Below, one piece after another: positions 1 to 64,000 of a stretch of 64,000 bases of DNA (positions within the stretch are counted from its first letter, which is position 1; the number at the start of each line of letters is the position of its first letter). Below the pieces are notes generated by a model. It saw nothing but the letters and a program-made list of their open reading frames with translations, was not told where the DNA came from and searched no databases. The position numbers were made by a program, and so were the translations under genes. The stretch is from Ornithodoros turicata (lineage: Eukaryota > Arthropoda > Arachnida > Ixodida > Argasidae): the NCBI RefSeq assembly GCF_037126465.1, contig NC_088204.1, positions 65,037,807 through 65,101,806 on the forward strand. Direction: 5' to 3'.

Positions 1-677
1 GCCGTCCACAGCACCGTGGCTCCGCAGGAGGTCAGATGCATGCGGATACGGCCATCCGCCGAACGAAGACCGGTCTGAGCGGCACGGAAGTCCACCGGGC
101 ACCGGACGAGAGTTGCCCTGCGGAGAACTTGCCAGAAGACTCTGGCAACGCAGCAGTCGTAGAGGACATGGTTGTTAGACTCCGGAAGGCGCTAAAAGGG
201 ACACGTGGAAAATGCAACAATACCCCAGCGGCCAAGGTGGTTGCGCGTCGGCAGGACACGCCAAGCAAAATTCCACTGCATGTCTTGGAGTGCGCCGGGG
301 AGCCAGGATGGCACGAAAGTCGACCAGCGGATAGCCGCGGCGTGAGCTGCACGGTGGGAAGACTGGGAAGTCCTTGTTGCACGGGACATGTGTGTAGCAA
401 GTGTCAACGGTGGCGACGATGCAGGGTCAATGGCAGGCACGTAGCTGCACACTTGCAGAAAAAAAAAAAAAAAACGGACGAGTACAGCGTGGAACCGACT
501 GGGAGCCTCTGCATTGGGGCCGCTGTTCAAGGGGCTGTCGGGGACGAGATGACGTCGGAGAGGGCCAAGCCAATACTGTGAGAGCGTTTTTGCAGGGGTA
601 AGCTCTGAACACAGAATCCGCATCGTCGTACGCAAAGCGAAGGAGCGACAGGCAAGATAACTACCTTGTATTGCCAA
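1..677 (-). pseudogene. LINE fragment, C-terminal zinc-binding region (broken)
   Basis: This is the C-terminal part of a non-LTR retrotransposon polyprotein, read leftwards and cut by the window edge. The readable part holds WNFAWRVLPTRNHLGRWGI, followed by CPF, a stop, then NNHVLYDCCVARVFW. That is the C-x2-C-x-H-x-C pattern of the zinc-binding domain after LINE reverse transcriptases (zf-RVT), but the second cysteine codon is TAG. A 16-base A run (460-475) and a frame change separate it from an upstream stretch (QYWLGPLRRHLVPD). It lies 3' of a second, differently diverged LINE in the same orientation. The L1/Tx1-like assignment is inferred from the domain pattern. It is clearly non-functional. 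Confidence 0.7.
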
Positions 678-897
678 CTGTAGGATGGGACAAGCGTAAG
701 CTTGGCCACATCATGTGTATTGTCATCAAGCAAAATAACTACCTATGGAGGTAGCCTCTTTTACACAAACTCTATCTTGCATACCAGATAACAACGCTCC
801 AAAGGGAGATTGCTTTTTGTACGTGCCATACCCTGCGAACAATCCTGAAACTCCGGAAGAGTCGGTACGGGGGAGCAGTACAGTCCTAGTGGGCTTA

Positions 898-3360
898 CTA
901 TAACTTGATATGCCACTCACCTTCATCATGATCAAAGAGCCGAGTCGCTGTAAGCCAGCGGCGACAGCACTCCGCAGACCCAAATAATGACTGCTCACGG
1001 ATGATATGTGCACGCAGCCCGGCTCTCACTGCCTGAAAAATAGCCATGCTCCCAACATCTGGGCCACCAAAGGACAGGCGGCACCGGCGAATCCAAATTT
1101 GGAAGTTAATTTCCGAAATCAGCAATGCCAGTTGCTTCGGCTCTGCGCGTGCGACCGGCAACGGCTCCAGGTACCTTACGGTGGCCCAATCAACTGCTGG
1201 GAGCCCAAATATTTGCGCCGCCCTACTCCACAGTAGAAGTGGAATATGGCACCGCAAAAAACAATGTTCTGCTGTCTCAGATATGCCACAAGACGGACAA
1301 CCGTCCGTGCGACATATCCGAAAACGGTGCAAACGTTCACGCAGTGGGAGGACACCATGGGCCAGCTTCCACTGGAGACTAGCTCGCCGTGCATCAAGCC
1401 AGCCAGCAGTGATACGCCGCCAGGCGAATTTCGTTGGCACTGCTGGCCTTGCGGGACCCGGTCGCATTTCCCTGTAGGCAGCGTAGAAATCACGGACTCT
1501 CCACAAGGAAATGTCTTCATCTGGGCATTCGACACGCAAGCGCCGCACGACAGCAACACAAGCACAAAAATAAGCAGGGAGTACTTCTGCCCTGGGGAAG
1601 CTCGGGACTTTCGAGGAACCACCTGGTGGCGTATCCTAGGAAATACTGCACTAATGCGCAGGCAGGGTGCTCTGACGCACGGAGCGCCTCAAAGAGAATA
1701 CGCGATTGAAGCGCCAAGCACTTTTCTGACACAGCCGGTACTCCCAAGCCATCCAGATCACGGCTTCCGTGGAGTTGAGACCTACAGACCCATTCAACGG
1801 ATCCGCCCCACAGAAAGCGGAACGCGTGTCGTGTGATAGCTGCTTGTATTACCGCTTGCGGGGATGAAACAGCCGCTAAAAACCACAAGCGACTGTAATA
1901 CCATGCTGCTAACAGCCGTGCCCGAAAAGTGATCGGCAGTTCAACAAACTTAAGTTCTCGCAGCACAGCACTACAGCGGCTGAATACTCGAGGCCAGTTG
2001 ACAGCTGAGACCCCTGCACTGTCAAAAACAACCCCCAGGATTTTAACCTGAGGTCTTACAGGAACTTGAAACGGTGCAGCACAGGTTGGCTGAACATTTA
2101 AAAAAAGAGCGACACTTTTGGACCTATTCAATCTTGCCCCAGAAACTGTACCGTAGTCTTCGAACGCTTTCAACACTGGCTCTAGGGAACTCTCGCGAGG
2201 TAGTATGACGGAGGCATCATCAGCGTACGCAAACACAGGCAGTGGGCATCTATTGGGTAGCCTTAGGATGACTGAGAGAGAACACAGCCTCCCGAGGAGA
2301 GGGTTGATGGCAAGGGCACACAAGGCGGGGGAGAGAGGGCATCCTTGTCGGACAGCACACGTAACGTCAAACGGCAGGCCGAAAATTTGGCCGACCACTC
2401 TCATCTCATACAAAGAAGAAGTAGACGATAGACCACCAGCTATGGAAACGACACTTTTTGCGCCTTTGTATAGCACCTCAACGAAGCGCACCCAACCATT
2501 GGCGAAACCATATGCCCTCAGTGTTGAAAATAGGTACATGTGGCGCACACGATCGATGCCTTCGACTGATCGAAGGAAGCCACCACTGCTGCTGTGCGTG
2601 AACACATTATCCAATGGATGGCATCACGTAGCGCTATCCTGTGGAGGTCTGACGACCTGCCAGGCACCGAACACGCCTGGCACGGGTGTAGCACATTTTC
2701 TAAGTGCGGCGAAACACGCAAAAGAAGTGCCTTGGCTAAGTTTTTGTAGTCGCATGCCAATAGAGTGATAGGCCGGTATGCATCCGGATCGCGTTTTCTG
2801 GACGGGTCCTTGCTCAAGAGGACAACAACTCCACTCTGCATGCTAGAACATAGCATTCCTCGGGACAAGCACAGATTAAATACCCGAGTCAAGGAGTTAC
2901 CAATTACCCGCCAGAAACGTTTGTAGAACTCAACTGGGAGGCCATCAACGCCGGGACACTTTCCGTTCGGCCTTGAGGAGACAGCTGCTAGAATCGCTTG
3001 TTGCGTGAGCGGCCCCGAGCCTACATGCTCTATCTCTCTATCTTTTCCTCCGGCAGTGGGCACTCTCGGCTGATAACGGGCTCGTCGGGTGATGACTCCT
3101 CGTAAAGGGCCGCGCAATGCTCACGCATCGCTGCTTGAATGTCATCAGGTTCGGTTAGAAGTGAGCCGTCAAGTGACTGGAGCTCTGCTATGCTCGAGCC
3201 CGGATTTCCTGCCACATATCATGCGGGAGCAATAAGCTTCCCGACACCAGCGCTCTACGTTTCTTTGCGCTACGAACTTGCGTCAAGAGTGTATACGAAG
3301 AGACGCAAGGCGCCTTTGCACATCCTCTATCTCAGAGGCAGTATATGTATTGGCATCATC
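898..3360 (-). pseudogene. L1/Tx1-like LINE ORF2 remnant (RT plus zf-RVT)
   Basis: This is a degraded LINE polyprotein. From its 5' side it shows an RT entry segment with GKCPGVDGLPVEFYKRFW and YRPITLLACDYK (near 2950-2750), then motif A, ASFDQSKA, which continues in another frame as DRVRHMYLFSTLRAYGF (near 2540). RQGCPLSPALCALAINPLL and the catalytic FAYADD follow (near 2300-2210). After another frame change (near 1530) comes a C-terminal zinc-binding domain, LQWKLAHGVLPLRERLHRF then CPSCGISETAEHCFLRC (near 1400-1250). At least three frame changes (about 3060, 2540, 1530) break it. No endonuclease domain is recognisable upstream, so the copy is probably 5'-truncated. It would have copied its own RNA by target-primed reverse transcription. 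Confidence 0.88.
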
Positions 3361-3925
3361 GTGAGAGAGAGTGTATTGGCATCAAATGGAAAGCCGGCCA
3401 CAGGGGCCGGCTTCCTGTAGCATCTCAAACAGACTCGAACAACATTCTGAATACCGACTCTCGCCCAGCGACTAAGGCTGTTTAGAGATTGGTATACGTG
3501 TCCGTTTCGCCATGCAACAGTCCATGACATTGGAAAGCTGCTAGTGGGAGAACAACACGAGGATGTGGACACCTCATAGGTTAACATGGAACTTGCCATT
3601 GTCCACCCTGAAGAGGATGTCAGAGGTCGTCAGAGGATGGCATCGTGGAAGATGGCATCATCGTATACATCGTAGCTGCGAGCTAAAGGTTAACTATTCG
3701 TTTAGTCATCCTTGTTTACCAGGAGCGTACCACAGTAAGCATGTCATTAGCATTCAGTTTTAGCGGTGTTGAACAATGTACTGCGCTCCAGTGCGAAAAC
3801 TGGGAATTCAGCGCCGCACCCAGGAAACCACATTGTTTCGGTCAAGACGCTTTTGACGTGAATACGTCTTTAAAATCGCAAAGGGTGGCATCCTGGAAGT
3901 CTTAATGGAGGCCAAAGAACCCCCG
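3361..3925. other. No gene seen
   Basis: No coding similarity or clear repeat structure was recognised here. A related motif occurs twice near 3620-3660 (gaggatgtcagagg, gaggatggcatc). This is spacer between two LINE remnants. Confidence 0.5.
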
Positions 3926-3927
3926 AT

Positions 3928-4345
3928 TTGAAGCCACAGCCTTCATCCCCCTATGACACCAGCCGACCCATCAAGACGGCAATCCATCGAGCACGACTGG
4001 GAGCCATGTTCACGGCCACTACCCTACACAAGCTGGGAGCATCCACCACAAGGTTGTGCAGGAGGTGCACAGTACCACAGGATACCACAAAGACGACAGC
4101 ATACGCCTCCAAACAACACTCCAAAAGATGGACAGCAGACCTTTCTCCTTCTGCGAAATGATGGGGACCTGGCAGAAGCTGGAACACAATATGCAAGCCC
4201 TTAAAGCACTATGTGCTTTCCTAAACGACAGCGGCATGGCAAGCCGCTACTATAACACTAGCATCACGTGAACCACGTCTCCTTTCACCCATATGAAATG
4301 GAGCTGCAGGCGTCCGAACGGGCAGCCATCCTGCTCCAGCACAAA
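3928..4345 (+). pseudogene. LINE C-terminus and start of 3' UTR (I-like)
   Basis: This is the end of a LINE polyprotein in two frames. The first has HRARLGAMFTATTLHKLG and CRRC, part of the C-terminal zinc-binding segment. The second frame continues with LQTTLQKMDSRPFSFCEMMG and ends at a stop near 4271. The layout of a C-x2-C, then a DxRPFS motif, then a short C-terminal tail matches the other LINE C-termini in this window (17657-18223, 33427-33869). The 3' UTR segment gtggagctgcaggcg-like (4297-4345) recurs at about 16795-16845. One frame change breaks the ORF, and it is truncated on its 5' side. Confidence 0.65.
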
Positions 4346-4394
4346 CTCAGATACCAACGAACCAACAAACTTGGAAGTTGCTGTTCCCGGGAGG

Positions 4395-4600
4395 GGGTAT
4401 CGTTTATCGTAAGAAAGCAAAATAATAAGAAAGAAAGGGCGGTCGGTCTGCCAGCCGAGACGGGCGGCAAGGTGCCACAAAGAGAGAAGGAAAAAGACAA
4501 GAAAAAAGGGAAACACGAAAAAAAAAGGAAAAACAAACGGGACACACACGACACATAGCGATGATCCGTTCAGTGCAAAGTTCGGTGGCTGTGCCATCTG
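4395..4600 (-). repeat. LINE 3'-tail copy, minus orientation
   Basis: Read on the minus strand this holds a ctggcagaccgaccgccc core flanked by pyrimidine-rich DNA. It matches in kind the 3' tails at 26400-26470, 28130-28335 and 53876-54091 (gcaagccgac, ctggctgacc, T-rich). The copy following an intact-order LINE coding end at 26373 shows that this is the 3' UTR of that LINE family. Confidence 0.5.
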
Positions 4601-4774
4601 GTGGTCACCTTCGGTTCACACCATACAGTTCACCATAATAGCTTTCAGTTGGTCACATTTGTTACAGCAGGTCACATATTTTTTTGGTCAAATTAGTTGG
4701 TCACAGGTTTGTCGGTCACAGTTGATCACAGGTTGTTGGTCACTCAGTTCACAGTGTTGTCTATTTCTTTGCTG

Positions 4775-6114
4775 TCAGAGAATACTTAGGAGGTTACTCT
4801 CCTTCATGAAATCTAGGACTATGCATTGTCTTGCCCGCCGCGTTGACATTGGTCCAGTGGGGTAAATGAATGACCTTAGAAGGGGGTCTGGGTGACCTAG
4901 GTTCAGCATCCTTTCTATTAGACGTTCCCCCTGCTGTCTGTATGTTCTGCAGTGAAGCAAGATATGTTCTATATTTTCTTCGACATAGCAGGTGCTCCAT
5001 GCTCATCTTTACTTCGTCCTGTGATGCAGAGGACGTCCTTAGTCTTGGCGCTCCGAGTTCGCAATCTCATTAGAAGCGAAGTTTATTCCCTTGTGAAACC
5101 CCTTGGGATGCAAGGGGGGGGGGGGAGCTGTTTGCATCGCTGTCCTGGCATCGGGGTGAAACCGCCATACATGTTCATTTATAGCAGCTTGCGCTTGAGC
5201 GTTACTTGGAATAGCAGGGAGTGTAGGAGGAAGTCTTGCAGCCTCCTTGGCTAGTGTGTCGGCTCGTTCATTTCCAGGTATGCTCTTGTGCGAAGGTACC
5301 CATTGCAAGGCGATTATCTTACCCTGATCTCTAGTTCTTTTATGACTTCGAGAATTTCCAGTGCAACAGCGTGGTCTTCGTAGTTTTTGGATATTGTTTG
5401 AAGGACGGGTTTTGAGTTTGATAGAATTACCGCGGGGCCAGGTTGTCGACGCATTTCTTTCGTTTTCATTAGTGCAGCCAGGATAGCTGTCATTTCAGCA
5501 TCTCTAGTCGACGTCATCCCATGGATCGCTTCTGCCCAATCTACTTGCAGAGCTGGAATGCAGAATGCTGCTGCACTGGTTCCAACATTTCTGTCAATTA
5601 ATGCATCCGTGAATATTTGTAGTGAAGCATAGTGGTGTTCGTGTATGTAGTCTTCGGGTAGCTTCCAAGCAACTATGTATGGTGTATTTCCTTTTTTAGT
5701 CAGAGAAACTCCGATGGCACTTTTGAGTATCCTCAGGTGAGTCCTTTCCAGCACGCATGACGACTCACAAAGCTTTGCGTACAGGTAAGCGTACATGCGC
5801 CTAGCCACTGTAAGGCCACTATGAACGAGTTGTATAGTGCTCTGTGGACAGCCTGAGGCTTGGCAGCGCAATTTGATGTCCTTGGTGTACGGTGCCCACG
5901 ACATTCGACTGTCTATGGTCGTCCCTAATAATTTGGTTGTTTTAACCCTCTGTACTGGTGTGTTGTTCAAAGTGAGAGGAGGGTGACGGTGGTCGTCGTG
6001 CTGGTGAAAGGGCTCGCCGTTGAGGAGGGGGGGGGGGGGGGTCGAGGTAGCTTGCCGTTGTTGGCCGCACTCAAGTGGGAGGAGGAAGTCGTCCCCAGCC
6101 TGCTCCTGGGCCAA
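4775..6114 (-). pseudogene. LINE remnant: RT C-terminal part and RNase H
   Basis: This is the C-terminal half of a LINE polyprotein of the RNase H-bearing group (I/R1/LOA-like). From 6114 downwards it holds the post-catalytic RT segment (KTTKLLGTTIDSRMSW), then an RNase H fold with FTDALIDRN (5610-5640), STRDAEMTAILAALM (5500) and ILSNSKPVLQTI (5400). In a new frame come QWVPSHKSIPGNERADTLAKE (5300) and further C-terminal material to about 4775 (ILHCRTYRQQGERLIERML). Frame changes at about 5310 and 5000 and a 12-base G run (5114-5125) break it. The acidic RNase H residues are partly altered (SNS where a D is expected). Confidence 0.82.
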
Positions 6115-6355
6115 TTAACATGAATACTGTTTTTTCGTTTCATAGTTGGAAACCCCTACCGGTCACGTAATCGTTCACAGGATCGACTCCCGGGAAGATT
6201 TTTTCCTAAGATCCTGGAAGTCTGAGCGACACGAAAACTTTCACTTTCGTCGCTGGAACTGTTCGTAAAAAATAGGCGGACAAGATCCCTCGCTCCACCG
6301 GTGTGTGACGTCCTCAGGGAGTATTCGTGTGCTGTCACATAGGGACATAACGTCA

Positions 6356-6657
6356 CCTTGCAGTGGATACCAGGTCACTGTGGCGTCCCTGGGAATGAAG
6401 CTGCCGACCTACTTGCGAGACGGGCTCATGTGGCACGTGCTGTACCGACGCATCCTACGTACTTGACCCAAGCGGACGCGAAGCAAGCAGTTGGTACCCT
6501 TATGAGACGTCTGTGCAGCGAGACACTGGCGAAGAAGTGTCCCTTCTACGTCGTTCCTGCGCAAGGTAGACCCAGATCTTCGTTTTTATATGCCGTCAGC
6601 GCTTCCTCGACCCATCACGTCGCTCATCTACAGTGCTCTATAAGTGCCATAGAGTGA
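6356..6657 (+). pseudogene. LINE RNase H C-terminal fragment
   Basis: LQWIPGHCGVPGNEAADLLARRAH is the hallmark of the last RNase H motif (His and Asp) in I-like LINEs. It is followed by a connecting segment with LTQADAKQAV and MRRLCSET, and the reading frame ends at about 6655. It is on the opposite strand to the LINE remnant at 4775-6114, so it comes from a separate insertion. It lacks everything upstream. Confidence 0.8.
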
Positions 6658-6659
6658 CC

Positions 6660-7065
6660 AACTTTTGTTTAAGCTCGGCAAGGTTTCGTCCCCCAACTGC
6701 GGTCTGCGTGATATAGTTGAAGACATGGATCATATACGCAGAGACTGCCCGAGTTGAGGTACAGTGCACACCGTTGTACCCTCGTAGGCCGGCCTGGATA
6801 ATCGGCCACACTCCACGGAAAAAGTTCTTGAGTGCCGGCACTGAAATCAGCTCATACCTGCCATGCTCGCCCCTGTGCAATTCCTCGTCTCGCGGACCTC
6901 TTTGACACCTTGTGACGCTCTTTGTTTTGTGTGCATTGAGATTTCACACGTGGACTCTCCTACACGGTTGCTTTTGGTGCAAAGTTTTGTGGTGATGTTT
7001 TCATCTATTCCGTTTCAAAGTGTATAGACCTTGTGTAGTTTCCTTTCATTCTTTTCTGAATAACA
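6660..7065. other. No gene seen
   Basis: I see nothing recognisable on either strand. A minus-strand open stretch (6638-6880) has no identifiable domain. Confidence 0.4.
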
Positions 7066-7135
7066 CGTGCTGGGGTAGCCAGTCCCGAATGGCTCCCTCA
7101 CTCTCCCTCTTTTTCTTTTACAAATCAACCTTTTC
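7066..7135 (+). repeat. LINE-like 3' tail, GGAGTAGCC family, copy 1
   Basis: The core ggggtagccagtcccgaatgg is followed by ctccctctttttctttt. It is the same 3' tail as copies at 12195, 14962, 18478 and 52443, which end in short simple-sequence tails. It is probably the 3' end of a non-LTR element; no coding part is attached. Confidence 0.55.
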
Positions 7136-7139
7136 AGTG

Positions 7140-7850
7140 ACTTCATTCTTCCTTCACCCACTATGAAGTTATTGCGCTTTCCCGAGGGTGCGGTGTGAAA
7201 AAAAAATTGGTGCGCATATCTATAAGGGTAAGCGTGCCATGTCCTTTCTGTATTATGTTATAGCCCGCACAGAGGGGCACGATACGACATCTTGTTTTCC
7301 TTGGAGAAGTACAATTTTCCAGCCGGTTACTCATTGAGAGAAAGTATATAGGGCGCCGATGCACCATCTCAGCGCTAACCTTGTATTGAAGACTCTGTAC
7401 TTATCCGTGCATTCGGTACAGATAATGACTTTGTAAGTGCATATTACGTTTCTGGTTTGAGATTGTTGAATGTCGTTGGTCCGTGTTTCTGCAAGCTCTT
7501 TCGTTCAAGGTTTCCATTTCTACGTTTCGCACGAAGCTCCTGACGATGGTGAAGTTGATATAGTTACGTACGAAGGTTGCTAGTGTCCCTGGAGGAGGCA
7601 AGTGATTATGTCTAAGGTCGTGTGGGTTCCTTGTCGACGTAGCTAAAAGTGCCGCGTTCGCTCATGGCCATTGTTGCCTAGCGACGTAAGCCCACTAATT
7701 ATTATTGAGTTTTAGTGCATCGTACGCTATAGCCTTCGCGTTCGTAAGGGATAGCGTTGGCGGTTCCGCGCACGTATTCCTCTAGCATGTGGCTTCTGCT
7801 ACGTTGGCCGGACGGGTCGGTGCCTGAACACCCGTTTAAAGTGGGGAATC
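7140..7850. other. No gene seen; short repeat tail near 7680
   Basis: The segment gcgacgtaagcccactaattattatt (7683-7708) resembles gcgacgtaaagccacgaattattattatta at 32190-32220, suggesting a shared repeat tail. No coding content was recognised in the rest. Confidence 0.4.
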
Positions 7851-7853
7851 GGC

Positions 7854-8192
7854 GAAAATGTTCCCGGAAGAAATATCCCCTGGAAAAAATGTCCCCTGAG
7901 GAACATCCACTTTTGGTACGCGTGAGGTTGATGTCGGACGTTGACTTTTTACTATAGAGAGTGCGAATATTCGAATTTTGGAACACCGAAGCGAATAATC
8001 GTATTTTCTATTCGACTTCCGATTCAAATATGGAATTCAATGTTCGAATTCCGAATCGAATTGATATTTCTTCCAAACCGAATATGTTTGAGTAGTCCCG
8101 TAACTGGGGCATATTTTCCAGGGAACATTTCTTCACATAACATTTTATGCGGGAACACATCTTCCGGGAGCATTTTTCCCGGGAACATTTTT
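7854..8192. mobile_element. Foldback element with repeated AAATGTTCCCGG arms
   Basis: The two ends carry inverted copies of AAAATGTTCCCGG (7855-7867 and 8179-8191). Inside the arms the same motif recurs in degenerate form (aaatatcccctgg, aaatgtcccctg; tttccagggaacattt, cttccgggagcattt). The centre is A/T-rich with many gaatattcgaattc-like steps. The 339-bp length and arms fit a MITE. I could not identify a target-site duplication. Confidence 0.6.
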
Positions 8193-8554
8193 AAGTGAGC
8201 ATAACCGCAACATCAATTCTATGGTCACCAGCTCAGAGCTGTCTAAGCATCTAGCTCGTAGACTGCCGCAGCTGTACCGCTAATCTCCACTCTGCGGATT
8301 GCGGAAATAAATTTCCAAATTTAGGCACGCCGGTGAAGGTTAGCGTTCGGAGTCCCCGACTTCGGGAGTACAGGTTCGTGTCAGGCAGTTCGTGCGGGAC
8401 TACGGGCGCATATATCGTGGGAGTTCGCACATTCTAAGTGAAAAGTCCTCAGTAAATGCGCCGACTTTCACTCACCAGGTGAGCTCTGACGCGATCATGT
8501 CGCGTGAAACACGGTGTTACGCACCTGGTTGTACGAACAGCCCGATGCGGTGGT

Positions 8555-8665
8555 GGTTGATCAAAGAGCTCGCCGTTGTCGGCCTCACAGAGGTGGGCAA
8601 CGTCACGACTGACGCCCTGGGGAATGTGCGTCCTGGGACGACTTCTAAGGGAACTATGTCGACAG
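8555..8665 (-). repeat. SINE 3' region, long-tail form
   Basis: On the minus strand this reads from the SINE core (agttcccttagaagtcg) through aggacgcacattcccc and gtcgtgacgttgccc to a ggcgagctc end. The same sequence is at 47215-47336 (minus) and 42850-42985 (plus). The core matches the tRNA-headed SINE at 13981-14267. The head is missing here. Confidence 0.7.
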
Positions 8666-8787
8666 TCCGATGCTAACACATTCCTTAAGCCAATCGCAAA
8701 CTCTGCGCGAACTGCAGGCGCCCTCCGGCCGCTCTCTGATAGGACTTGTAATGGCAAAAGGGCAAGGGTTCAGGCCAGCTGGTACAT

Positions 8788-8850
8788 GGCGAAAAATTGG
8801 GACCCGGGAAAGGGAGATTGGACCCGAGACGGGTTCCAATTTTTCACTGA
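8788..8850. repeat. Inverted repeat
   Basis: gaaaaattgggacccg and cgggttccaatttttc face each other around a short purine-rich loop. The flanks carry related direct copies of ctgataggacttgt (about 8735 and 8850), so this belongs to a small structured region with the hairpin at 8923-9006. Confidence 0.5.
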
Positions 8851-8922
8851 TAGGACTTGTCCTCCTCAAAGGACGCTTACTAATTGGTCTTGTCCGAGTG
8901 ACGTTTTATGCGTTTGGAGGTG

Positions 8923-9006
8923 GCACTACGCATGCTGGGACTTCGAACTTCCGGTCAGAAATTTTTGTTTCGTACCGGAAGTTGGAAGTCCCAGCATGCG
9001 CAGTGC
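8923..9006. repeat. Long hairpin (84 bp)
   Basis: Arms of about 33 nt (start GCACTACGCATGCTGGGAC; end GTCCCAGCATGCGCAGTGC) pair with few mismatches around a 17-nt T-rich loop. The size would suit either a microRNA-like precursor or a tiny foldback element. Nothing here shows transcription. Confidence 0.6.
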
Positions 9007-9009
9007 AGC

Positions 9010-10460
9010 GTCTCAACTTGAAAGCCACCCATTCTGGCATACGCTGAGTCTCAACATCCGGCGTATGGTCTTGCCTTGCATTACGTCAAGTTGCACGGAA
9101 AGTATTCCACTAATTCGCGTCAGATTTTCGGCGTAACTGTCGGTGATGAACGGGCAGTAGAATGGCGCTATAGTTTCGGAATTTAACGAGGTTACGAGGA
9201 AGATTTTGTCCTGTGCATGACGTCAGAGGCAGGGGCCGCTGAGGAAAGGTCTGATGTGTCCCTTGAATTGACCGTCCTCTCGACTTACGAGTATAGCTGC
9301 TATTAGATCGCGATATACGCCGATTTGTTTGCTTGACAGGCGTTACTCAAAGCCGACCTTGCGATCCTTTCAAAGTCGGCAAAGTGACTGTTCCGGAAGC
9401 ACGAAGAGGACGAAAGTGCCTGCAGGCGTGACGACGGCTCTATTATTTACGGAGAACGTAAATAGTGGTGGCTGTCAGGGTTGAGGCATGCGATGACTAT
9501 GGAGGAAAAGAAATATTATATGATTAAACTTCCGGGTTTTTTTTTTCTTTTCAAACGGAGCTGGTATTGCTGGTTGGAATGTAACGTTATCTGCTCCTTC
9601 GTGTTTTGTTGCTGGACCATCAAAATGGTGAACTATATACTACTGTTGGATATCTATCTTTATTTTACAAAATGTACAATAGGTGGCGGTTACATAAGAG
9701 TTTGTTTAACTAAACACAGAGGGAGCTGTGCGGCGATACCTAACAACACGTAGAGAGTTCACCATTTTGTATACACTTTGTTCTGCTGGTTGGTTGATGG
9801 TTGGAAAAATAACAAAGGGAGGTTGATTTCGCGCAAGCGAATTCTGCTACCCCCAAAAAAGGACACGGTACGATCGCACCAAAGAAGGTGCGAGCGCACC
9901 GCAAAAGTTCACCGGGGAGAGCGTCTCGACCTGGTCTCGACCGCGACCACGCAGGACCGAGCGCGCCGTTCACTTTGTTCTGTAATGTCGTTGTGCCTGT
10001 ACGCTGGCAGTATTTTAGACTTACACCTTTGGCACAGGTCGCACGATTTTACGACACTTTTTCATCTTTGGCCGAGTGAAGAGCTTGGATACTTTTCGGT
10101 TTGTCCGCAACCTTGACCTCGTAAAAGTGCTGACACCTTGGCCACCTGACAAGAGGGATGCAGCCTTGTCAGCCCCTGTGATATTTATTCAGAGGTGTGC
10201 GTTGGAGTCAGTCTAGTAGGACCGTGTAATTCATTGTGCCCTACGTTAAGCGGTGATTTGTCCATTGGCCGCTAGTTATCGGGAAAGCAGGGGGATGGGG
10301 GAGGGTTCTCTTTCATAATTATTCCCCTTGGGGGGGGGGGGGGTCTGTTCATGGGAGTAGCCGAATTTGTCGTGTGACGAATTCAACCTCTCCCTATTAT
10401 TTTTTCTTCATCAACATCATCGGGGTTGTCCGCCAGGCTTCATATCATGCCGGTCTGACT
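9010..10460. other. No gene seen
   Basis: No protein similarity was recognised on either strand. A G homopolymer of 14 lies at 10330-10343. Short open stretches around 9481-10116 lack domains. Confidence 0.45.
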
Positions 10461-10464
10461 CGGG

Positions 10465-11598
10465 CAGGGTGTCGGAGAGAACCGAAAACCGGAACCGAAA
10501 AAAACCGCTATTTTGGTGCGAACCGGAACGGAATCGAAACCGTATACGTTTTTTTCGCTCAGGAGGGAAACCGGAAAATATATTTAACGGTTTTCGGTCC
10601 AAGAACTTCGCCGGTTTGGACTACGGATAGGCGAATGAAACAGACGTCGTGTGCTCTGAAGTCATGTCATGGATACTTTACGAGGGTTATGTTTACGGTG
10701 GAATGTATGTCGGTATAGTATGACCCTTAGGCTTCCTTCGTAATGGTTTATAGTTCGCGCACCCACACAGGCTTCGAGGTACATGTGACTCTGTAGCAAT
10801 GTGCCGTAGTGTTCGTTTTAATTTGATCCCCAAAAAATCTCCTCAACTAAACAGCGACCCAAGGGGGCTGCATAACGGCTTCTTTATCGGTAATGTCGCG
10901 CAACGCGTCCCTGGTTTGAGAGCAGCTAAGTTGAATACATTTACGCATACGCGAGGGCAAGCCCGTGCAAAGTGGCAACTCTTTTGTGGACAGGACAGGA
11001 AGAAAATAAAACGGAGCCGTCGAGCGCGTTTGTGAATGAAGGTGTTCCTCGATTTGCGTCGTACTCGTGCGGTGGTGATTGCTGGCTAGACAGTAGCAAC
11101 AGACATTCGGATGGGACGCAATCGCTCCAACCCAGCAAGAAATTACTTTACGTATGACATCACGACAAACAAGTCCGTTTGTAGCATGCGCTTCAATAAA
11201 GGAGAAAGCCCATTTGAACAGACAGTAACCTACAGGAACCAGGAGCTACCAACAAGAACATATATATTCCGATGATGAAGTGGGGAGGTTTTCCACTCTA
11301 GGAGTGGAACGCTACCCCATAGCTAGGGGTCTAGCTCGGGGTCTAGCTAGGAGCTACCAATTTCACAGCTGTCTATTGATATTAAATACCGTGTATGCGG
11401 AATAAACGGGTTTACATTTTGTAACACCGATTTTTTTTTTTTTTTTTTGTGGGGATGAATATTCCCAGCAGAAGCGGAACCGGTTAAAAACCGGTATGAA
11501 CCGTTATTTTTTTGCTCCGGAGCAGAACCGGTACCGGATCGTTTATGATGTAACCGGAACGAAAACCGGAACGAAAAACGTTTCGGTTCGACACCCTG
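10465..11598. mobile_element. Non-autonomous hAT element with perfect 8-bp TSD
   Basis: The element starts CAGGGTGTCGGAGAGAACC and ends CGGTTCGACACCCTG, so the termini are inverted repeats. It is flanked by GACTCGGG on both sides (10457-10464 and 11599-11606), a perfect 8-bp target-site duplication as hAT transposases make. The subterminal regions are rich in AACCGG steps (10490-10620 and 11475-11580). The 1134-bp interior shows no transposase. A short AT-rich stretch and a T run lie near 11432-11448. It would have moved using a transposase supplied by a related full element. Confidence 0.9.
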
Positions 11599-11991
11599 GA
11601 CTCGGGACTGTCGTGATATAAGTGAATAATTTTCGCACGTAGAGCCTCTGCTCCCTCAAATCGTCCGTTATTCTGGTGAAGAACTCCAGTTCCTTCCCAA
11701 AGACGTAAGTCATCCGCTTCGTTCACCGCGTGCAGTTTCAACTCAAGACGAAAAAACGCGTCAGGGTCGAACATGTCTTTCCCAGGTCAGTAATATACAC
11801 ATCAAGATCTATAGGTGCTGTACCCCCGCAATCCGCCTGGTTGTTCTCCCTTTTTAAGTCAGTAGACGTTTCGATGTGCGTCACTGAAGGTGGTCTAAGA
11901 ACAGCGCTTCACTTTGCGCCCTTCCAGAAATATCCTGTGGTATCCTGTGTGGATCTTGGTTCAAGTGCTGAACCACGTTGGTGAAACCGGC

Positions 11992-12018
11992 CCAACCGGC
12001 CGGAAACCGGCCGGTTGG
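11992..12018. repeat. Perfect GC palindrome
   Basis: CCAACCGGCCGG, then AAA, then the exact reverse complement. It resembles the AACCGG-rich subterminal parts of the hAT element just upstream and may be a leftover end of a related element. Confidence 0.6.
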
Positions 12019-12194
12019 TGTTATAGCCCAAGACGTGCTTGCAAGACGAATATGAACATTTCAAAATGAACAAATTCAGGGAGAGTTGGCGCGCATGAAC
12101 CGCTGCTCACACCAAGCTGGAGTTTTTGTCATTATGCTGCATCATCAGCAGAAACGATGAGTGAGGGTAACATGAACTTATAACGAGCCCTACA

Positions 12195-12280
12195 TAACAC
12201 ATCTTGGAGTAGCCACTCCCGAGTGGTTTGGGACTGACATCTTCATTTTTCATTTTATCAATAAATCGATCAGTAAACAT
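12195..12280 (+). repeat. LINE-like 3' tail, GGAGTAGCC family, copy 2
   Basis: ggagtagccactcccgagtgg then gggactgac, tcttcattttt and a tail with ATAAATCGATC. Same layout as 14962-15055. Confidence 0.65.
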
Positions 12281-13940
12281 ATGTCGCCCGTTGTGATGCT
12301 CTTCTTCTGATAGGCTGCAGGTTCCGTGAACTTGTGTGCATATTCATGAGATCATGCAGAGTGGACCGATTCAAATATTCCAATTTAGGTCTTCCATATT
12401 CGGTTTCATCGTATTCAGCGTGATTTAAAAATAATCATCCGGGTAGTATTGCGTGGAAAACAAATCTATTCGGAATTGAGGCGGGTGCTGAAATATGTGG
12501 CGCAGGACCGTAAATGTACATATGCAGTTAATAAACATCCATCCAATAACGTTCAGGTTATGATAATTTAGTGTACAATTCTGTACACCTGAGATGCAGA
12601 CTGTGTATGTATACCTGCACGCGACTATAGACTAGGCTATGTGATGTCGCATGAAGGAGGCTTCCCTTACATGCGTTATTTTTGTTCTCGTGTCAAAAAC
12701 TACTTGACCATTGAAAAAAAAATCAGTTATGACGAGTACTTTACAAGGAAACAAAAAATACAATAGAAATCAAATACGTTTGATTCAAATCGGAGAAATC
12801 ATTTTTTTATTTTTGAAAAAAAAGTCTTTTCAAAAATTCTTGATTCGATTCTAATGAAATCAAATCAAATTAACTCAAATTTGATTCAATTCAAAAAGCG
12901 ATCTTTTTTCTCAACCCTGCACATGATCAAAGTATGAGGTGGAGCATCTTATCTCTTCTTGCTGCTACGCTGTGAGCATGTGAGCCACCGCAACGCATCT
13001 ATAGAACATGCTGTCTACAGAACAGAACTCTGCATATGATGCATAGAATATGTGCATGCGATGCTGGAAATGTACGGGATGCCTACTAGGATTACACTTA
13101 CAGAACATCTGTGGTACGCAGAATCGAAGAGTCTACGGCATGCAGGCGGCCTACAGGATAAAACATAAGCCTAAAGGATAAAGCCTACAGGATAAAAACC
13201 TGTTTCTACGATATCATTATAAAATAAGGCGTCTTTTTTACCCTTTACATATCTTTCTCTTAAAAAAAGCAATGAGAGCAGCGTATATGTCGTTTCTGCA
13301 GCTGAGTTATACAGCCAGGCATGCATCCTCTCGAAGACAGTATGGAACTACAAGATGACTGGAGTGATTATCTAAAATTCTTTACTTAACTTTTAATAAG
13401 GAGATGTCGAGCAAAAGCTAGATAGAAAGAATGGGAGACAATCCCCGTTGAAAACCATTCGGTGTGTTAAAAAACCCCCGAAGCGCGTGCGTACATTGAA
13501 ACGTAGCCGAATGTTCATATGCCAATGAGCCGAAACCGAAACCGCGGCGACCTGGAGCGCAGGCAGCACAGCGCCCATTCCACGTCAGCGAACCACGTAC
13601 CTTGAAGCGACGGAGAATATCGGAGTATAAGTTCTGATCTTCTGTCCAGATAAACCACTTTCCGGCCTAGATAAGCCTCCGTCGGCGAAGGCCATGCTCT
13701 CCTGAGGCGTGCTGGTTTGGTTTCGGTTTATTTGCACAGCAACATTCAGCGATGGATATTTCACCCGCTTTTTCTTTCTTTCTTCCTAATCTATATCTAA
13801 TCTAACCTAATCTAATATTTCACGGGGCGCGCTCGTTTTAGAATATGTGAAAAACTCGATGACGATCGTCTCCCATTCCGCTATCTCAATTTTGCCTAGA
13901 ATTCCATCATCAATGAGTTCACTATAATGGATTTTAAGTA
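12281..13940. other. AT-rich spacer; possible hAT end near 12915
   Basis: 12760-12912 is a run of AATCAAAT and TTGATT steps ending CTCAACCCTG. This resembles one subterminal end of a hAT-like MITE (TIR CAGGGTTGAG on the minus strand), but the partner end was not found. 13138-13210 carries three copies of a tacaggataaa-like unit. 13790-13815 has ctaatctaacc steps. No coding sequence was recognised. Confidence 0.45.
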
Positions 13941-13980
13941 ATGAGTGACTCTGGGGGGGGGGGGGGGGGGTAGTTATACC

Positions 13981-14270
13981 AACTCCCGTGGAACAGTGGT
14001 TAAGATGATCGCTTTCCACGCCGAGACTGGGAGATGGCCCGGGTTCGAATACTGTCACCGGCTGTGCTGTCTGAGGTTTCCCCCGGGTTTTCCGAAGAGC
14101 TTCCAGACAAATGTCGGCACAGTTCCCCCTGAAGTCGGCCCAGGACGCATACTAACCCCCCTGTCCCCCACCCCTTCCTGCTGTCCTCTCTCCTTCTGTC
14201 CACGTCTGTACATCGCTCATAGCCACAATTGCTTCGCGGCGCTAACACGAAATAATAATAAAAAAATACT
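13981..14270 (+). mobile_element. tRNA-derived SINE, full copy
   Basis: The head has an A-box-like segment (gtggaacagtggttaag, 13988-14004) and a B box GGTTCGAATAC (14042-14052), the internal RNA polymerase III promoter of a tRNA-derived SINE. The body runs through tttcccccgggttttcc, gtcggcacagttccccctg and gaagtcggcccaggacgc to a region copied at 35786-36193 and ends in an aataataataaaaaaat tail. An 18-base G run (13953-13970) precedes it. It encodes no protein and depends on a LINE for mobility. Confidence 0.88.
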
Positions 14271-14960
14271 TTGTGGTTACGTACTGTCTTCGAGAAGATT
14301 TCCGCCTTGCCGTATAACTCAACTGCAAAAACGACGTCTATGCTGTCTGATAGCTTTTTAGAGAAAAACTCTGTAGATGATAAACAGAGACGCCCTGTAT
14401 ATTCACAGTGACAGGAAGGTTATTTCCCGGACTTCTGACTGAACACCCGCTTCGCGAAAGGAAACGAAACGTTACGTTGTAGTACAAGACGTCCTTGGAA
14501 GACGATTTTGCCGAAGCGAATTCCACTCCGTCAGATGCGTTCATGTGTGCAATCCTTTGCTGACATGCGTCGCAAGTGTCAACTTTATTATACACATTGC
14601 ATGGCGTGGAGGCGTGGTTATTTGAAATGTAGGCTGACCACTCATTGTCAAGGTCATGCGTGCATCCCGGAACTCAACATACTAACGCACGCATTAGTCA
14701 TGCAAGTGAAATGGAATAGAACGGAAGAACTGTTTACGGAAGGATTTCTCAGTAACCGTGTCCTGTACCATAGAAAACGTGGCAGGAAACATGCAAAAGT
14801 CAATGCCAACCTGTGATTCGATGTGCAGAACCCGTCTTGACCTGCTGCCTTATTGGAGCCATATACGACAGGTTAGCGATATTGACATATTCGCAGTACC
14901 CTACCACTACAAGGAGAAAGTGTACAGACGATGACTAAAAACAAAAAAGCAAAAACGCGT
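14271..14960. other. No gene seen
   Basis: A plus-strand open stretch (14508-14816) and a minus-strand one (14338-14595) overlap without domains. Nothing was recognised. Confidence 0.4.
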
Positions 14961-14961
14961 C

Positions 14962-15056
14962 CTGGAGTAACCAGTCCCGAGTGGCTCGAGACTACCATCT
15001 CCATTTTTTTCTTTTAAAATCAATCAATCGATCAATCAATCAATCAACAAAAAAAC
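14962..15056 (+). repeat. LINE-like 3' tail, GGAGTAGCC family, copy 3
   Basis: tggagtaaccagtcccgagtgg, gagactaccatctcc, T-rich run, then an (AATC)n/(TCAA)n simple tail. The simple tail at the 3' end is typical of non-LTR elements primed at the target. Confidence 0.7.
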
Positions 15057-15144
15057 AAAACCTCGAATACAAAGACAAGCAGCTCTAACAAATGACTGCG
15101 GCGCTGTTTTCGTACTACTGACTTGTGTGTGTGTGCGTGTGTAC

Positions 15145-15627
15145 CAGGGTTGCGGAATGGGATCAACCATTCCATTCCAATTCCATTCCGAGGAATGGAC
15201 ATTTGTGATAATTCAATTCCTTTCAATTCATCGGAATGAAAAGGTACGGTCAGTTCCCGCTCCTGGAATGGCTTGGCAACCCTATTCTATTCATCTATAA
15301 TTCCACAAATAAAAGAAAAAGGACCGGCAACCGTGCTGGGTAGCCTAGCAGTGCTAGAGGAGACTGACATTACCCTGCACGGAAAAAGCACAAAAACAAG
15401 GTAGAGGGCAGAAGGGGACAGAAACAACCGGGTTGAAACCAGAACTACCACCTGGGCATCCAGACCATTCCGTCCTAATTCCATTCCTGCCAAAAAATGC
15501 CTAATTCCATTCCCATTCCATCCAGCGACAGTTTCCGCCATTCCATTCCAACTCTATTCCAGGCTTTGATAAATCTGGAATGATTCCGGAATCATTCCAT
15601 TGCCGGAGTGGCAACTCATCACCCCTG
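15145..15627. mobile_element. hAT-like MITE with ATTCC repeats
   Basis: It starts CAGGGTTGCGGAATGGGA and ends GGAGTGGCAACTCATCACCCCTG-like on the plus strand. The 8-bp flanks are GTGTGTAC (15137-15144) and GTGCGTAC (15628-15635), a 7/8 match that fits a hAT target duplication with one change. Both subterminal regions are packed with ATTCCATTCC steps in inverted sense. An inner CTTGGCAACCC (15271-15281) resembles a second terminus. No transposase is present in 483 bp. Confidence 0.8.
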
Positions 15628-15734
15628 GTGCGTACTATAGACCATCTGGTACATGAATGCATTCGGGGAGTATCAATGGGGTATCGACAGATATGAATAA
15701 ATTTCGTGTTCAAGTACATTGGAATCTATTTAAA

Positions 15735-15865
15735 CGCCATCGGTGGATCAATTGGTATACAGCGTGTCCGTTCATTGATCCCAAGGCTGCAGGTTTGATC
15801 CCGGCCGAGGATGCCAGCAACGTGGTGGCAGGGTACAAGCGGCGACTCCTGTAGTTGAAATGCCT
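15735..15865 (+). repeat. Second tRNA-like SINE family, copy 1
   Basis: The B-box-like ggtttgatcccggccgaggatgccagcaa resembles ggttcaaacccggctgaggacggtagcaa at 36680-36708. A head with GGTATACAGCGTG lies upstream. Sequence after the B box diverges between the two copies. The pair looks like a second, older SINE family. Confidence 0.5.
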
Positions 15866-16495
15866 TCTGCGTAAATAAAGCGAAATAGCTCATTCTACGA
15901 TATACAGGGGGAGTAGAGAATGTGTTAAAAGGCATGTTCTCCCTTTAATGCTAAGGGAAGAGTCTTAGGACGAGAGGCTGTTCTTCTCCTCTAAGGTCGT
16001 TTTCTTTCTCTTTAACTGAACAATAAGGTGACATTCAGCACTGCTTGGAATCGTGTTTCACTAATCAAATAACCTAACAGGAACCGCCTTGCAAAATATA
16101 TTCCCTGAGCGAAGCAAGGAACTGCGGTTCCACTGGTCCTGGTGCTGGTGGGGAAGGGACTCGACTTCTAAGGGAACTGTGCCGACATATGTCTGAAAGT
16201 CAACAAAATGCCCCCCCCCCCCCCCCCTCCCGAGTTGCAGATGTTGTTCTATGAGAGAGCGGCGCTCTCAATGTTGCAAGACGGCTGTCGGCAGAATGCC
16301 GGGGAACAGGAATGCAATACTCTGAGCGAAGCTATTTAGTGACTCTATGTATCGTTGGGGTAGGCCTAATTTCAGGAACGACGAACTATGCCATATATGA
16401 ACGCGTACGTCGCACGCAACATGCGTTAGCTATATAAACTTCGTCTTTATTGAGAGGCACGCTCAAAACCCCAATACATCCTCTTTCATTTCAGA
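15866..16495. other. SINE core scrap and C run; no gene seen
   Basis: 16150-16195 reads on the minus strand as the SINE core (cagacatatgtcggcacag, ttagaagtcg), and a 17-base C run (16211-16227) lies just after it. No coding sequence was recognised in the rest. Confidence 0.5.
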
Positions 16496-16756
16496 GAACA
16501 AGTAAGAACACTTAAACGTCCACTTGAGAAAATTTCTCATCGTAGCCCAGGCGCCTTGGTGCCTGTCCGAACGGCGTGGCAAACGTGCACATTTTTGACG
16601 TCTTATGACACAGCAGAAGATTATGAAGAGGCCTTGGAACGACAGTGCCAGCCATCCCCTGGAATTCATCTCTTAGAGGTGTTCGAAGTGCGTGAGGAAC
16701 CTGTCGAGCCGCTTGCACTACAGATTGAGAGCCACGTTTCAGCACAATATTAGCTT
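16496..16756 (+). CDS. Unrecognised open segment (possible exon or LINE end)
   Basis: A frame stays open from about 16496 to a TAG near 16753. It carries a mixed, protein-like composition (DTAEDYEEALERQC, LLEVFEVREEPVEPLALQ) and follows cctctttcatttcag, which looks like a splice acceptor. No family was recognised. About 40 bp after the stop comes gtggagctgcaggcgcc, also found after a LINE stop at 4297, so it may instead be unrecognised LINE sequence. A minus-strand frame is open over the same region. Confidence 0.2.
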
Positions 16757-17474
16757 CAGCGACGTGATATCTCCATAAGCCCCGGAAATAACAAAAGTGG
16801 AGCTGCAGGCGCCCATGAGGGGAAGCCACCCTGCTCCAGCAACCCCAACTAGTGTACTGTACTACTATATATCGGTCGTAACTGCTCGCATATAATCGAT
16901 CGCAACCGCTTTGTGAAGAATATGCAGTGTGCCACTTTATCGGATGGCTGACAGGCCGCCTAACGACGTTAGTGGCACCGCATACAAAATCTGGTGTTCC
17001 CCCGCTGTCCGCTGTTCGTAGGGCCATTACAGTTCGCCAGAAGTCCTGTTTCTGTTCACGTTGTTTAGTTCTGTTTCCTTGAGGAGCCTGAATAGCGTTG
17101 CAGTCACGTCACTGTCAGGGCTCTGGTCACTGTGTTGGACAGGGCCAAGCAATGTCGGTAGAGGGAGGTCATGATTGAGGGCTTTCTGGAACCGGTTGAG
17201 CAACGCTCGGTAAGATTAGTTGGGAGAGCCATCCCTCCCTCGCGACTATCCCCCTGATTACTTCGAGGTTCCGAACGTTTTCCTTCGGGGGTCTCCCAAA
17301 CGAAGCTAAGACAAAGCCGACGCCGACTCAATGTATTGCATCTACTCTGCAGCAATCACGTGGGTTTGGTTTGATTTTAAGGAAAAAATAAAATGGTGAT
17401 TTTGACTTCACTAATGTGAGGCACGCAACTCCACATCACTTGCACCACTTACTTTGGTGGAAAACTCCTTTAAT

Positions 17475-17555
17475 GATGATGCCAATGAAGGTGAGCAGGA
17501 TGATGGCGATGATGATGCTGATGATGATTAGTGGTGGTGGTGGAGGTGGTGATTC
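17475..17555 (+). repeat. GATGAT microsatellite
   Basis: Imperfect (GAT)n/(GATG)n, then (GGT)n. Open frames across it are low complexity. Confidence 0.8.
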
Positions 17556-17656
17556 CGTCAGAAACCAAGTACACACACACACTGAGATGTCACAGAACGC
17601 GCAAACACGCAACACGCAAACAGTCGAACAGCAAAACCCGCAAAACGTACATACGC

Positions 17657-20010
17657 TCAAAACTTGTTGTCTGCATCAATGTCCGGGAAAAATTTCACTA
17701 TGGCGGAGTACGCCCGGTGTCTGACACTGTGATTCCAGGGCCCAAGTACTTTTGAAACGCTGAAAGGACGGCCGTCCACTGCAGCCAGCTCGGACTGTAG
17801 AAGGCGACGAGCTTCTGTGTATCGTACGCAGGTCATCAAAATGTGCTCTACATCTTCCACAACACCGCACATGGAGCAGTTTGGTGAGGCTTTCCCGATC
17901 ATGTGTAGAAAGCTACGGCTGTATGGGACCTTCAGACGGAACCGGTGGATTAGGGTATCCAGGGAGGCTGGGACCACGAACGAAAAGTCTGGGTCTATGC
18001 TGGTCAGTGGCGGCCTTCCGGATTCACTGTGCCACAGGTCTCTGCTTAGTCTCTTCGTCAAAGTAGACAACATTAAGCGGGTGTCAGAGGGAGTAAAATA
18101 CACCTTACGAACCGGACCGGACGATGAGCCCGGGAAGCCGCTGCATACGGCACGTCGCTCCCAGGTATGCAGGAATAGCCAGGGATCCACTGAAGGATGA
18201 TGTCGTGTCCCTGTACTACACACGCGTTGTAAATCTTAATGGTGTCGTGTACGATTGAAGCAAGACCTGCTGATCCGCCCGGCGCTTATAATGCTCGGTC
18301 TGTGAATCACTGTAAACAACCCATGATTTGGGTCTGCTTCTGTAAATTGCATCGCAATGATCATCCCATGGAGCTCTGCGGCCTTGGACGAAGTGCGATG
18401 AGACAATCGTGCGCAGCCCTCAATGCAGAGCTCAGGAACGACATATGTTTTCTGGGTTGTCTACGTGGTATGGAGTAGCCGGCTTCCACGTTGGTGGTGC
18501 CAGTTTTCTCCATTTTTTTCTTTTTCACTCACTCACTCACTCACTCACTCACATATGCACACGTGGATCCTGACTCATCTGTAGACGTGTCCGTGAGAAT
18601 GCACACTCTGTCCCTTTGACTGTGCAGTACCTGAAGAGTTTGCTGACGCACAACACTTGACAGCACGAATTTTCTTCCCGTAAGACCCGATACTTTCGTG
18701 AACACCCGAGGCTGTAGCAAACCCAGGGAGGGCTTTAGTGCACCTTACAATGGCTTATGCCGGGGGACATAAGTGCGGCACGGCATAATAGCTTTATGGA
18801 ACCTCGAAAAACTTCGTGTCGAAATAGCGCTTGGGAGCGGCTGCCGACGAAATCTCGTTGTTAGTTTCAACGTAATGGCGAAGCGATTCTAATATCTGTA
18901 GCACAGGAAGTGTCCCGCCTCGGCTACGACAGCTGTATTGAACGCTGCTCTGAGAACTCCAAGGCAGATCTTGATGCTCTTTGCCAACGCACGTTCTAGA
19001 ATTATTTCGGACGACGGCGCTACATCATGAAGAACTGGGACGTGAAACGTGAGGGGATACCGTACCAATGCAGTATGTAGGGTAAACATTGATGAACATG
19101 ATGATCTCCATCGACAACCTGCCAAAAATCGCAGGATATTGGTACGAGCATGCAACTTGGTCTAGAGGCATAGGACTTCAGGTCTCCATGAGAGCGAACG
19201 ATCCACGATGACTCCAAGGAACGGGAGATGCGTAACTCGTGACATAGAATGTCCATTTACCTCCAGCTGTAACCTCGGCAACCGTTTCCGCGTGAACGGA
19301 AGGAAGACTGTCTTTACTGGAGAGACGTTCATCCCCCGCTCTGTGAGAAACCTCATCACCAGGTCAAGGGAGCCCTGTAGCCGGGTCTGCAGTGCTGGCC
19401 ATTGCTTCCCTGAAGTCCAGAGGCAGATATTATCCACACAGCTACTGATTTTTACTCCCCGAGGAAGCAACTGTGGCAGGAACGAGAGTACAACATTGAA
19501 GAGCAACGGACTGAGAACACCACATTGAGGCACTCCCGTTTCCTGTGCATGATAGTGGCTGTCACCGTTGCCTGTGCGCATGAACACCTTGCGATCCTGC
19601 AAATATGCCGTAATCCAACGAAATCTACGGACACTGTCATACGCACTCTTAATATCAAGGAAAACGGCGACCATTAGGCTCCGTTAGCCTGTTCTTCTTC
19701 AATACTTGTAACTATAGGTCGAGTATATGCAGCCCATTGCGCAGCGGGACTTCCGGAATCCTGCCATGCACTCCGGAAGGGACCTGTTTGACTTCAGTTA
19801 CCATTCGACTCTGTTGAGAATTAAACTCTCCATTATCTTGCACAAGCAGCTCGTCAGACTGACCGGGCGGAAGGAACCCAGCTCTCGTGGAGGCTTGCCT
19901 GGGTTCAAGACTGGAATGATCTGCAACGTCTTCCAGGATTCTGGGAGGACACCTTCACGCAAGCTCTTGTTGATCAAGTGTTCCACGTAATGCGGGATGG
20001 TCCTCCACAA
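17657..20010 (-). pseudogene. I-like LINE: RT, RNase H and C-terminal zinc segment
   Basis: This is the longest LINE coding remnant in the window. From 20010 downwards it holds an RT entry segment (LREGVLPESWKTLQIIPVL, FRPVSLTSCLCKIME), motif A FLDIKSAYDSV (19670), TGVPQCGVLSPLLFNVVL and the catalytic region as SCVDNICLW, where the usual D-D pair reads D-N. FLGVIVDRSLSWRPEV follows, then a thumb region (to 18889). RNase H appears as ILTDTSTDESGS (about 18590), SHRTSSKAAELHG (about 18420) and VVYSDSQ (about 18305). The end (18223-17657) has RFRLKVPYSRSFLH, CSMCGVVEDVEHILMTC and DGRPFSVSKVLGPW. Several frame changes and an insertion at 18470-18548 break it, and the altered catalytic D also implies it is dead. 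Confidence 0.88.
18470..18550 (+). repeat. LINE-like 3' tail, GGAGTAGCC family, copy 4, inserted in RNase H
   Basis: ggagtagccggcttccacg, tctccatttttttcttttt and a (CACT)n tail, in plus orientation. It sits inside a minus-strand LINE between the first and second RNase H acidic motifs, so it inserted after that LINE had landed. Confidence 0.75.
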
Positions 20011-20282
20011 AGTTCCGTTCGTCGAAAACCTCGCGGAGTATTAATATGTCTGGTACATCGTCGTTCAGACTAGAGGGACCCATTTTGAATGTCATTCCAT
20101 GTGGGGGTGTTGAGATGATTTAGAACTGTTCGAAAACGTTCAGTTTCATAGACTCAAAACAGGAAGGGGTGAAACATACAATTTGTTACGTAGGTTTCAA
20201 TTTTTCGACCAGAGCTGGCTTCTTCAGGTACCCGAAGAAGCCCAGTCTCTGGGCGAAAGCTTGTAATGTACGTAATTACACA

Positions 20283-20375
20283 CACACACATAAATGGGAT
20301 GATGATGTGGTGGGTCATTCTCCGCCGTTATGGCAGTACACTGCCCCATTGCGCTGGTGGAAGGGATGAGAAAGT
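20283..20375 (+). repeat. Short dispersed repeat, GGTGGGTCATTC family, copy 1
   Basis: After an (AC)n run comes gggatgatgatgtggtggg, cattctccgccgt, tggcagtacactgcccc. Related copies with the same (AC)n lead lie at 55805-55890, and a looser one at 56098-56160. Confidence 0.6.
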
Positions 20376-21085
20376 GATGATGATGGAAAGGTGTCCTATT
20401 AGAGTTCGTCCATTAGTCCAGTGCTGGAGAGAAACTCAGTAACAGCTCGTAAGCCTTGCATCAGATGTGAGGGGTCCGACCATGGCCCGAGAATTTTGGC
20501 ACGTAATAAGCACAAGTTTCATATACTTCCTTTTTTTGATATTTCGAAGCACAGACTGTGCCTTTCTTCGTGTGTCAGTCTATTTCATAAATTGTACAAT
20601 GTCCGAAACGATTTTTTATTGTTCCGTGAAAGAATATTTACTGCACATAGTGGAAGAATGTCGTTCTTGTATTTTTGACGAAAGGTCACGCCACATGTAT
20701 CGTAGCACTGTTCCACCTTGGTATACCCGGGAATTCTTTCTGGCAGTGTTCCGATCGGTTCTTTGCCGTTCGACCACGTATCTAGCGTATGCACCGAGCG
20801 GGTTTCTGGCGCTCTCTGATGTCCCACGTAGATGATTGAGGCGGTGCAAGAGCGCGGCACGGATGCTTTCATACTTCTCATAGCGCTGGTAGATAATTGA
20901 TTAGGCGAAATATATCAGCGTCTACATTGCAGAGGGCACTTCCTTGGGGAACACTATGCGGTCCAGTAAGTTTCTCTGTATCCCGTACTCCTGTTCTAGT
21001 TAAAATTAATCTTTCGTTGTCTTAGGAAGGGAACAATGACTCTGTGGTACGTACCTAGGCCGTGGACTTCATCTTGTAACGAGCT
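20376..21085. other. No gene seen
   Basis: A plus-strand frame (20467-20835) and overlapping minus-strand frames have no recognisable domains. Confidence 0.4.
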
Positions 21086-21089
21086 AACA

Positions 21090-21190
21090 AGGAGGGGGTG
21101 GGACGTAGGGATTCGAGCGGTCTGCCTGCCTATAGATTGCCGCCACGTTGCTCGGGTAAGGGATAAAAGGGTGTATTGGTAGGGGAAGGC
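21090..21190 (+). repeat. Dispersed repeat shared with 30475-30570
   Basis: ggggattcgagcggtct-type core (here agggattcgagcggtctgc), then ttgctcgg, aagggataaaaggg. The copy at 30475-30570 keeps the same order. The family is not recognised. Confidence 0.6.
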
Positions 21191-22780
21191 TCACACGTCT
21201 GGTTCTACAGTTTCCTGCACTACAGCCGACCGTGAGGGCTCACTGCCTTCTGAAAGTTCAGCAGGGCTTTCTGTACGGCTTTGCGGCGCTGGAGGTTGCT
21301 GCGCGGATGGACGATCTCCTCAATCTGTAGCTCTCATGGTCGAGGGTGCTGCACTACTTTCTGGAGTTCCCGTCTTGTTCCCGTCTGTGTTCGTCCGTTT
21401 CTGGTTGACCGCACTGACCACAATTTGGAGTAGAAGTGCGGCTGAGTTTGAAAGTGTGGGCGCACGTGTAGGCATAGGCACTATACGGGATCGGATGCAA
21501 CGCAGGAGGGAAACTTCGGTCTTAGCTAACGAGGCTTAGCGACGAGTGACACTCGTCGAGAACGGCACGTGATAAAACACGCGCACGGTGATCTTCCCGC
21601 GATACGTGAAGGGAAGACACATTGCGCATACGTCACGCGCAATGGTCACGTGCCCATCCTTTTGAATTTCCCGCCACTCGTTAGCTCGTTAGACGTACAT
21701 GTCGTTAGAGTAGTACATGCAGTGCACTGGTGTAACTCACAGTATGCTCTCAGGAGATCTAGTCATCGCTAGCTATCTCCTTTGGGCTTGTGCTTCCACT
21801 ACAGCAGAGACCAGACCAAGCACTTATTCCATAAAACTGCGGTTGCGACGCACAGCGTAGAGAATGGACTAGACTGGCTGCGTAGGTGTGGATAGGATAG
21901 TCTGAGTGGGACCTGTGCTCCTGTTGACAGCCTTTCTCAAGTTTTAAGACAAATGTCAACACACTTCCTTGCAAAGTTGGCCCAGGATGCACTATCCCAC
22001 CAAGCGATTTCCTCCTCGTCTGCTTGCAAACAGCTCTGTACCTAATGATTTTACGACTTCACTATTAAAAGAAAGGGGCGTGTTGTAACTCCTCTTTGGG
22101 GAGTACGCCTTTGCCATATATCACTCCCTTTGGGGCGTACAATTCTCTCTCCATTACCTTCGTTAAAGGTGCTGTCCGCGAGGAATCCGAAATTCTAAAG
22201 TTAATGTGATATGTACTATTTGGAGATGCCTTCCAGGAAGAAAACATAAAAGAGTTTCGCAAAATTCGTTCGTGTTTTTTTTTTTTTTTTCATAAAACAT
22301 CAATAACATTCAATTCGAAACCAACTGCAGGCTTCCGGTTGAAACGACCCTTCCTTGCTTCGCTTCGCTTCTTCCGATGATGTCACTGGCATTGCCGGCA
22401 AGATTCCCAATCGCCCAGCTGACGGCGTCGCCAGGCTGGTTGCAATCCGATACCACCGAAAGCGTAAGCGGAGATGCTTCTATCGACGGTGCGGCAGCAG
22501 ATTGCGGGTCGACAGGCCACATTTTGTGACTGACAGCCTGCCTTCATAACGGACTCCAGTGACGTCGGTCCCGCACACTGCTGCCTGACTTCAGCCGGGA
22601 ACGCGCAGCCGGCTGCAAAAGCAGATTAAATTCATTTTCTAATGTTTGCGACTGTTGCCAAACGAAATATTCATGTGACATGTTACATTTTTCAAGAGTG
22701 TACGACCAACGGAACTCTACAGTCCATGAGCTTCCTTATGGCCATTCGTAACTCATCGTTGCTGTTCATGGCTGGGAGTT
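21191..22780. other. Spacer with an old SINE scrap
   Basis: 21943-22005 (agacaaatgtcaacacacttcc, aagttggcccaggatgc) is a diverged plus-strand copy of the SINE core. A 17-base T run lies at 22274-22290. No coding sequence was recognised. Confidence 0.4.
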
Positions 22781-22781
22781 C

Positions 22782-22945
22782 CAGGGATGGGCATAAATAC
22801 ATTTTTTAGTATTTAAATATAAATACAAAATACTTTGTTGAAAGGGGTATTTAACTACTCTTCATAAATACTTTTCAACATGAGTATTTAAATACAAAAT
22901 ATAAATACAGTATTTAAATACCGTAACTACTACCGTAAATACTGT
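22782..22945 (+). repeat. Single end of a hAT-like element
   Basis: CAGGGATGGGCATAAATAC followed by dense TATTTAAATA and AAATAC steps, a subterminal pattern typical of hAT MITEs. No matching inverted end was found downstream, so this is a one-ended fragment. Confidence 0.5.
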
Positions 22946-23014
22946 GAGGAAGATGTCATCTGGAATTACAGAAATAATGATGATCATAAGAACAAATCAG
23001 CAAGTACAATAGCA

Positions 23015-23020
23015 TTTATT
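23015..23020 (-). terminator. AATAAA poly(A) signal
   Basis: AATAAA on the minus strand, 28 bp past the stop codon at 23048. It supports the candidate terminal exon, although the hexamer is common in AT-rich DNA. Confidence 0.35.
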
Positions 23021-23047
23021 TGTTAGATTATCATGGCGATTTTAATA

Positions 23048-23226
23048 TTAGAAATATCTCGAAGGCTGCTTCTTCCAGGCATCTTCCCCTTGAGCCTCCT
23101 TCACACGGTTCTCGACATAACCAAGATGGCCGGCGTAGTCGCTGGTGTGTACGGGAGAAGGCGCCACAAATTTTGCATATCCCTGATTGACATGCCGGGC
23201 AGTGGAAAACCTGCGTATCTTCTAGC
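23048..23226 (-). CDS. Candidate terminal exon, function unknown
   Basis: Reading leftwards, a frame runs from just after a TAG (about 23227) to a TAA at 23048-23050. It includes YAKFVAPSPVHTSDYAGHLG and ends in DAWKKQPSRYF. Two possible acceptors lie at its start, atacgcag (about 23212) and tgtcaatcag (23183-23185). An AATAAA poly(A) signal (23015-23020) lies 28 bp after the stop. The charged, non-repetitive composition and short 3' UTR look like a real last exon. I do not recognise the family, and an uncharacterised transposon end is possible. Confidence 0.35.
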
Positions 23227-23478
23227 CTGCACAATGGTATTATCGTTCTTTACCAGCTGCCTCGGGCAGTTTAATGGGTGCAGTCACGCTAGAAATATCA
23301 CCTATCTGCCTCGCATTGAAGAGGCTTGCGAAGAGTGCCCCCTCTGAGCGAAGACGAGCTCGTGGTCTGCGTGACGCTACAGTTATACATCAGTTGCATT
23401 ACTTTGAAGCTATTCAGTGACTGTAGCTCAACCTTAGTACACAGCTACAACCCTATAGTTCCGAACTGTCTTCAAATA

Positions 23479-23960
23479 CAAGGGTCGTTCTAGGTTGACC
23501 TATACTTTTATTGCTTAAATACAATGGGATATTGGGGAAGCACAAAACTACGTCAGTTTTTCAAAGTGTTCACTGTGCGCATCTAGACACTGCTGCCATC
23601 GCTGTGGCAACCTTTCATGCCTTTGGCGTAGAAAGAAGTGGGCGTAGTCCCTGCAGGATATCTTTGTGGAGTGCTTCATGTGTAGCAGGGCTTCATGTGT
23701 GTAACGTCTTTCCTCCAATGGTAAACGCTTGGGGCTAAGTCTGGGCTGTAAGGGGCACGGGGCAAAACCTCCAAGCACATTTCGGCCAGAGTTGCTACCG
23801 TCAAATTCGCCGTGTGAGGACGGGCATTGTCGTGAAGAAGAACGACAGTTCCGGGCAACGTCCCATGCTCTTCCTTGGGAACTGCGTTTCGCACTGCACC
23901 CTTTCCCAACGTGGAGTAGTACTGGGTAGGATACATTTGATTTTTATGAGGAGGGGGCGT
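23479..23960 (-). pseudogene. mariner transposase C-terminal fragment with 3' TIR
   Basis: On the minus strand VVLLHDNARPHTAN is followed by VLPRAPYSPDLAPS, the catalytic-domain signature (D of HDN and D of SPDLAPSD) of mariner transposases; it ends with a typical C-terminal helix segment (RWQQCLDAHSEHFEKL). The plus-strand edge tacaagggtcgttctaggttgacc (23479-23502) is the expected terminal repeat. The final D of the second motif reads V (APSVYH), a frame change lies near 23715, and the N-terminal half is missing, so it cannot transpose. Confidence 0.88.
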
Positions 23961-24269
23961 GTGAGCTCCAAACTGTGTGTTTCAGCCTCATCGCCATTAT
24001 CATCATCAGGATGCAGTGACGAAGTAGTGGGCAGTATTATCTCGTCGTGATGCATTGAACATTTCTAGGTAGTTTCCCTACTTTATGATTAGCTATAATA
24101 CGGCCCATTGTTGCCCAAATTGTTAGGTAGTCACTGTACGTACCATCCATGAATTGAATTGAATGAACACAATTCATACCTTTATTAACTGCGAACTTCT
24201 TTCTTTCTTTTTTTTTCGACAAGAAAAAAATCTAGGCATGGCGTACGTTGCTTGCTGAAACACTTGGGA

Positions 24270-24496
24270 TATAGGTGTCTCTCAACACGCTCTACAACTT
24301 TCTAATTCACACTTTGGCCCAAAGATAACTAATTAAAAATTAGCTAATTAATTGCGATTAATTAATTTATTAGACGCAATGAAAAATACTGGCGATTAGG
24401 GCACGCGACTCTTTACAACGTCCAACAGTATCCACAGCCATATAGGGCACTTCGTTCTTTTTAAAACTCTTCGTGCACGTTTCTTGAAACACCCTG
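24270..24496. mobile_element. CAGGGTGT-type foldback element, weak copy
   Basis: The right end is TTCTTGAAACACCCTG followed by TA. The left end is a decayed ataggtgtctctcaac. The interior has aattaaaaattagctaattaattgc-type symmetry. It is grouped with the better copies at 26669, 44472 and 45602 by the terminal motif. Confidence 0.45.
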
Positions 24497-24510
24497 TATA
24501 ACATCTGCAT

Positions 24511-26470
24511 ATGGACCTCTGTCACCGGTCGAGACACTGTTCAACGCTGGTTACAATGCGCCTGGGATACTATTGTAGAATACCTTGCCGACCGAGGTTA
24601 TCGGTCTCCTCCGTTAAGACCGTTGCCATGGCATTCACACGACGCTCATATACCAAAATTATCCATAGTGGGCCACCGCTGGACTTTGTGCCTCATTGCA
24701 AGTACCTTGGCGTGACACTCGACGGAGACATGACGTGGTCCCGGCACGTAAAAACAATAGCCACCAAGACCAGAGGCTTTGTAAATGCTCTACGTTGCAT
24801 TGCTGGATCTTCGTGCGGCCCTCCATGCGCTGACCTCCATCACGGGCACACAGCGTTGATTCTGGGCACATTGTGGTACAGCCTGCCTATTCAACACGGC
24901 CTCAGCGTATCCGGAGAGTGTGAGCTTCTAATATTCAGGTCCGAAGCTCCCCGCGTCTGTTTGGGAATTCCCAGAACGACAGAGACATACTCTGTCCTGG
25001 CAGAGGCACGCGAAACGACAGCAGGCGTCCTACGGGACGTGGAAGTGGATTTATGCGCGTTACCTCACACAGCGCCCCTACCATGATCTTCGGCTGATCG
25101 ATATCGACTGTCCGTACTCCTGCTTTGGCAGCGCTGTTGACCGCCTGAAACTATGCCTCCTCACCACACAATCAGTGCGTTCTTATGCCCCTCCAATGTG
25201 GACTCTTCGCAGTCCTCCTGTATGTGACCACATTCCTGGTCTTCTGAAGAAAAATGTTGTGCCTCCCGTTGTTGCTCATCAACGTACGCTAAAGCACCTC
25301 AGCTCAGCTTACTCTCAACGACTGCATGCGTACACCGATGGATCAGTGTCTCAAGGCGGTTCAACAGCAGCCTTTCACATCCCGCATGAAAACCTTGAAG
25401 TGGCGCAGAGACTCCTCTACAAAACGTCATCTACAGAGTCAGAGCACTTCGCCATACTGACCGCGTTGAACCACATTGAGGGATCAGCGCCTTGCGCGCG
25501 GACTGCGTTCACGGACAGTATAAGGCAGCGCTAGAGGCTCTGGCAAATTATTGTACCAGAATAATCGCGGCCTATAGACACCATGATGGTCGCAACATAC
25601 AACCGACTTCTATCCTCGGGTCATAGCCAGTGCTTCCAATGGGTACCCAGTCACGCCAACCTGCACGGAAACACCCGCGCAGACGCCTTAGCTCGTCGGG
25701 CACATGGGGACGTCCCCGTCAATAACTGTCCACTACCACTTTCAGCCACAGCATGTCGATTACAGATACGCCGAATCCGCCACAGCGGCACTCGGCAATT
25801 TCAAGAGGGCGCTGTGCGAATAAACGATCATCTCCATCCATCGACCCGTCGAAGGATTTCGTTGCCACACACCGCTGCTCGCGTCGAGAAGCGTCCATTC
25901 TACACCGACTACGACTTAATGTCGCCAGGACACCTCTGCTTCTCTGTAAAATGAGTCTTCTCCTCTCGCCCAAATGCCCCACTTTCGCTGTCGAACCTGA
26001 TATTCCACATCTTCTCCTCGACTGCCGCAGATTCGACACCCCTCGAGCCGCGCTCAGACGACGCCTACTCGAGCTGCGTGTTTTCTCTGGCCACTCTGCT
26101 CGGCCCAGTACGACATCCCACACAGCGGTCTGTGACAAAAGGAGTTTTGACGCTCCTCAGCGACACAGGTCTCATGAACAGCCTGTGTGGGCTCAGGTCC
26201 TCATTCTTCAGTGTCCTACCCTCACCATCTCACGCTCATACGCATTGCCCTCATCTTTTTTTTTTAATCTCATCTTTGTCTTTAATCTATTTCATTTTGC
26301 CTCTCACCTTTTGTTAGTTTCTCCTTTTCAATTCCCAGTTCTTTTCGTTTCTTTTTATTTTACTTTCATTTAATTTTCTTTTTCCTTCCTTTTTCTTTTT
26401 TTGGGCAGAATAGCAAACCGACATGCCATTTGGCTGACCTGTCCTCCCGTTTTTTTTTTTCGTTCAGTGT
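24511..26470 (+). pseudogene. I-like LINE: RT end, RNase H, zinc segment and 3' UTR
   Basis: The C-terminal half of a LINE with its 3' end. The RT end has PSLSVSSVKTVAMAFTRR and KYLGVTLDGDMTWSRHVK (24590-24750). RNase H follows as HAYTDGSVSQGGSTAAFHIP (25330), SSTESEHFAILTALNHIEG (25430), FTDS (25510) and QWVPSHANLHGNTRADALAR (25640), so all expected acidic and histidine positions are visible. The C-terminal segment has LHRLRLNVARTPLL and CPTFAVEPDIPHLLLDC. It ends near 26150, then a pyrimidine-rich 3' UTR with ggcagaatagcaaaccgac and ttggctgacc. Frame changes near 25090, 25530 and 25780 break it. Confidence 0.88.
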
Positions 26471-26668
26471 TCTACTAAATATACCCCCCCCCCCCCCCTT
26501 GTATAACACGTGGGCAAGAGATTACCACCTCTGTTTGATAGAATGTAACAATCCCCGGGGCTAGCACACAGAAGAGTACAAAACACGACCTCTAGAGCTT
26601 TCAGACCATAGAACAACTAAATCGGGCAACCGTCAAACAAGGCACGACTTACTTCCCACGGGCTTATA

Positions 26669-27545
26669 CAGGGTGTCCCAGAAAACGTGTCATTGACTTA
26701 TAATAAAAAAACTACGCCACCTAGAATCATGCGGTCAACAGCATTTGTTCTTATTAGGTTTTTTCCACCTCCTAATGTGAATGTCATGTACTCCAAGTTT
26801 AATTATGTAAATATTTGCGAACTGAACTCGGAAATTTGCCAAGTAAAGGTCACTTTTTTACCCCACCAATATGAAGAGCGTGCCCAATTCACTGAAATTC
26901 ATGATAATTCACAGTCACATTCACGAGCTATCCCATCCGAAAAAACAGCCGAATATCATGCTTTTCGGAGCACCGGACCATAGCGCGCGATGACTTTTTG
27001 AGCGCAATCGCTCTCAGTGCGACGAAAGGAGGTTCCGAAGCAAGCCCACAGAATGACAGTAGAAAAAGTAACACTTCCTAAAATTGGGAGAGGGAAGGCA
27101 TTATCCCAGCGAAAGTCGAACGTGATAAGCCGTGCCTGTTTTATCTCTTTCTGCGATGTCGGGGAGGGCTGGGTTTCCAACCTCCTTTCGTCGGACTGAC
27201 AAAGATTGCGCTGAAAAATTCATCGTGTGCTATTCTGTGCGACCTCCGTAGAGCATGATGTTCGGCTATTTTTTCCGATGGGATAGCCCCTGAATATCCC
27301 TGTCAATTATCATTAATTTGACTAAATTAGACACGCTCTTCACATTGGTGGGGTAAAAAAGTGACTTTTACTAGGCAAATTTCCGACTTAAGCTCGCAAA
27401 AATTTACATAATTAAACTTACGTAACACGGCATTCACATGATGAGGTGGCAAAAACCCAGTAAGAACAAATGCCATTGACCGCATGACTCTAAGTGGTGT
27501 AGTTTTTTAATTATAATTCAATGACACGTTTTCTGGGACACCCTG
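26669..27545. mobile_element. Large foldback element, CAGGGTGTCCC termini, TA flanks
   Basis: Left end TA-CAGGGTGTCCCAGAAAACG, right end the inverse followed by TA. Arms of roughly 370 bp (26669-27045 and 27175-27545) pair nearly throughout, including gtgacttttttaccccacc-type and cgaaaggaggtt segments, around a centre of about 130 bp. The TA target duplication and termini suggest mobilisation by a Tc1/mariner-type transposase. No ORF of note is inside. Confidence 0.85.
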
Positions 27546-28129
27546 TATATCTCGCGTGAAAGAATAACTGAATCACATTGGACGACCTGTATCATCTGAA
27601 ACTATTTAGCCTTGAGAGATATGCCTCATCCATGTCAGTTTAACATCGTACTGGAAAGAACAATAATATAAAGCACAACCTTCTTCGTATAATGTCCAAG
27701 GCATCTTATTCTGTTTCCGATATATCTCTCTCTCTCTGCTCCTGTTCGTTTCCTGACTCATCCTCACTCCATGTATTTGTTGTTGTTATTGTTGTTCCGC
27801 TCGACACAACCTACAGTTTACCTGTGGCGAAAAATAAAATGAAAATATATAATGTCTGAAAGATATAATATAAAGATATCAGAAAATGCGATCGGATAGA
27901 TCTCGAGATGACGATGATGATGATGACGACGACGACCGACGACGGTAACCAGAAAATAAATAAATAAAATAAAAATAAGAAAAACGGGGACAAGGCTCAT
28001 AGATACCAGAAGGGAATTTTACATTATCTTTCATTATGTTCAGCACACGTCTGCCTGAACGTATGAGAGTTGCTGTAATCGCGAGGAGCATCGCCAAACA
28101 TATCCGCATGAGTGGCGAGAAAATAAACG

Positions 28130-28335
28130 AAGTATGAAGGGGAAACTGTTCCCCCTGGAGTTTTTTATTTTTCATTTGTCTTTTTGTTATTTCTTTTTTC
28201 TCTCTCTCTCTCTCTTATATTTATGTTTTTTTTTTCTTTAAGGAATAGCAAGCCGCCGTGCTGCATGGCTGACCTTTCCCCTTGCTTTTTCTTCTTTTTA
28301 TTTCTTTTGCCAATAAATTCCCCCCCCCCCCCCTG
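28130..28335 (+). repeat. LINE 3'-tail copy
   Basis: Pyrimidine-rich DNA with (TC)n, then ggaatagcaagccgccgtgc, catggctgacctttcccc, T-rich and a C run (28320-28333). Same family as the tail at 26400-26470. Confidence 0.65.
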
Positions 28336-29380
28336 GAGTCGCGTTTTATATACGTACATTCCTAGAACTGGGTGTCTGTGTTTTCTATTGTAGAAAAACC
28401 TAGAGCTTGGGCAAGGGAACGAACAGGAAGGACGACACGACACAAGTGTGTTTTACATTTTATGGAAAATTGTTCTCGTGGTGTAGCGGAGAAACAGTCC
28501 GCCTCTACGCGAAATTATAGCGGAAATACGTTCTCGGCTACCGATTGAAGATATTCCATAATCGCTACCTCGCTACCCCCGAAAAAAGCACGGAATATAG
28601 TAGCGCGGCGCCACCCGCTACGTACAATGCTTGACTCGTAGTCGATGCTCTCCTTTCCTCACTGCCCTTTCATGCCCGCGAATGTCGGTCTGTATACTTC
28701 CTTTTTCTTTTTTTTTTTTCGGTTACAGCACTTGTAGCTCTGTCACGGGCATGTTGGTACATACTTGAGAACAGGTGGTTTATCCAGAATCCCAAGCACG
28801 GGTAGGAGGTGCAAAAAAGCGTGTGTGTGTGTGGGGGGAAGTCATTATTACAGTTAAGTCACTACAGCTTGTACACAGGTTAAAAAGTAATAGGGGTGTC
28901 TGCAAACATTAGAGGGGGGTCTGGGTAAATCACTGCTGGACAGTAGAAGCGCTAAAAAAAGCCGTATAGGACCGAACGGTAGACGCACATATTATATGCG
29001 CACTCCATGTATAATTAAGCTTCCGTGCTTTTCTTTATTTAGCTATTATGCGCACAGTGTTTGTGTCCTTCAGCCCTTCGGCTTGTGTTTTTCTTTTTTT
29101 TTTTTTTGCGCCTTGATGATGATGATGATGATGATGATTGAAAGAAAAAAAATGGGCCTTCATTCTCACAAACTCTATACTCCTATCATACATGACCTAT
29201 CAGTGGCGACAACAGAAGCCTAGCCCCATCTATCGAACAGTCTTTGAAGCCTCACATGCTCTTCTGCATTCAGGAGTGTGTGCGTACTAATCAATGCCCA
29301 CGAATATTTTTAAATATAGTACACATTATATTACAGCACGCAGGTTTGGTTTATACAGTCAATATACAGCAGACTCAGTA
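28336..29380. other. No gene seen; GATG microsatellite at 29115-29138
   Basis: Short simple-sequence tracts (GT near 28820, GAT at 29115) and T runs only. ggaaggacgacacgacacaag (28415-28445) resembles the hairpin at 37173-37244. Confidence 0.45.
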
Positions 29381-29391
29381 TAACGTATAAT

Positions 29392-29553
29392 CAGGGGCGG
29401 ATCTAGGATTTTCCGGAGGGGGGGGGGGGGGGGGTCCGATGTGGACACGTGCCACGTGCATGTTGAGATTGGTCCATTGAACCCTATGTTCAAGTCTGCA
29501 ATTGAGGGGGATTCGGACCCCTGGACCCCCCCCCCCCCCAGAATCCGCGCCTG
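29392..29553. mobile_element. hAT MITE with perfect 8-bp TSD
   Basis: Terminal inverted repeats CAGGGGCGGATCTAGGATTT and AGAATCCGCGCCTG enclose 162 bp. CGTATAAT is present exactly on both sides (29384-29391, 29554-29561), the 8-bp duplication expected of hAT. Long G (29418-29434) and C (29525-29539) runs are part of the arms. It is one of the best-preserved insertions here, so it is probably among the youngest. Confidence 0.95.
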
Positions 29554-29559
29554 CGTATA

Positions 29560-29745
29560 ATGAGTATAAAAGCGGCGTAAGCGACGATTCGATATATGCG
29601 GAGATGGCACAAAACAGTGACTGTAGCTACGAAAGTGCGCGGAAGCTTTGGGGGAGTCTTACAGCAAGCATACTAAGCAAATCAGCCGTGGATGAGCACC
29701 TTGACAGACTTCTTATTTTTGAGTTAAAAAGAAGAAAATAAGACG
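29560..29745 (+). other. Unrecognised open segment
   Basis: A frame open to a TAA near 29741 carries DDSIYAEMAQNSDCSYESAR and DEHLDRLLIFELKRRK, a charged helical-looking end. It has no start (it reads back into the hAT MITE) and no recognised family. It could be an exon end or an old transposon piece. Confidence 0.2.
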
Positions 29746-29898
29746 TAACCGGGGTTTTGCCTTGGGTTTTGCCCGGCACACCTCACGCCTTGGATGAGAT
29801 ATCGATGTTGACTCGAAACGAAACCCCTCGACTGGATGAGATCCTCCCTGCTTTCCTCGAGTGATACACAGTAGCGCACCTGTTTCCTTCAAGCCCAA

Positions 29899-30251
29899 TG
29901 GCAACTCAAGTGGAGGAGAAGCGCTTCTTCCTCAATACCCACAAGGATCGTTTCAGAATACGGCCCTTGAAGTTTTACGGCCCTCTGTTTAGTGGCAGTT
30001 AAATCCGCGCCTCAAGTTTTGCTGACCATGCAAGGTACATGGACGGAAAGATGTGCGACATTTTTTCAACCATTGAAGAAGAGCGACGTCAGCTGTACAA
30101 GCTCACTCCAGGTTGTCGTCCGTTCGGTCTTCCGTCGGCTCGGCCTTCGTACTATGCGGAGTCGGATGGCAGTACACTACCAACAATCCGACTCAAAACG
30201 TATATATTTCGGTCAACACAGGGTGAAACTTCAAATAAAATGATAATTTAA
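29899..30251 (+). pseudogene. Unrecognised coding-like segment with one in-frame stop
   Basis: From an ATG at about 29899 the frame reads MATQVEEKRFFLNTHKDRFR, a stop near 30001, then continues with DHARYMDGKMCDIFSTIEEE and LPSARPSYYAESDG to a TAA at 30249-30251. The composition on both sides of the stop is protein-like. An AATAAA (30234-30239) overlaps the end. The stop may mean decay or an unseen intron. I do not recognise the family; transposon origin is likely in this context but unproven. Confidence 0.3.
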
Positions 30252-30340
30252 AAACAAATATCGTTTTCATTCTATTCTGTATTATTCTTTCATTTTTGAG
30301 TGACCTCAACTTTCACCTCGCATATTCCGCACCGGAGAAA

Positions 30341-30438
30341 GGGAAAAGGCTTTGAGAGCCGCCGATATTACGAACATAATCATCAGAAGAAGAGTCTTTG
30401 TTCGAAATATCGGCGACGCTCGTCCCGAGGCTTTTCCC
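30341..30438. repeat. Foldback hairpin
   Basis: GGGAAAAGGCTTTGAGAGC at the left faces GCTCGTCCCGAGGCTTTTCCC-type sequence at the right, with gccgatatt/aatatcggc inside. A G-rich block (17-base G run, 30454-30470) follows immediately. Confidence 0.6.
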
Positions 30439-30474
30439 TCAAGATTTCCTCGAGGGGGGGGGGGGGGGGGTAAG

Positions 30475-30575
30475 GGGGGAGGGGGGGTGACGTGGGGATT
30501 CGAGCGGTCTCCCGGTCTAGATAGGCGGCGGGTTGCTCGGGGAAGGGATGAAAGGGGGGTGGGGGTCCCCTATGG
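30475..30575 (+). repeat. Dispersed repeat shared with 21090-21190
   Basis: ggggattcgagcggtctcc, ggttgctcggggaagggatg. Same order as the copy at 21090. Confidence 0.6.
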
Positions 30576-31465
30576 TTCGCTGGATTTTATACCGTTTCGG
30601 AGCTGAGGGTACGTCCAGTGAGCGACAGGCAATTCCATGCCCCTCTTAATCGACCCCCTCTCGCAGGCCATTCGGATGAAACAACCCTGCCGTTCTTCTT
30701 ATCAACGTCGACAGTTAACAAATCGCTCGAACGTCTTTATTTTGTCCTTTCCTTTCTTTCTTTTTTTTTTGCTCGCAACATCCGACCATTAATTTTCCAA
30801 ATCTTTCTGCTTTTTCATTCAAGCCCAGTTATAGCTAAACAAAGAAAATGGACCTCCATCAACCTCGGGCAGCACTGCTTTATCACCAAAAGGGTCCAAC
30901 GTTTCGATCCTCTCGGTCGCATTTCCTGGTTTGGATTTGCTCCCTTTATGTTATTCGTTAAACCTGCTCATATCAGAAACCCTACACAGATTTATAACCT
31001 GCCTCCCACCCTCCCTCCTCTCCTCTCGACATTGTTATCCGATCTGACAGGACAATGGATAGTAGGTTTTACTGTTCCAACTCCGCCGTATCGACGTTAA
31101 GAGCCGTGAACATGTTGATGCATATAAATGACTATAAATGAGACGTCAGCGCAGCCCTGTTATCGCACTTTCGGAGTTCGGCGGGGGAGGGTGATGTGAT
31201 TAATGTATTTTGACGCGGGCCAAAGACCTCGTCTGATAACGCTGGTAACGGATAAAGGTGGTGTGCGTTAACCGGTTTCATTGTGTTTCGTACGTATATT
31301 TGACTCGCCCGCTACGACTTTCTCTTTGTGCATTTTTCTGGCGAAAGGCAATGCCCGTTGTGGACTGGCCGACTCCTTCGTCCAGTGCACCACAGGTTCG
31401 TCGGAGATCTTCGAAACTGGTGCGGCTCGGACTCAATACTTCGCAACAAATGCAGGTACGGGGTG
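30576..31465. other. No gene seen
   Basis: A plus-strand frame (30618-31100) is open for 160 codons but is low in recognisable features and hydrophobic in patches. No homology was recognised. Confidence 0.35.
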
Positions 31466-31469
31466 TCCT

Positions 31470-31692
31470 AAAATGGCGACATACACGGGAAATTGGCTAC
31501 TTTTGGCTATTTTCTGCGGGTATGTTGGCGACTTTTCAGCATTTTGACCCGACAACCTTATAATGGTTACATAGGGGGGGAATTGGCCACTTTTGTATAC
31601 TTCCTCAGGGGGGCGTTGGCGATTTCTCAGCATTTTGACCTGGCAACCTTATAATGACTACATACTCGGAGAATCGGCTCCTTTTGTCTATA
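31470..31692 (+). repeat. Tandem repeat, about 91-bp unit, ~2.5 copies
   Basis: ttggcga-t-tcagcattttgacc and aaccttataatg recur with a 91-bp step (31537 and 31628), with a partial unit before. It abuts the hAT-like end at 31694. Confidence 0.65.
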
Positions 31693-31693
31693 C

Positions 31694-32080
31694 CAGGGGT
31701 GCCGAACTCATGCGTGTCCGCGGGCCGCATTGAGCCATGGAGGAACTACGCGGGCCGCATACCACGGCTTTGGGGTAGCCTGTTTCTGATATAGACGACA
31801 CAGCACACAACTGAAAACGAAATAAAATATTTGAGTTACTTCGCGTTGCTGAATCACAGGGTCTGCTATCCTTTTTAGTTTGCTGTGAAGGAGCTCATTA
31901 TTTTGTTCCCCATATCCCCACCAGCAATGGGGTAGAGTGTCGCCTCTGGCGATGAACGTCCCCTCCCTCCATCTAAAAAAAAAGTTGTTGTTGTTGTTAT
32001 TTGCTGTATCATGAGGAAACTTGGCACCTCTTGTTTTTAACAATTGCGTCAACATCGCGTGGAAGTGACTGCGCAATGGA
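31694..32080 (-). repeat. hAT-like element end and flanking open frame
   Basis: CAGGGGTGCCGAACTCATG with gcgggccgcattgagcc is a hAT-type terminal region. On the minus strand a frame (32076-31708) runs into it without recognised transposase motifs. The opposite terminus was not found. Confidence 0.45.
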
Positions 32081-33425
32081 AATCGTAAGGACGGTTGAGG
32101 TGTTCGTTTGTTAGTTGTGGGCGTAACGTTGATTTATTCAGGTTCATCACAAAAAACGCCTGCTCGCAGACTTATGTTGACATTATCTCGCGACGTAAAG
32201 CCACGAATTATTATTATTAGACGTATGTTGATACCGAACATCGATAGGCTTGATAACATACGCAACTGCAGATAATTTCGCTAAACGTTAGTCATCAGGA
32301 ACGTTTTCAACAACTGCGGAAAACGGCGAGCCAAAAAGCAACATTGTGTGTGTGTGTGTGCGCGCGTGTGCGTTCGTTCGTTCGTTCCTATATACGCTGC
32401 ACGCTATAGACGTTGCCTCGTTGGACCCGACATAGTTTCACCGCCGTACCTTATGGGTAAAGCCAAGTTGGTGTCTGCTTCGGCACATTGCATTTATGAA
32501 ATTGCATTTGAGGAGATCGATGAGATCAATCTTGCTTTATGGTACCTTGAAAGAGCACGGAGCGCTCAAAACGCGAATGAAGCCAACCGAATGATGTTAG
32601 CAGTCGAATATCGTATAGACGCCACGCCAGGAAGTTTCATTGCGTCTAATTAATTAATTTGATAGGACCAATCATCCAACTTTAAAGTATTGGTTCAAGG
32701 GTGGGGGTGTGAATTTGAAAGTCGTGGGGCTGCTTGGAAAACACCCGACGGGTGTGTTTCTAACGGGTTACGCGCTGTGTGGCTTCTTGTATTCTTTCTT
32801 TTTTTCTTACGCCCGAAAAGGGAAAGGTGCGTGAAACTCGCGCGCACAAGTTGTCACGTGGTGTGTTTTCTTTTCTTCTCCTGTTCTTTTTTTTTTTTTT
32901 TTTTTTGCACGTGAGTGTTAGACGTTTTGCCATGCGAGTGAGATGTGAATCAAATGGATGGAGCACACATTTACACATGATAGGTGAGACATGCTCCGCA
33001 GACGGCCGAGTACAAACTATTCCCCCCCCCCGCTCTTTTTATTTATTTTTTGTCATACTTTAGTCTCAGGAGCGAAACATATACCCCAACGACAATCGAT
33101 CAATCCATCCGGATTGTCTGATGACGTGAAATTACGTTAAATAGTAACGTGAAATAGTAACCTTGTCGATTCCGACGTTTAGCCAATCCTACGCTTTCAT
33201 CGTTTGTTTGTTTGTAAGAGGAAAAAAAGATGAGAATTGAACTCGTTTCCCGACTTGTTCTGCTACTCCTAACATAAATTCTCCCCCCACCCCAAAAATA
33301 CTTCTCATGTGCTCTACTCGCAAGTTCGCTATTCACTATGCACATTTTTTTCGCTATTCGGAAGTCCACTATTCACATGTTCACAAGAAGTCCACTATTC
33401 ACAATTATCCCAGGATCATGCACAG
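32081..33425. other. No gene seen
   Basis: Contains a repeat-tail match at 32188-32220, a GT tract (32346-32372) and T or C runs near 32887 and 33021. A plus-strand frame (32348-32653) with ASAHCIYEIAFEEIDEINLA is coding-like but unrecognised. Confidence 0.4.
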
Positions 33426-33426
33426 A

Positions 33427-33869
33427 GAATCCTAAAAGGTTGTGCCCATCCCACAGCTCTGAACAAACTTCACAAGTGCCGCCAAGGCCGTATCCCTCGT
33501 GTTCGGTGCCCAAAGTCCCAACACCTTCACTATATGCCCTGCTGTCTAGTCGAGCAAGTGTAGCTTTCAGTGAAGCTCTTTGAGACGCATACCTATAGTG
33601 CAGTGCATTATAATATACTCACTATCCTCCACCGTTGCACAAACCGAACAATTCGATGAGTCGGCTCTTCCAATTTTATGAAGAAAATGACGGCCATAAG
33701 GCACAGTCAACCGACACCGGTGTAAAAACGTCTGAACAGAGCGCGGTAACGTAGACGGAACACAGAACTTCAGCTCCGGATCTATGCGATGTAGCAGCGA
33801 CAAATCACTGCAATTGTACCCATTGCCGTCTGCATAGTTCAACGGTATTCTTGTAGCATACAGCAACAC
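33427..33869 (-). pseudogene. LINE C-terminal fragment, same family as 17657-20010
   Basis: FLHRCRLTVPYGRHFLHKIG, then CSVCATVEDSEYIIMHC, closely follow the C-terminal zinc segment at 18050-17880. After a frame change near 33565 it continues as HIVKVLGLWAPNTRDTALAA to a stop near 33428, matching the end of the other copy. It is truncated upstream, where an (AT)n tract follows. Confidence 0.82.
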
Positions 33870-33939
33870 AGTAATTTTGTTTGATTTTGATTATATATAT
33901 ATATATATAAAAAACGGAAGATATTGAATTCGTCACCTG

Positions 33940-34120
33940 CACATACATTTATTTATTTATTTATTTATTAGTTTCACGTGCCCGCCAACAGCGTGAGCCT
34001 ACATAGAGGTGCACGGAAAGAAGATTAACTTACAAAACGATAAAAAGTTACAAAGAGGATAAAAATAAAGTAAAATTAGCAAAAATGTCCAGTAAAATTA
34101 GCAAAAATGGTGTAAGTTTC
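33940..34120 (-). repeat. Probable non-LTR 3' end with TTTA tail
   Basis: A (TTTA)n tract (33953-33970) is followed by gtttcacgtgcccgccaac and gcctacatagaggtgcac. On the minus strand this reads as an element 3' end with a TAAA simple tail. agtaaaattagcaaaaatg occurs twice at 34070 and 34091. Confidence 0.4.
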
Positions 34121-35395
34121 ACACCATACAAAACGGTGTTTCATGAAACAGCCTTCTGAATGGTGTATTATACAAAAAAGCACCGTTTCAAAGGGCATCC
34201 CTATAGATAACACCATTGAAGGGAGTTGTGTTTCATTTAAAGCACTGTTTCAGATAGGTGATTCGCAAACACCTTTTACAATTCGCTGACATTGCACCTT
34301 TCAGTTGAGCCCGCGGTGTCAAAAGAGTGTGTGTCTTCAAAAAAAAAAAAAAAAAAAACTTTACGCGCTGAAAGCCATAAAAAACTGAATGTGTACGACA
34401 TTAATTTCTACCGAAATTGTGTGTTCTACTTGTTGTCCTCTACTCCCAGATAGCCTAACTACCGTACTCTGATTGCTGTAATCCAGCTGCTCCGAGGCCA
34501 TCCCAAACGGGGAAACAGAGGCTGTCTAACGCAATTAACGTATACAGACGAGACTATCTTTAAAAAAAAGGAGGCGTTTAATGTAGATGCGTCTATTGTG
34601 GCGGTGGATTACGCATTGCTCAAGCTCGCCTTTCTAGATGCGACGGAAAACCCCCGGTGTGCGTAGACGGGTCTTCTTCAGGGCCATCGCCTCCTCCTTC
34701 TTCTTTATCTATTCTCGTCCGTTAAGTGATTGCGTCGTACCTTCCTTGAATGACTACAATTAGAGTACACGACATAAGTAGTGAATGGAAGCAGCGTGGG
34801 AATTTCCCTTCAGGGCGGTCTTCAATCTTCCGGGCGCTTTTTTAAATTTATTTTTCCAGTATGAAAGCAACGTGTCTGTTTTACAACCTTCGGTATCCGT
34901 TGTCGCAAATACTGCATGATTTGCATCCCAACAGCTTTTTTTTTCTTTCGTCGTTATATGATCATCTTGTTCCGTGCTGGCGCAGCAATGCGCAATCTTA
35001 AAACAGAATATCATCTTTTAGGTTCGTTCGGCTGCCCAGAGGGCGACCTCGCTCACTGCCAACAGTGCCGTCTGTGGTGGCGAGGATAAGTTATTACCAG
35101 CATTTGTTTCAGTTATTTCGCAGTTCCCTGCAGTTATTTCTTCAGGCGTTGTACATATTCACTGAGGTAGGTCGAACACAAGACAGAATTCAAGCGACGA
35201 CGTGTGAAATCGCCAACGTCGTCATCTACGATTGTAGAATATACTGGAAATCTTTTCCTCGAGGAAAAGTTTTCCAGTTCCCGCCACCAGGGAAGAAAGC
35301 TTGCGCCAGTGTCGCCGTGCCAAACTCTAGCCGAACGTACCTATAACATGCTCGTAGCCAGCCATGGCATACGCCTGTTTGTGACGTCACTACTT
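34121..35395. other. No gene seen
   Basis: 34130-34260 has several scattered cggtgtttca/caccgtttcaaa motifs of unknown meaning. An A run lies at 34340-34358. No coding sequence was recognised. Confidence 0.4.
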
Positions 35396-35409
35396 TCGCA
35401 GGGGGGATC

Positions 35410-35640
35410 GTGCTTCCTGGGCCGACTTCAGAAGGAACAGCTTACGTCGACTCTTTGCACAAATCAGAAGGGAAAGCCCATGACGTAACCCGTTCACAGC
35501 GGGAAACTTTCAAAATTCATCCCTCATTCAACCTCATCCTTCAATCCTCCCTTCACCTCCTCCCATCCCTTCATCCTTTCTGGCTACAGCCGTGACGATG
35601 CCCATTCCCCGTGCGGTGAGAAACGGCCAGCCAAGCCAAT
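35410..35640. repeat. SINE scraps
   Basis: cctgggccgacttcagaagg (minus-strand SINE core) and ccgtgacgatgcccattccc, gtgagaaacggccagcc (plus-strand long-tail end) lie 150 bp apart, as at 42690-42985. Confidence 0.5.
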
Positions 35641-35785
35641 ATCGCCAGCCCCCTCTCGCGACTATTAACGTAACCGCGTATGTGTCACAAAAAAAATATA
35701 TATATATATATATATTTTCAACAAATGATGGGAGGAGATGCGAACGATGTCACTCGAGATGATGGATGACCAGGAGCATGTTATG

Positions 35786-35912
35786 TTATGAGCGATGTAC
35801 GGAAGCGGAGAGAGGGACAGCTGGAACGAGTGGAAGAGAAAGGGGATACTACGCGTCCGGGGCCAACTTCAGGGGGAATTGTACCGGTGTCGTATGTGGA
35901 AAGTCTTCTTTG
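35786..35912 (-). repeat. 5'-truncated SINE copy
   Basis: Reads on the minus strand from cggtacaattccccctgaag, gttggccccggacgc to a region ending gtacatcgctcat. It lies directly downstream of the full SINE at 35918-36193 in the same orientation. Confidence 0.7.
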
Positions 35913-35917
35913 TTGTG

Positions 35918-36193
35918 TTTTTTTTTTATTCGGTGTTGGCGCCGCGACGCAACTGTGGCTATGAGCGGCGTACAGACGGAGAGAGGACAGCAGGAAGGAG
36001 TGGGGGAGGGGGGTTAGTATGAGTCCGGGCAAACTTCTTGGGGAACTGTGCCGGTATTCGACTGGAACGTCTGCCGGAAAACTCGGGGAAAACCTCAGAC
36101 AGCACAGCTGGTGCCGGGATTCGAACCCGTGTCACATTCCAGTCTCGGCGCGGGAGGCGATCATCCAAACCACTATGCCGCGCGAGCTGGTAG
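35918..36193 (-). mobile_element. tRNA-derived SINE, full copy
   Basis: On the minus strand the head begins ctcgcgcggcatagtggttt (A box) and has a B box GGTTCGAATCC (36128-36118). The body follows the copy at 13981 (gaggttttccccgag, ggcacagttccccaag, cggactcatactaaccccc) and ends in ataaaaaaaa (35918-35929). Better conserved in its B box than the other copies. Confidence 0.88.
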
Positions 36194-36649
36194 TTGTTCC
36201 TGTTGCACCTTGTCGAGTCCGTTCTGTGTGCAGATTGTGTCACTACGTCACCTTACCAGTTTTCGGAGTCATGCGCCAATGTCAAGGCCAAGGCAGTCGT
36301 TCTTGAATACGAAAACAAATGAAAAATATTCTTATTATTACTAAAAAAAAGTATTATTATAATGCGAAGTTACGTTTCGAGAATGTCATTTGCAATTGGA
36401 CTTGCCTTCGTCGCCGTGTGTCAGTGGAACGAACACCAGATCCTGTGCTCGGCAGCTTGCTGAAGCTGCAAAATATGTCCTTCGAAACAGCTGAAATTCC
36501 TCCAACCGGGAAAATACTCACGCGTATTTTTCGTACGTGACTTCGTAATGAATTGGCCGCTTCGGACATTTCGCCTGCCTCAGTTACCGATACCACCGCT
36601 CTTTCTTTTTCTATATGTATACTTTTTTTACCTGTTTTGCAGTTTCAAG

Positions 36650-36835
36650 TTCAAATGCCTCATGCGGGCTCAAGATCGCGGGTTCAAACCCGGCTGAGGA
36701 CGGTAGCAATGTGGGTGAGTTAAACGTATTGCTTCCAGCACCGCGCGTTGGAGATTTTCGGCGCATGTCAAAGGAATGTCCTACCATGCGGCACGTGCAA
36801 CATGTCGCCACACTAAAGGCAGACAAACGTCACGT
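36650..36835 (+). repeat. Second tRNA-like SINE family, copy 2
   Basis: A B-box-like ggttcaaacccggctgagg (36681-36699) with flanking gacggtagcaatgtgggtg and ttttcggcgcatgtcaaagg. Compare 15735-15865. Confidence 0.5.
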
Positions 36836-36839
36836 GTAA

Positions 36840-39110
36840 TGTCACGGCGCCATTATTATGATGCATGACACAGCTAACGTGCTATAGCAGAGCGTCAGTT
36901 GATCTCACGGTGAGCGTCTTCTTGAGACATGAGCGGAATGGTTCTAGTATTTAGGATCGCTATTTTTGCGACTCATCTAATAAGTCAAAAATGCAAGTGG
37001 GATCTTGCCGGCAGGTGCCGCGCCCTAGGGGATGTATTTAATGGTATTTATTTGTTGTTTATTTAATGTGACTTAACGGAATTAATTGTTAGAATGCGCC
37101 CGTTCTGGTTTTCTCTCGTTCGTTGTTGCGCTGTTTTGTTCAAAAGAAACGTACACTCTCTTTGCATAGTTACAAACCCGAAACTAGGAACACAGAAAGG
37201 ACCTTGTGTGTGTCGTCCTTTTTCGTGTTCCTAGTCTGGGGTTTATCATGAGTTGAGTTGAGTTGAAAAAAAAAAAAAAAAGGAGAAATAGGCACTCATT
37301 ACGAGAGCCGGCTACTCCAGATCACTTGGAAAAACAAAAATGGCTAACTACAATAAGAACAATGAGTGACAAAGACTCTCAGTCAGTCATTCACATTATG
37401 CATCAATATCACCAGCTTGCTAGCTTCTTAACCATCATTTCATTCTCATGCTCGCTTTCGCACGCGTCAATGTAGAACAGCTCCGTAGAACGAAGTCAGA
37501 TGGCATTCTTACGAAGGTCACCAAGCCTAAAACTGCGTGAGAGTATCAAAGTGAGATAGGGATTTTAACGATTTTAAAGTGGTTCGCGAATCCCATTTCC
37601 TTTTCCGCGACCCGAAGACAATTAATACCGTCGCATACCGAGAAACCCGCCTCATTACGAAACATCATTTTTACGAGTGGCTCATTTTATGACTAACTAT
37701 CCTACGTTTTCCTAGTATGTGTATACTTACGCCGAAACAACGGAGTAAAAAAAAGAAAAGAAAAAGGAAACAGAAAACACTTCAATGGTGTGTGTATGTG
37801 TGTGTGTGAGAGAGAAAGAGAGTGAGAGGGAAGTGTACCTGCGAATGTTGGCTATAATCCGTTTCTACAGTATGTACTCAGAATCCGGGCGGCGTGGGAC
37901 GGCACGGACGCTAGGCGCCACATCCGCCCACGTCCCTCTGTGTGTGTCGCTCTTCCTTGCTCTCCGTGGTGTGAGGAGGAGACGCCCACTGGCACGTCGC
38001 TTCCCCGAGACGACGGCGGCGGCCGTAGTCGACGGCCCGGAAAGATCGCGGACGTCCACTCGGCACGCACACGTACGTTGGGTACACAGGAAGGCAGGAG
38101 GAAAGAAAGAAGTGTTGGTGGTGTTCGCTATGTGGAGAATGCGTTTAAATACGTGCACCACCAACGTGGCCACATTTCTAATGCAATTTTGAATGGGAAG
38201 GCGACCTTCTCTATGTCTTTCAGCGAAGGTTGTTGCCTGCACAGAGGAATGTCTTTTGCTTGTTCCTTGGCGTGCTTTGAGACTTGGGCTTGGCCTTTGT
38301 GGCTGTTGATCGTGCCGTGTATAGGGACTACTGCGAGGTTGGAAGACAAGGATGACGTCACGAACACGTGGCACTGAAGTTCAAAAATTTGTCCTGGCTG
38401 ATGGCGTTACCTTGACAGCAATATATATGAACGGTGTTCGTTGTTTGCGTCGTCTGTGATATGTGACCCACTGTTGCCACACGTAAAAAAACAGAAAATG
38501 AAAAATCTGTAGATCGGAGTCCGAAAAATCTGTAGGCCGTGCTAAAAATCTGTAGCCACTCAAAACTCAGTTTTTTTAGCGTTTCTCCTTCAAATCTGGA
38601 ATGTCTGCCTGTGTCTTTAAATTAGTGGAAGAGCGAGGGCTTATTTTTGTTGCACTGCTGAAGACCACAACCGGAATTTGTCGCGGCGCACTGGCATTAC
38701 GCATTGGAACATTCGCTTTCGGTTTGCGGCGTCGCGTACTGGAATCCGCTACATGACAAAAAAAGAAGAAGAAAAAAGGTCACCGCACGTAGGTTTTAAT
38801 AGTTTGACATGTGCATTCACATCAGCTGTGGCGGTCCAATGCAATAATAACGCATCGCGTCTAGTAGGGACATTTCTCTCACTCGTTCCACCATCACACT
38901 GATGAGCGAGGACCGCAATGGACTAAATAAACAAAGCTCGATATATTATTTCCACAAACATAATGAAACCGTACATGCGTGACACGAATTATAAACGTTG
39001 TGGTTTCACTATACAAAGCCAGTCAAGTAAAGTCTATGAGGCAAACTGGTAACACGCACATAAGCACACAACACTAAAAAAAAAAAAAAACTGATTTAGC
39101 GTTGAGGCTC
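36840..39110. other. No gene seen; hairpin and CpG-rich stretch inside
   Basis: 37173-37244 is a hairpin with aactaggaacac/gtgttcctagt arms. 37785-37830 is a GT/GA microsatellite. 37880-38100 is CpG-rich and open in several frames. 38353-38374 holds tgacgtcacgaacacgtg, a CRE-like and an E-box-like motif. aaaaatctgtag occurs three times at 38500-38560. No protein was recognised. Confidence 0.4.
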
Positions 39111-39114
39111 GCCA

Positions 39115-40790
39115 ATGGTTCACCCGCTGTCGACTTCCTTCTCCTCCGGCGAGTCCCGCCAGTTTCGTGATCGACGGATCGAATCCTTGTCAACGGCGAA
39201 GGCGAAGCAGCTTGACCCAACAAGCACGCGTTTTGTGTGCAGGAGGCCAGTTGTGGTGGTCGTTGAGAGCCTGTTTCTTTGCTTAGTTCTCATCAAATTA
39301 ATTGCGGAATATATTCTTAATGGAGTAGGCACAGCATCGCACACACAAACTTTTGCAGCGTCGGAAATGCTGGTCAGCTGTCGTCACGTGTGGTTCGGAA
39401 CACTTTGCTCCAGAATGTCACCAGAGGCAAGTCTGATTGTATGTGCTCCAAGCTGATGTTCCGAAGGCTTCGCCACTCGTTATCCAGAGACTGGGCGCGC
39501 AGCTCATTTTACCAGGCGCAGAAATGCTGCAGCTAAAGGCATTGCTGAAGAGATCTGTGCCTCTCTGATTTTCGCTGGTGCGAGTATGGCCACATTGTTT
39601 AAAACAGTACTCTCAAAGGGCACCTACATCATGATCTGTCCCACACTCTCAACCAGAAACTCAATGCACCACATCTTGAAAAAATTCACACGCTCACGTG
39701 AAAGTTTCTGGCCAGACAAAGTCGCTTTGACATTTGCGCCAAGGTAGGTGTCATCAATCGGCAAGTAATGTGCTGGGTCCTTGTAGTGTACTTGGTCCTC
39801 TGGAGTACTCATAACATAGACAAAATGGCGTAGATGCAGGCTTAGCTGGTGGATGAACTCCATAATGCAAAAGCCTGAGCCTGGGCACACAGACGGTTGT
39901 GTGTCGTCCGTCTGTGTGTCATGCTTTTACATTATGTAGCTCATAACATAGGTATGTTGCAGATGACAGTCCATGACTGTCCTAATACCAGTGACTACAG
40001 CCTCGCGGAATTCCGGCAGCTGCATGGGGCCCCTCAGATTGCATCAGCGTGTTTAAGTGGTTAAATATATAGGAAGGATGAGGTCAAGAAACTCTAGGAA
40101 GAGTCTGTTCGCTGGTTCCGTCAGCCTCTCGAATATGGTTACAGGCGCCAGAAGACGTTCTGTGGATGCCGCGGCTGAGAAATACGCTGTCAATGCGTCA
40201 TATTGCTCAAGCACTCTAACTGCTGCTGCGTGCAGTGACAGCCATCGCGTTTGCGAAGGACGTATAAGAGCTTCTGAGGAGCTTTAGCGTTTTTTTAAAT
40301 GAGTTTTCGTTGTGGAGGGATTCACACAGGCAAATTCTGCTTTCCTGTAACTTTTGTTACAATGACTGTCGCTTTAGTTCTTCCGTGCGCCATCTTCTTT
40401 GCAATTTCAGAGTCCTTGCATATATCTTCTATATCAATTCTGGTGGATGGTCAGCAACGAGAGATTATGCTCGACTCAAAAAGTGGCTATCCTGATCTCC
40501 CCTTCTGTAGACGACTGTTCAGCGGACGTGCTTCGGCTTAGTGCTGCAACGTCCAGAAGAGTCGAAGTTGTCCAACAATTTTTTTGCAAGTTTCTTCGTG
40601 TTTTGCTGTTGCCACGTGGCATTGCAGATTGACGCGCCCAGAGGTTATCGACAAGTCCATGCCACATGTCTTTGCAAAACGTGAAAGTGGGGCCTTTCTA
40701 GCTCGGAGCTAGCCAACTGCGTAGCTCTTCTTCGTTCTCCCACGCACGATTATATTTTTGATCGTACCTTTTCCTTTTAGCTGACAAATG
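39115..40790 (-). pseudogene. hAT-like (BED / DUF4371-type) transposase remnant
   Basis: In order from 40790 downwards: KRKRYDQKYNRAWENEEELR with W, the run-in to a BED-type zinc finger (near 40780). Then decayed finger sequence and SEIAKKMAHGRTKATVIVTK (near 40370). Then RPSQTRWLSLHAAAVRVLEQ and FERLTEPANRLFLEFLDLIL (40260-40070), then YKDPAHYLPIDDTYLGANVK (39790). Finally INLMRTKQRNRLSTT and TGLLHTKR (39300-39240), the C-terminal hAT dimerisation end. The middle of the family (roughly 300 residues between the TKATVI and QTRWLS segments) is missing, and stops and frame changes occur throughout. This family is often found as host-adopted genes, but this copy is broken. Confidence 0.8.
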
Positions 40791-40799
40791 ATGCCTTCG

Positions 40800-41400
40800 T
40801 CGGTGACTTCCGACATTCGAGGTTAATGCAGGAGCGACACGATATACTGGAAAACTAGCGTACAAACTGTTTTTGTGCTGGCGTTCCTCGATGTTCGATG
40901 TTTCATCAGAGTCTGTGGAACGCGTCTCCTGAAAATAACTCACGCAGAGCAGAAGAGAAAAGGTGCACGTAGGATTGAATGGTTTGTATCCAACCCTCGT
41001 TGCGTCCCTTAATTTTTTGTGTATATGTATACTCATTGCGTATTCCGTTCTGACGACCGAGGCTCACACAGCGGCAGATGTGCCCTGAAAGAGGAAAATT
41101 TTGATTTCCAAACTGGAACCCGCATGGCCTGATTGATAAATGGGTTTTACAGTGCGGATATTGCTGTCCGCTCCTGTAGTGCGGAAGGAATGATGCTGCG
41201 AACGTAAATCTCTGGCGCTGGTTATCTGGTAGTGCGCGCCACTGCATATCCATTTTACCACACCGTACCAAATGCAGACGACGTGAAATTAGAATGGAGA
41301 GCCGCGCAGGACCAAAATACGCACCTCCACATCTCTCTCACGTTTCATTTTTACAGTTGCCACGGGTTTGGCAAGCATTATGACAGTCTTTTCTTCGTGG
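40800..41400. other. No gene seen
   Basis: Minus-strand frames (40906-41271) upstream of the transposase remnant have no recognised domain. They may be leader or flanking DNA of that element. Confidence 0.35.
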
Positions 41401-41405
41401 TAAAG

Positions 41406-41585
41406 TAACGGGTAAAATGGGAGGCGTACACCTTTTTGGGGGCATAAGTGCCACAAAAAAAGGCGTACGGCTCCTGTTTTCAGCAATTCAGGGCAGAGAG
41501 CGATGTCATTTGAAATGATGGTTAGGCAACAGGTGAAGTAACCGCCGTTCCGCTAACGGCCTTTGGTTTGCCGTCTGACTAAGGT
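41406..41585. repeat. Partial copy of the CCCTAGTC palindromic element
   Basis: gggaggcgtacacctt, gccacaaaaaaaggcgtac, gtcatttgaaatgatggtt, ccgttccgctaacgg and the end tttgccgtctgactaagg repeat the right half of the element at 53846-54362 in the same order. Most of the left arm is missing. Confidence 0.75.
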
Positions 41586-42510
41586 ATTAGCTGGCTACAT
41601 ACTCTGGCTCTGTGACTCGTGTGCACCAAGTGTGGACATAGTGTGGACAAGTGTGGGACACAGCCTAGCATGTGCAGAAACAGCTGTGTTCCACGTGGTT
41701 TGGGGTGTATACTTCAGTCAAGCGCAGATCCATGATCCTTCTGAGGGGGATGAGGGGCGTTCCAGTTTTGGGACGGCGTGCTACATATTCTGCGACACTG
41801 GCAAAGGTCAATAGAAGCATTGCGACAGAAGTCGAGGGAAGGGTCAGGACATCCGCCACTACCCTGTATCGGCCCCTGACCTGACCTAACCTAACCTAAA
41901 GTACACCTGAACACGCAAACGCCTGAGTGGCTCCAGTGAAATATGGTGACACCTTCCTTGATGCTGCGAGTGAGTCAGCGTAATGCTTGCGAGCCACACA
42001 TTTTGCGAATTCTAAGAGTACGCGCGAATTTCGAGCAAGAATTTGCCCTTCAACCACAATGCTGCGACTGCGAACTTCATTTTCGCAGTTAGTCGCACAC
42101 AGGTAAGCATTCTAACTGCTTTTCAGAGATCGTGTATAAAGCCGCTTTTATCAGGCGTGGTTGGGGTAATTGAAGGAGATTTACACGTAAGGGATGACAA
42201 TCTCGGGAGTGTATCACAAACTGAACCAATCGAGTCACAAATTTTTGCTCGCGCAGTTTGACGAAATTTAGTGACCGCAAATATGTGCTCGGCGTCCATT
42301 TCGCAAAAATTGTAGGTAGCGAAATAAAGGCTTTGACGTTACGGCTAAAAGGTAATTCTAGACGGGTGGCCCTGCGTCCTCGCAAATGAACAAGGTGAAG
42401 GGAGACATCGACGCAAGATTTCAAGAAACACGCCAGCCTAAGCCGCCGACGGTTTGGCGTCGAACAAGCCCTGTCCGCTATGAACAGAAAATATGTTTGT
42501 TTGTATGCTT
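41586..42510. other. No gene seen; short CCTAA run
   Basis: ctgacctaacctaacctaa (41882-41900) is a short run of the arthropod telomere unit CCTAA. ctatgtttcttgagttacgtgcc (42514-42536) recurs at 43234-43256. Frames at 41563-41884 are unrecognised. Confidence 0.4.
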
Positions 42511-42689
42511 CTGCTATGTTTCTTGAGTTACGTGCCGCTCACGACCTATTGGATTATAACGACCACGCATAATCGGCAACCCCTATGAGGCGTCCGTCCG
42601 CACGAACCGCTAGGAGCGCTACTCATTGGCCCACGGTATCTGTATGATGATTGGACAATGGAAATTTGAATTTTGAACGCGCAGAAGCG

Positions 42690-42848
42690 GACTACCGTCT
42701 TCTATGGGAGCGGTGCAGACATATGTCAAAAAGCGTCTGAGGAAAACCCTCGAAAAACCCCAGACCTGGCACCGAACCCGGGTACCTCCCAGTCTCGACG
42801 TGACGTGGCCAGCACGCTAACCACTCAGCCACGGGAGCTGGTGACACA
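42690..42848 (-). repeat. tRNA-derived SINE head and body
   Basis: On the minus strand gctcccgtggctgagtggtt (A box, near 42830) and CCGGGTTCGGTGCC (B box, 42782-42769), then tttttcgagggttttcc. It is truncated before the core. Confidence 0.8.
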
Positions 42849-42849
42849 T

Positions 42850-42990
42850 TCCCCAGGCCCAGGCCCCAGCACATTCCGTGGCACAGGGCCAGGACGCACA
42901 TTCCCCCAGGGCGCCAGTCATGACGTTGCCCATCTCTGTGAGGCAAAGAAACGGCGAGCCCTATCACCACCACGACTTCCGTAGCAGACG
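42850..42990 (+). repeat. SINE long-tail end, plus strand
   Basis: aggacgcacattcccccagg, gtcatgacgttgcccatct, aacggcgagccc, caccaccac. It abuts a minus-strand SINE head, so the two halves face outward from the junction near 42849, either two insertions or an inversion. Confidence 0.7.
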
Positions 42991-44115
42991 ACAGCAACAG
43001 CCCATATGGAAACGCGTAGAATGATGATGATAATCAACTTTAGAAAGAAGCATCTCCCGTGGGACATCAATTGCTTGTGCAAAAATATTAAGGTAAGGTG
43101 AAGTACAAAGTATTTCAGAAATTGAGGAAGCAATAACCGGGCCGATGAGTAGCGCCACCGCTAGCTTCCAAATGCGGCGCTGGGAAAGGGTGCCTATGAC
43201 ATGGTCGTTATATTCTAGTAGGTCGTGGTTTTACTATGTCTCTTGAGTTACGTGCCACTGCAGTAAAAAAAAAAAAAAAAAAGGGGGGAGCTCTGGTTGC
43301 AAATTTAAGCACGTCGTCCATAAACGGAAATAGTTCATGCTCAGTGGGAGCACGGCAACCATTTGGTGATAGATGGGCCATACGCTGCTCCCGCAAGCCC
43401 TCCCACCTTACCTGGGTAATTAATTGTACGGATCTTAACCGAAAAACCTACATCCCTGCACGGGGCTTTCTTCGAAGCGCATTTTCTTCGGGGGCGAACA
43501 GTCGTCGTTTCAAATGATGGAGTGCAATAATCACCTGCCAATCTGCTTGCCACCATTTTTAGGCATGTCGCTCAGGCCCCGAAGCCCGCGTTGACCTTTC
43601 GGAGGTCGCACCGGTCTTTAACTGCGTGGGATTCAGTGGCGTCTGTTGCCTTTGCTTGTCTTTTTCGGTCGCGTAAGTTTGGAAGGCACACCCAGTTGTA
43701 CACAAGAGGGGCTTACGAAGTGCGCGGTCTCTCGGCACGCCGGCGCCACGCAATGGGCCGGGTATATACTACGGACCGCAATTGAGAAAAGGGAGAGGGG
43801 GCAATACGTGAATGAGAGGGAGTGTCCGCTTTTCACGGGGATGATCCTCCGATACCATCGATGGGAAGTCTGGCAGCTGTTTTCAATCATGTCGACCTGG
43901 GTGTGTTGAAATGGGTTCAGGGAGCTCATTAGTCGGGTGTGGGTTAAACGTGTAACTGTGTCGCCTTTTCCCAATAACTGGTTACCGTAACAGTCACTGA
44001 TGTCATGGTAACCAGGAAGTGATGTAAACCACCTGCGCTACCTGCGGTCACTCCAGGTGTGTCTCGGACTTTCAAGGGAGGATGATATAGGTATATACCG
44101 GCTCACCCTACGTGG
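42991..44115. other. No gene seen
   Basis: Contains an 18-base A run (43265-43282). Open frames on both strands (43236-43517, 43633-43974) have no recognised domains. Confidence 0.4.
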
Positions 44116-44471
44116 TATATATCTGTAGGGTTCGGCGTTTTCGGTTTTTATTTTTGAGCGGATTCAGCGTATGTTTTTTCACGAAATCGGTGTTTTTCGG
44201 TGTTTTTCCTGACGTGTACATGGTTTTACCCGACAATTGTCGGCGACAGAAATCACAATGTAATTTCGGTGCTGTGCATCTAACGGTGGCGTTTTACGGA
44301 TAACGAACAAGTAAACGGACATTTTTCGCAACCATCGTATTTCTGTATGTTTTTCTGATCTGCATCAACAATTTGCTGGGCATGTGCAGCAATATATCTC
44401 TGTCATCTTTCTTCGAATGTCCCTCTGTATTCAGAGTTTTTCTATTAAGACTGCAAACGCGGAACTTTATA

Positions 44472-44682
44472 CGGGGTGTTTGCTCTAACGCGTCCAGAAA
44501 TGATATTTAAAGCGAGCGATAAAAGAAAAGCAAGTGGTACTTTTCTGCTACTTGAGTAAGAAACAGGTCCTGCTTCAGTAGTAGCACCTGTTTCTTAGTC
44601 AAGTAGTTGAAAAGTAGCGCTTGTTTCTCTTTTATCGCTCGCTTTAAATAACATTTCTGGACACGTTAGAGCGAACACCCTG
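44472..44682. mobile_element. CAGGGTGT-type MITE, hairpin form, TA flanks
   Basis: TA-CGGGGTGTTTGCTCTAACG at the left and the inverse CGAACACCCTG-TA at the right. Arms of about 100 bp pair almost completely (aaagcgagcgataaaag / cttttatcgctcgcttt, acttgagtaagaaacagg / cctgtttcttagtcaagt). 211 bp, no coding content. Confidence 0.9.
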
Positions 44683-45597
44683 TATACCTGTGTACGGTGT
44701 GTGGAACAAGACGTCTGTTTTCGGGTGGTGTTCGTGACGTACACACGGAACACAGAACTTCACTGCATAACGTTGATAACGTTATCATTATCGGGTAGAA
44801 CACATATCGAGAGGGAGATTACGATGGTCATAGACGGAAATTGTGCGCAACATCTGTACAAAGACCGGTAGGCTGCCCATTTTCAGCAAATCTGCAAACA
44901 AGAAAGACATTATTTCGATGGAGGGCTGACTATATGGGGGCGTGTTATGTAGTAAAGTGTTGTGTTAGGAGTGCAGTTGGTTAACAACTCACTTGCAAAA
45001 AAAGTAATTCACAAAGCTTGCTCAGTTTCTAATTGTATTATATTATTTTCTATGTCTCAATTAGGAGAGGAACACAACGAGACAGTCAGCCGGACGCAAG
45101 TTGCAAGATAGTATGGCACGTACGAACTCGGTAAATGAGATTTGTACATCGAACGCTTCACTGTACACACAGTTGGTATAAACACTTCGACAACACCTGA
45201 GGTATGCGTTTCGTGACGCATTTCGGCGCATGCGCACTGTTGCTCTTGAACACTTCATCTACAACACACCGTCAACATAGTGTCACAAAATAGACGCCAG
45301 CGTCTACTAAAAAAATTTACAATAAATAAAATTCGAGTATAACAAGTGGCTGCAATGAATAGACGCTAGAAGGAATTACCGTCGATAATTGTGAGACGTC
45401 CGAAATGGTCATGATACGAAGGTAAAACAACATCCACAGCAAATCCTCGGTATAACGAAATCGCTTTTTCCCCCTCGAATTATTGCTTTATTCGAAACCT
45501 CACGCCGCTCCAACCGAAAGATGTGCGTTTCGAACTGGATTATTCGATTTATCCTGGAAGCCGACTCCGCTTGGTGCGAAGGGCGAGTGTAAAAGCC
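44683..45597. other. No gene seen
   Basis: Spacer between two foldback elements. Short frames only. Confidence 0.4.
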
Positions 45598-45601
45598 TAT
45601 A

Positions 45602-46347
45602 CAGGGTGTCTCAGTTAAACCCCCGGGCTAAATAATTCGCGAACCGGTGCACCAATCGAAGAACTTTCTTTTTTACAAGTATCCGTCCGATACCGCCTAC
45701 AATCTGCGCACCGCCGTGTGAATGAGTTGAGCCTCTCATTATTTAAATAAAAATTCAAATGAGTTTCGCGAAAAAACATAACTTCTAAAACAGGGCGCCG
45801 TCGGCATTAAAATGGGTACTACCCCTTTTGGGACCTGCTGTGGACACCTTTTAGAGAAAAATCTGCCACCGAAGCGGGTCATTTGTTACAGTAATTAATT
45901 GGTTTCGGTTTACATATTTTTGTCGCGGCTGGTAGCGGCGAAGTGCAAAAGGACGTAATTCATTGGTGGACATGACAGTGGAAGAGCGTCCTTTTCCGCT
46001 TCACCGCGACGAGCCGCGACAAAAATATGTAAACTGGAACCAATTAAATACTGCAACAAATGACCCGCTTCAGCGGCAGATTTTTTTTTCTAAAAGGTGT
46101 CCACTGAAGGTCCCAAAAGGGGTAGTACCCATTTTAATGCCGACGGCGCCCGGCTTTAGAAGTTAGGTTTTTTTTTCCTCACGAAACTCATTTGAATTTT
46201 TATTTAAATAATGAGCGGATCCAACTCATCCACACGGTGCGCAGGTTGTCGGCGGTATCGGACAGATACTTGTAAAAAAAGAAAGTCCTTCGATTTGTGC
46301 ACCGGTTCGGGAATTGTTTAGCCCCGGGATTTAACTAAGACACCCGG
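45602..46347. mobile_element. CAGGGTGT-type foldback element, 746 bp, TA flanks
   Basis: TA-CAGGGTGTCTCAGTTAAAC on the left, the inverse (GTTAAAT-like, AGACACCCGG-TA) on the right. The arms are nearly full length: 45602-45955 pairs with 45985-46347 through aaatgggtactacccctttt and tttacatatttttgtcgcgg segments. The centre is only a few tens of bases. Same termini as 26669-27545 but a different interior. Confidence 0.9.
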
Positions 46348-46430
46348 TATAGTGTAAAAGACTGCCAAGGTTACTGCTCACTAGGTTTGCCAGTTTCCCT
46401 GCATGTATACCATTTAACGCTTTCGACGTT

Positions 46431-46577
46431 CTTCCGTGGCTATACTGCCACCGTGTTTTATGCCTCGTATATCGAATTTCTTAAGTGGCTATACTGCCAC
46501 CGTGTTTTATGCCTCGTATATCGAATTTCTTCCGTGGCTGTACTGCCACCGTGTTTATGCCTCTTATATCGAATTTT
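46431..46577 (+). repeat. 49-bp minisatellite, 3 units
   Basis: ttccgtggctatactgccac...gtatatcgaatttc repeats with an exact 49-bp step (46431, 46480, 46529). Units differ by a few substitutions; the third has lost one T. Confidence 0.9.
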
Positions 46578-47210
46578 TCCCCCCAGTCCCATTTACTTCG
46601 TAATAGCGAGGGTTTACCTTAGTTCTATTTCACTAATATTACGCAGTGTAAATAGAGCACTATTGCGTGGACCGTTATGTTATGATCACGTGTAACTCCT
46701 ATATAAATAACAACGTTCATGGAGATGGGAATGCGTTTTTCTTGTTTCCGAACACGCGGCAGTCCTGGAGGTGGTCAACCATGGACAACGTCCCTTCTTC
46801 CAGGTGGTCGTCACTTGCGAGGTCGTCGCTACCTGCAAATTGTCAAGATATTTATCAGGTGAATTTTGCATGATTTCGTGAAAAGAGGGCATCGACATGC
46901 AGCCATATCTCATTAGGCGAGCTCTACCAGACCTAAAGGAGGTAAGAACTCCTATCTGCATGTATTTAGTTACGGGTGTGTGATATTGTTCTTCTACGCT
47001 TCGTAATTCTATTTACAATTTATTGTTCAATACTTCTCCTTCATAACATGTGCAGCGTTAATACAAAAACGCACTTTTTTCGGATACGGGCGAGTAGACG
47101 TACCGCTATCTAGATACCACTATCCATCGTTACGTCATCTGAAGAATTGTTGCACCCAATCAGACGTCAACGCGGAGGTACACATAACGTTCTGCTCTAC
47201 TCTCTTGAGA
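46578..47210. other. No gene seen
   Basis: Nothing recognised. A GGT/GATG microsatellite starts at 47212. Confidence 0.4.
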
Positions 47211-47214
47211 ATGA

Positions 47215-47336
47215 TGGTGGTGGTGATGGTGGTGGTGATGGTGAAAGGGCTTGCCGTTGTCGGCCTCACATCTGTGGGCAACGTCACGACTGACGCCCTG
47301 GGGAATGTGCGACCTGGGCCGACTTCTAAGGGAACT
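47215..47336 (-). repeat. SINE 3' region, long-tail form
   Basis: Same as 8555-8665: minus-strand core agttcccttagaagtcggc, aggtcgcacattcccc, gtcgtgacgttgccc, ending in a (CACCAT)n-like simple tail. Confidence 0.75.
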
Positions 47337-47339
47337 TGA

Positions 47340-48750
47340 AAATGAAAGGGGAACAGCTTGTCAAATTAAACTATATTGATGCTTCTAACCGTTCCATTTA
47401 TTTTGCGTAATGTAATTACGATGCCATATAGCGAGACCAGAGAATGCATTTTGCATATCAGTACCATAGTCCTTAGGACTGAAGGATCCCCTTCAATTTT
47501 TTTACGATGTCCTACGTCGCTAACTTGTCCAGTTACGAGGTTGGCCGGAACATCGTTTGGAGCCCTATTAAAGGACGAATGAACCAAATGCATAATTAAA
47601 TCTCAGTATGATCCCCAGGTGGCGAATCTTCGATGCACGGCTGCGACACTTTGATACTTGTCCAAAATCATCACGCGTTTTGTGCATGCGCAGTTGGTAC
47701 TTGCGGAGCCGCTTGATCTCCCTCCGACGAACTGTTTGCCTTACAGGATTAAGGTAGACGTCATAAGCGAATCGCGATGCCACTCTGTCCTCTCCGTCTT
47801 GTAGCGGCAGGGCATGCACTTGGGGGCAATTAAGAAATTAAGGAATTAAGGAATTTCACCTAACCTAACCTTTTCCTTCTTTGATATTTATCATCGTTAA
47901 ACGTACCTCCTTCCCCCCGATCACCAGTTCCACAATCCCGAAACAAATATCTTCTAAATAAAGTAGTGTTACGAAGAACACATGGCCTTGATAAAGTTCG
48001 GGATCTTTTTTTTGCTCCATATGACACAAACGAAATAAAATATCTACATCGTTTGCTATCTGCTATCGCTATCCTGCGTTGACCGCAGAAGTGCCGATGG
48101 CCATTGCTGTTATGGTCAAACATCATCATGCAAGTCATGATACAGTAGATTACATTTTTTATGCATTCGATGTGGGTTTTATGTCTCATCACGTACCTCA
48201 TCACACTTCACCTCCTTCTCCTATCCAGGAGAGAGTCCTACGAAACTTTCGTCACTATTACATCATGCGCGTATGTATATACGTCATCCGCACGTGTCTG
48301 ATCCCCTTCAAACGAAATCTGCTATCTTCTTGCGTGGCTTATTCCAGTTCAGAAGTGTGGAAACGAATGAGAAACGCACTTAAACCATACGTTGGAAGAA
48401 GTTGTGCTATGGAGCAGTTCTCTTAGATAAATCTTGGAAAGTAAAAAGAAAAAAAAAAACGTGACAGTTCCAATGGCCTGCGTTGTATGCAAAGCCTAGA
48501 TTAGTTCGTCTGGTACGGTTTAGTGAGAAAAAAAAATTAATAAAAGCAAATACTCGACTGGATGTGACAAAAATGACAAAGCAAACCTCGACATCCAGTT
48601 GTGCTTTGTATTTTTTTTGCTTATTTGCATTTATTATTTTTATTAATTGTATCATTATTTTTTTAAGCGAGAGGGTCTGTTCTTGAAATGGTGCGATTTT
48701 TTCACTTTCCGAACGACTTCAGGTATGCGAAAACGATCACTGTAAAAAAG
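47340..48750. other. No gene seen
   Basis: Open frames on both strands (for example 47860-48204 minus, 48079-48426 plus) have no recognised domain. cctaacctaacc at 47861-47872. Confidence 0.4.
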
Positions 48751-48753
48751 TAT

Positions 48754-48945
48754 GAGGTTGAAACTTCCGTCAATGATTCTGAAGAGCCGGGAAATCATGT
48801 GCGATTGTTTTACGTTGTTTCGCAGCGAAATTTATATGTTATTATTATTATTATTTATGCTTATATATATTGCTGCGAAACAACGTCAAAAAGTCACACA
48901 TGACTTCTCGGCTCTTCATAAATCGTTGACGGAAGTTTCAACCTC
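48754..48945. mobile_element. Foldback MITE, 192 bp
   Basis: Arms GAGGTTGAAACTTCCGTCAA and TTGACGGAAGTTTCAACCTC pair, continuing through gaagagccgggaaatcatgtg and acgttgtttcgcag, around an AT-rich loop (attattattattattt). No clear target duplication. Confidence 0.75.
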
Positions 48946-49595
48946 TTCCACTCCGACACTTGGTTTTACATTGGGTAACGGACGGACGTATAGTACCAAA
49001 GAAAAGTCCCACACTTCCCCGTTTTGAAAACCTTACCAGGAGAGCTAATCTCCCCCACATAAAGGAAGGCCGAGTAGGAAGTGGTGATTCCCGAGAGATA
49101 ACGAGGAAGGTGACTTTGGTGTACGTGGCGTATGGCCCAACGTACCCTTCGACCTCCGCCCAGTTCCTCACTCGTACTACGGAGAATGTTGCGCCGCGTG
49201 CTCTACATGGTGACGGCGCTCTGCCAATGGAGGGCCCCGTTTTCACTTTCCCCCCGCTCGCGCCGTGCTCGCCCACTTGTGCTTGTTTCTCGCTTTTCCT
49301 TCTTTTACTGCAGCGACGTACGGACTTTCTTTATTTTTTTTAGTTTTGTGATTATTCTACACCTGGCAAGGTGGACGTGGGCGAGCCCTCTGCCTTCGCG
49401 ACTTTTCCCAGTGTCAATGCCGTTGCAAACCCACACAGAGGGGTCTTTGAGAAGACGGAACATCACCAGAGAACCTTTCCGAGCTTACCGTAATGAAAAA
49501 CGGTAAAGCAAAAAGTAAATAAAGATGTCAAACTGGAAATAGGTCCCCGGGGGGCCCTCAAAAAAGCGGGTTCTGCATGCGTGTCGACGCCCTGA
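48946..49595. other. Possible upstream region of the small ORF at 49614
   Basis: Frames stay open on both strands from 48960 to 49350, but no domain was recognised. It is moderately GC-rich near 49100-49270. Confidence 0.3.
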
Positions 49596-49607
49596 TTGGG
49601 CGCAAAT

Positions 49608-49620
49608 GGAACAAAGATGG
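49608..49620 (+). promoter_or_regulatory. AAGATGGCG (YY1-like) motif over a start codon
   Basis: acaaagATGGCGac combines a good start context (A at -3, G at +4) with the AAGATGGCG motif that marks the transcript starts of many animal genes. An inverted CCAAT (gattgg) lies about 20 bp upstream. Confidence 0.35.
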
Positions 49621-49826
49621 CGACTGCTATGGCAGCTGTTGTCATCTGCCTTGTTCTTGCGCTCGCAATTCCAGGGTTGGGAGCTGCAAGAAGATTAACG
49701 CCCTCTAAACACAGGCTTGAAACTACGAGAATTCGTCAAACGCCATTTTGCATTTTATGTTCCGGACTATGTGGATTAGTTGTAATTCCAGGCATGGTGG
49801 TGAGAGCTGCATCAGCCTTCCAGTAA
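49614..49826 (+). CDS. Candidate small secreted protein
   Basis: The ATG at 49614 was chosen over an upstream in-frame one because of its context. It opens with a convincing signal peptide (MATAMAAVVICLVLALAIPG, cleavage plausible after GLGA). A basic stretch (RRLTPSKHR) and a short cysteine cluster (FCILCSGLCG) follow, and it stops at 49824-49826: 70 aa, mature form about 47 aa. A GTGAGA near 49800 could be a splice donor, so this may be only a first exon. A second plus-strand frame (to 49981) has coding-like sequence (CKTRLELLLQSQEVSRLNDR) that could belong to a spliced form. No family was recognised. It is convergent with noggin. Confidence 0.35.
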   Translation, partial: KMATAMAAVVICLVLALAIPGLGAARRLTPSKHRLETTRIRQTPFCILCSGLCGLVVIPGMVVRAASAFQ

Positions 49827-49989
49827 AAGTATACAGAGCCCTAGCCAGCTCTAGTAACGTAAAAAGACGTGATATAAAAACGCCACCCAGACTACGAAGC
49901 AGGTATTCTACTTGCAAGACTCGACTAGAGCTCTTGTTACAGAGCCAGGAGGTGTCTCGTCTTAACGATCGTCAAGCATAAGCTTGCAT

Positions 49990-50750
49990 TCCTCGCAAGA
50001 TTCCCCGCAAGCTTCTAAAAAAATGTTATTTCGTGCTTACCACTTGACCTGCCCAGTGTCGATGCAGTCTTCACCACAGTACAGTCGTAGACTTTCGCAC
50101 TGGCGACGTAGATACACATTGGCAACGACCACGAACACGACATCACGTATAATCGTACGTGCTTTTTTGTTCAGAGTAGTGTCACTTTCCTGAGGATATA
50201 GGAACACTGGTCGCATATATGAGATCAATATGCCTTTAGAACATGGCACTCATCTGTAAGGGACGACAGAGGTACAGTAGCAATCAAGGCATCCTAAGCC
50301 TAGAAGAACTGGATGCAACACGAAGTACCTCGTCATGGACATTCTCTGAGCATGTACTCAAGTTGTAGGGTGCCTCAAGGCTGGACGGCCACATGGGCGT
50401 CTCAAGGTACGACGAAATCCCGTGCATGTCAGAACGAGGCCAATGAATTATTGCACAAAACATGTCCCAAGCTATAGGCCTTGCACAGGAGGAGAGCCAT
50501 TGCTGTGTACTTCACGAGAATGCCTACAGTTCCTCAGACTGCATAGCTATTGCGCTTTAGCGATTTCTTGTATTCTATGCGACCTGCTGTGGCATACAAC
50601 CTCTGTCAGGGTCCAAGCTATCAATCCGGCCTGACTGAAATGGACCTGTACAGCACTCACATTAGGGTGCCATACGACAGGTCAGATGTCACACCAGACG
50701 TCCGGCGTTCAGCATTATCAAGATGTCTCTTTCACGCTCTGGATGTCACA
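49990..50750. other. Noggin 3' flank; no gene seen
   Basis: This should contain the noggin 3' UTR (minus strand). I found no AATAAA on the minus strand in the first 450 bp, so a variant signal or a longer UTR is implied. Confidence 0.4.
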
Positions 50751-50751
50751 T

Positions 50752-51173
50752 TTAGCACGCACACACACACTCCACAAGTATCGTTAAGGTTGCAGGAATC
50801 CACCGGCAGTCGGTACGTGTCAGCCAGTCCCGACAGTGCCATCGAAGTATGGTCTTTTCCGCTGAGGACTTCTCCTTGCACGTCATGCCCGCGGGAAACG
50901 AACAGGACCTGCCGTTGTAGCATCGCCCATCGCGTATCCATCGAGGCCAAAATCTTATGCCAAGGTCCTTCCAGCGGTACACCAGGGGACAGTATGTGTA
51001 TGTCCACAGCAGTTGCCGCATCTTGCGTCGCAATCGACGTCCGGCGTCGAGGCGGACGTTATGTCCACCGGGAAAGTGGAGGTTACGAAGACGTAGCTTC
51101 TGGATATCGCGCGGCATCTTGCTCTTGGGAACAAGGCGGCCGCGCTTGAGGCGGAATCCTGGTTGGAGTGTAC
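50752..51173 (-). CDS. nog: noggin, coding exon 2 (cysteine-rich domain)
   Basis: This exon encodes residues 94-233 of noggin, the secreted antagonist that binds BMP ligands and blocks their receptor contacts. It starts in phase 1 after the acceptor CTTCTCCCACAG. A basic stretch (DAGRRLRRKM) corresponds to the heparan-sulfate-binding region of the family. It is followed by TYCPLVYRWKDLGIRFWPRW, GRCYNGRSCSFPAGMTC, LRWHC, CRWIP and the terminal ECVCAC before TAA (50752-50754). All nine cysteines of the noggin C-terminal domain are present and in order. An (AC)n-looking tract at 50757-50770 is simply the codons of the last cysteines. No stop or frame change occurs, so the gene looks functional. 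A long plus-strand frame here is only an antisense shadow. Confidence 0.96.
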
Positions 51174-53384
51174 CTGTGGGAGAAGCAAGTCGGAACTAGT
51201 TACAAAAAAACAACTATTTGCAGCAACGGAATGGCATCGGCATATTTGACGAAGAAAAAAAAAAAAAGAATGTCGTGAAGTTAACCCTCGTGTGCAGCTA
51301 ATAGTGCATGGAGTGTACGGACCTTTTTAATAATGTTAGCATAGCTTTAAAGAACCGTTGTATTTGTGAGACGTTTATACAATGCGTCGGTTTGTAATGA
51401 AAGAACCCACTATTTGTGTTGTTAAAATTTATGTAGTGACTGTACAGAACAGAATCGAATAAGTTTTGATGATGAACACAAGCAGTATATCGTATACATT
51501 TTTTTCACGTGTCCGTCATTAAAGTTCTAATAAGCGTAGCTCGCAGATTCTGCACGAAATCTCGTCATTAAACTTAAACGCTCTTAACCATGCATGTAAG
51601 TTTTATTCTGACTATACCTGTTTTTTTTTGTTTTTTTTTTCATTTCGGTAACTCTCAACTTAACTCGGTGCTTTCCTGTTCTAGTAGCTTGTGGAAGAAC
51701 TACTTGTTGAAGTATCTTCGCCAATGTAACTTGAGCAAAGTCACAAGTTACTTTCTTTTTATTTTTATTTTTGTATTTTATAAAAGGCGATGGCAGTCAG
51801 CCCGCCGCTTGCACGCGCACGGCACCTGATTGTCTGCTTCCCTTTCTAGTCGCTGCGCGATGTACGCTACAGAGTTTCCGGCGTGTGTTTGAGAGTCAGG
51901 TGTCAGACAGGGCCACATTTGGCAAGGTTCTGTGAAATGTGCACGAAAGAGAGAGACTAGATCACAAAACTTGAAATTCCGATGCTTGCTTTGTACCCCA
52001 TTGACAAAGTAAGGTTATCCCACGCGAACCAATAAGGAAGCACATAAAACTACGGCTTCTTCCGTCAAACAGATCATCGATATATTTTTGGCCTAGTTTG
52101 ATAATGCTTTGCTGTCTCATACGACTTCGAGGGGTTTTTTGTGCGTGTATTTGCTTTCTGTCATAAGCTTATTCTCATTGTGAGAGCAATAATGTTGTGT
52201 ATTAACGTGCTTAAGCAAAGTATTCGGGAACCTTCACCGTTCAAACTCCGTCTCGGGTGCCGAGACTGAATAGTCCCTGATACCCAAAGCATTCTGAGCC
52301 TGTTGCTGTCCCCCGCTCCCAACTGTGATGGCACCAAGGTCTGAACGGATTACGCATGCATAGGTCAAGACCTAATTACGGCATGGTATACCAAGTAACT
52401 TGGACATAACTCCATCCCTTTCCTAAGTAACTGAAGAGTAGCCAGTAACTTGGAGTAGCCAATCCTGACGGGGTCGGGACTAACCTCTCCATATTTTTCT
52501 TTCATATCCAATCCAATCCAATAATTTTCAGAACTTGTAACTTGACTAATAACTTAGTTACAATTTCAGCTAAATAGCGTGACTCGTAACTAGTTCCTTT
52601 TAACTTCCGCATCTCTGGTTTTAACACTGCGCACAAAAGAATATGCAAAAAGTCGCGTAAGCAAGAAAGAGCTCCGCTCACACTACGAATGCGCAGCAAG
52701 CAACCACAATTTTGCGCCTTGCGTATACACTATTTTTCGGATTTGCGGGTTTGCTGCTTTGCTGTTAACTCTTTGCAATGAACCGGCCTGCTCGATATCT
52801 TATAGTCTTCGCACCTTCCACTGCAACCCTGAACACTTTCTCGATTTTCTTCCTTTCTGCATTTTTTTAATTATCATTATGATCCTCAACGATCTATAGA
52901 TCGAACGGCTGTGAGATAACGTTCTGTTCCCATAGAGAAGGAAATTTCTCGGCATGGTTAAATGTCTCGTAAATCATCGTCATGATTTCGTTGCTGTTGT
53001 TTCTGTTTCGCGTGTTCATTGCTTCCCATGGTATCTATAAGTCACCAGAACATCCTGATTGAATCTCTCTGTATTGCTATTACTTTCCCCACCGCGATAT
53101 GTCTAGAACACTTCAGGCGCCTAAGCCCCTTGGATTCATGATGTCAGTTAACCTAACCACAAGATTCAGCGGCTAACACTACTTTATCATACCATAAAAG
53201 GGAAATGGGACATGTATTTGACATGTGCGATCTGCATAGAATGGAATAGAATAGAAATAGAAAGAAAAAAATAGAAACGTAGGTCGCACTAGTGCGACCA
53301 GCTGTTCCAGGACGCTTGACGTGTGACAGCACTGAATGACGCGATCTGCAATATTCTCATGGTGACGTATTTGAAGTAGAATAC
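51174..53384 (-). other. nog: noggin intron (2.2 kb)
   Basis: Donor AACG|GTATTC at 53384-53383 and acceptor CCCACAG| ending at 51174. The intron holds T-rich tracts (51618-51640), an open but unrecognised stretch (51590-51829) and a GGAGTAGCC-family tail (52443-52525). No other gene was seen. Confidence 0.85.
52443..52525 (+). repeat. LINE-like 3' tail, GGAGTAGCC family, copy 5
   Basis: ggagtagccaatcctgacgg, gggactaacctctcc, T-rich, (CCAAT)n tail. It lies in the noggin intron, antisense to the gene. Confidence 0.7.
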
Positions 53385-53664
53385 CGTTTGGATGTCGTAT
53401 GCTTTCTTTGGGTCTGTGCAATGACATGACATTGGCGTCGAAGCGGTGCCCCAGCAGCTTCTTCAGGTGAACGGGATCGAGGTCTTGAGGCCCGGGGTCG
53501 TACATGCGGTCGGGGGATTCGATGAGGTCGATGACCGGGAGGTCATGGGAGGGCGCTGGTCGCAGGGCCCCTTGGGGATGCCAGGCCCCCCCAGGACAAC
53601 AGAGGACAGCAACCAGCACAAACCACACAACAGGTAACGGGCCACGCTGACGCAGTGGGGGCAT
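53385..53664 (-). CDS. nog: noggin, coding exon 1 (signal peptide and N-terminal clip)
   Basis: This exon encodes residues 1-93 plus one base of the next codon. A signal peptide has the core PVVWFVLVAVLCC. After it comes LRPAPSHDLPVIDLIESPD, the strongly conserved noggin N-terminal segment that wraps the BMP ligand in the known structure, then DLDPVHLKKLLGHRFDANVM. Reading past 53385 gives sequence that loses noggin character, placing the donor at CCAAACG|GTATTC. Joined to 51173-50752 the CDS is 702 bp, 234 codons with the stop, one residue longer than human noggin. A splice acceptor (ttcaatttcag) abuts the ATG. The organism's noggin is thus split by an intron, unlike the single-exon vertebrate genes. 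Confidence 0.95.
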
Positions 53665-53665
53665 T

Positions 53666-53690
53666 CTGAAATTGAAGTGGACGTAATGAG
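53666..53690 (-). promoter_or_regulatory. Probable splice acceptor before the noggin start
   Basis: On the minus strand cgtccacttcaatttcag ends one base before the ATG. It implies a 5' non-coding exon further upstream (higher coordinates), so the promoter is not adjacent. Confidence 0.5.
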
Positions 53691-53845
53691 AGCTGGGTAC
53701 CTTAAAATAGGTACATTCAACCAGTTATGGAGCAATTCTCGTTACCACAAGTCATTGTTCACACGGTGTTTCACTTTCTTGCCGCAAAACGGGCAACCAC
53801 GTACCACGTCAATTCCTGCCCTGGTAACCATACAGGGAACGAGTA

Positions 53846-54362
53846 ATACCCTAGTCAGACGGCAAACCTAAGTCCATAGTGGGCCGTCACCACTGCGCTC
53901 CTCCGCTTTCTCCACGCTTCGAACCTTGTCAACGCCTTGTGATTGTGTAACCGTGTGTGTGATTTTTCAGTTTTAGTTTTGTGTTCTTCTTTTTTCTTTT
54001 CTTTTTCTCTCCCTTGGTTTTGGAATAGCAAGCCGACCACCGTCTGGCTGACCTTTCGTCCCTTTTTTTTCTTAACAAACATATATCCCCCAAGTCCGTT
54101 AACGGAACGGCCGTTACCTCGCCCGTAGTCCAATCATGATTTCGAATGGCATTGTTCTCTGTCCTGATTTGTTGAAAATGGGAGGCGTACATCTTTTTTT
54201 GTTATAATTACGCAGTCCATAATTGCCACAAAAAAGACGAACGCCTCCTGTTTTCAACAAATCTGGACAGAGAGTGATATCATTCGAAATGATGGTTGGA
54301 CTACAGGCGAAGTAATGGCCGTTCCGCTAACGGACTTAGGTTTGCCGACTGACTAGGGTATA
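53846..54362. mobile_element. Palindromic element, CCCTAGTCAGACGG ends, split by an insertion
   Basis: The left end ACCCTAGTCAGACGGCAAACC (53847-53868) matches the inverted right end (54340-54361). The arms pair through ccgttaacggaacggcc, ttcgaatg and gggaggcgtac segments around a centre near 54205. The left arm is interrupted at AAGTCC by 216 bp (53876-54091). A partial copy lies at 41406-41585. TA dinucleotides flank the ends. Confidence 0.8.
53876..54091 (+). repeat. LINE 3'-tail copy nested in a palindromic element
   Basis: atagtgggccgtcaccactg, pyrimidine-rich DNA, ggaatagcaagccgaccacc, tggctgacctttcg, T-rich, tatatccccc. AAGTCC is duplicated at both sides (53870-53875, 54092-54097), a short target duplication. 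Same family as 26400-26470. Confidence 0.8.
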
Positions 54363-54364
54363 AT

Positions 54365-55520
54365 TCTACCGCCCATATGAACGAGAACGTAACTTTGAAC
54401 GGCTCGTTTATTTCTAATATATCAAAGAACTTTGTCCGGGTATTATACGAGACTGACGCTACACATTCTCGGAACAACAGAGCTAGAAATCAGCATAACC
54501 CGCTTCGAAGTACTTCCCTTGGAAGCCAAGCACGGCTGGAGATGTTCCGTTCGCCGTTGAGAAACAAATTCCTGGTAAGGAATACATTAACCGTCCAGAA
54601 AAGAACTGATGATGGAAGATTGAAATAAGGCAGTCGTGGAAAAGATTTGAAAGCAGCATGAACCAAACCCGCACCTCTTGATTACCGGTTAAAGTTGTGT
54701 TGTGTTGTGTATTGTGTTGGTCAGAGTGAGTGTTCCAGCCTCAGAACATTTAGTTTCCATCATTTCCAAATCATGATGATGAACATATTCTTTTTATTGT
54801 TGATGGCACTCCGCACTTTGTCGTCTGGTACCAGTACCGTACCGTACTCAAAAAATCGCAAAAATACAAACTTGAAAAAAAGATATAAAAAATCGACTGT
54901 TGGTCTTTCGTTATGCAATGCTCTAAAAAAGAAAAAAATAGAGAAAGAAAGGGTTCACCGTTTGTTCGTCGCAGAGGTTTCTTGGAGGGATCACAGCACG
55001 CACTTTCCGCAAGTCCAACTTCTAGGTCTGAATGTCATAAACTGTTCGGCGATTCAAATTCTAATCAGTATAACGGTCGCTCTGGCTGTCTAACGTGCAA
55101 CAAACCCCACAAGAACACTCAGGTTTGTCACATTTTGACGTACAAGGTCTTCGAGAGAGAGGATCCACATGGACACTCCCACCACCACCCAAGATGCTTT
55201 ATGCTGTCTCAACACTGCGCCGTGGACAGAGTACCCTCTTTCCAGAGTTTTCCGTTGCGTTTTCGATAGGTAGCTCTCGCGCAGCGCTGTTCGAGATACC
55301 CGTTTTCGCAACGCGGTGTCAGATCAAACTTGTTAAGTGGGCAAGGCACCCTTTAGGCCTCGCATACATAAAAAAAAAAAAAAAGGAAGAAAGAAGAAAT
55401 TGCGAGGAACCTTTTAACTTGCGTGAAACATGTCTTTGTTGGTAGGTTTCAGCGACTTCTAGTGTTTCGTGCGGCTAGGTCTTTTAGACCTTTCCTTTCT
55501 TCTTTGTTGGCCCAGAAACT
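54365..55520. other. No gene seen
   Basis: Frames on both strands (54377-54628, 54695-55269) have no recognised domain. GTGTT tract at 54694-54720 and an A run at 55370-55384. Confidence 0.4.
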
Positions 55521-55574
55521 TATCCTGCGGGGATCAGAAGATGACAAAAAAGGAAAACGCATTTCGTGTCTCGT

Positions 55575-55745
55575 TCGTGTAACAGACCCATACGTTTATT
55601 CAGGATGAGACACAGGAGACATAAGACACTGTGTAGTTGCAAGCAGCTTCCTTTACCGCCTTGGTGGCATCGTTACAGGCACACTTCTCGGGTTACCTGT
55701 CTACCGCATGCGCGTACCAAATATGAATCAACCACGTTCACCGGA
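55575..55745 (-). repeat. LTR-like end of the Ty3/gypsy element (3' side)
   Basis: On the minus strand this has ggtagacaggtaacccg, ccaccaaggcggtaaagg, cagtgtcttatg, gtctcatcctgaataaac. The same order occurs at 60960-61115. The AATAAA near the end suits an LTR R/U5 poly(A) signal. Confidence 0.7.
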
Positions 55746-55804
55746 GTCACCAAAAGCAAGTGATTCAAGGGAATCCAAAAGACACCAAGAAGTTACCCGA
55801 CGCG

Positions 55805-55892
55805 GCACACACACACACATACATTGGATGGTGATGGGGTGGGCGATTCACCGCCGCTGAGGCGGTACACTGCCCGGCGCGGCATGACGTAC
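55805..55892 (+). repeat. Short dispersed repeat, GGTGGGTCATTC family, copy 2
   Basis: (AC)n, ggatggtgatggggtgggcg, attcaccgccgct, gcggtacactgcccgg. It lies within the 3' part of the gypsy integrase region. A looser copy is at 56098-56160. Confidence 0.6.
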
Positions 55893-56234
55893 AAGAGTCC
55901 GCGCAATGTGGCCTGTAAGGTTTGGACCATTCGTCCTGCTGCTCCTCTGGATTGCTAGTGGTACGGTTTGCTGCAAATATGTCGGACACTGTTTTCTCGT
56001 CTTCTCATTCCTTAGAACGAAATGGTGAGCCATTGTCAGTGACCACTTCTACTAGCAGCCCACAGAGCGCGAACAACAACAAATAAGTATTAAGTAATGA
56101 TGATGTATAGTGCGATGTTTCGCCGCTAAGGCGGCACCCTATCATATTGCTTGAGGGGGAGAAGATGGTGAATGATGACGAACGCGACAGCGAACTGACC
56201 GCGAGCGAACACTGAACGTACCGTCTTGAGCGCT

Positions 56235-56269
<35 letters not shown>

Positions 56270-56735
56270 GAGTCCATCAGTCCATATCACTTCAATTTCT
56301 ACCCATTTCGACTATGCGTCGACCATGATGAGCATGTGCTCTCCTTCGGTTTCTGCGAAATACGTGTGGACGCTATCCCAGCGGTGAATCACCCCATGTC
56401 GTATAGTCACGATCTTGTGTGTTGTTTTTGTTGATGATCCCAGCTATTTGCGGGATAAATCCACGGCTGTGAAGGTACTGTTGCATAAAGCACTTTCTTT
56501 TGTTACTGTTGTTAGTCCTTCTAGAAGGGGAGGGGGGGGGGGTTGTTACGTGAACGAGACACGAAATGCGTTTTCCTTTTTTGTCATCTTCTGATCCCTG
56601 TCTTGGCCACCATACCCACACATTCGAGCCAGCATTTTCATCCTGCTTTACGCCAATGTGTTCTTCGTGCAACAACACTTTTACGTCTTCCGGTACCGTT
56701 AACACCACGACACGGCCGTTCCAGAGCAAGCATTC
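55870..56735 (-). pseudogene. Ty3/gypsy integrase region, broken
   Basis: From 56735 downwards: LWNGRVVV and LLHEEHIGV with WWPRQ, the integrase zinc-binding region; then HMLIMVDA and SKWVEIE (about 56320), the start of the catalytic core; then EVVTDNGSPFRSKE (about 56030), with the second acidic residue; then a degenerate GAAGRMVQTLQATLRG (about 55920), where a G stands at the expected catalytic E. Stops, frame changes, a (GT)n expansion (56239-56268) and inserted repeats interrupt it. It is clearly inactive. Confidence 0.8.
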
Positions 56736-57900
56736 GCAGTCTGCCGTTGTCTTTTCCGTTGGTTTCTTCGGCCAGCGCAGAAATCTACTTCTGAGTAGAT
56801 CCCAAATGCAGTCGTTGTAACTTATAAACGTAACCTCTATAGGGACGTTGTAACTACTAAACGAGATCCGCGTCTGCTTCTGCGTTCGGTTTTCTTCTTT
56901 ATTTGCAAAGTACCCTTAAAGGTACTGCTCAAAAAGGTTACGATGTTCTCGTTCTAGCCGAACACGGGAGTTTCAGATCAGTGTGCGTTCCGTCATTTTG
57001 TCTCTGCTTCTGTATAAATTGCAGATCGTGTTAAGAATTGTGAAGTATATAAGCAAAATATTGAAGTAATTGCGAGGTTATTGCGCGCCACTTTTTCTGG
57101 ACCGCACTGATCGCTGGGTCTCTTCAACGCGGTTCAACGGGCTCCAAGGCAGTTCGACGTCATTCTGTTATTACGTCCGTTCTTTACTTAATCAATTGTC
57201 ATCTTTGTGTTTTACTTCTTCATGTGCCTCTGGTTTACCATAGTCTAATCGTCGGATGTCGCAAAGGAATAGGGACGTTTTTTCGACGTACTGGGAGGGA
57301 GGTGCAACGTGAGGACTGTAAAGAGTCCCTCTTTGAAACTAAATGTCGTTCACACAGCACAGGTGTTTGTATTGTGACGTCCTCATGCGTATCCTCATTT
57401 GAAGAGTGTGTCTCGTGAAAGAAGGCATGAAGCAGGTTGATTCATTCATTGACAATCATTCTTTTCTCCGCCATCTTCAAGAGTACGCGATCGCCTCTGC
57501 AAGGCGATATTCCCCTCCGCACCCGTGATATTCGTATCCGTGAGGAGGTAGGCGTCTATTATGTAGAAGCAACCGTGCCTGGCCAAATTGTAACCTTTAC
57601 GTCTGTATGGCGGGTAGGAGACAGTGACCTCTATTATAGGCGTCCTGGTTAGCATTTATAAAAGGTACTGCTCAAAAGTTAATTTGTAATGAAAGAACTG
57701 ATGTTCTGAGGCTGGAACAACATAGAAAGGACAAATACATACAAAGCCTCAATTTTCCTAAGAAATTACACAAATTACTTGCATCGTTAATTTGTAACTT
57801 CTGAAATAGAAGGTTATATAGATAGCGCTTAGCGAAGATAGCGCTAAGAACAGACGACCACAGAGTAGATGTTGGTGGGACGCGATTTTTTACCCTTTAC
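56736..57900. other. Unassigned interior of the gypsy element
   Basis: No RNase H or thumb region was recognised where pol should continue. aaaggtactgctcaaaa occurs at 56926 and 57660, possibly bounding an insertion of about 730 bp. A plus-strand frame (57437-57652) is unrecognised. Confidence 0.4.
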
Positions 57901-58690
57901 TAAAGGTAACCACATTAAGAGTGTACAGCTTCCACGTGCTCCTTCGTGGGTCGCATACGTTCAACGTCGGTGTTTAAGTAGTATTTTACTTGCGCTTGAA
58001 AACATTGGCATTTTGACTTGTTGAGACGAATGTCATGTGCCCGCAGTCGTTTACGGATGGCGCTGACACGTTCCGAACACTCGTAACTGCTCCTTCCACA
58101 GATTAACACATCGTGTAACTAACAGACAGTTCCTGGTACCCCACGCACAGATCCATCTTCATTCACAATTCCGAGGGCAAACGCGCGAAGCGAAACAATC
58201 CCAGGTGGGTGTTTACATAGTTATTCGTTCTCGCGAGTAGCTCTGGCTGTAGACAGGCCTTTCGGATATATAAAACACTGTGAAATATTTTCGCCCAGAT
58301 ATACTTGCGCCCACATCTTCAGGAAGGGGTAGGGATTGATTATTCAATTTCAAATGCGGTTTCACTGTGTCTCGATAATCGTCACGCAATCTAATCTTGT
58401 TAGTTTCTTTTTCGGGACGATGACTCGTGGCGTGGCTCATTCATTTTGTTGCACATGATACAGAATACCATCGTTTTGTATTACGCGCAGTTCTTCCTCA
58501 TCATTTTCGCGGAAGGCAAACGGGACGATTCTGGCTATGCAAAGTAGCGGCCTTGCTTTTTCTTTTAGTACGCGAAGGCTCCAGTCAAGCGTTGCCTTCA
58601 ACGTCACCGAGCCCGGGTTCAGATGCCCGTTTTTGCGTCTGGAACATGGTTTCTTATGTTATGCCAATCGAGGTTAACTGCGGGTAACCA
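57900..58690 (-). pseudogene. Ty3/gypsy reverse transcriptase region, broken
   Basis: From high to low coordinates: DGILYHVQQNE (about 58450), KKTNKIRLRDDYRDTVKPHL and LPLPEDV (about 58330), then, after a gap of missing palm sequence, ILICGRSSYECSERV (58105) and RLNKSKCQCFQAQVKYYL. The catalytic motif between them is only partly present and out of frame. A stop follows the EHVEAVHS segment (57915). Confidence 0.82.
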
Positions 58691-58774
58691 GTCTCTACCC
58701 AGCAAAGTAGGCATATGGTACATCCTCTTTGCTGCCGTGGGACAACCGGACGAAGTGTAAACCCCTTGGTTTTC

Positions 58775-59485
58775 AATGGGTGCGCTAAGTAGGCGCCTCG
58801 GGGCGCGTGTGTTTTAGACTACACTCACTTAACGCGACACAAGCGCCACTCGCGCACCCGGGAGTGTGAGAGATGCTTTTCGCGCTCCCGTTTCATTCTG
58901 GTGCCTGGAAGCCTTGCTGGAAGCAGACGACAAGCGCCCGGGTGCTTGAGATTTTTCGTGACGTAACTTCCTGTTGAGCGGTGGCAGTACGACCTTCGAA
59001 GTGCATGTGGGTGGCAGGATATACGGACTTTCGTGTTACCCAGTGCCCCGATTTCAGAAAACTGTAATATTTTGTAACTATTATCATGGTGTTCTATGAG
59101 TGGGAAACCTCCACATGGATATCGGCGGTTATTCGCGGAAAATGCAGAGCTTTAATGCAGACATATTCACGCCATGCAGCCATCTTCACAGTAAACAGCT
59201 CCTATGACGTATGTTACAAATTCCCATCTTTTCCATTTCATTCACTGTTACTAGGAGAAGTCTTCACAACCGCAACCGTCTTTTCCAACGTTACTATACA
59301 GATTCAAACAAAGCCAACGTGTTCTCCGTCTGTGCACTGCATGAGCAGACAACCGAAAGTGGGTATCAGCTAGCGAGCAGTGTAGCGCTCCAAAGGTGAT
59401 TTTCGCTGTTTAGTGGCCGCTCCCTGTGTGTCATGCCCCCGATTTGAGTGCGCCAAAAGAGGGGCGCTTACTTAACGCGCCCATT
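58775..59485. mobile_element. Candidate insertion with 25-bp inverted ends, inside the gypsy element
   Basis: AATGGGTGCGCTAAGTAGGC (58775-58794) faces GCTTACTTAACGCGCCCATT (59466-59485) in inverted sense. No gypsy coding is recognised between them, while gag lies on one side and RT on the other. It could be a DNA element inserted between gag and pol. No target duplication was identified. Confidence 0.4.
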
Positions 59486-60083
59486 TACAGCGTCGACGTC
59501 AATCGTGCCCTTAACCTTTACCGGAGTACGGTTATGGGTCTTCAACCTCGAGCCAGATGCTTTACACGGAACATCGCCAAATACACGTTCCAACTCTCAC
59601 TCAGACATAATAGGCCTCTCCCTGCTTATAAACAAATGACGTCATAGTGTTCAACAGCGCCACCAATTCGGTAGAGGTGAACTACGCTACGCTCGAAGCT
59701 GGGGGGGGGGGGGAACAGGGTCGCACCCGGAAGCCACCGTCTTGAGGGGGTTCCGATGGACCCTGAAAGGGACGCGACCTTCGGTGCCACTTTTCTTTCA
59801 ATAGGAGGCAGAGTACAAGTGCCCATTCGTGGAACCCAGCCCCCCCCCCCCCCCCCCTCTGATTTGTTTCGGTTTCAGTCTGTCTACCAACGTCATGATG
59901 ACGTTTCTCGGGTAGAGGACTATTGAAACAACAGAACATGCATCAGTTTCCGAATTTCTGCAGGCCGATCATTGCCATTGCCGTTCATGTGAGCCACGTA
60001 AGGCTTATTCATCCTGATGCCCTGCACATTCAGCGGATTTTCGGGTCGATATGTAGCTTTGCAGTGGCTTTTTCTTTGCACAT

Positions 60084-60195
60084 GTTTGCGAAGTGTCCAA
60101 GCTTAAGCTTAAGCCCAAGCGAAGTGTCGAAGCTTAAGCATAAGCTCCAGAAGTGGCCAAGCTTAAGCTAGCTTAAGTTTCGACACTTCACAAAC
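60084..60195. repeat. AAGCTTAAGC-rich palindrome
   Basis: GTTTGCGAAGTGTCCAAGC faces the inverse of GTTTGTGAAGTGTCGAAAC, with five or more aagcttaag units between. A long cruciform-capable structure just after gag. Confidence 0.7.
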
Positions 60196-60770
60196 ACAGA
60201 AGAAAATACTTCGTTTGTGTGTGGCGAATGCCCTTTACCACACCGGTAACACTGTTTACTTTTTCTTTTCTCGGTAGTCTTCTCGGTGTTAGGCTTCCTG
60301 TATGGTGCTCTTGCCCTGCCAGTTGATTAACGCATCTGTATCGCTCGACCCCGCGGTTTCCCGTCTGCAAACCTCTTGATTGCTTCTCTGCAGCCTCCAT
60401 CGCTGTTGCCGGTGGTACAGCTCTGTCAAAGGGATACTCCTTGCCGTTGTCAATGGCGAGTGACACCACAGATGAACATATCTGGAAGGGTTCTGCCCAG
60501 TATGACCGATACTGTCTCGTCTTCTGCTTGCATGCGGCGCTGAAACTCGTAGCTCTCGATAACCACGGAACGTTTTGATTTGTAGTGCTTCTTCAACGTT
60601 CCAATGATGCCGCTGAGTTGTGGTTCTGAAGCGGTTTTCGGATAAACCAAGTTTCGGTGCCCGACATATGCCGTCCCTTCCAAAAATGTTATGACTACTC
60701 GCTTTTTCATGTCGTCGACGAACCCATTGACGGCATAGAAACGTCATCGATAAACTTAGACATTTCCGGG
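60190..60770 (-). pseudogene. Ty3/gypsy gag region, broken
   Basis: From high to low coordinates: KKRVVITFLEGTAYVGHRNL, TLKKHYKSKRSVVIESYEFQ, RMQAEDETVS (60700-60500), then ATAMEAAEKQSRG and a C-terminal part with a decayed zinc-knuckle region (to 60190). The content matches capsid-type gag of arthropod gypsy elements. Two frame changes (near 60500 and 60400) break it. It lies just inside the 5' LTR-like end, as expected. Confidence 0.75.
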
Positions 60771-60954
60771 AGATGAAAAAGAAGAAGAAGAAAAAAAAAA
60801 GAACCTCTGGCAGTTTCTACGAGGGCTGTGGTCCTGCTGTCCTGTCTGTCCTGCTGAGCTTTTCGCCACCGTAGGTATTCCACTGTGGTAAGAGGCAATA
60901 TTTACGCGTTCACTTTACGTTACCCCATCGTCTGTCGCCAGTGCAACAACGCGA

Positions 60955-61115
60955 AACCGAACTCGCGAACAGCCTGTTTATTCAGGACGAGACATAGCAG
61001 TCATAAGACACTATGGGTAAAAGGTGCTTCCTTACCACCTCGGTGGATTTGTACGGACACCCGCCTTATCAGTTAACCTGTCTACCACATACGCGATTTA
61101 TAAATGAATCGCCCG
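60955..61115 (-). repeat. LTR-like end of the Ty3/gypsy element (5' side)
   Basis: On the minus strand: ggtagacaggttaactg, ccaccgaggtggtaagg, tagtgtcttatgactg, gtctcgtcctgaataaac. It matches 55575-55745 with many substitutions. A tggcgacag segment follows (about 60940), where a primer-binding site would lie. The divergence suggests an old insertion. Confidence 0.7.
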
Positions 61116-62230
61116 CTCACGACAAATAAAAACGCAATGAAGGATAATTCTAATCTCATTAAGAAGCTTAAAAAATATATCTAAAATCTATATATATGTG
61201 ACAACATTTCGTCTCCGTTGAGCCATCTGCATACAAGACTTTTAATAAGACGTGGTTTGCCTGAAGACACGCTAATCCGTGTCTCACTCGAGCGACATTC
61301 CCTGGAATACTCCAGTGGAAGATGCCGAAACGTCAGAGCTTTCTGCTGCCATGTAAGCGCTCAACGTCATGATTTTTTGTGTATACTGCTAAGCGTGGTA
61401 TCCAGCGGCACGGCCGCAAAATATTTCGTAGCAGACGACAGGAAACACCACAGGCGCTGTCGTCTGCTCAGTACGCAGTGCGCCACTTCCGATATTCAGT
61501 GACATCACGCGAATGCTCGCCACCAGCATGTGTCGGAACGATGTAGAACGTCTGCCCGAGCAGTTCTTTTGCGTTTTCTTCCACGGGAATATTTCCTGGG
61601 GATGCAGTTGCTGGTTTGAATACGAGAAATATTTCACGTTCAAGCTTAAAATGTTGTCAAACGTACGGCGTTGTTGATGCTGCTGTTCAGCGCCAGATAA
61701 AACGTAGAACCGAAGATAGAAATTCACGGGGCGGGTGCAGCCAGCGACAGTTCGTGCCGTTTGAACAATCATACGAATACTGCCCTTTGTCGGCAGCCAT
61801 GAAAATTGAGTTGCTGTATGCAGCAGCTAAAAAGTCGTTTTTGCGGTCACCTGTTTGTCCTTCTCGAACGGCGTATACACATAAAGCAAACGCAACGAAT
61901 TCGATAGCCGAAAACAGCTGTATTACGCAACAATGTTTTCCGGCACCCAAGGCTATATTAGGAAGACGTTACGGCCACTACCTGTGCGCGTGGCTTCGAA
62001 TCGTGAAATCGCATTCCGCGACAGCCTGCTGCTTGCGTGTTCATTAGCAAAGTTTCCATCGCTGACACGTTCAATTAAGCACCGTCGTGGCAGCCTTCAA
62101 TCGTTCGCGCCTTGCTTGTGAACCACTCCTGCTTTCTTGATTTCATGGAAATTGCTGACTTTTAAGACATGCTTCACTAACGACATATCGTGGGTCAGCA
62201 TAAGTTTTATGCCGCTCTCGTTTTTCTTTC
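61116..62230 (-). other. Unrecognised; coding-like segment at 61473-61680
   Basis: On the minus strand a frame ending at a TGA (61473) contains ASPGNIPVEENAKELLGQTF and GGEHSRDVTEYRKWRTAY, with upstream LEREIFLVFKPA after a stop near 61656. The composition is protein-like and may be an exon or a decayed transposon ORF. Another minus-strand frame begins at an ATG near 61800 (MAADKGQYSYDCSNGTNCRW). No family was recognised. Confidence 0.3.
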
Positions 62231-62235
62231 GTTAC

Positions 62236-62446
62236 CTTTTGTCACCTTGTTTCGTCTTTCTGTTTCATCTGCATTAAAGCCAATTATTGCACTTTTGAGA
62301 GACAAACCTAAGGTTTGTCTCTCAAATTGAACATATCAGCCAAAAAATGTCATATGGAATTAGTGCTCTGACAAGAAGTCGACACTTTTTGTCACCTTGT
62401 TTCGTTTTTCTGTTTCATCTGCATTAAAGCAAATTATTGCACTTTT
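62236..62446 (+). repeat. 61-bp duplication, 150-bp step, with a perfect palindrome
   Basis: Two 61-bp copies (62236-62296 and 62386-62446; ccttgtttcgt, tttctgtttcatctgcatt) differ at about three bases. At the 3' end of the first copy sits TTGAGAGACAAACC-taa-GGTTTGTCTCTCAA (62295-62325), a perfect 14-bp inverted repeat that is absent from the second. Confidence 0.9.
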
Positions 62447-62449
62447 CGC

Positions 62450-62735
62450 TTTTTTGCTTGCAGCACCGTGTGTATGAAATTTCTGGCACACGACAGAAGA
62501 ACACGGACATACATCGACAGGTAGTCGAAATTTTCCGCACTCAGCAGCACGTGCAGCGTGTCGCTACACACACATATGAGCTGCCTCACCTTACCTAGTG
62601 TACTGCAAATTATAATTCAGCTCAATGAAAAATTATCGTGGTTAGAGTTGCCACGCTTTTACCCAAAACTTCAAAAATATGAGCGGTATTTTTAACGGAA
62701 CAAACGGAAGCGCAAAAGTAATTTCGTCTCACTTA
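62450..62735. other. No gene seen
   Basis: Nothing was recognised beyond its position 3' (on the minus strand) of the candidate exon that follows. Confidence 0.35.
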
Positions 62736-62736
62736 C

Positions 62737-63046
62737 TGGTTGTTGGGGACGCAGGTCGCTGCTCGAACCCTAGTCGCGTGGATAAAATGACGTCGACGAC
62801 GTCACTACACAGTGTGCCGGCGATACATGATGATAGTTGGTGCACATTGGGCGAGAGACGGCGATGTCGACGCCGACGATCACCGGGCGACAGAATGAAA
62901 GCAGACGACGTTGCGCGCGGATTCGCTGGTGCTGCCCTCTCGCGTTGCTGTCTGCTTTCGTTGGAGGCGGAGGAGTCGCTCTCTTGTGCGGGGTGGAGTG
63001 GGGGGATCGTAATCTTTCCTTTAGAAAGAACGAGCATTTTCGACAT
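62737..63046 (-). CDS. Candidate first exon, CpG-rich, function unknown
   Basis: From an ATG at 63046 a minus-strand frame runs 103 codons (MSKMLVLSKGKITIPPLHPA, then a Ser/Arg-rich part) to a strong splice donor CCA|GTAAGTGAG at 62736. The region is CpG-rich and contains tgacgtcgacgacgtca, paired CRE-like half sites. A plus-strand frame is open over the same bases, as CpG-rich DNA often allows, so coding is uncertain. It lies upstream of noggin on the same strand and could be a 5' exon of noggin or of another gene. Confidence 0.25.
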
Positions 63047-63059
63047 TGCCAGTTAAATC

Positions 63060-64000
63060 GCATTTGCGCGGCAGATTGAGGGCTATTCAGGTTGTAGCGC
63101 TCGTTGATCGCACGTATGAGCAACTCACAGATTCGACAAAGCCATGTAATTTGTGTCTCGAGTTACGGTTGATGATCATGCTGTCTGTCACCACATTTTT
63201 CTGCGTTTATTACATTACAGGAATTATGTCGTAATCATGGTATTACTACATAACATGTAATCCTTGGGAGCAGATTTACGCGTAGGGTGAGGAGGCCTAT
63301 TTTGTGAGGGGCGACATGCTGCACGTTACGCAGGGTAGGACCGAGGATATAATTTCGACCACCTGGAGTTCTTTTGACGTGCGCCGAAACTCTCCGACAC
63401 ACGGTGCTGGAAAGGCATTAATAAGGTTATATTTAACTACGTTATAATGATTGTGGTGTTCTGTTCGAATGCCATATACTGGAGCGCATGGTGAGTGTTT
63501 GAACACGAGAAAAGTAGATATAGGTACACGTTGTACACGCAATGCAAAACTATACCTGTGGCAATGCAAAAATGCCCTCAGAGAGTAAAACTCCACGGCG
63601 TGATTCCGAATCGCATATTTCTCTCTGCTGACTTTTCCTCTTCTTCTTCTTTTTATTATTTATATACATGACACAAAGAGTACAGGTCCGGTCTCTCCTC
63701 AAATCCGGAGTGACAAGGGTGGTAGCGGCATCCTTCTGTGCGGTATGGTTTGCCTTGAGTTTGCAATTTGCTCTTTGTTATTTGATGACCTTACGTTTTC
63801 AGAGTGTGGCACCTCATGTGGCGAATTCCCCCATTCGTCATCATTAAGTTATCTGTTGCTGTTTCAGGGGGTGAATGAGCACAACAACAGCGTCAGACAC
63901 TGCAGTATTTCGAACACTCTTCAAGTCACCCGTCAAGCTTTACGTTGTGGCTGCACCGCGTAGCAGCTAATGCAAGGAGCAACATTATGTTAATGATGAT
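63060..64000. other. No gene seen
   Basis: Nothing was recognised. ttattatttatatacatgacacaaag (63654-63679) looks like the tail of a non-LTR element. Short frames on both strands have no domains. Confidence 0.4.

What the first reader, a model, noticed from the sequence alone, without database searches (positions are those of the whole stretch)
50752..53664. Intact noggin gene with an intron within the coding region
Two exons in phase 1 join into 234 codons with all nine cysteines and the conserved N-terminal segment, in a window otherwise full of dead transposons. Vertebrate noggins are single-exon and Drosophila lacks noggin, so an intron-split arthropod-type noggin bears on how this BMP antagonist evolved.
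Basis: partly seen in the sequence, partly recalled or inferred. Interest (0 to 1): 0.85.

Follow-up and report, generated by a model that had tools for sequence, protein, structure and literature searches.

The report
Tick noggin gene with one intron
This stretch of a soft-tick genome holds one intact noggin gene, a secreted blocker of BMP growth signals, split by one intron that hard-tick gene models suggest is shared; the protein is ordinary, but a paper says noggin genes have no introns.

Summary
Two minus-strand exons (53664-53385, 51173-50752) with a 2,211-bp GT-AG phase-1 intron give a 233-aa protein. It matches Pfam Noggin (E 5.5e-68) and noggin in PDB 1m4u (E 1.7e-44), and equals "noggin-2-like [Ornithodoros turicata]" already in NCBI, so the gene is annotated. 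The genome search found only these two exons as noggin matches, so the gene looks single-copy. Noggin is common in arthropods and reported lost in most holometabolous insects. The intron is the interesting part: PMC7483449 states that all known noggin genes lack introns. It splits the Gly codon of an HPN-G-T motif kept in many protostome noggins. Two short public gene models from hard ticks (Rhipicephalus sanguineus, R. appendiculatus) stop matching exactly at that Gly, so the intron is probably shared by soft and hard ticks and not a recent insertion. Their DNA was not seen, nor any transcript. Whether the intron was gained in ticks or lost elsewhere could not be tested, since no other animal genome DNA was reachable. 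The protein should work as a normal BMP antagonist: clip residues, nine cysteines and predicted fold are kept; binding is untested.

The parts
53385..53664 (-). Coding exon 1 of noggin: hydrophobic N-terminus (likely signal peptide), BMP-binding clip segment, N-terminal helical part, up to the first base of the Gly94 codon
   Evidence: Open frame from ATG; Pfam Noggin E 8.8e-17 on the exon-1 frame alone; genome search match at G000:C4:65091198-65091410
51174..53384 (-). Phase-1 GT-AG intron, 2,211 nt, splitting the Gly codon of HPN-G-T; 41% GC against 59% in the coding sequence
   Evidence: Splice analysis, GC; one 48-bp match of 79% elsewhere in the window; none of the inverted repeats of 16 nt or more listed lies at its two ends
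50752..51173 (-). Coding exon 2 of noggin: linker, basic helix, nine-cysteine cystine-knot domain, TAA stop
   Evidence: Pfam Noggin E 6.9e-46 on the exon-2 frame alone; PDB 1m4u alignment to the last residue; genome search match at G000:C4:65088561-65088956

Best explanation
This is the single noggin gene of a soft tick, almost certainly Ornithodoros turicata. It is made as a pre-mRNA with two coding exons. Splicing removes a 2.2-kb phase-1 intron between the N-terminal clip part and the cystine-knot part. The product is secreted, forms a cystine-knot dimer and captures BMP ligands such as Dpp/Gbb, so that they cannot reach their receptors. The intron lies in a linker and does not alter the protein. 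It was present before soft and hard ticks parted. Shown here: gene structure in the DNA, family, one copy among the scored candidates, fold resemblance. Inferred: splicing in vivo, secretion, dimerisation, BMP binding, and the intron age (from protein models only).
For:: of five frame-keeping donors only the first gives HPNGT. Pfam Noggin, sole family for the joined protein; 1m4u E 1.7e-44. P0001, O. turicata noggin-2-like, 100% over 233 aa; named hard-tick noggins of Ixodes scapularis 70% and Rhipicephalus microplus 69% over 90% and 84% of the query; these two and three unnamed rows that group with them (P0003, P0005, P0006) match 15-17 of 21 residues across the junction; the own-genome search finds 2 Noggin matches, both exons of this gene (12 of 12 candidates scored); the exon-1 search gave two short proteins (P0129, P0130) and both part from full-length tick noggin exactly after the same Gly; P0130 then ends in K, as read-through of G|GTAAGT plus a stop would; residues equivalent to human Pro35, Leu46, Glu48 kept; fold matches 1m4u best (E 5.6e-14, TM 0.72 by target length); in the tree it joins the five hard-tick-type rows (100/99).
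Against: No transcript was seen: the P0001 cluster holds one sequence, held by NCBI and UniRef only. The donor has T at +5. The two short tick models are other people's predictions whose DNA I could not read, from one genus, so they are little more than one observation; P0129 ends in IESEL, which could be a wrong extra exon or read-through. The search profile itself ends at HPNG, so the break was judged against full-length proteins. Structure: only one of five models is good (mean pLDDT 76.5; the others 42-56), residues 23-38 are under 50, and the match to 1m4u has an rmsd of 9.1 with TM 0.63 by query length. BMP binding is untested, and the spider noggin-D is expressed where Dpp is active, so the role in chelicerates may have drifted (PMC11083766, passages). 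The clip was not essential in aphid ApNL1 (PMC9071555).
Confidence: 0.9

Rival explanations
1. An ancestrally intronless noggin was split by a recent insertion (a transposon or other DNA) in this tick alone, either spliced out by luck or killing the gene.
For: The window carries transposon remains and an inverted-repeat element close by. PMC7483449 says noggins lack introns.
Against: Both exons are intact with no stop inside the joined frame. The intron has one 48-bp match in the window and none of the listed inverted repeats at its ends; target-site duplications and genome-wide copies were not tested. Two hard-tick models break at the same codon. NCBI has the same spliced protein.
Confidence: 0.06
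2. It is a clip-less Noggin-like or Trunk/PTTH-type ligand that acts on a receptor tyrosine kinase and not on BMPs.
For: Arthropods have such relatives; the aphid noggin ApNL1 also shows weak MAPK activity (PMC9071555).
Against: The clip segment is present with the Pro, Leu and Glu named as critical in human noggin. Pfam gives Noggin as the only family for the joined protein.
Confidence: 0.04
3. The coding region is right but the gene has further exons, for instance a 5'-UTR intron ending just before the ATG, and other isoforms. This is an extension of the main reading, not an alternative to it.
For: The sequence ATTTCAG|A lies directly before the ATG and looks like an acceptor. Some arthropod noggins carry isoform labels.
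Against: No transcript was available. The NCBI protein starts at the same Met.
Confidence: 0.5

Closest known systems
noggin-2-like [Ornithodoros turicata], NCBI (P0001)
   Same: Identical over all 233 residues
   Different: Nothing at protein level; its annotated exon structure was not readable here
Noggin-2 of Ixodes scapularis (P0002) and noggin of Rhipicephalus microplus (P0004)
   Same: 70% and 69% identical over the aligned part; same HPNG[ST]L linker, clip and nine cysteines
   Different: Longer N-terminal part; one residue more between two cysteines (SRRSC for GRSC)
Human noggin (PDB 1m4u, 7ag0)
   Same: Clip, basic helix and cystine knot align along the chain; closest fold
   Different: The human linker has a glycine-rich stretch in place of HPNGT; known noggin genes are reported as intronless
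Pea aphid ApNL1 (PMC9071555)
   Same: Arthropod noggin with a clip; shown to antagonise BMP in Xenopus
   Different: Different lineage; also weak MAPK activity; gene structure not discussed (no match for intron or exon in the main text)

Membership tests
Noggin (PF05806) | Match to the family profile over its length | tested here: met
   229.4 bits against a cut-off of 24.1; profile positions 10-211 of 211
Noggin (PF05806) | Nine cysteines of the C-terminal knot | tested here: met
   All nine present and in conserved columns, each kept in 124-128 of 128 aligned proteins
Noggin (PF05806) | N-terminal clip with Pro, Leu and Glu equivalent to human 35, 46, 48 | tested here: met
   P36, L47, E49 by the 1m4u alignment (numbering offset inferred), kept in 118, 118 and 122 of 128; importance of the residues as told in PMC9071555
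Noggin (PF05806) | Secretion signal | tested here: inconclusive
   Strongly hydrophobic stretch at residues 12-22; no signal-peptide predictor available
Noggin (PF05806) | Noggin fold | tested here: met
   1m4u and 7ag0 rank first (E 5.6e-14 and 1.0e-10), the only two under E 0.001; next match E 0.02. Model confidence moderate, one good model of five
Noggin (PF05806) | Binds and blocks BMP | not testable with these tools
   Needs an assay
Noggin genes as described in PMC7483449 | No intron in the coding sequence | tested here: not met
   2,211-bp phase-1 intron. This is a printed generalisation about known genes, not a defining feature of the family
Noggin-like / Trunk / PTTH (clip-less) | Lack of the clip segment | tested here: not met
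   Clip present

The most novel reading that the evidence does not exclude
The linker intron at the Gly of PNG[ST] is an old arthropod or even protostome intron, and the intronless noggins of vertebrates and others are the derived state (loss or retroposition). The view of noggin as an intronless gene would then be a sampling effect.
Probability: 0.25. Interest if true: 0.5.

Novelty: new member of a known kind. Interest (0 to 1): 0.35.

Why it matters
Noggin is a classic BMP antagonist, and a 2020 paper (PMC7483449) used the rule that noggins have no introns to screen genomes. A tick noggin with an intron in the coding region, probably shared by soft and hard ticks, breaks that rule, warns that single-frame searches will miss or truncate such genes (two public Rhipicephalus models look truncated at this point), and gives a simple marker for tracing intron gain or loss in noggin evolution.

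Tried and rejected
Recent-insertion reading: judged unlikely on the shared break point in two Rhipicephalus models and the lack of inverted repeats at the intron ends. Copies of the intron elsewhere in the genome and target-site duplications were not tested.

Other donors: with this acceptor, four further GT donors downstream of the chosen one keep the frame; they add 6, 19, 54 and 64 residues of intron sequence and break the HPNG[ST]L linker kept in other ticks. Donors in the first 150 nt and other acceptors were not examined.

Spider models P0104 and P0122 were checked as possible signs of an intron at the junction; they depart from the Argiope protein P0045 at its residues 193 and 190, inside the cystine knot and not at the junction, so they say nothing here.

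Scans for noggin loci with DNA in the viral and prokaryote collections gave no relative. No animal genome other than the window's own could be read, so intron positions in other animals were not compared. tRNA and Rfam scans of the window gave nothing.

Literature: the ten searches listed no paper that I recognised as describing an intron in a noggin coding region. Lists were cut to 10-40 titles, the library lacks most subscription journals, and I read only the passages and sections named (PMC11083766, PMC4244043, PMC7522025, PMC5644144, PMC8152183: passages; PMC7483449: passages and section 6; PMC9071555: outline with abstract, introduction, passages).

Full report
What is there. On the minus strand, an ATG at 53664 opens a frame that runs 280 nt to a GT donor at 53384; after 2,211 nt an AG acceptor at 51175-51174 opens exon 2, which runs 422 nt to a TAA ending at 50752. 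The joined frame is 702 nt, 233 residues plus stop. The intron is phase 1: exon 1 gives the first base of a Gly codon and exon 2 the other two.

It is noggin. The joined protein matches Pfam Noggin over profile positions 10-211 of 211 (E 5.5e-68); each exon frame alone also matches (6.9e-46 and 8.8e-17). In the PDB, noggin of entry 1m4u (complex with BMP-7, title) matches with E 1.7e-44. In the protein search, 43 of 218 candidates reached E 1e-3; the best is noggin-2-like of Ornithodoros turicata, identical over all 233 residues, followed by noggins of Ixodes scapularis (70%) and Rhipicephalus microplus (69%) and three rows without an organism (67-70%). The window is therefore almost certainly from O. 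turicata, a soft tick (taxonomy), and the gene is already in NCBI. The window's genome, unnamed in the tool, is 1.07 Gb in 379 contigs; the Noggin family gave two matches in it, both exons of this gene, and none in the 14 control genomes. That search scores only the best candidates (12 of 12 here), so it argues for, but does not prove, a single copy.

The splice. With the acceptor fixed, five GT donors past nt 150 of the exon-1 open frame keep the joined frame. Only the first yields ...RPKESIRHPNG-TLQPGFRL..., which Ixodes, R. microplus and the three unnamed rows match at 15-17 of 21 positions. PNG[ST] occurs in 30 of 43 proteins of the first search and in 58 of the 128 proteins listed by both searches (one search lists 120 of its 227). 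It is absent, for example, in the listed Lycorma, Blattella, Lethenteron and Callorhinchus proteins. The motif is an N-glycosylation sequon (general knowledge), and the intron cuts it. The donor is weak at +5, the acceptor good (by eye). No transcript was available to me.

Is the intron old? I could read no other animal DNA. Two proteins reached E 1e-3 among 6,230 candidates: P0129 of Rhipicephalus sanguineus (135 aa) and P0130 of R. appendiculatus (130 aa). The profile ends at HPNG, so I compared them with full-length tick noggins: both agree up to HPNG and then part, exactly at the codon split in the window; P0130 ends with K, P0129 with IESEL. G-K-end is what read-through of a donor G|GTAAGT followed by a stop would give; that step is inference, as the DNA was not seen. 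The related R. microplus protein continues through the junction (P0004). The simplest reading is that hard ticks have an intron at this same place and phase, and that two annotations failed to splice it. The two species are of one genus, so this counts as little more than one observation of position. The lack of such hits from other lineages means nothing either way. Several other arthropod noggins bear isoform labels (for example Folsomia candida, Daphnia pulex, Thrips palmi), which hints at introns in those genes too; that is a lead only.

Against print. PMC7483449 (section 6 read; [quoted passage not shown] The tick gene is a counter-example. Presence of noggin in arthropods is not news: PMC4244043 reports it in a centipede and its loss in most holometabolous insects (passage), PMC11083766 describes noggin-D in a spider (passages), PMC5644144 mentions a noggin-like gene in a springtail (passage), and PMC9071555 tests two aphid proteins (abstract, introduction and passages). 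A search for noggin with tick and Ixodes listed one paper, the centipede genome.

How it works. The residues equivalent to human Pro35, Leu46 and Glu48, reported as needed for BMP-7 binding (as told in PMC9071555), are P36, L47 and E49 here. The nine knot cysteines are in columns kept in 124-128 of 128 proteins. The best predicted structure (mean pLDDT 76.5, pTM 0.61; the other four models 42-56; clip region poorly placed) finds 1m4u and 7ag0 as the only matches under E 0.001, with rmsd 9.1 and 10.9, so the domains agree better than the whole. A secreted dimer that wraps BMP ligands is the best-supported function. ApNL1 of the aphid, an arthropod noggin, does block BMP in Xenopus, though also without its clip, more weakly. 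The biological role in ticks is unknown; in a spider noggin-D sits on the dorsal, Dpp-active side.

Tree. A maximum-likelihood tree of 38 of the 128 proteins, drawn with a midpoint root, groups the gene with Ixodes, R. microplus and the three unnamed rows (100/99) and these with other chelicerates (89/93): vertical descent, nothing odd. Several deeper forks are open and four end branches are long, as the program says.

Surroundings. Of 82 stop-to-stop frames of 110 residues or more I scanned 30 against Pfam besides the two noggin exon frames. Six of 30 had a match at E 0.01, all reverse transcriptase, zf-RVT or RNase H, three of them above the curated cut-off. No other host gene was recognised among those 30. 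So transposon remains are there, though most of the window is unassigned, and 'full of dead transposons' was not established.

Verdict. A real, intact, ordinary arthropod noggin, already in NCBI; the intron passes the sequence tests made here, contradicts a printed rule, and is probably shared across ticks. Its origin is the open question.

Noticed in passing
53665-53680: The ATG is directly preceded by ATTTCAG|A, which looks like a splice acceptor; the gene may have a 5'-UTR intron ending one base before the start codon.
   Followed up: no
53841-54366: A 526-bp stretch with 35-bp terminal inverted repeats (91%) and an inner 111-bp inverted repeat (85%) lies about 180 bp upstream of the noggin ATG; parts recur near 41414-41589. 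It looks like a MITE or foldback element.
   Followed up: partly
901-3120 and 19165-19683: Reverse-transcriptase and zf-RVT frames, spread over several frames, probably retrotransposon remains.
   Followed up: partly
P0129, P0130 (protein models, no locus): Public noggin models of Rhipicephalus sanguineus and R. appendiculatus look truncated at the intron and lack the cystine-knot part.
   Followed up: partly
P0104, P0122 (spider protein models): Noggin models of Argiope bruennichi and Caerostris extrusa go off inside the cystine knot, probably a wrong splice and a frameshift.
   Followed up: partly
P0109 (Halyomorpha halys): A 458-aa model carries both Noggin and PF00335 domains, probably two genes fused by annotation.
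   Followed up: no
46429-46580: Tandem array of a 49-bp unit, about 3 copies, 92% matches.
   Followed up: no
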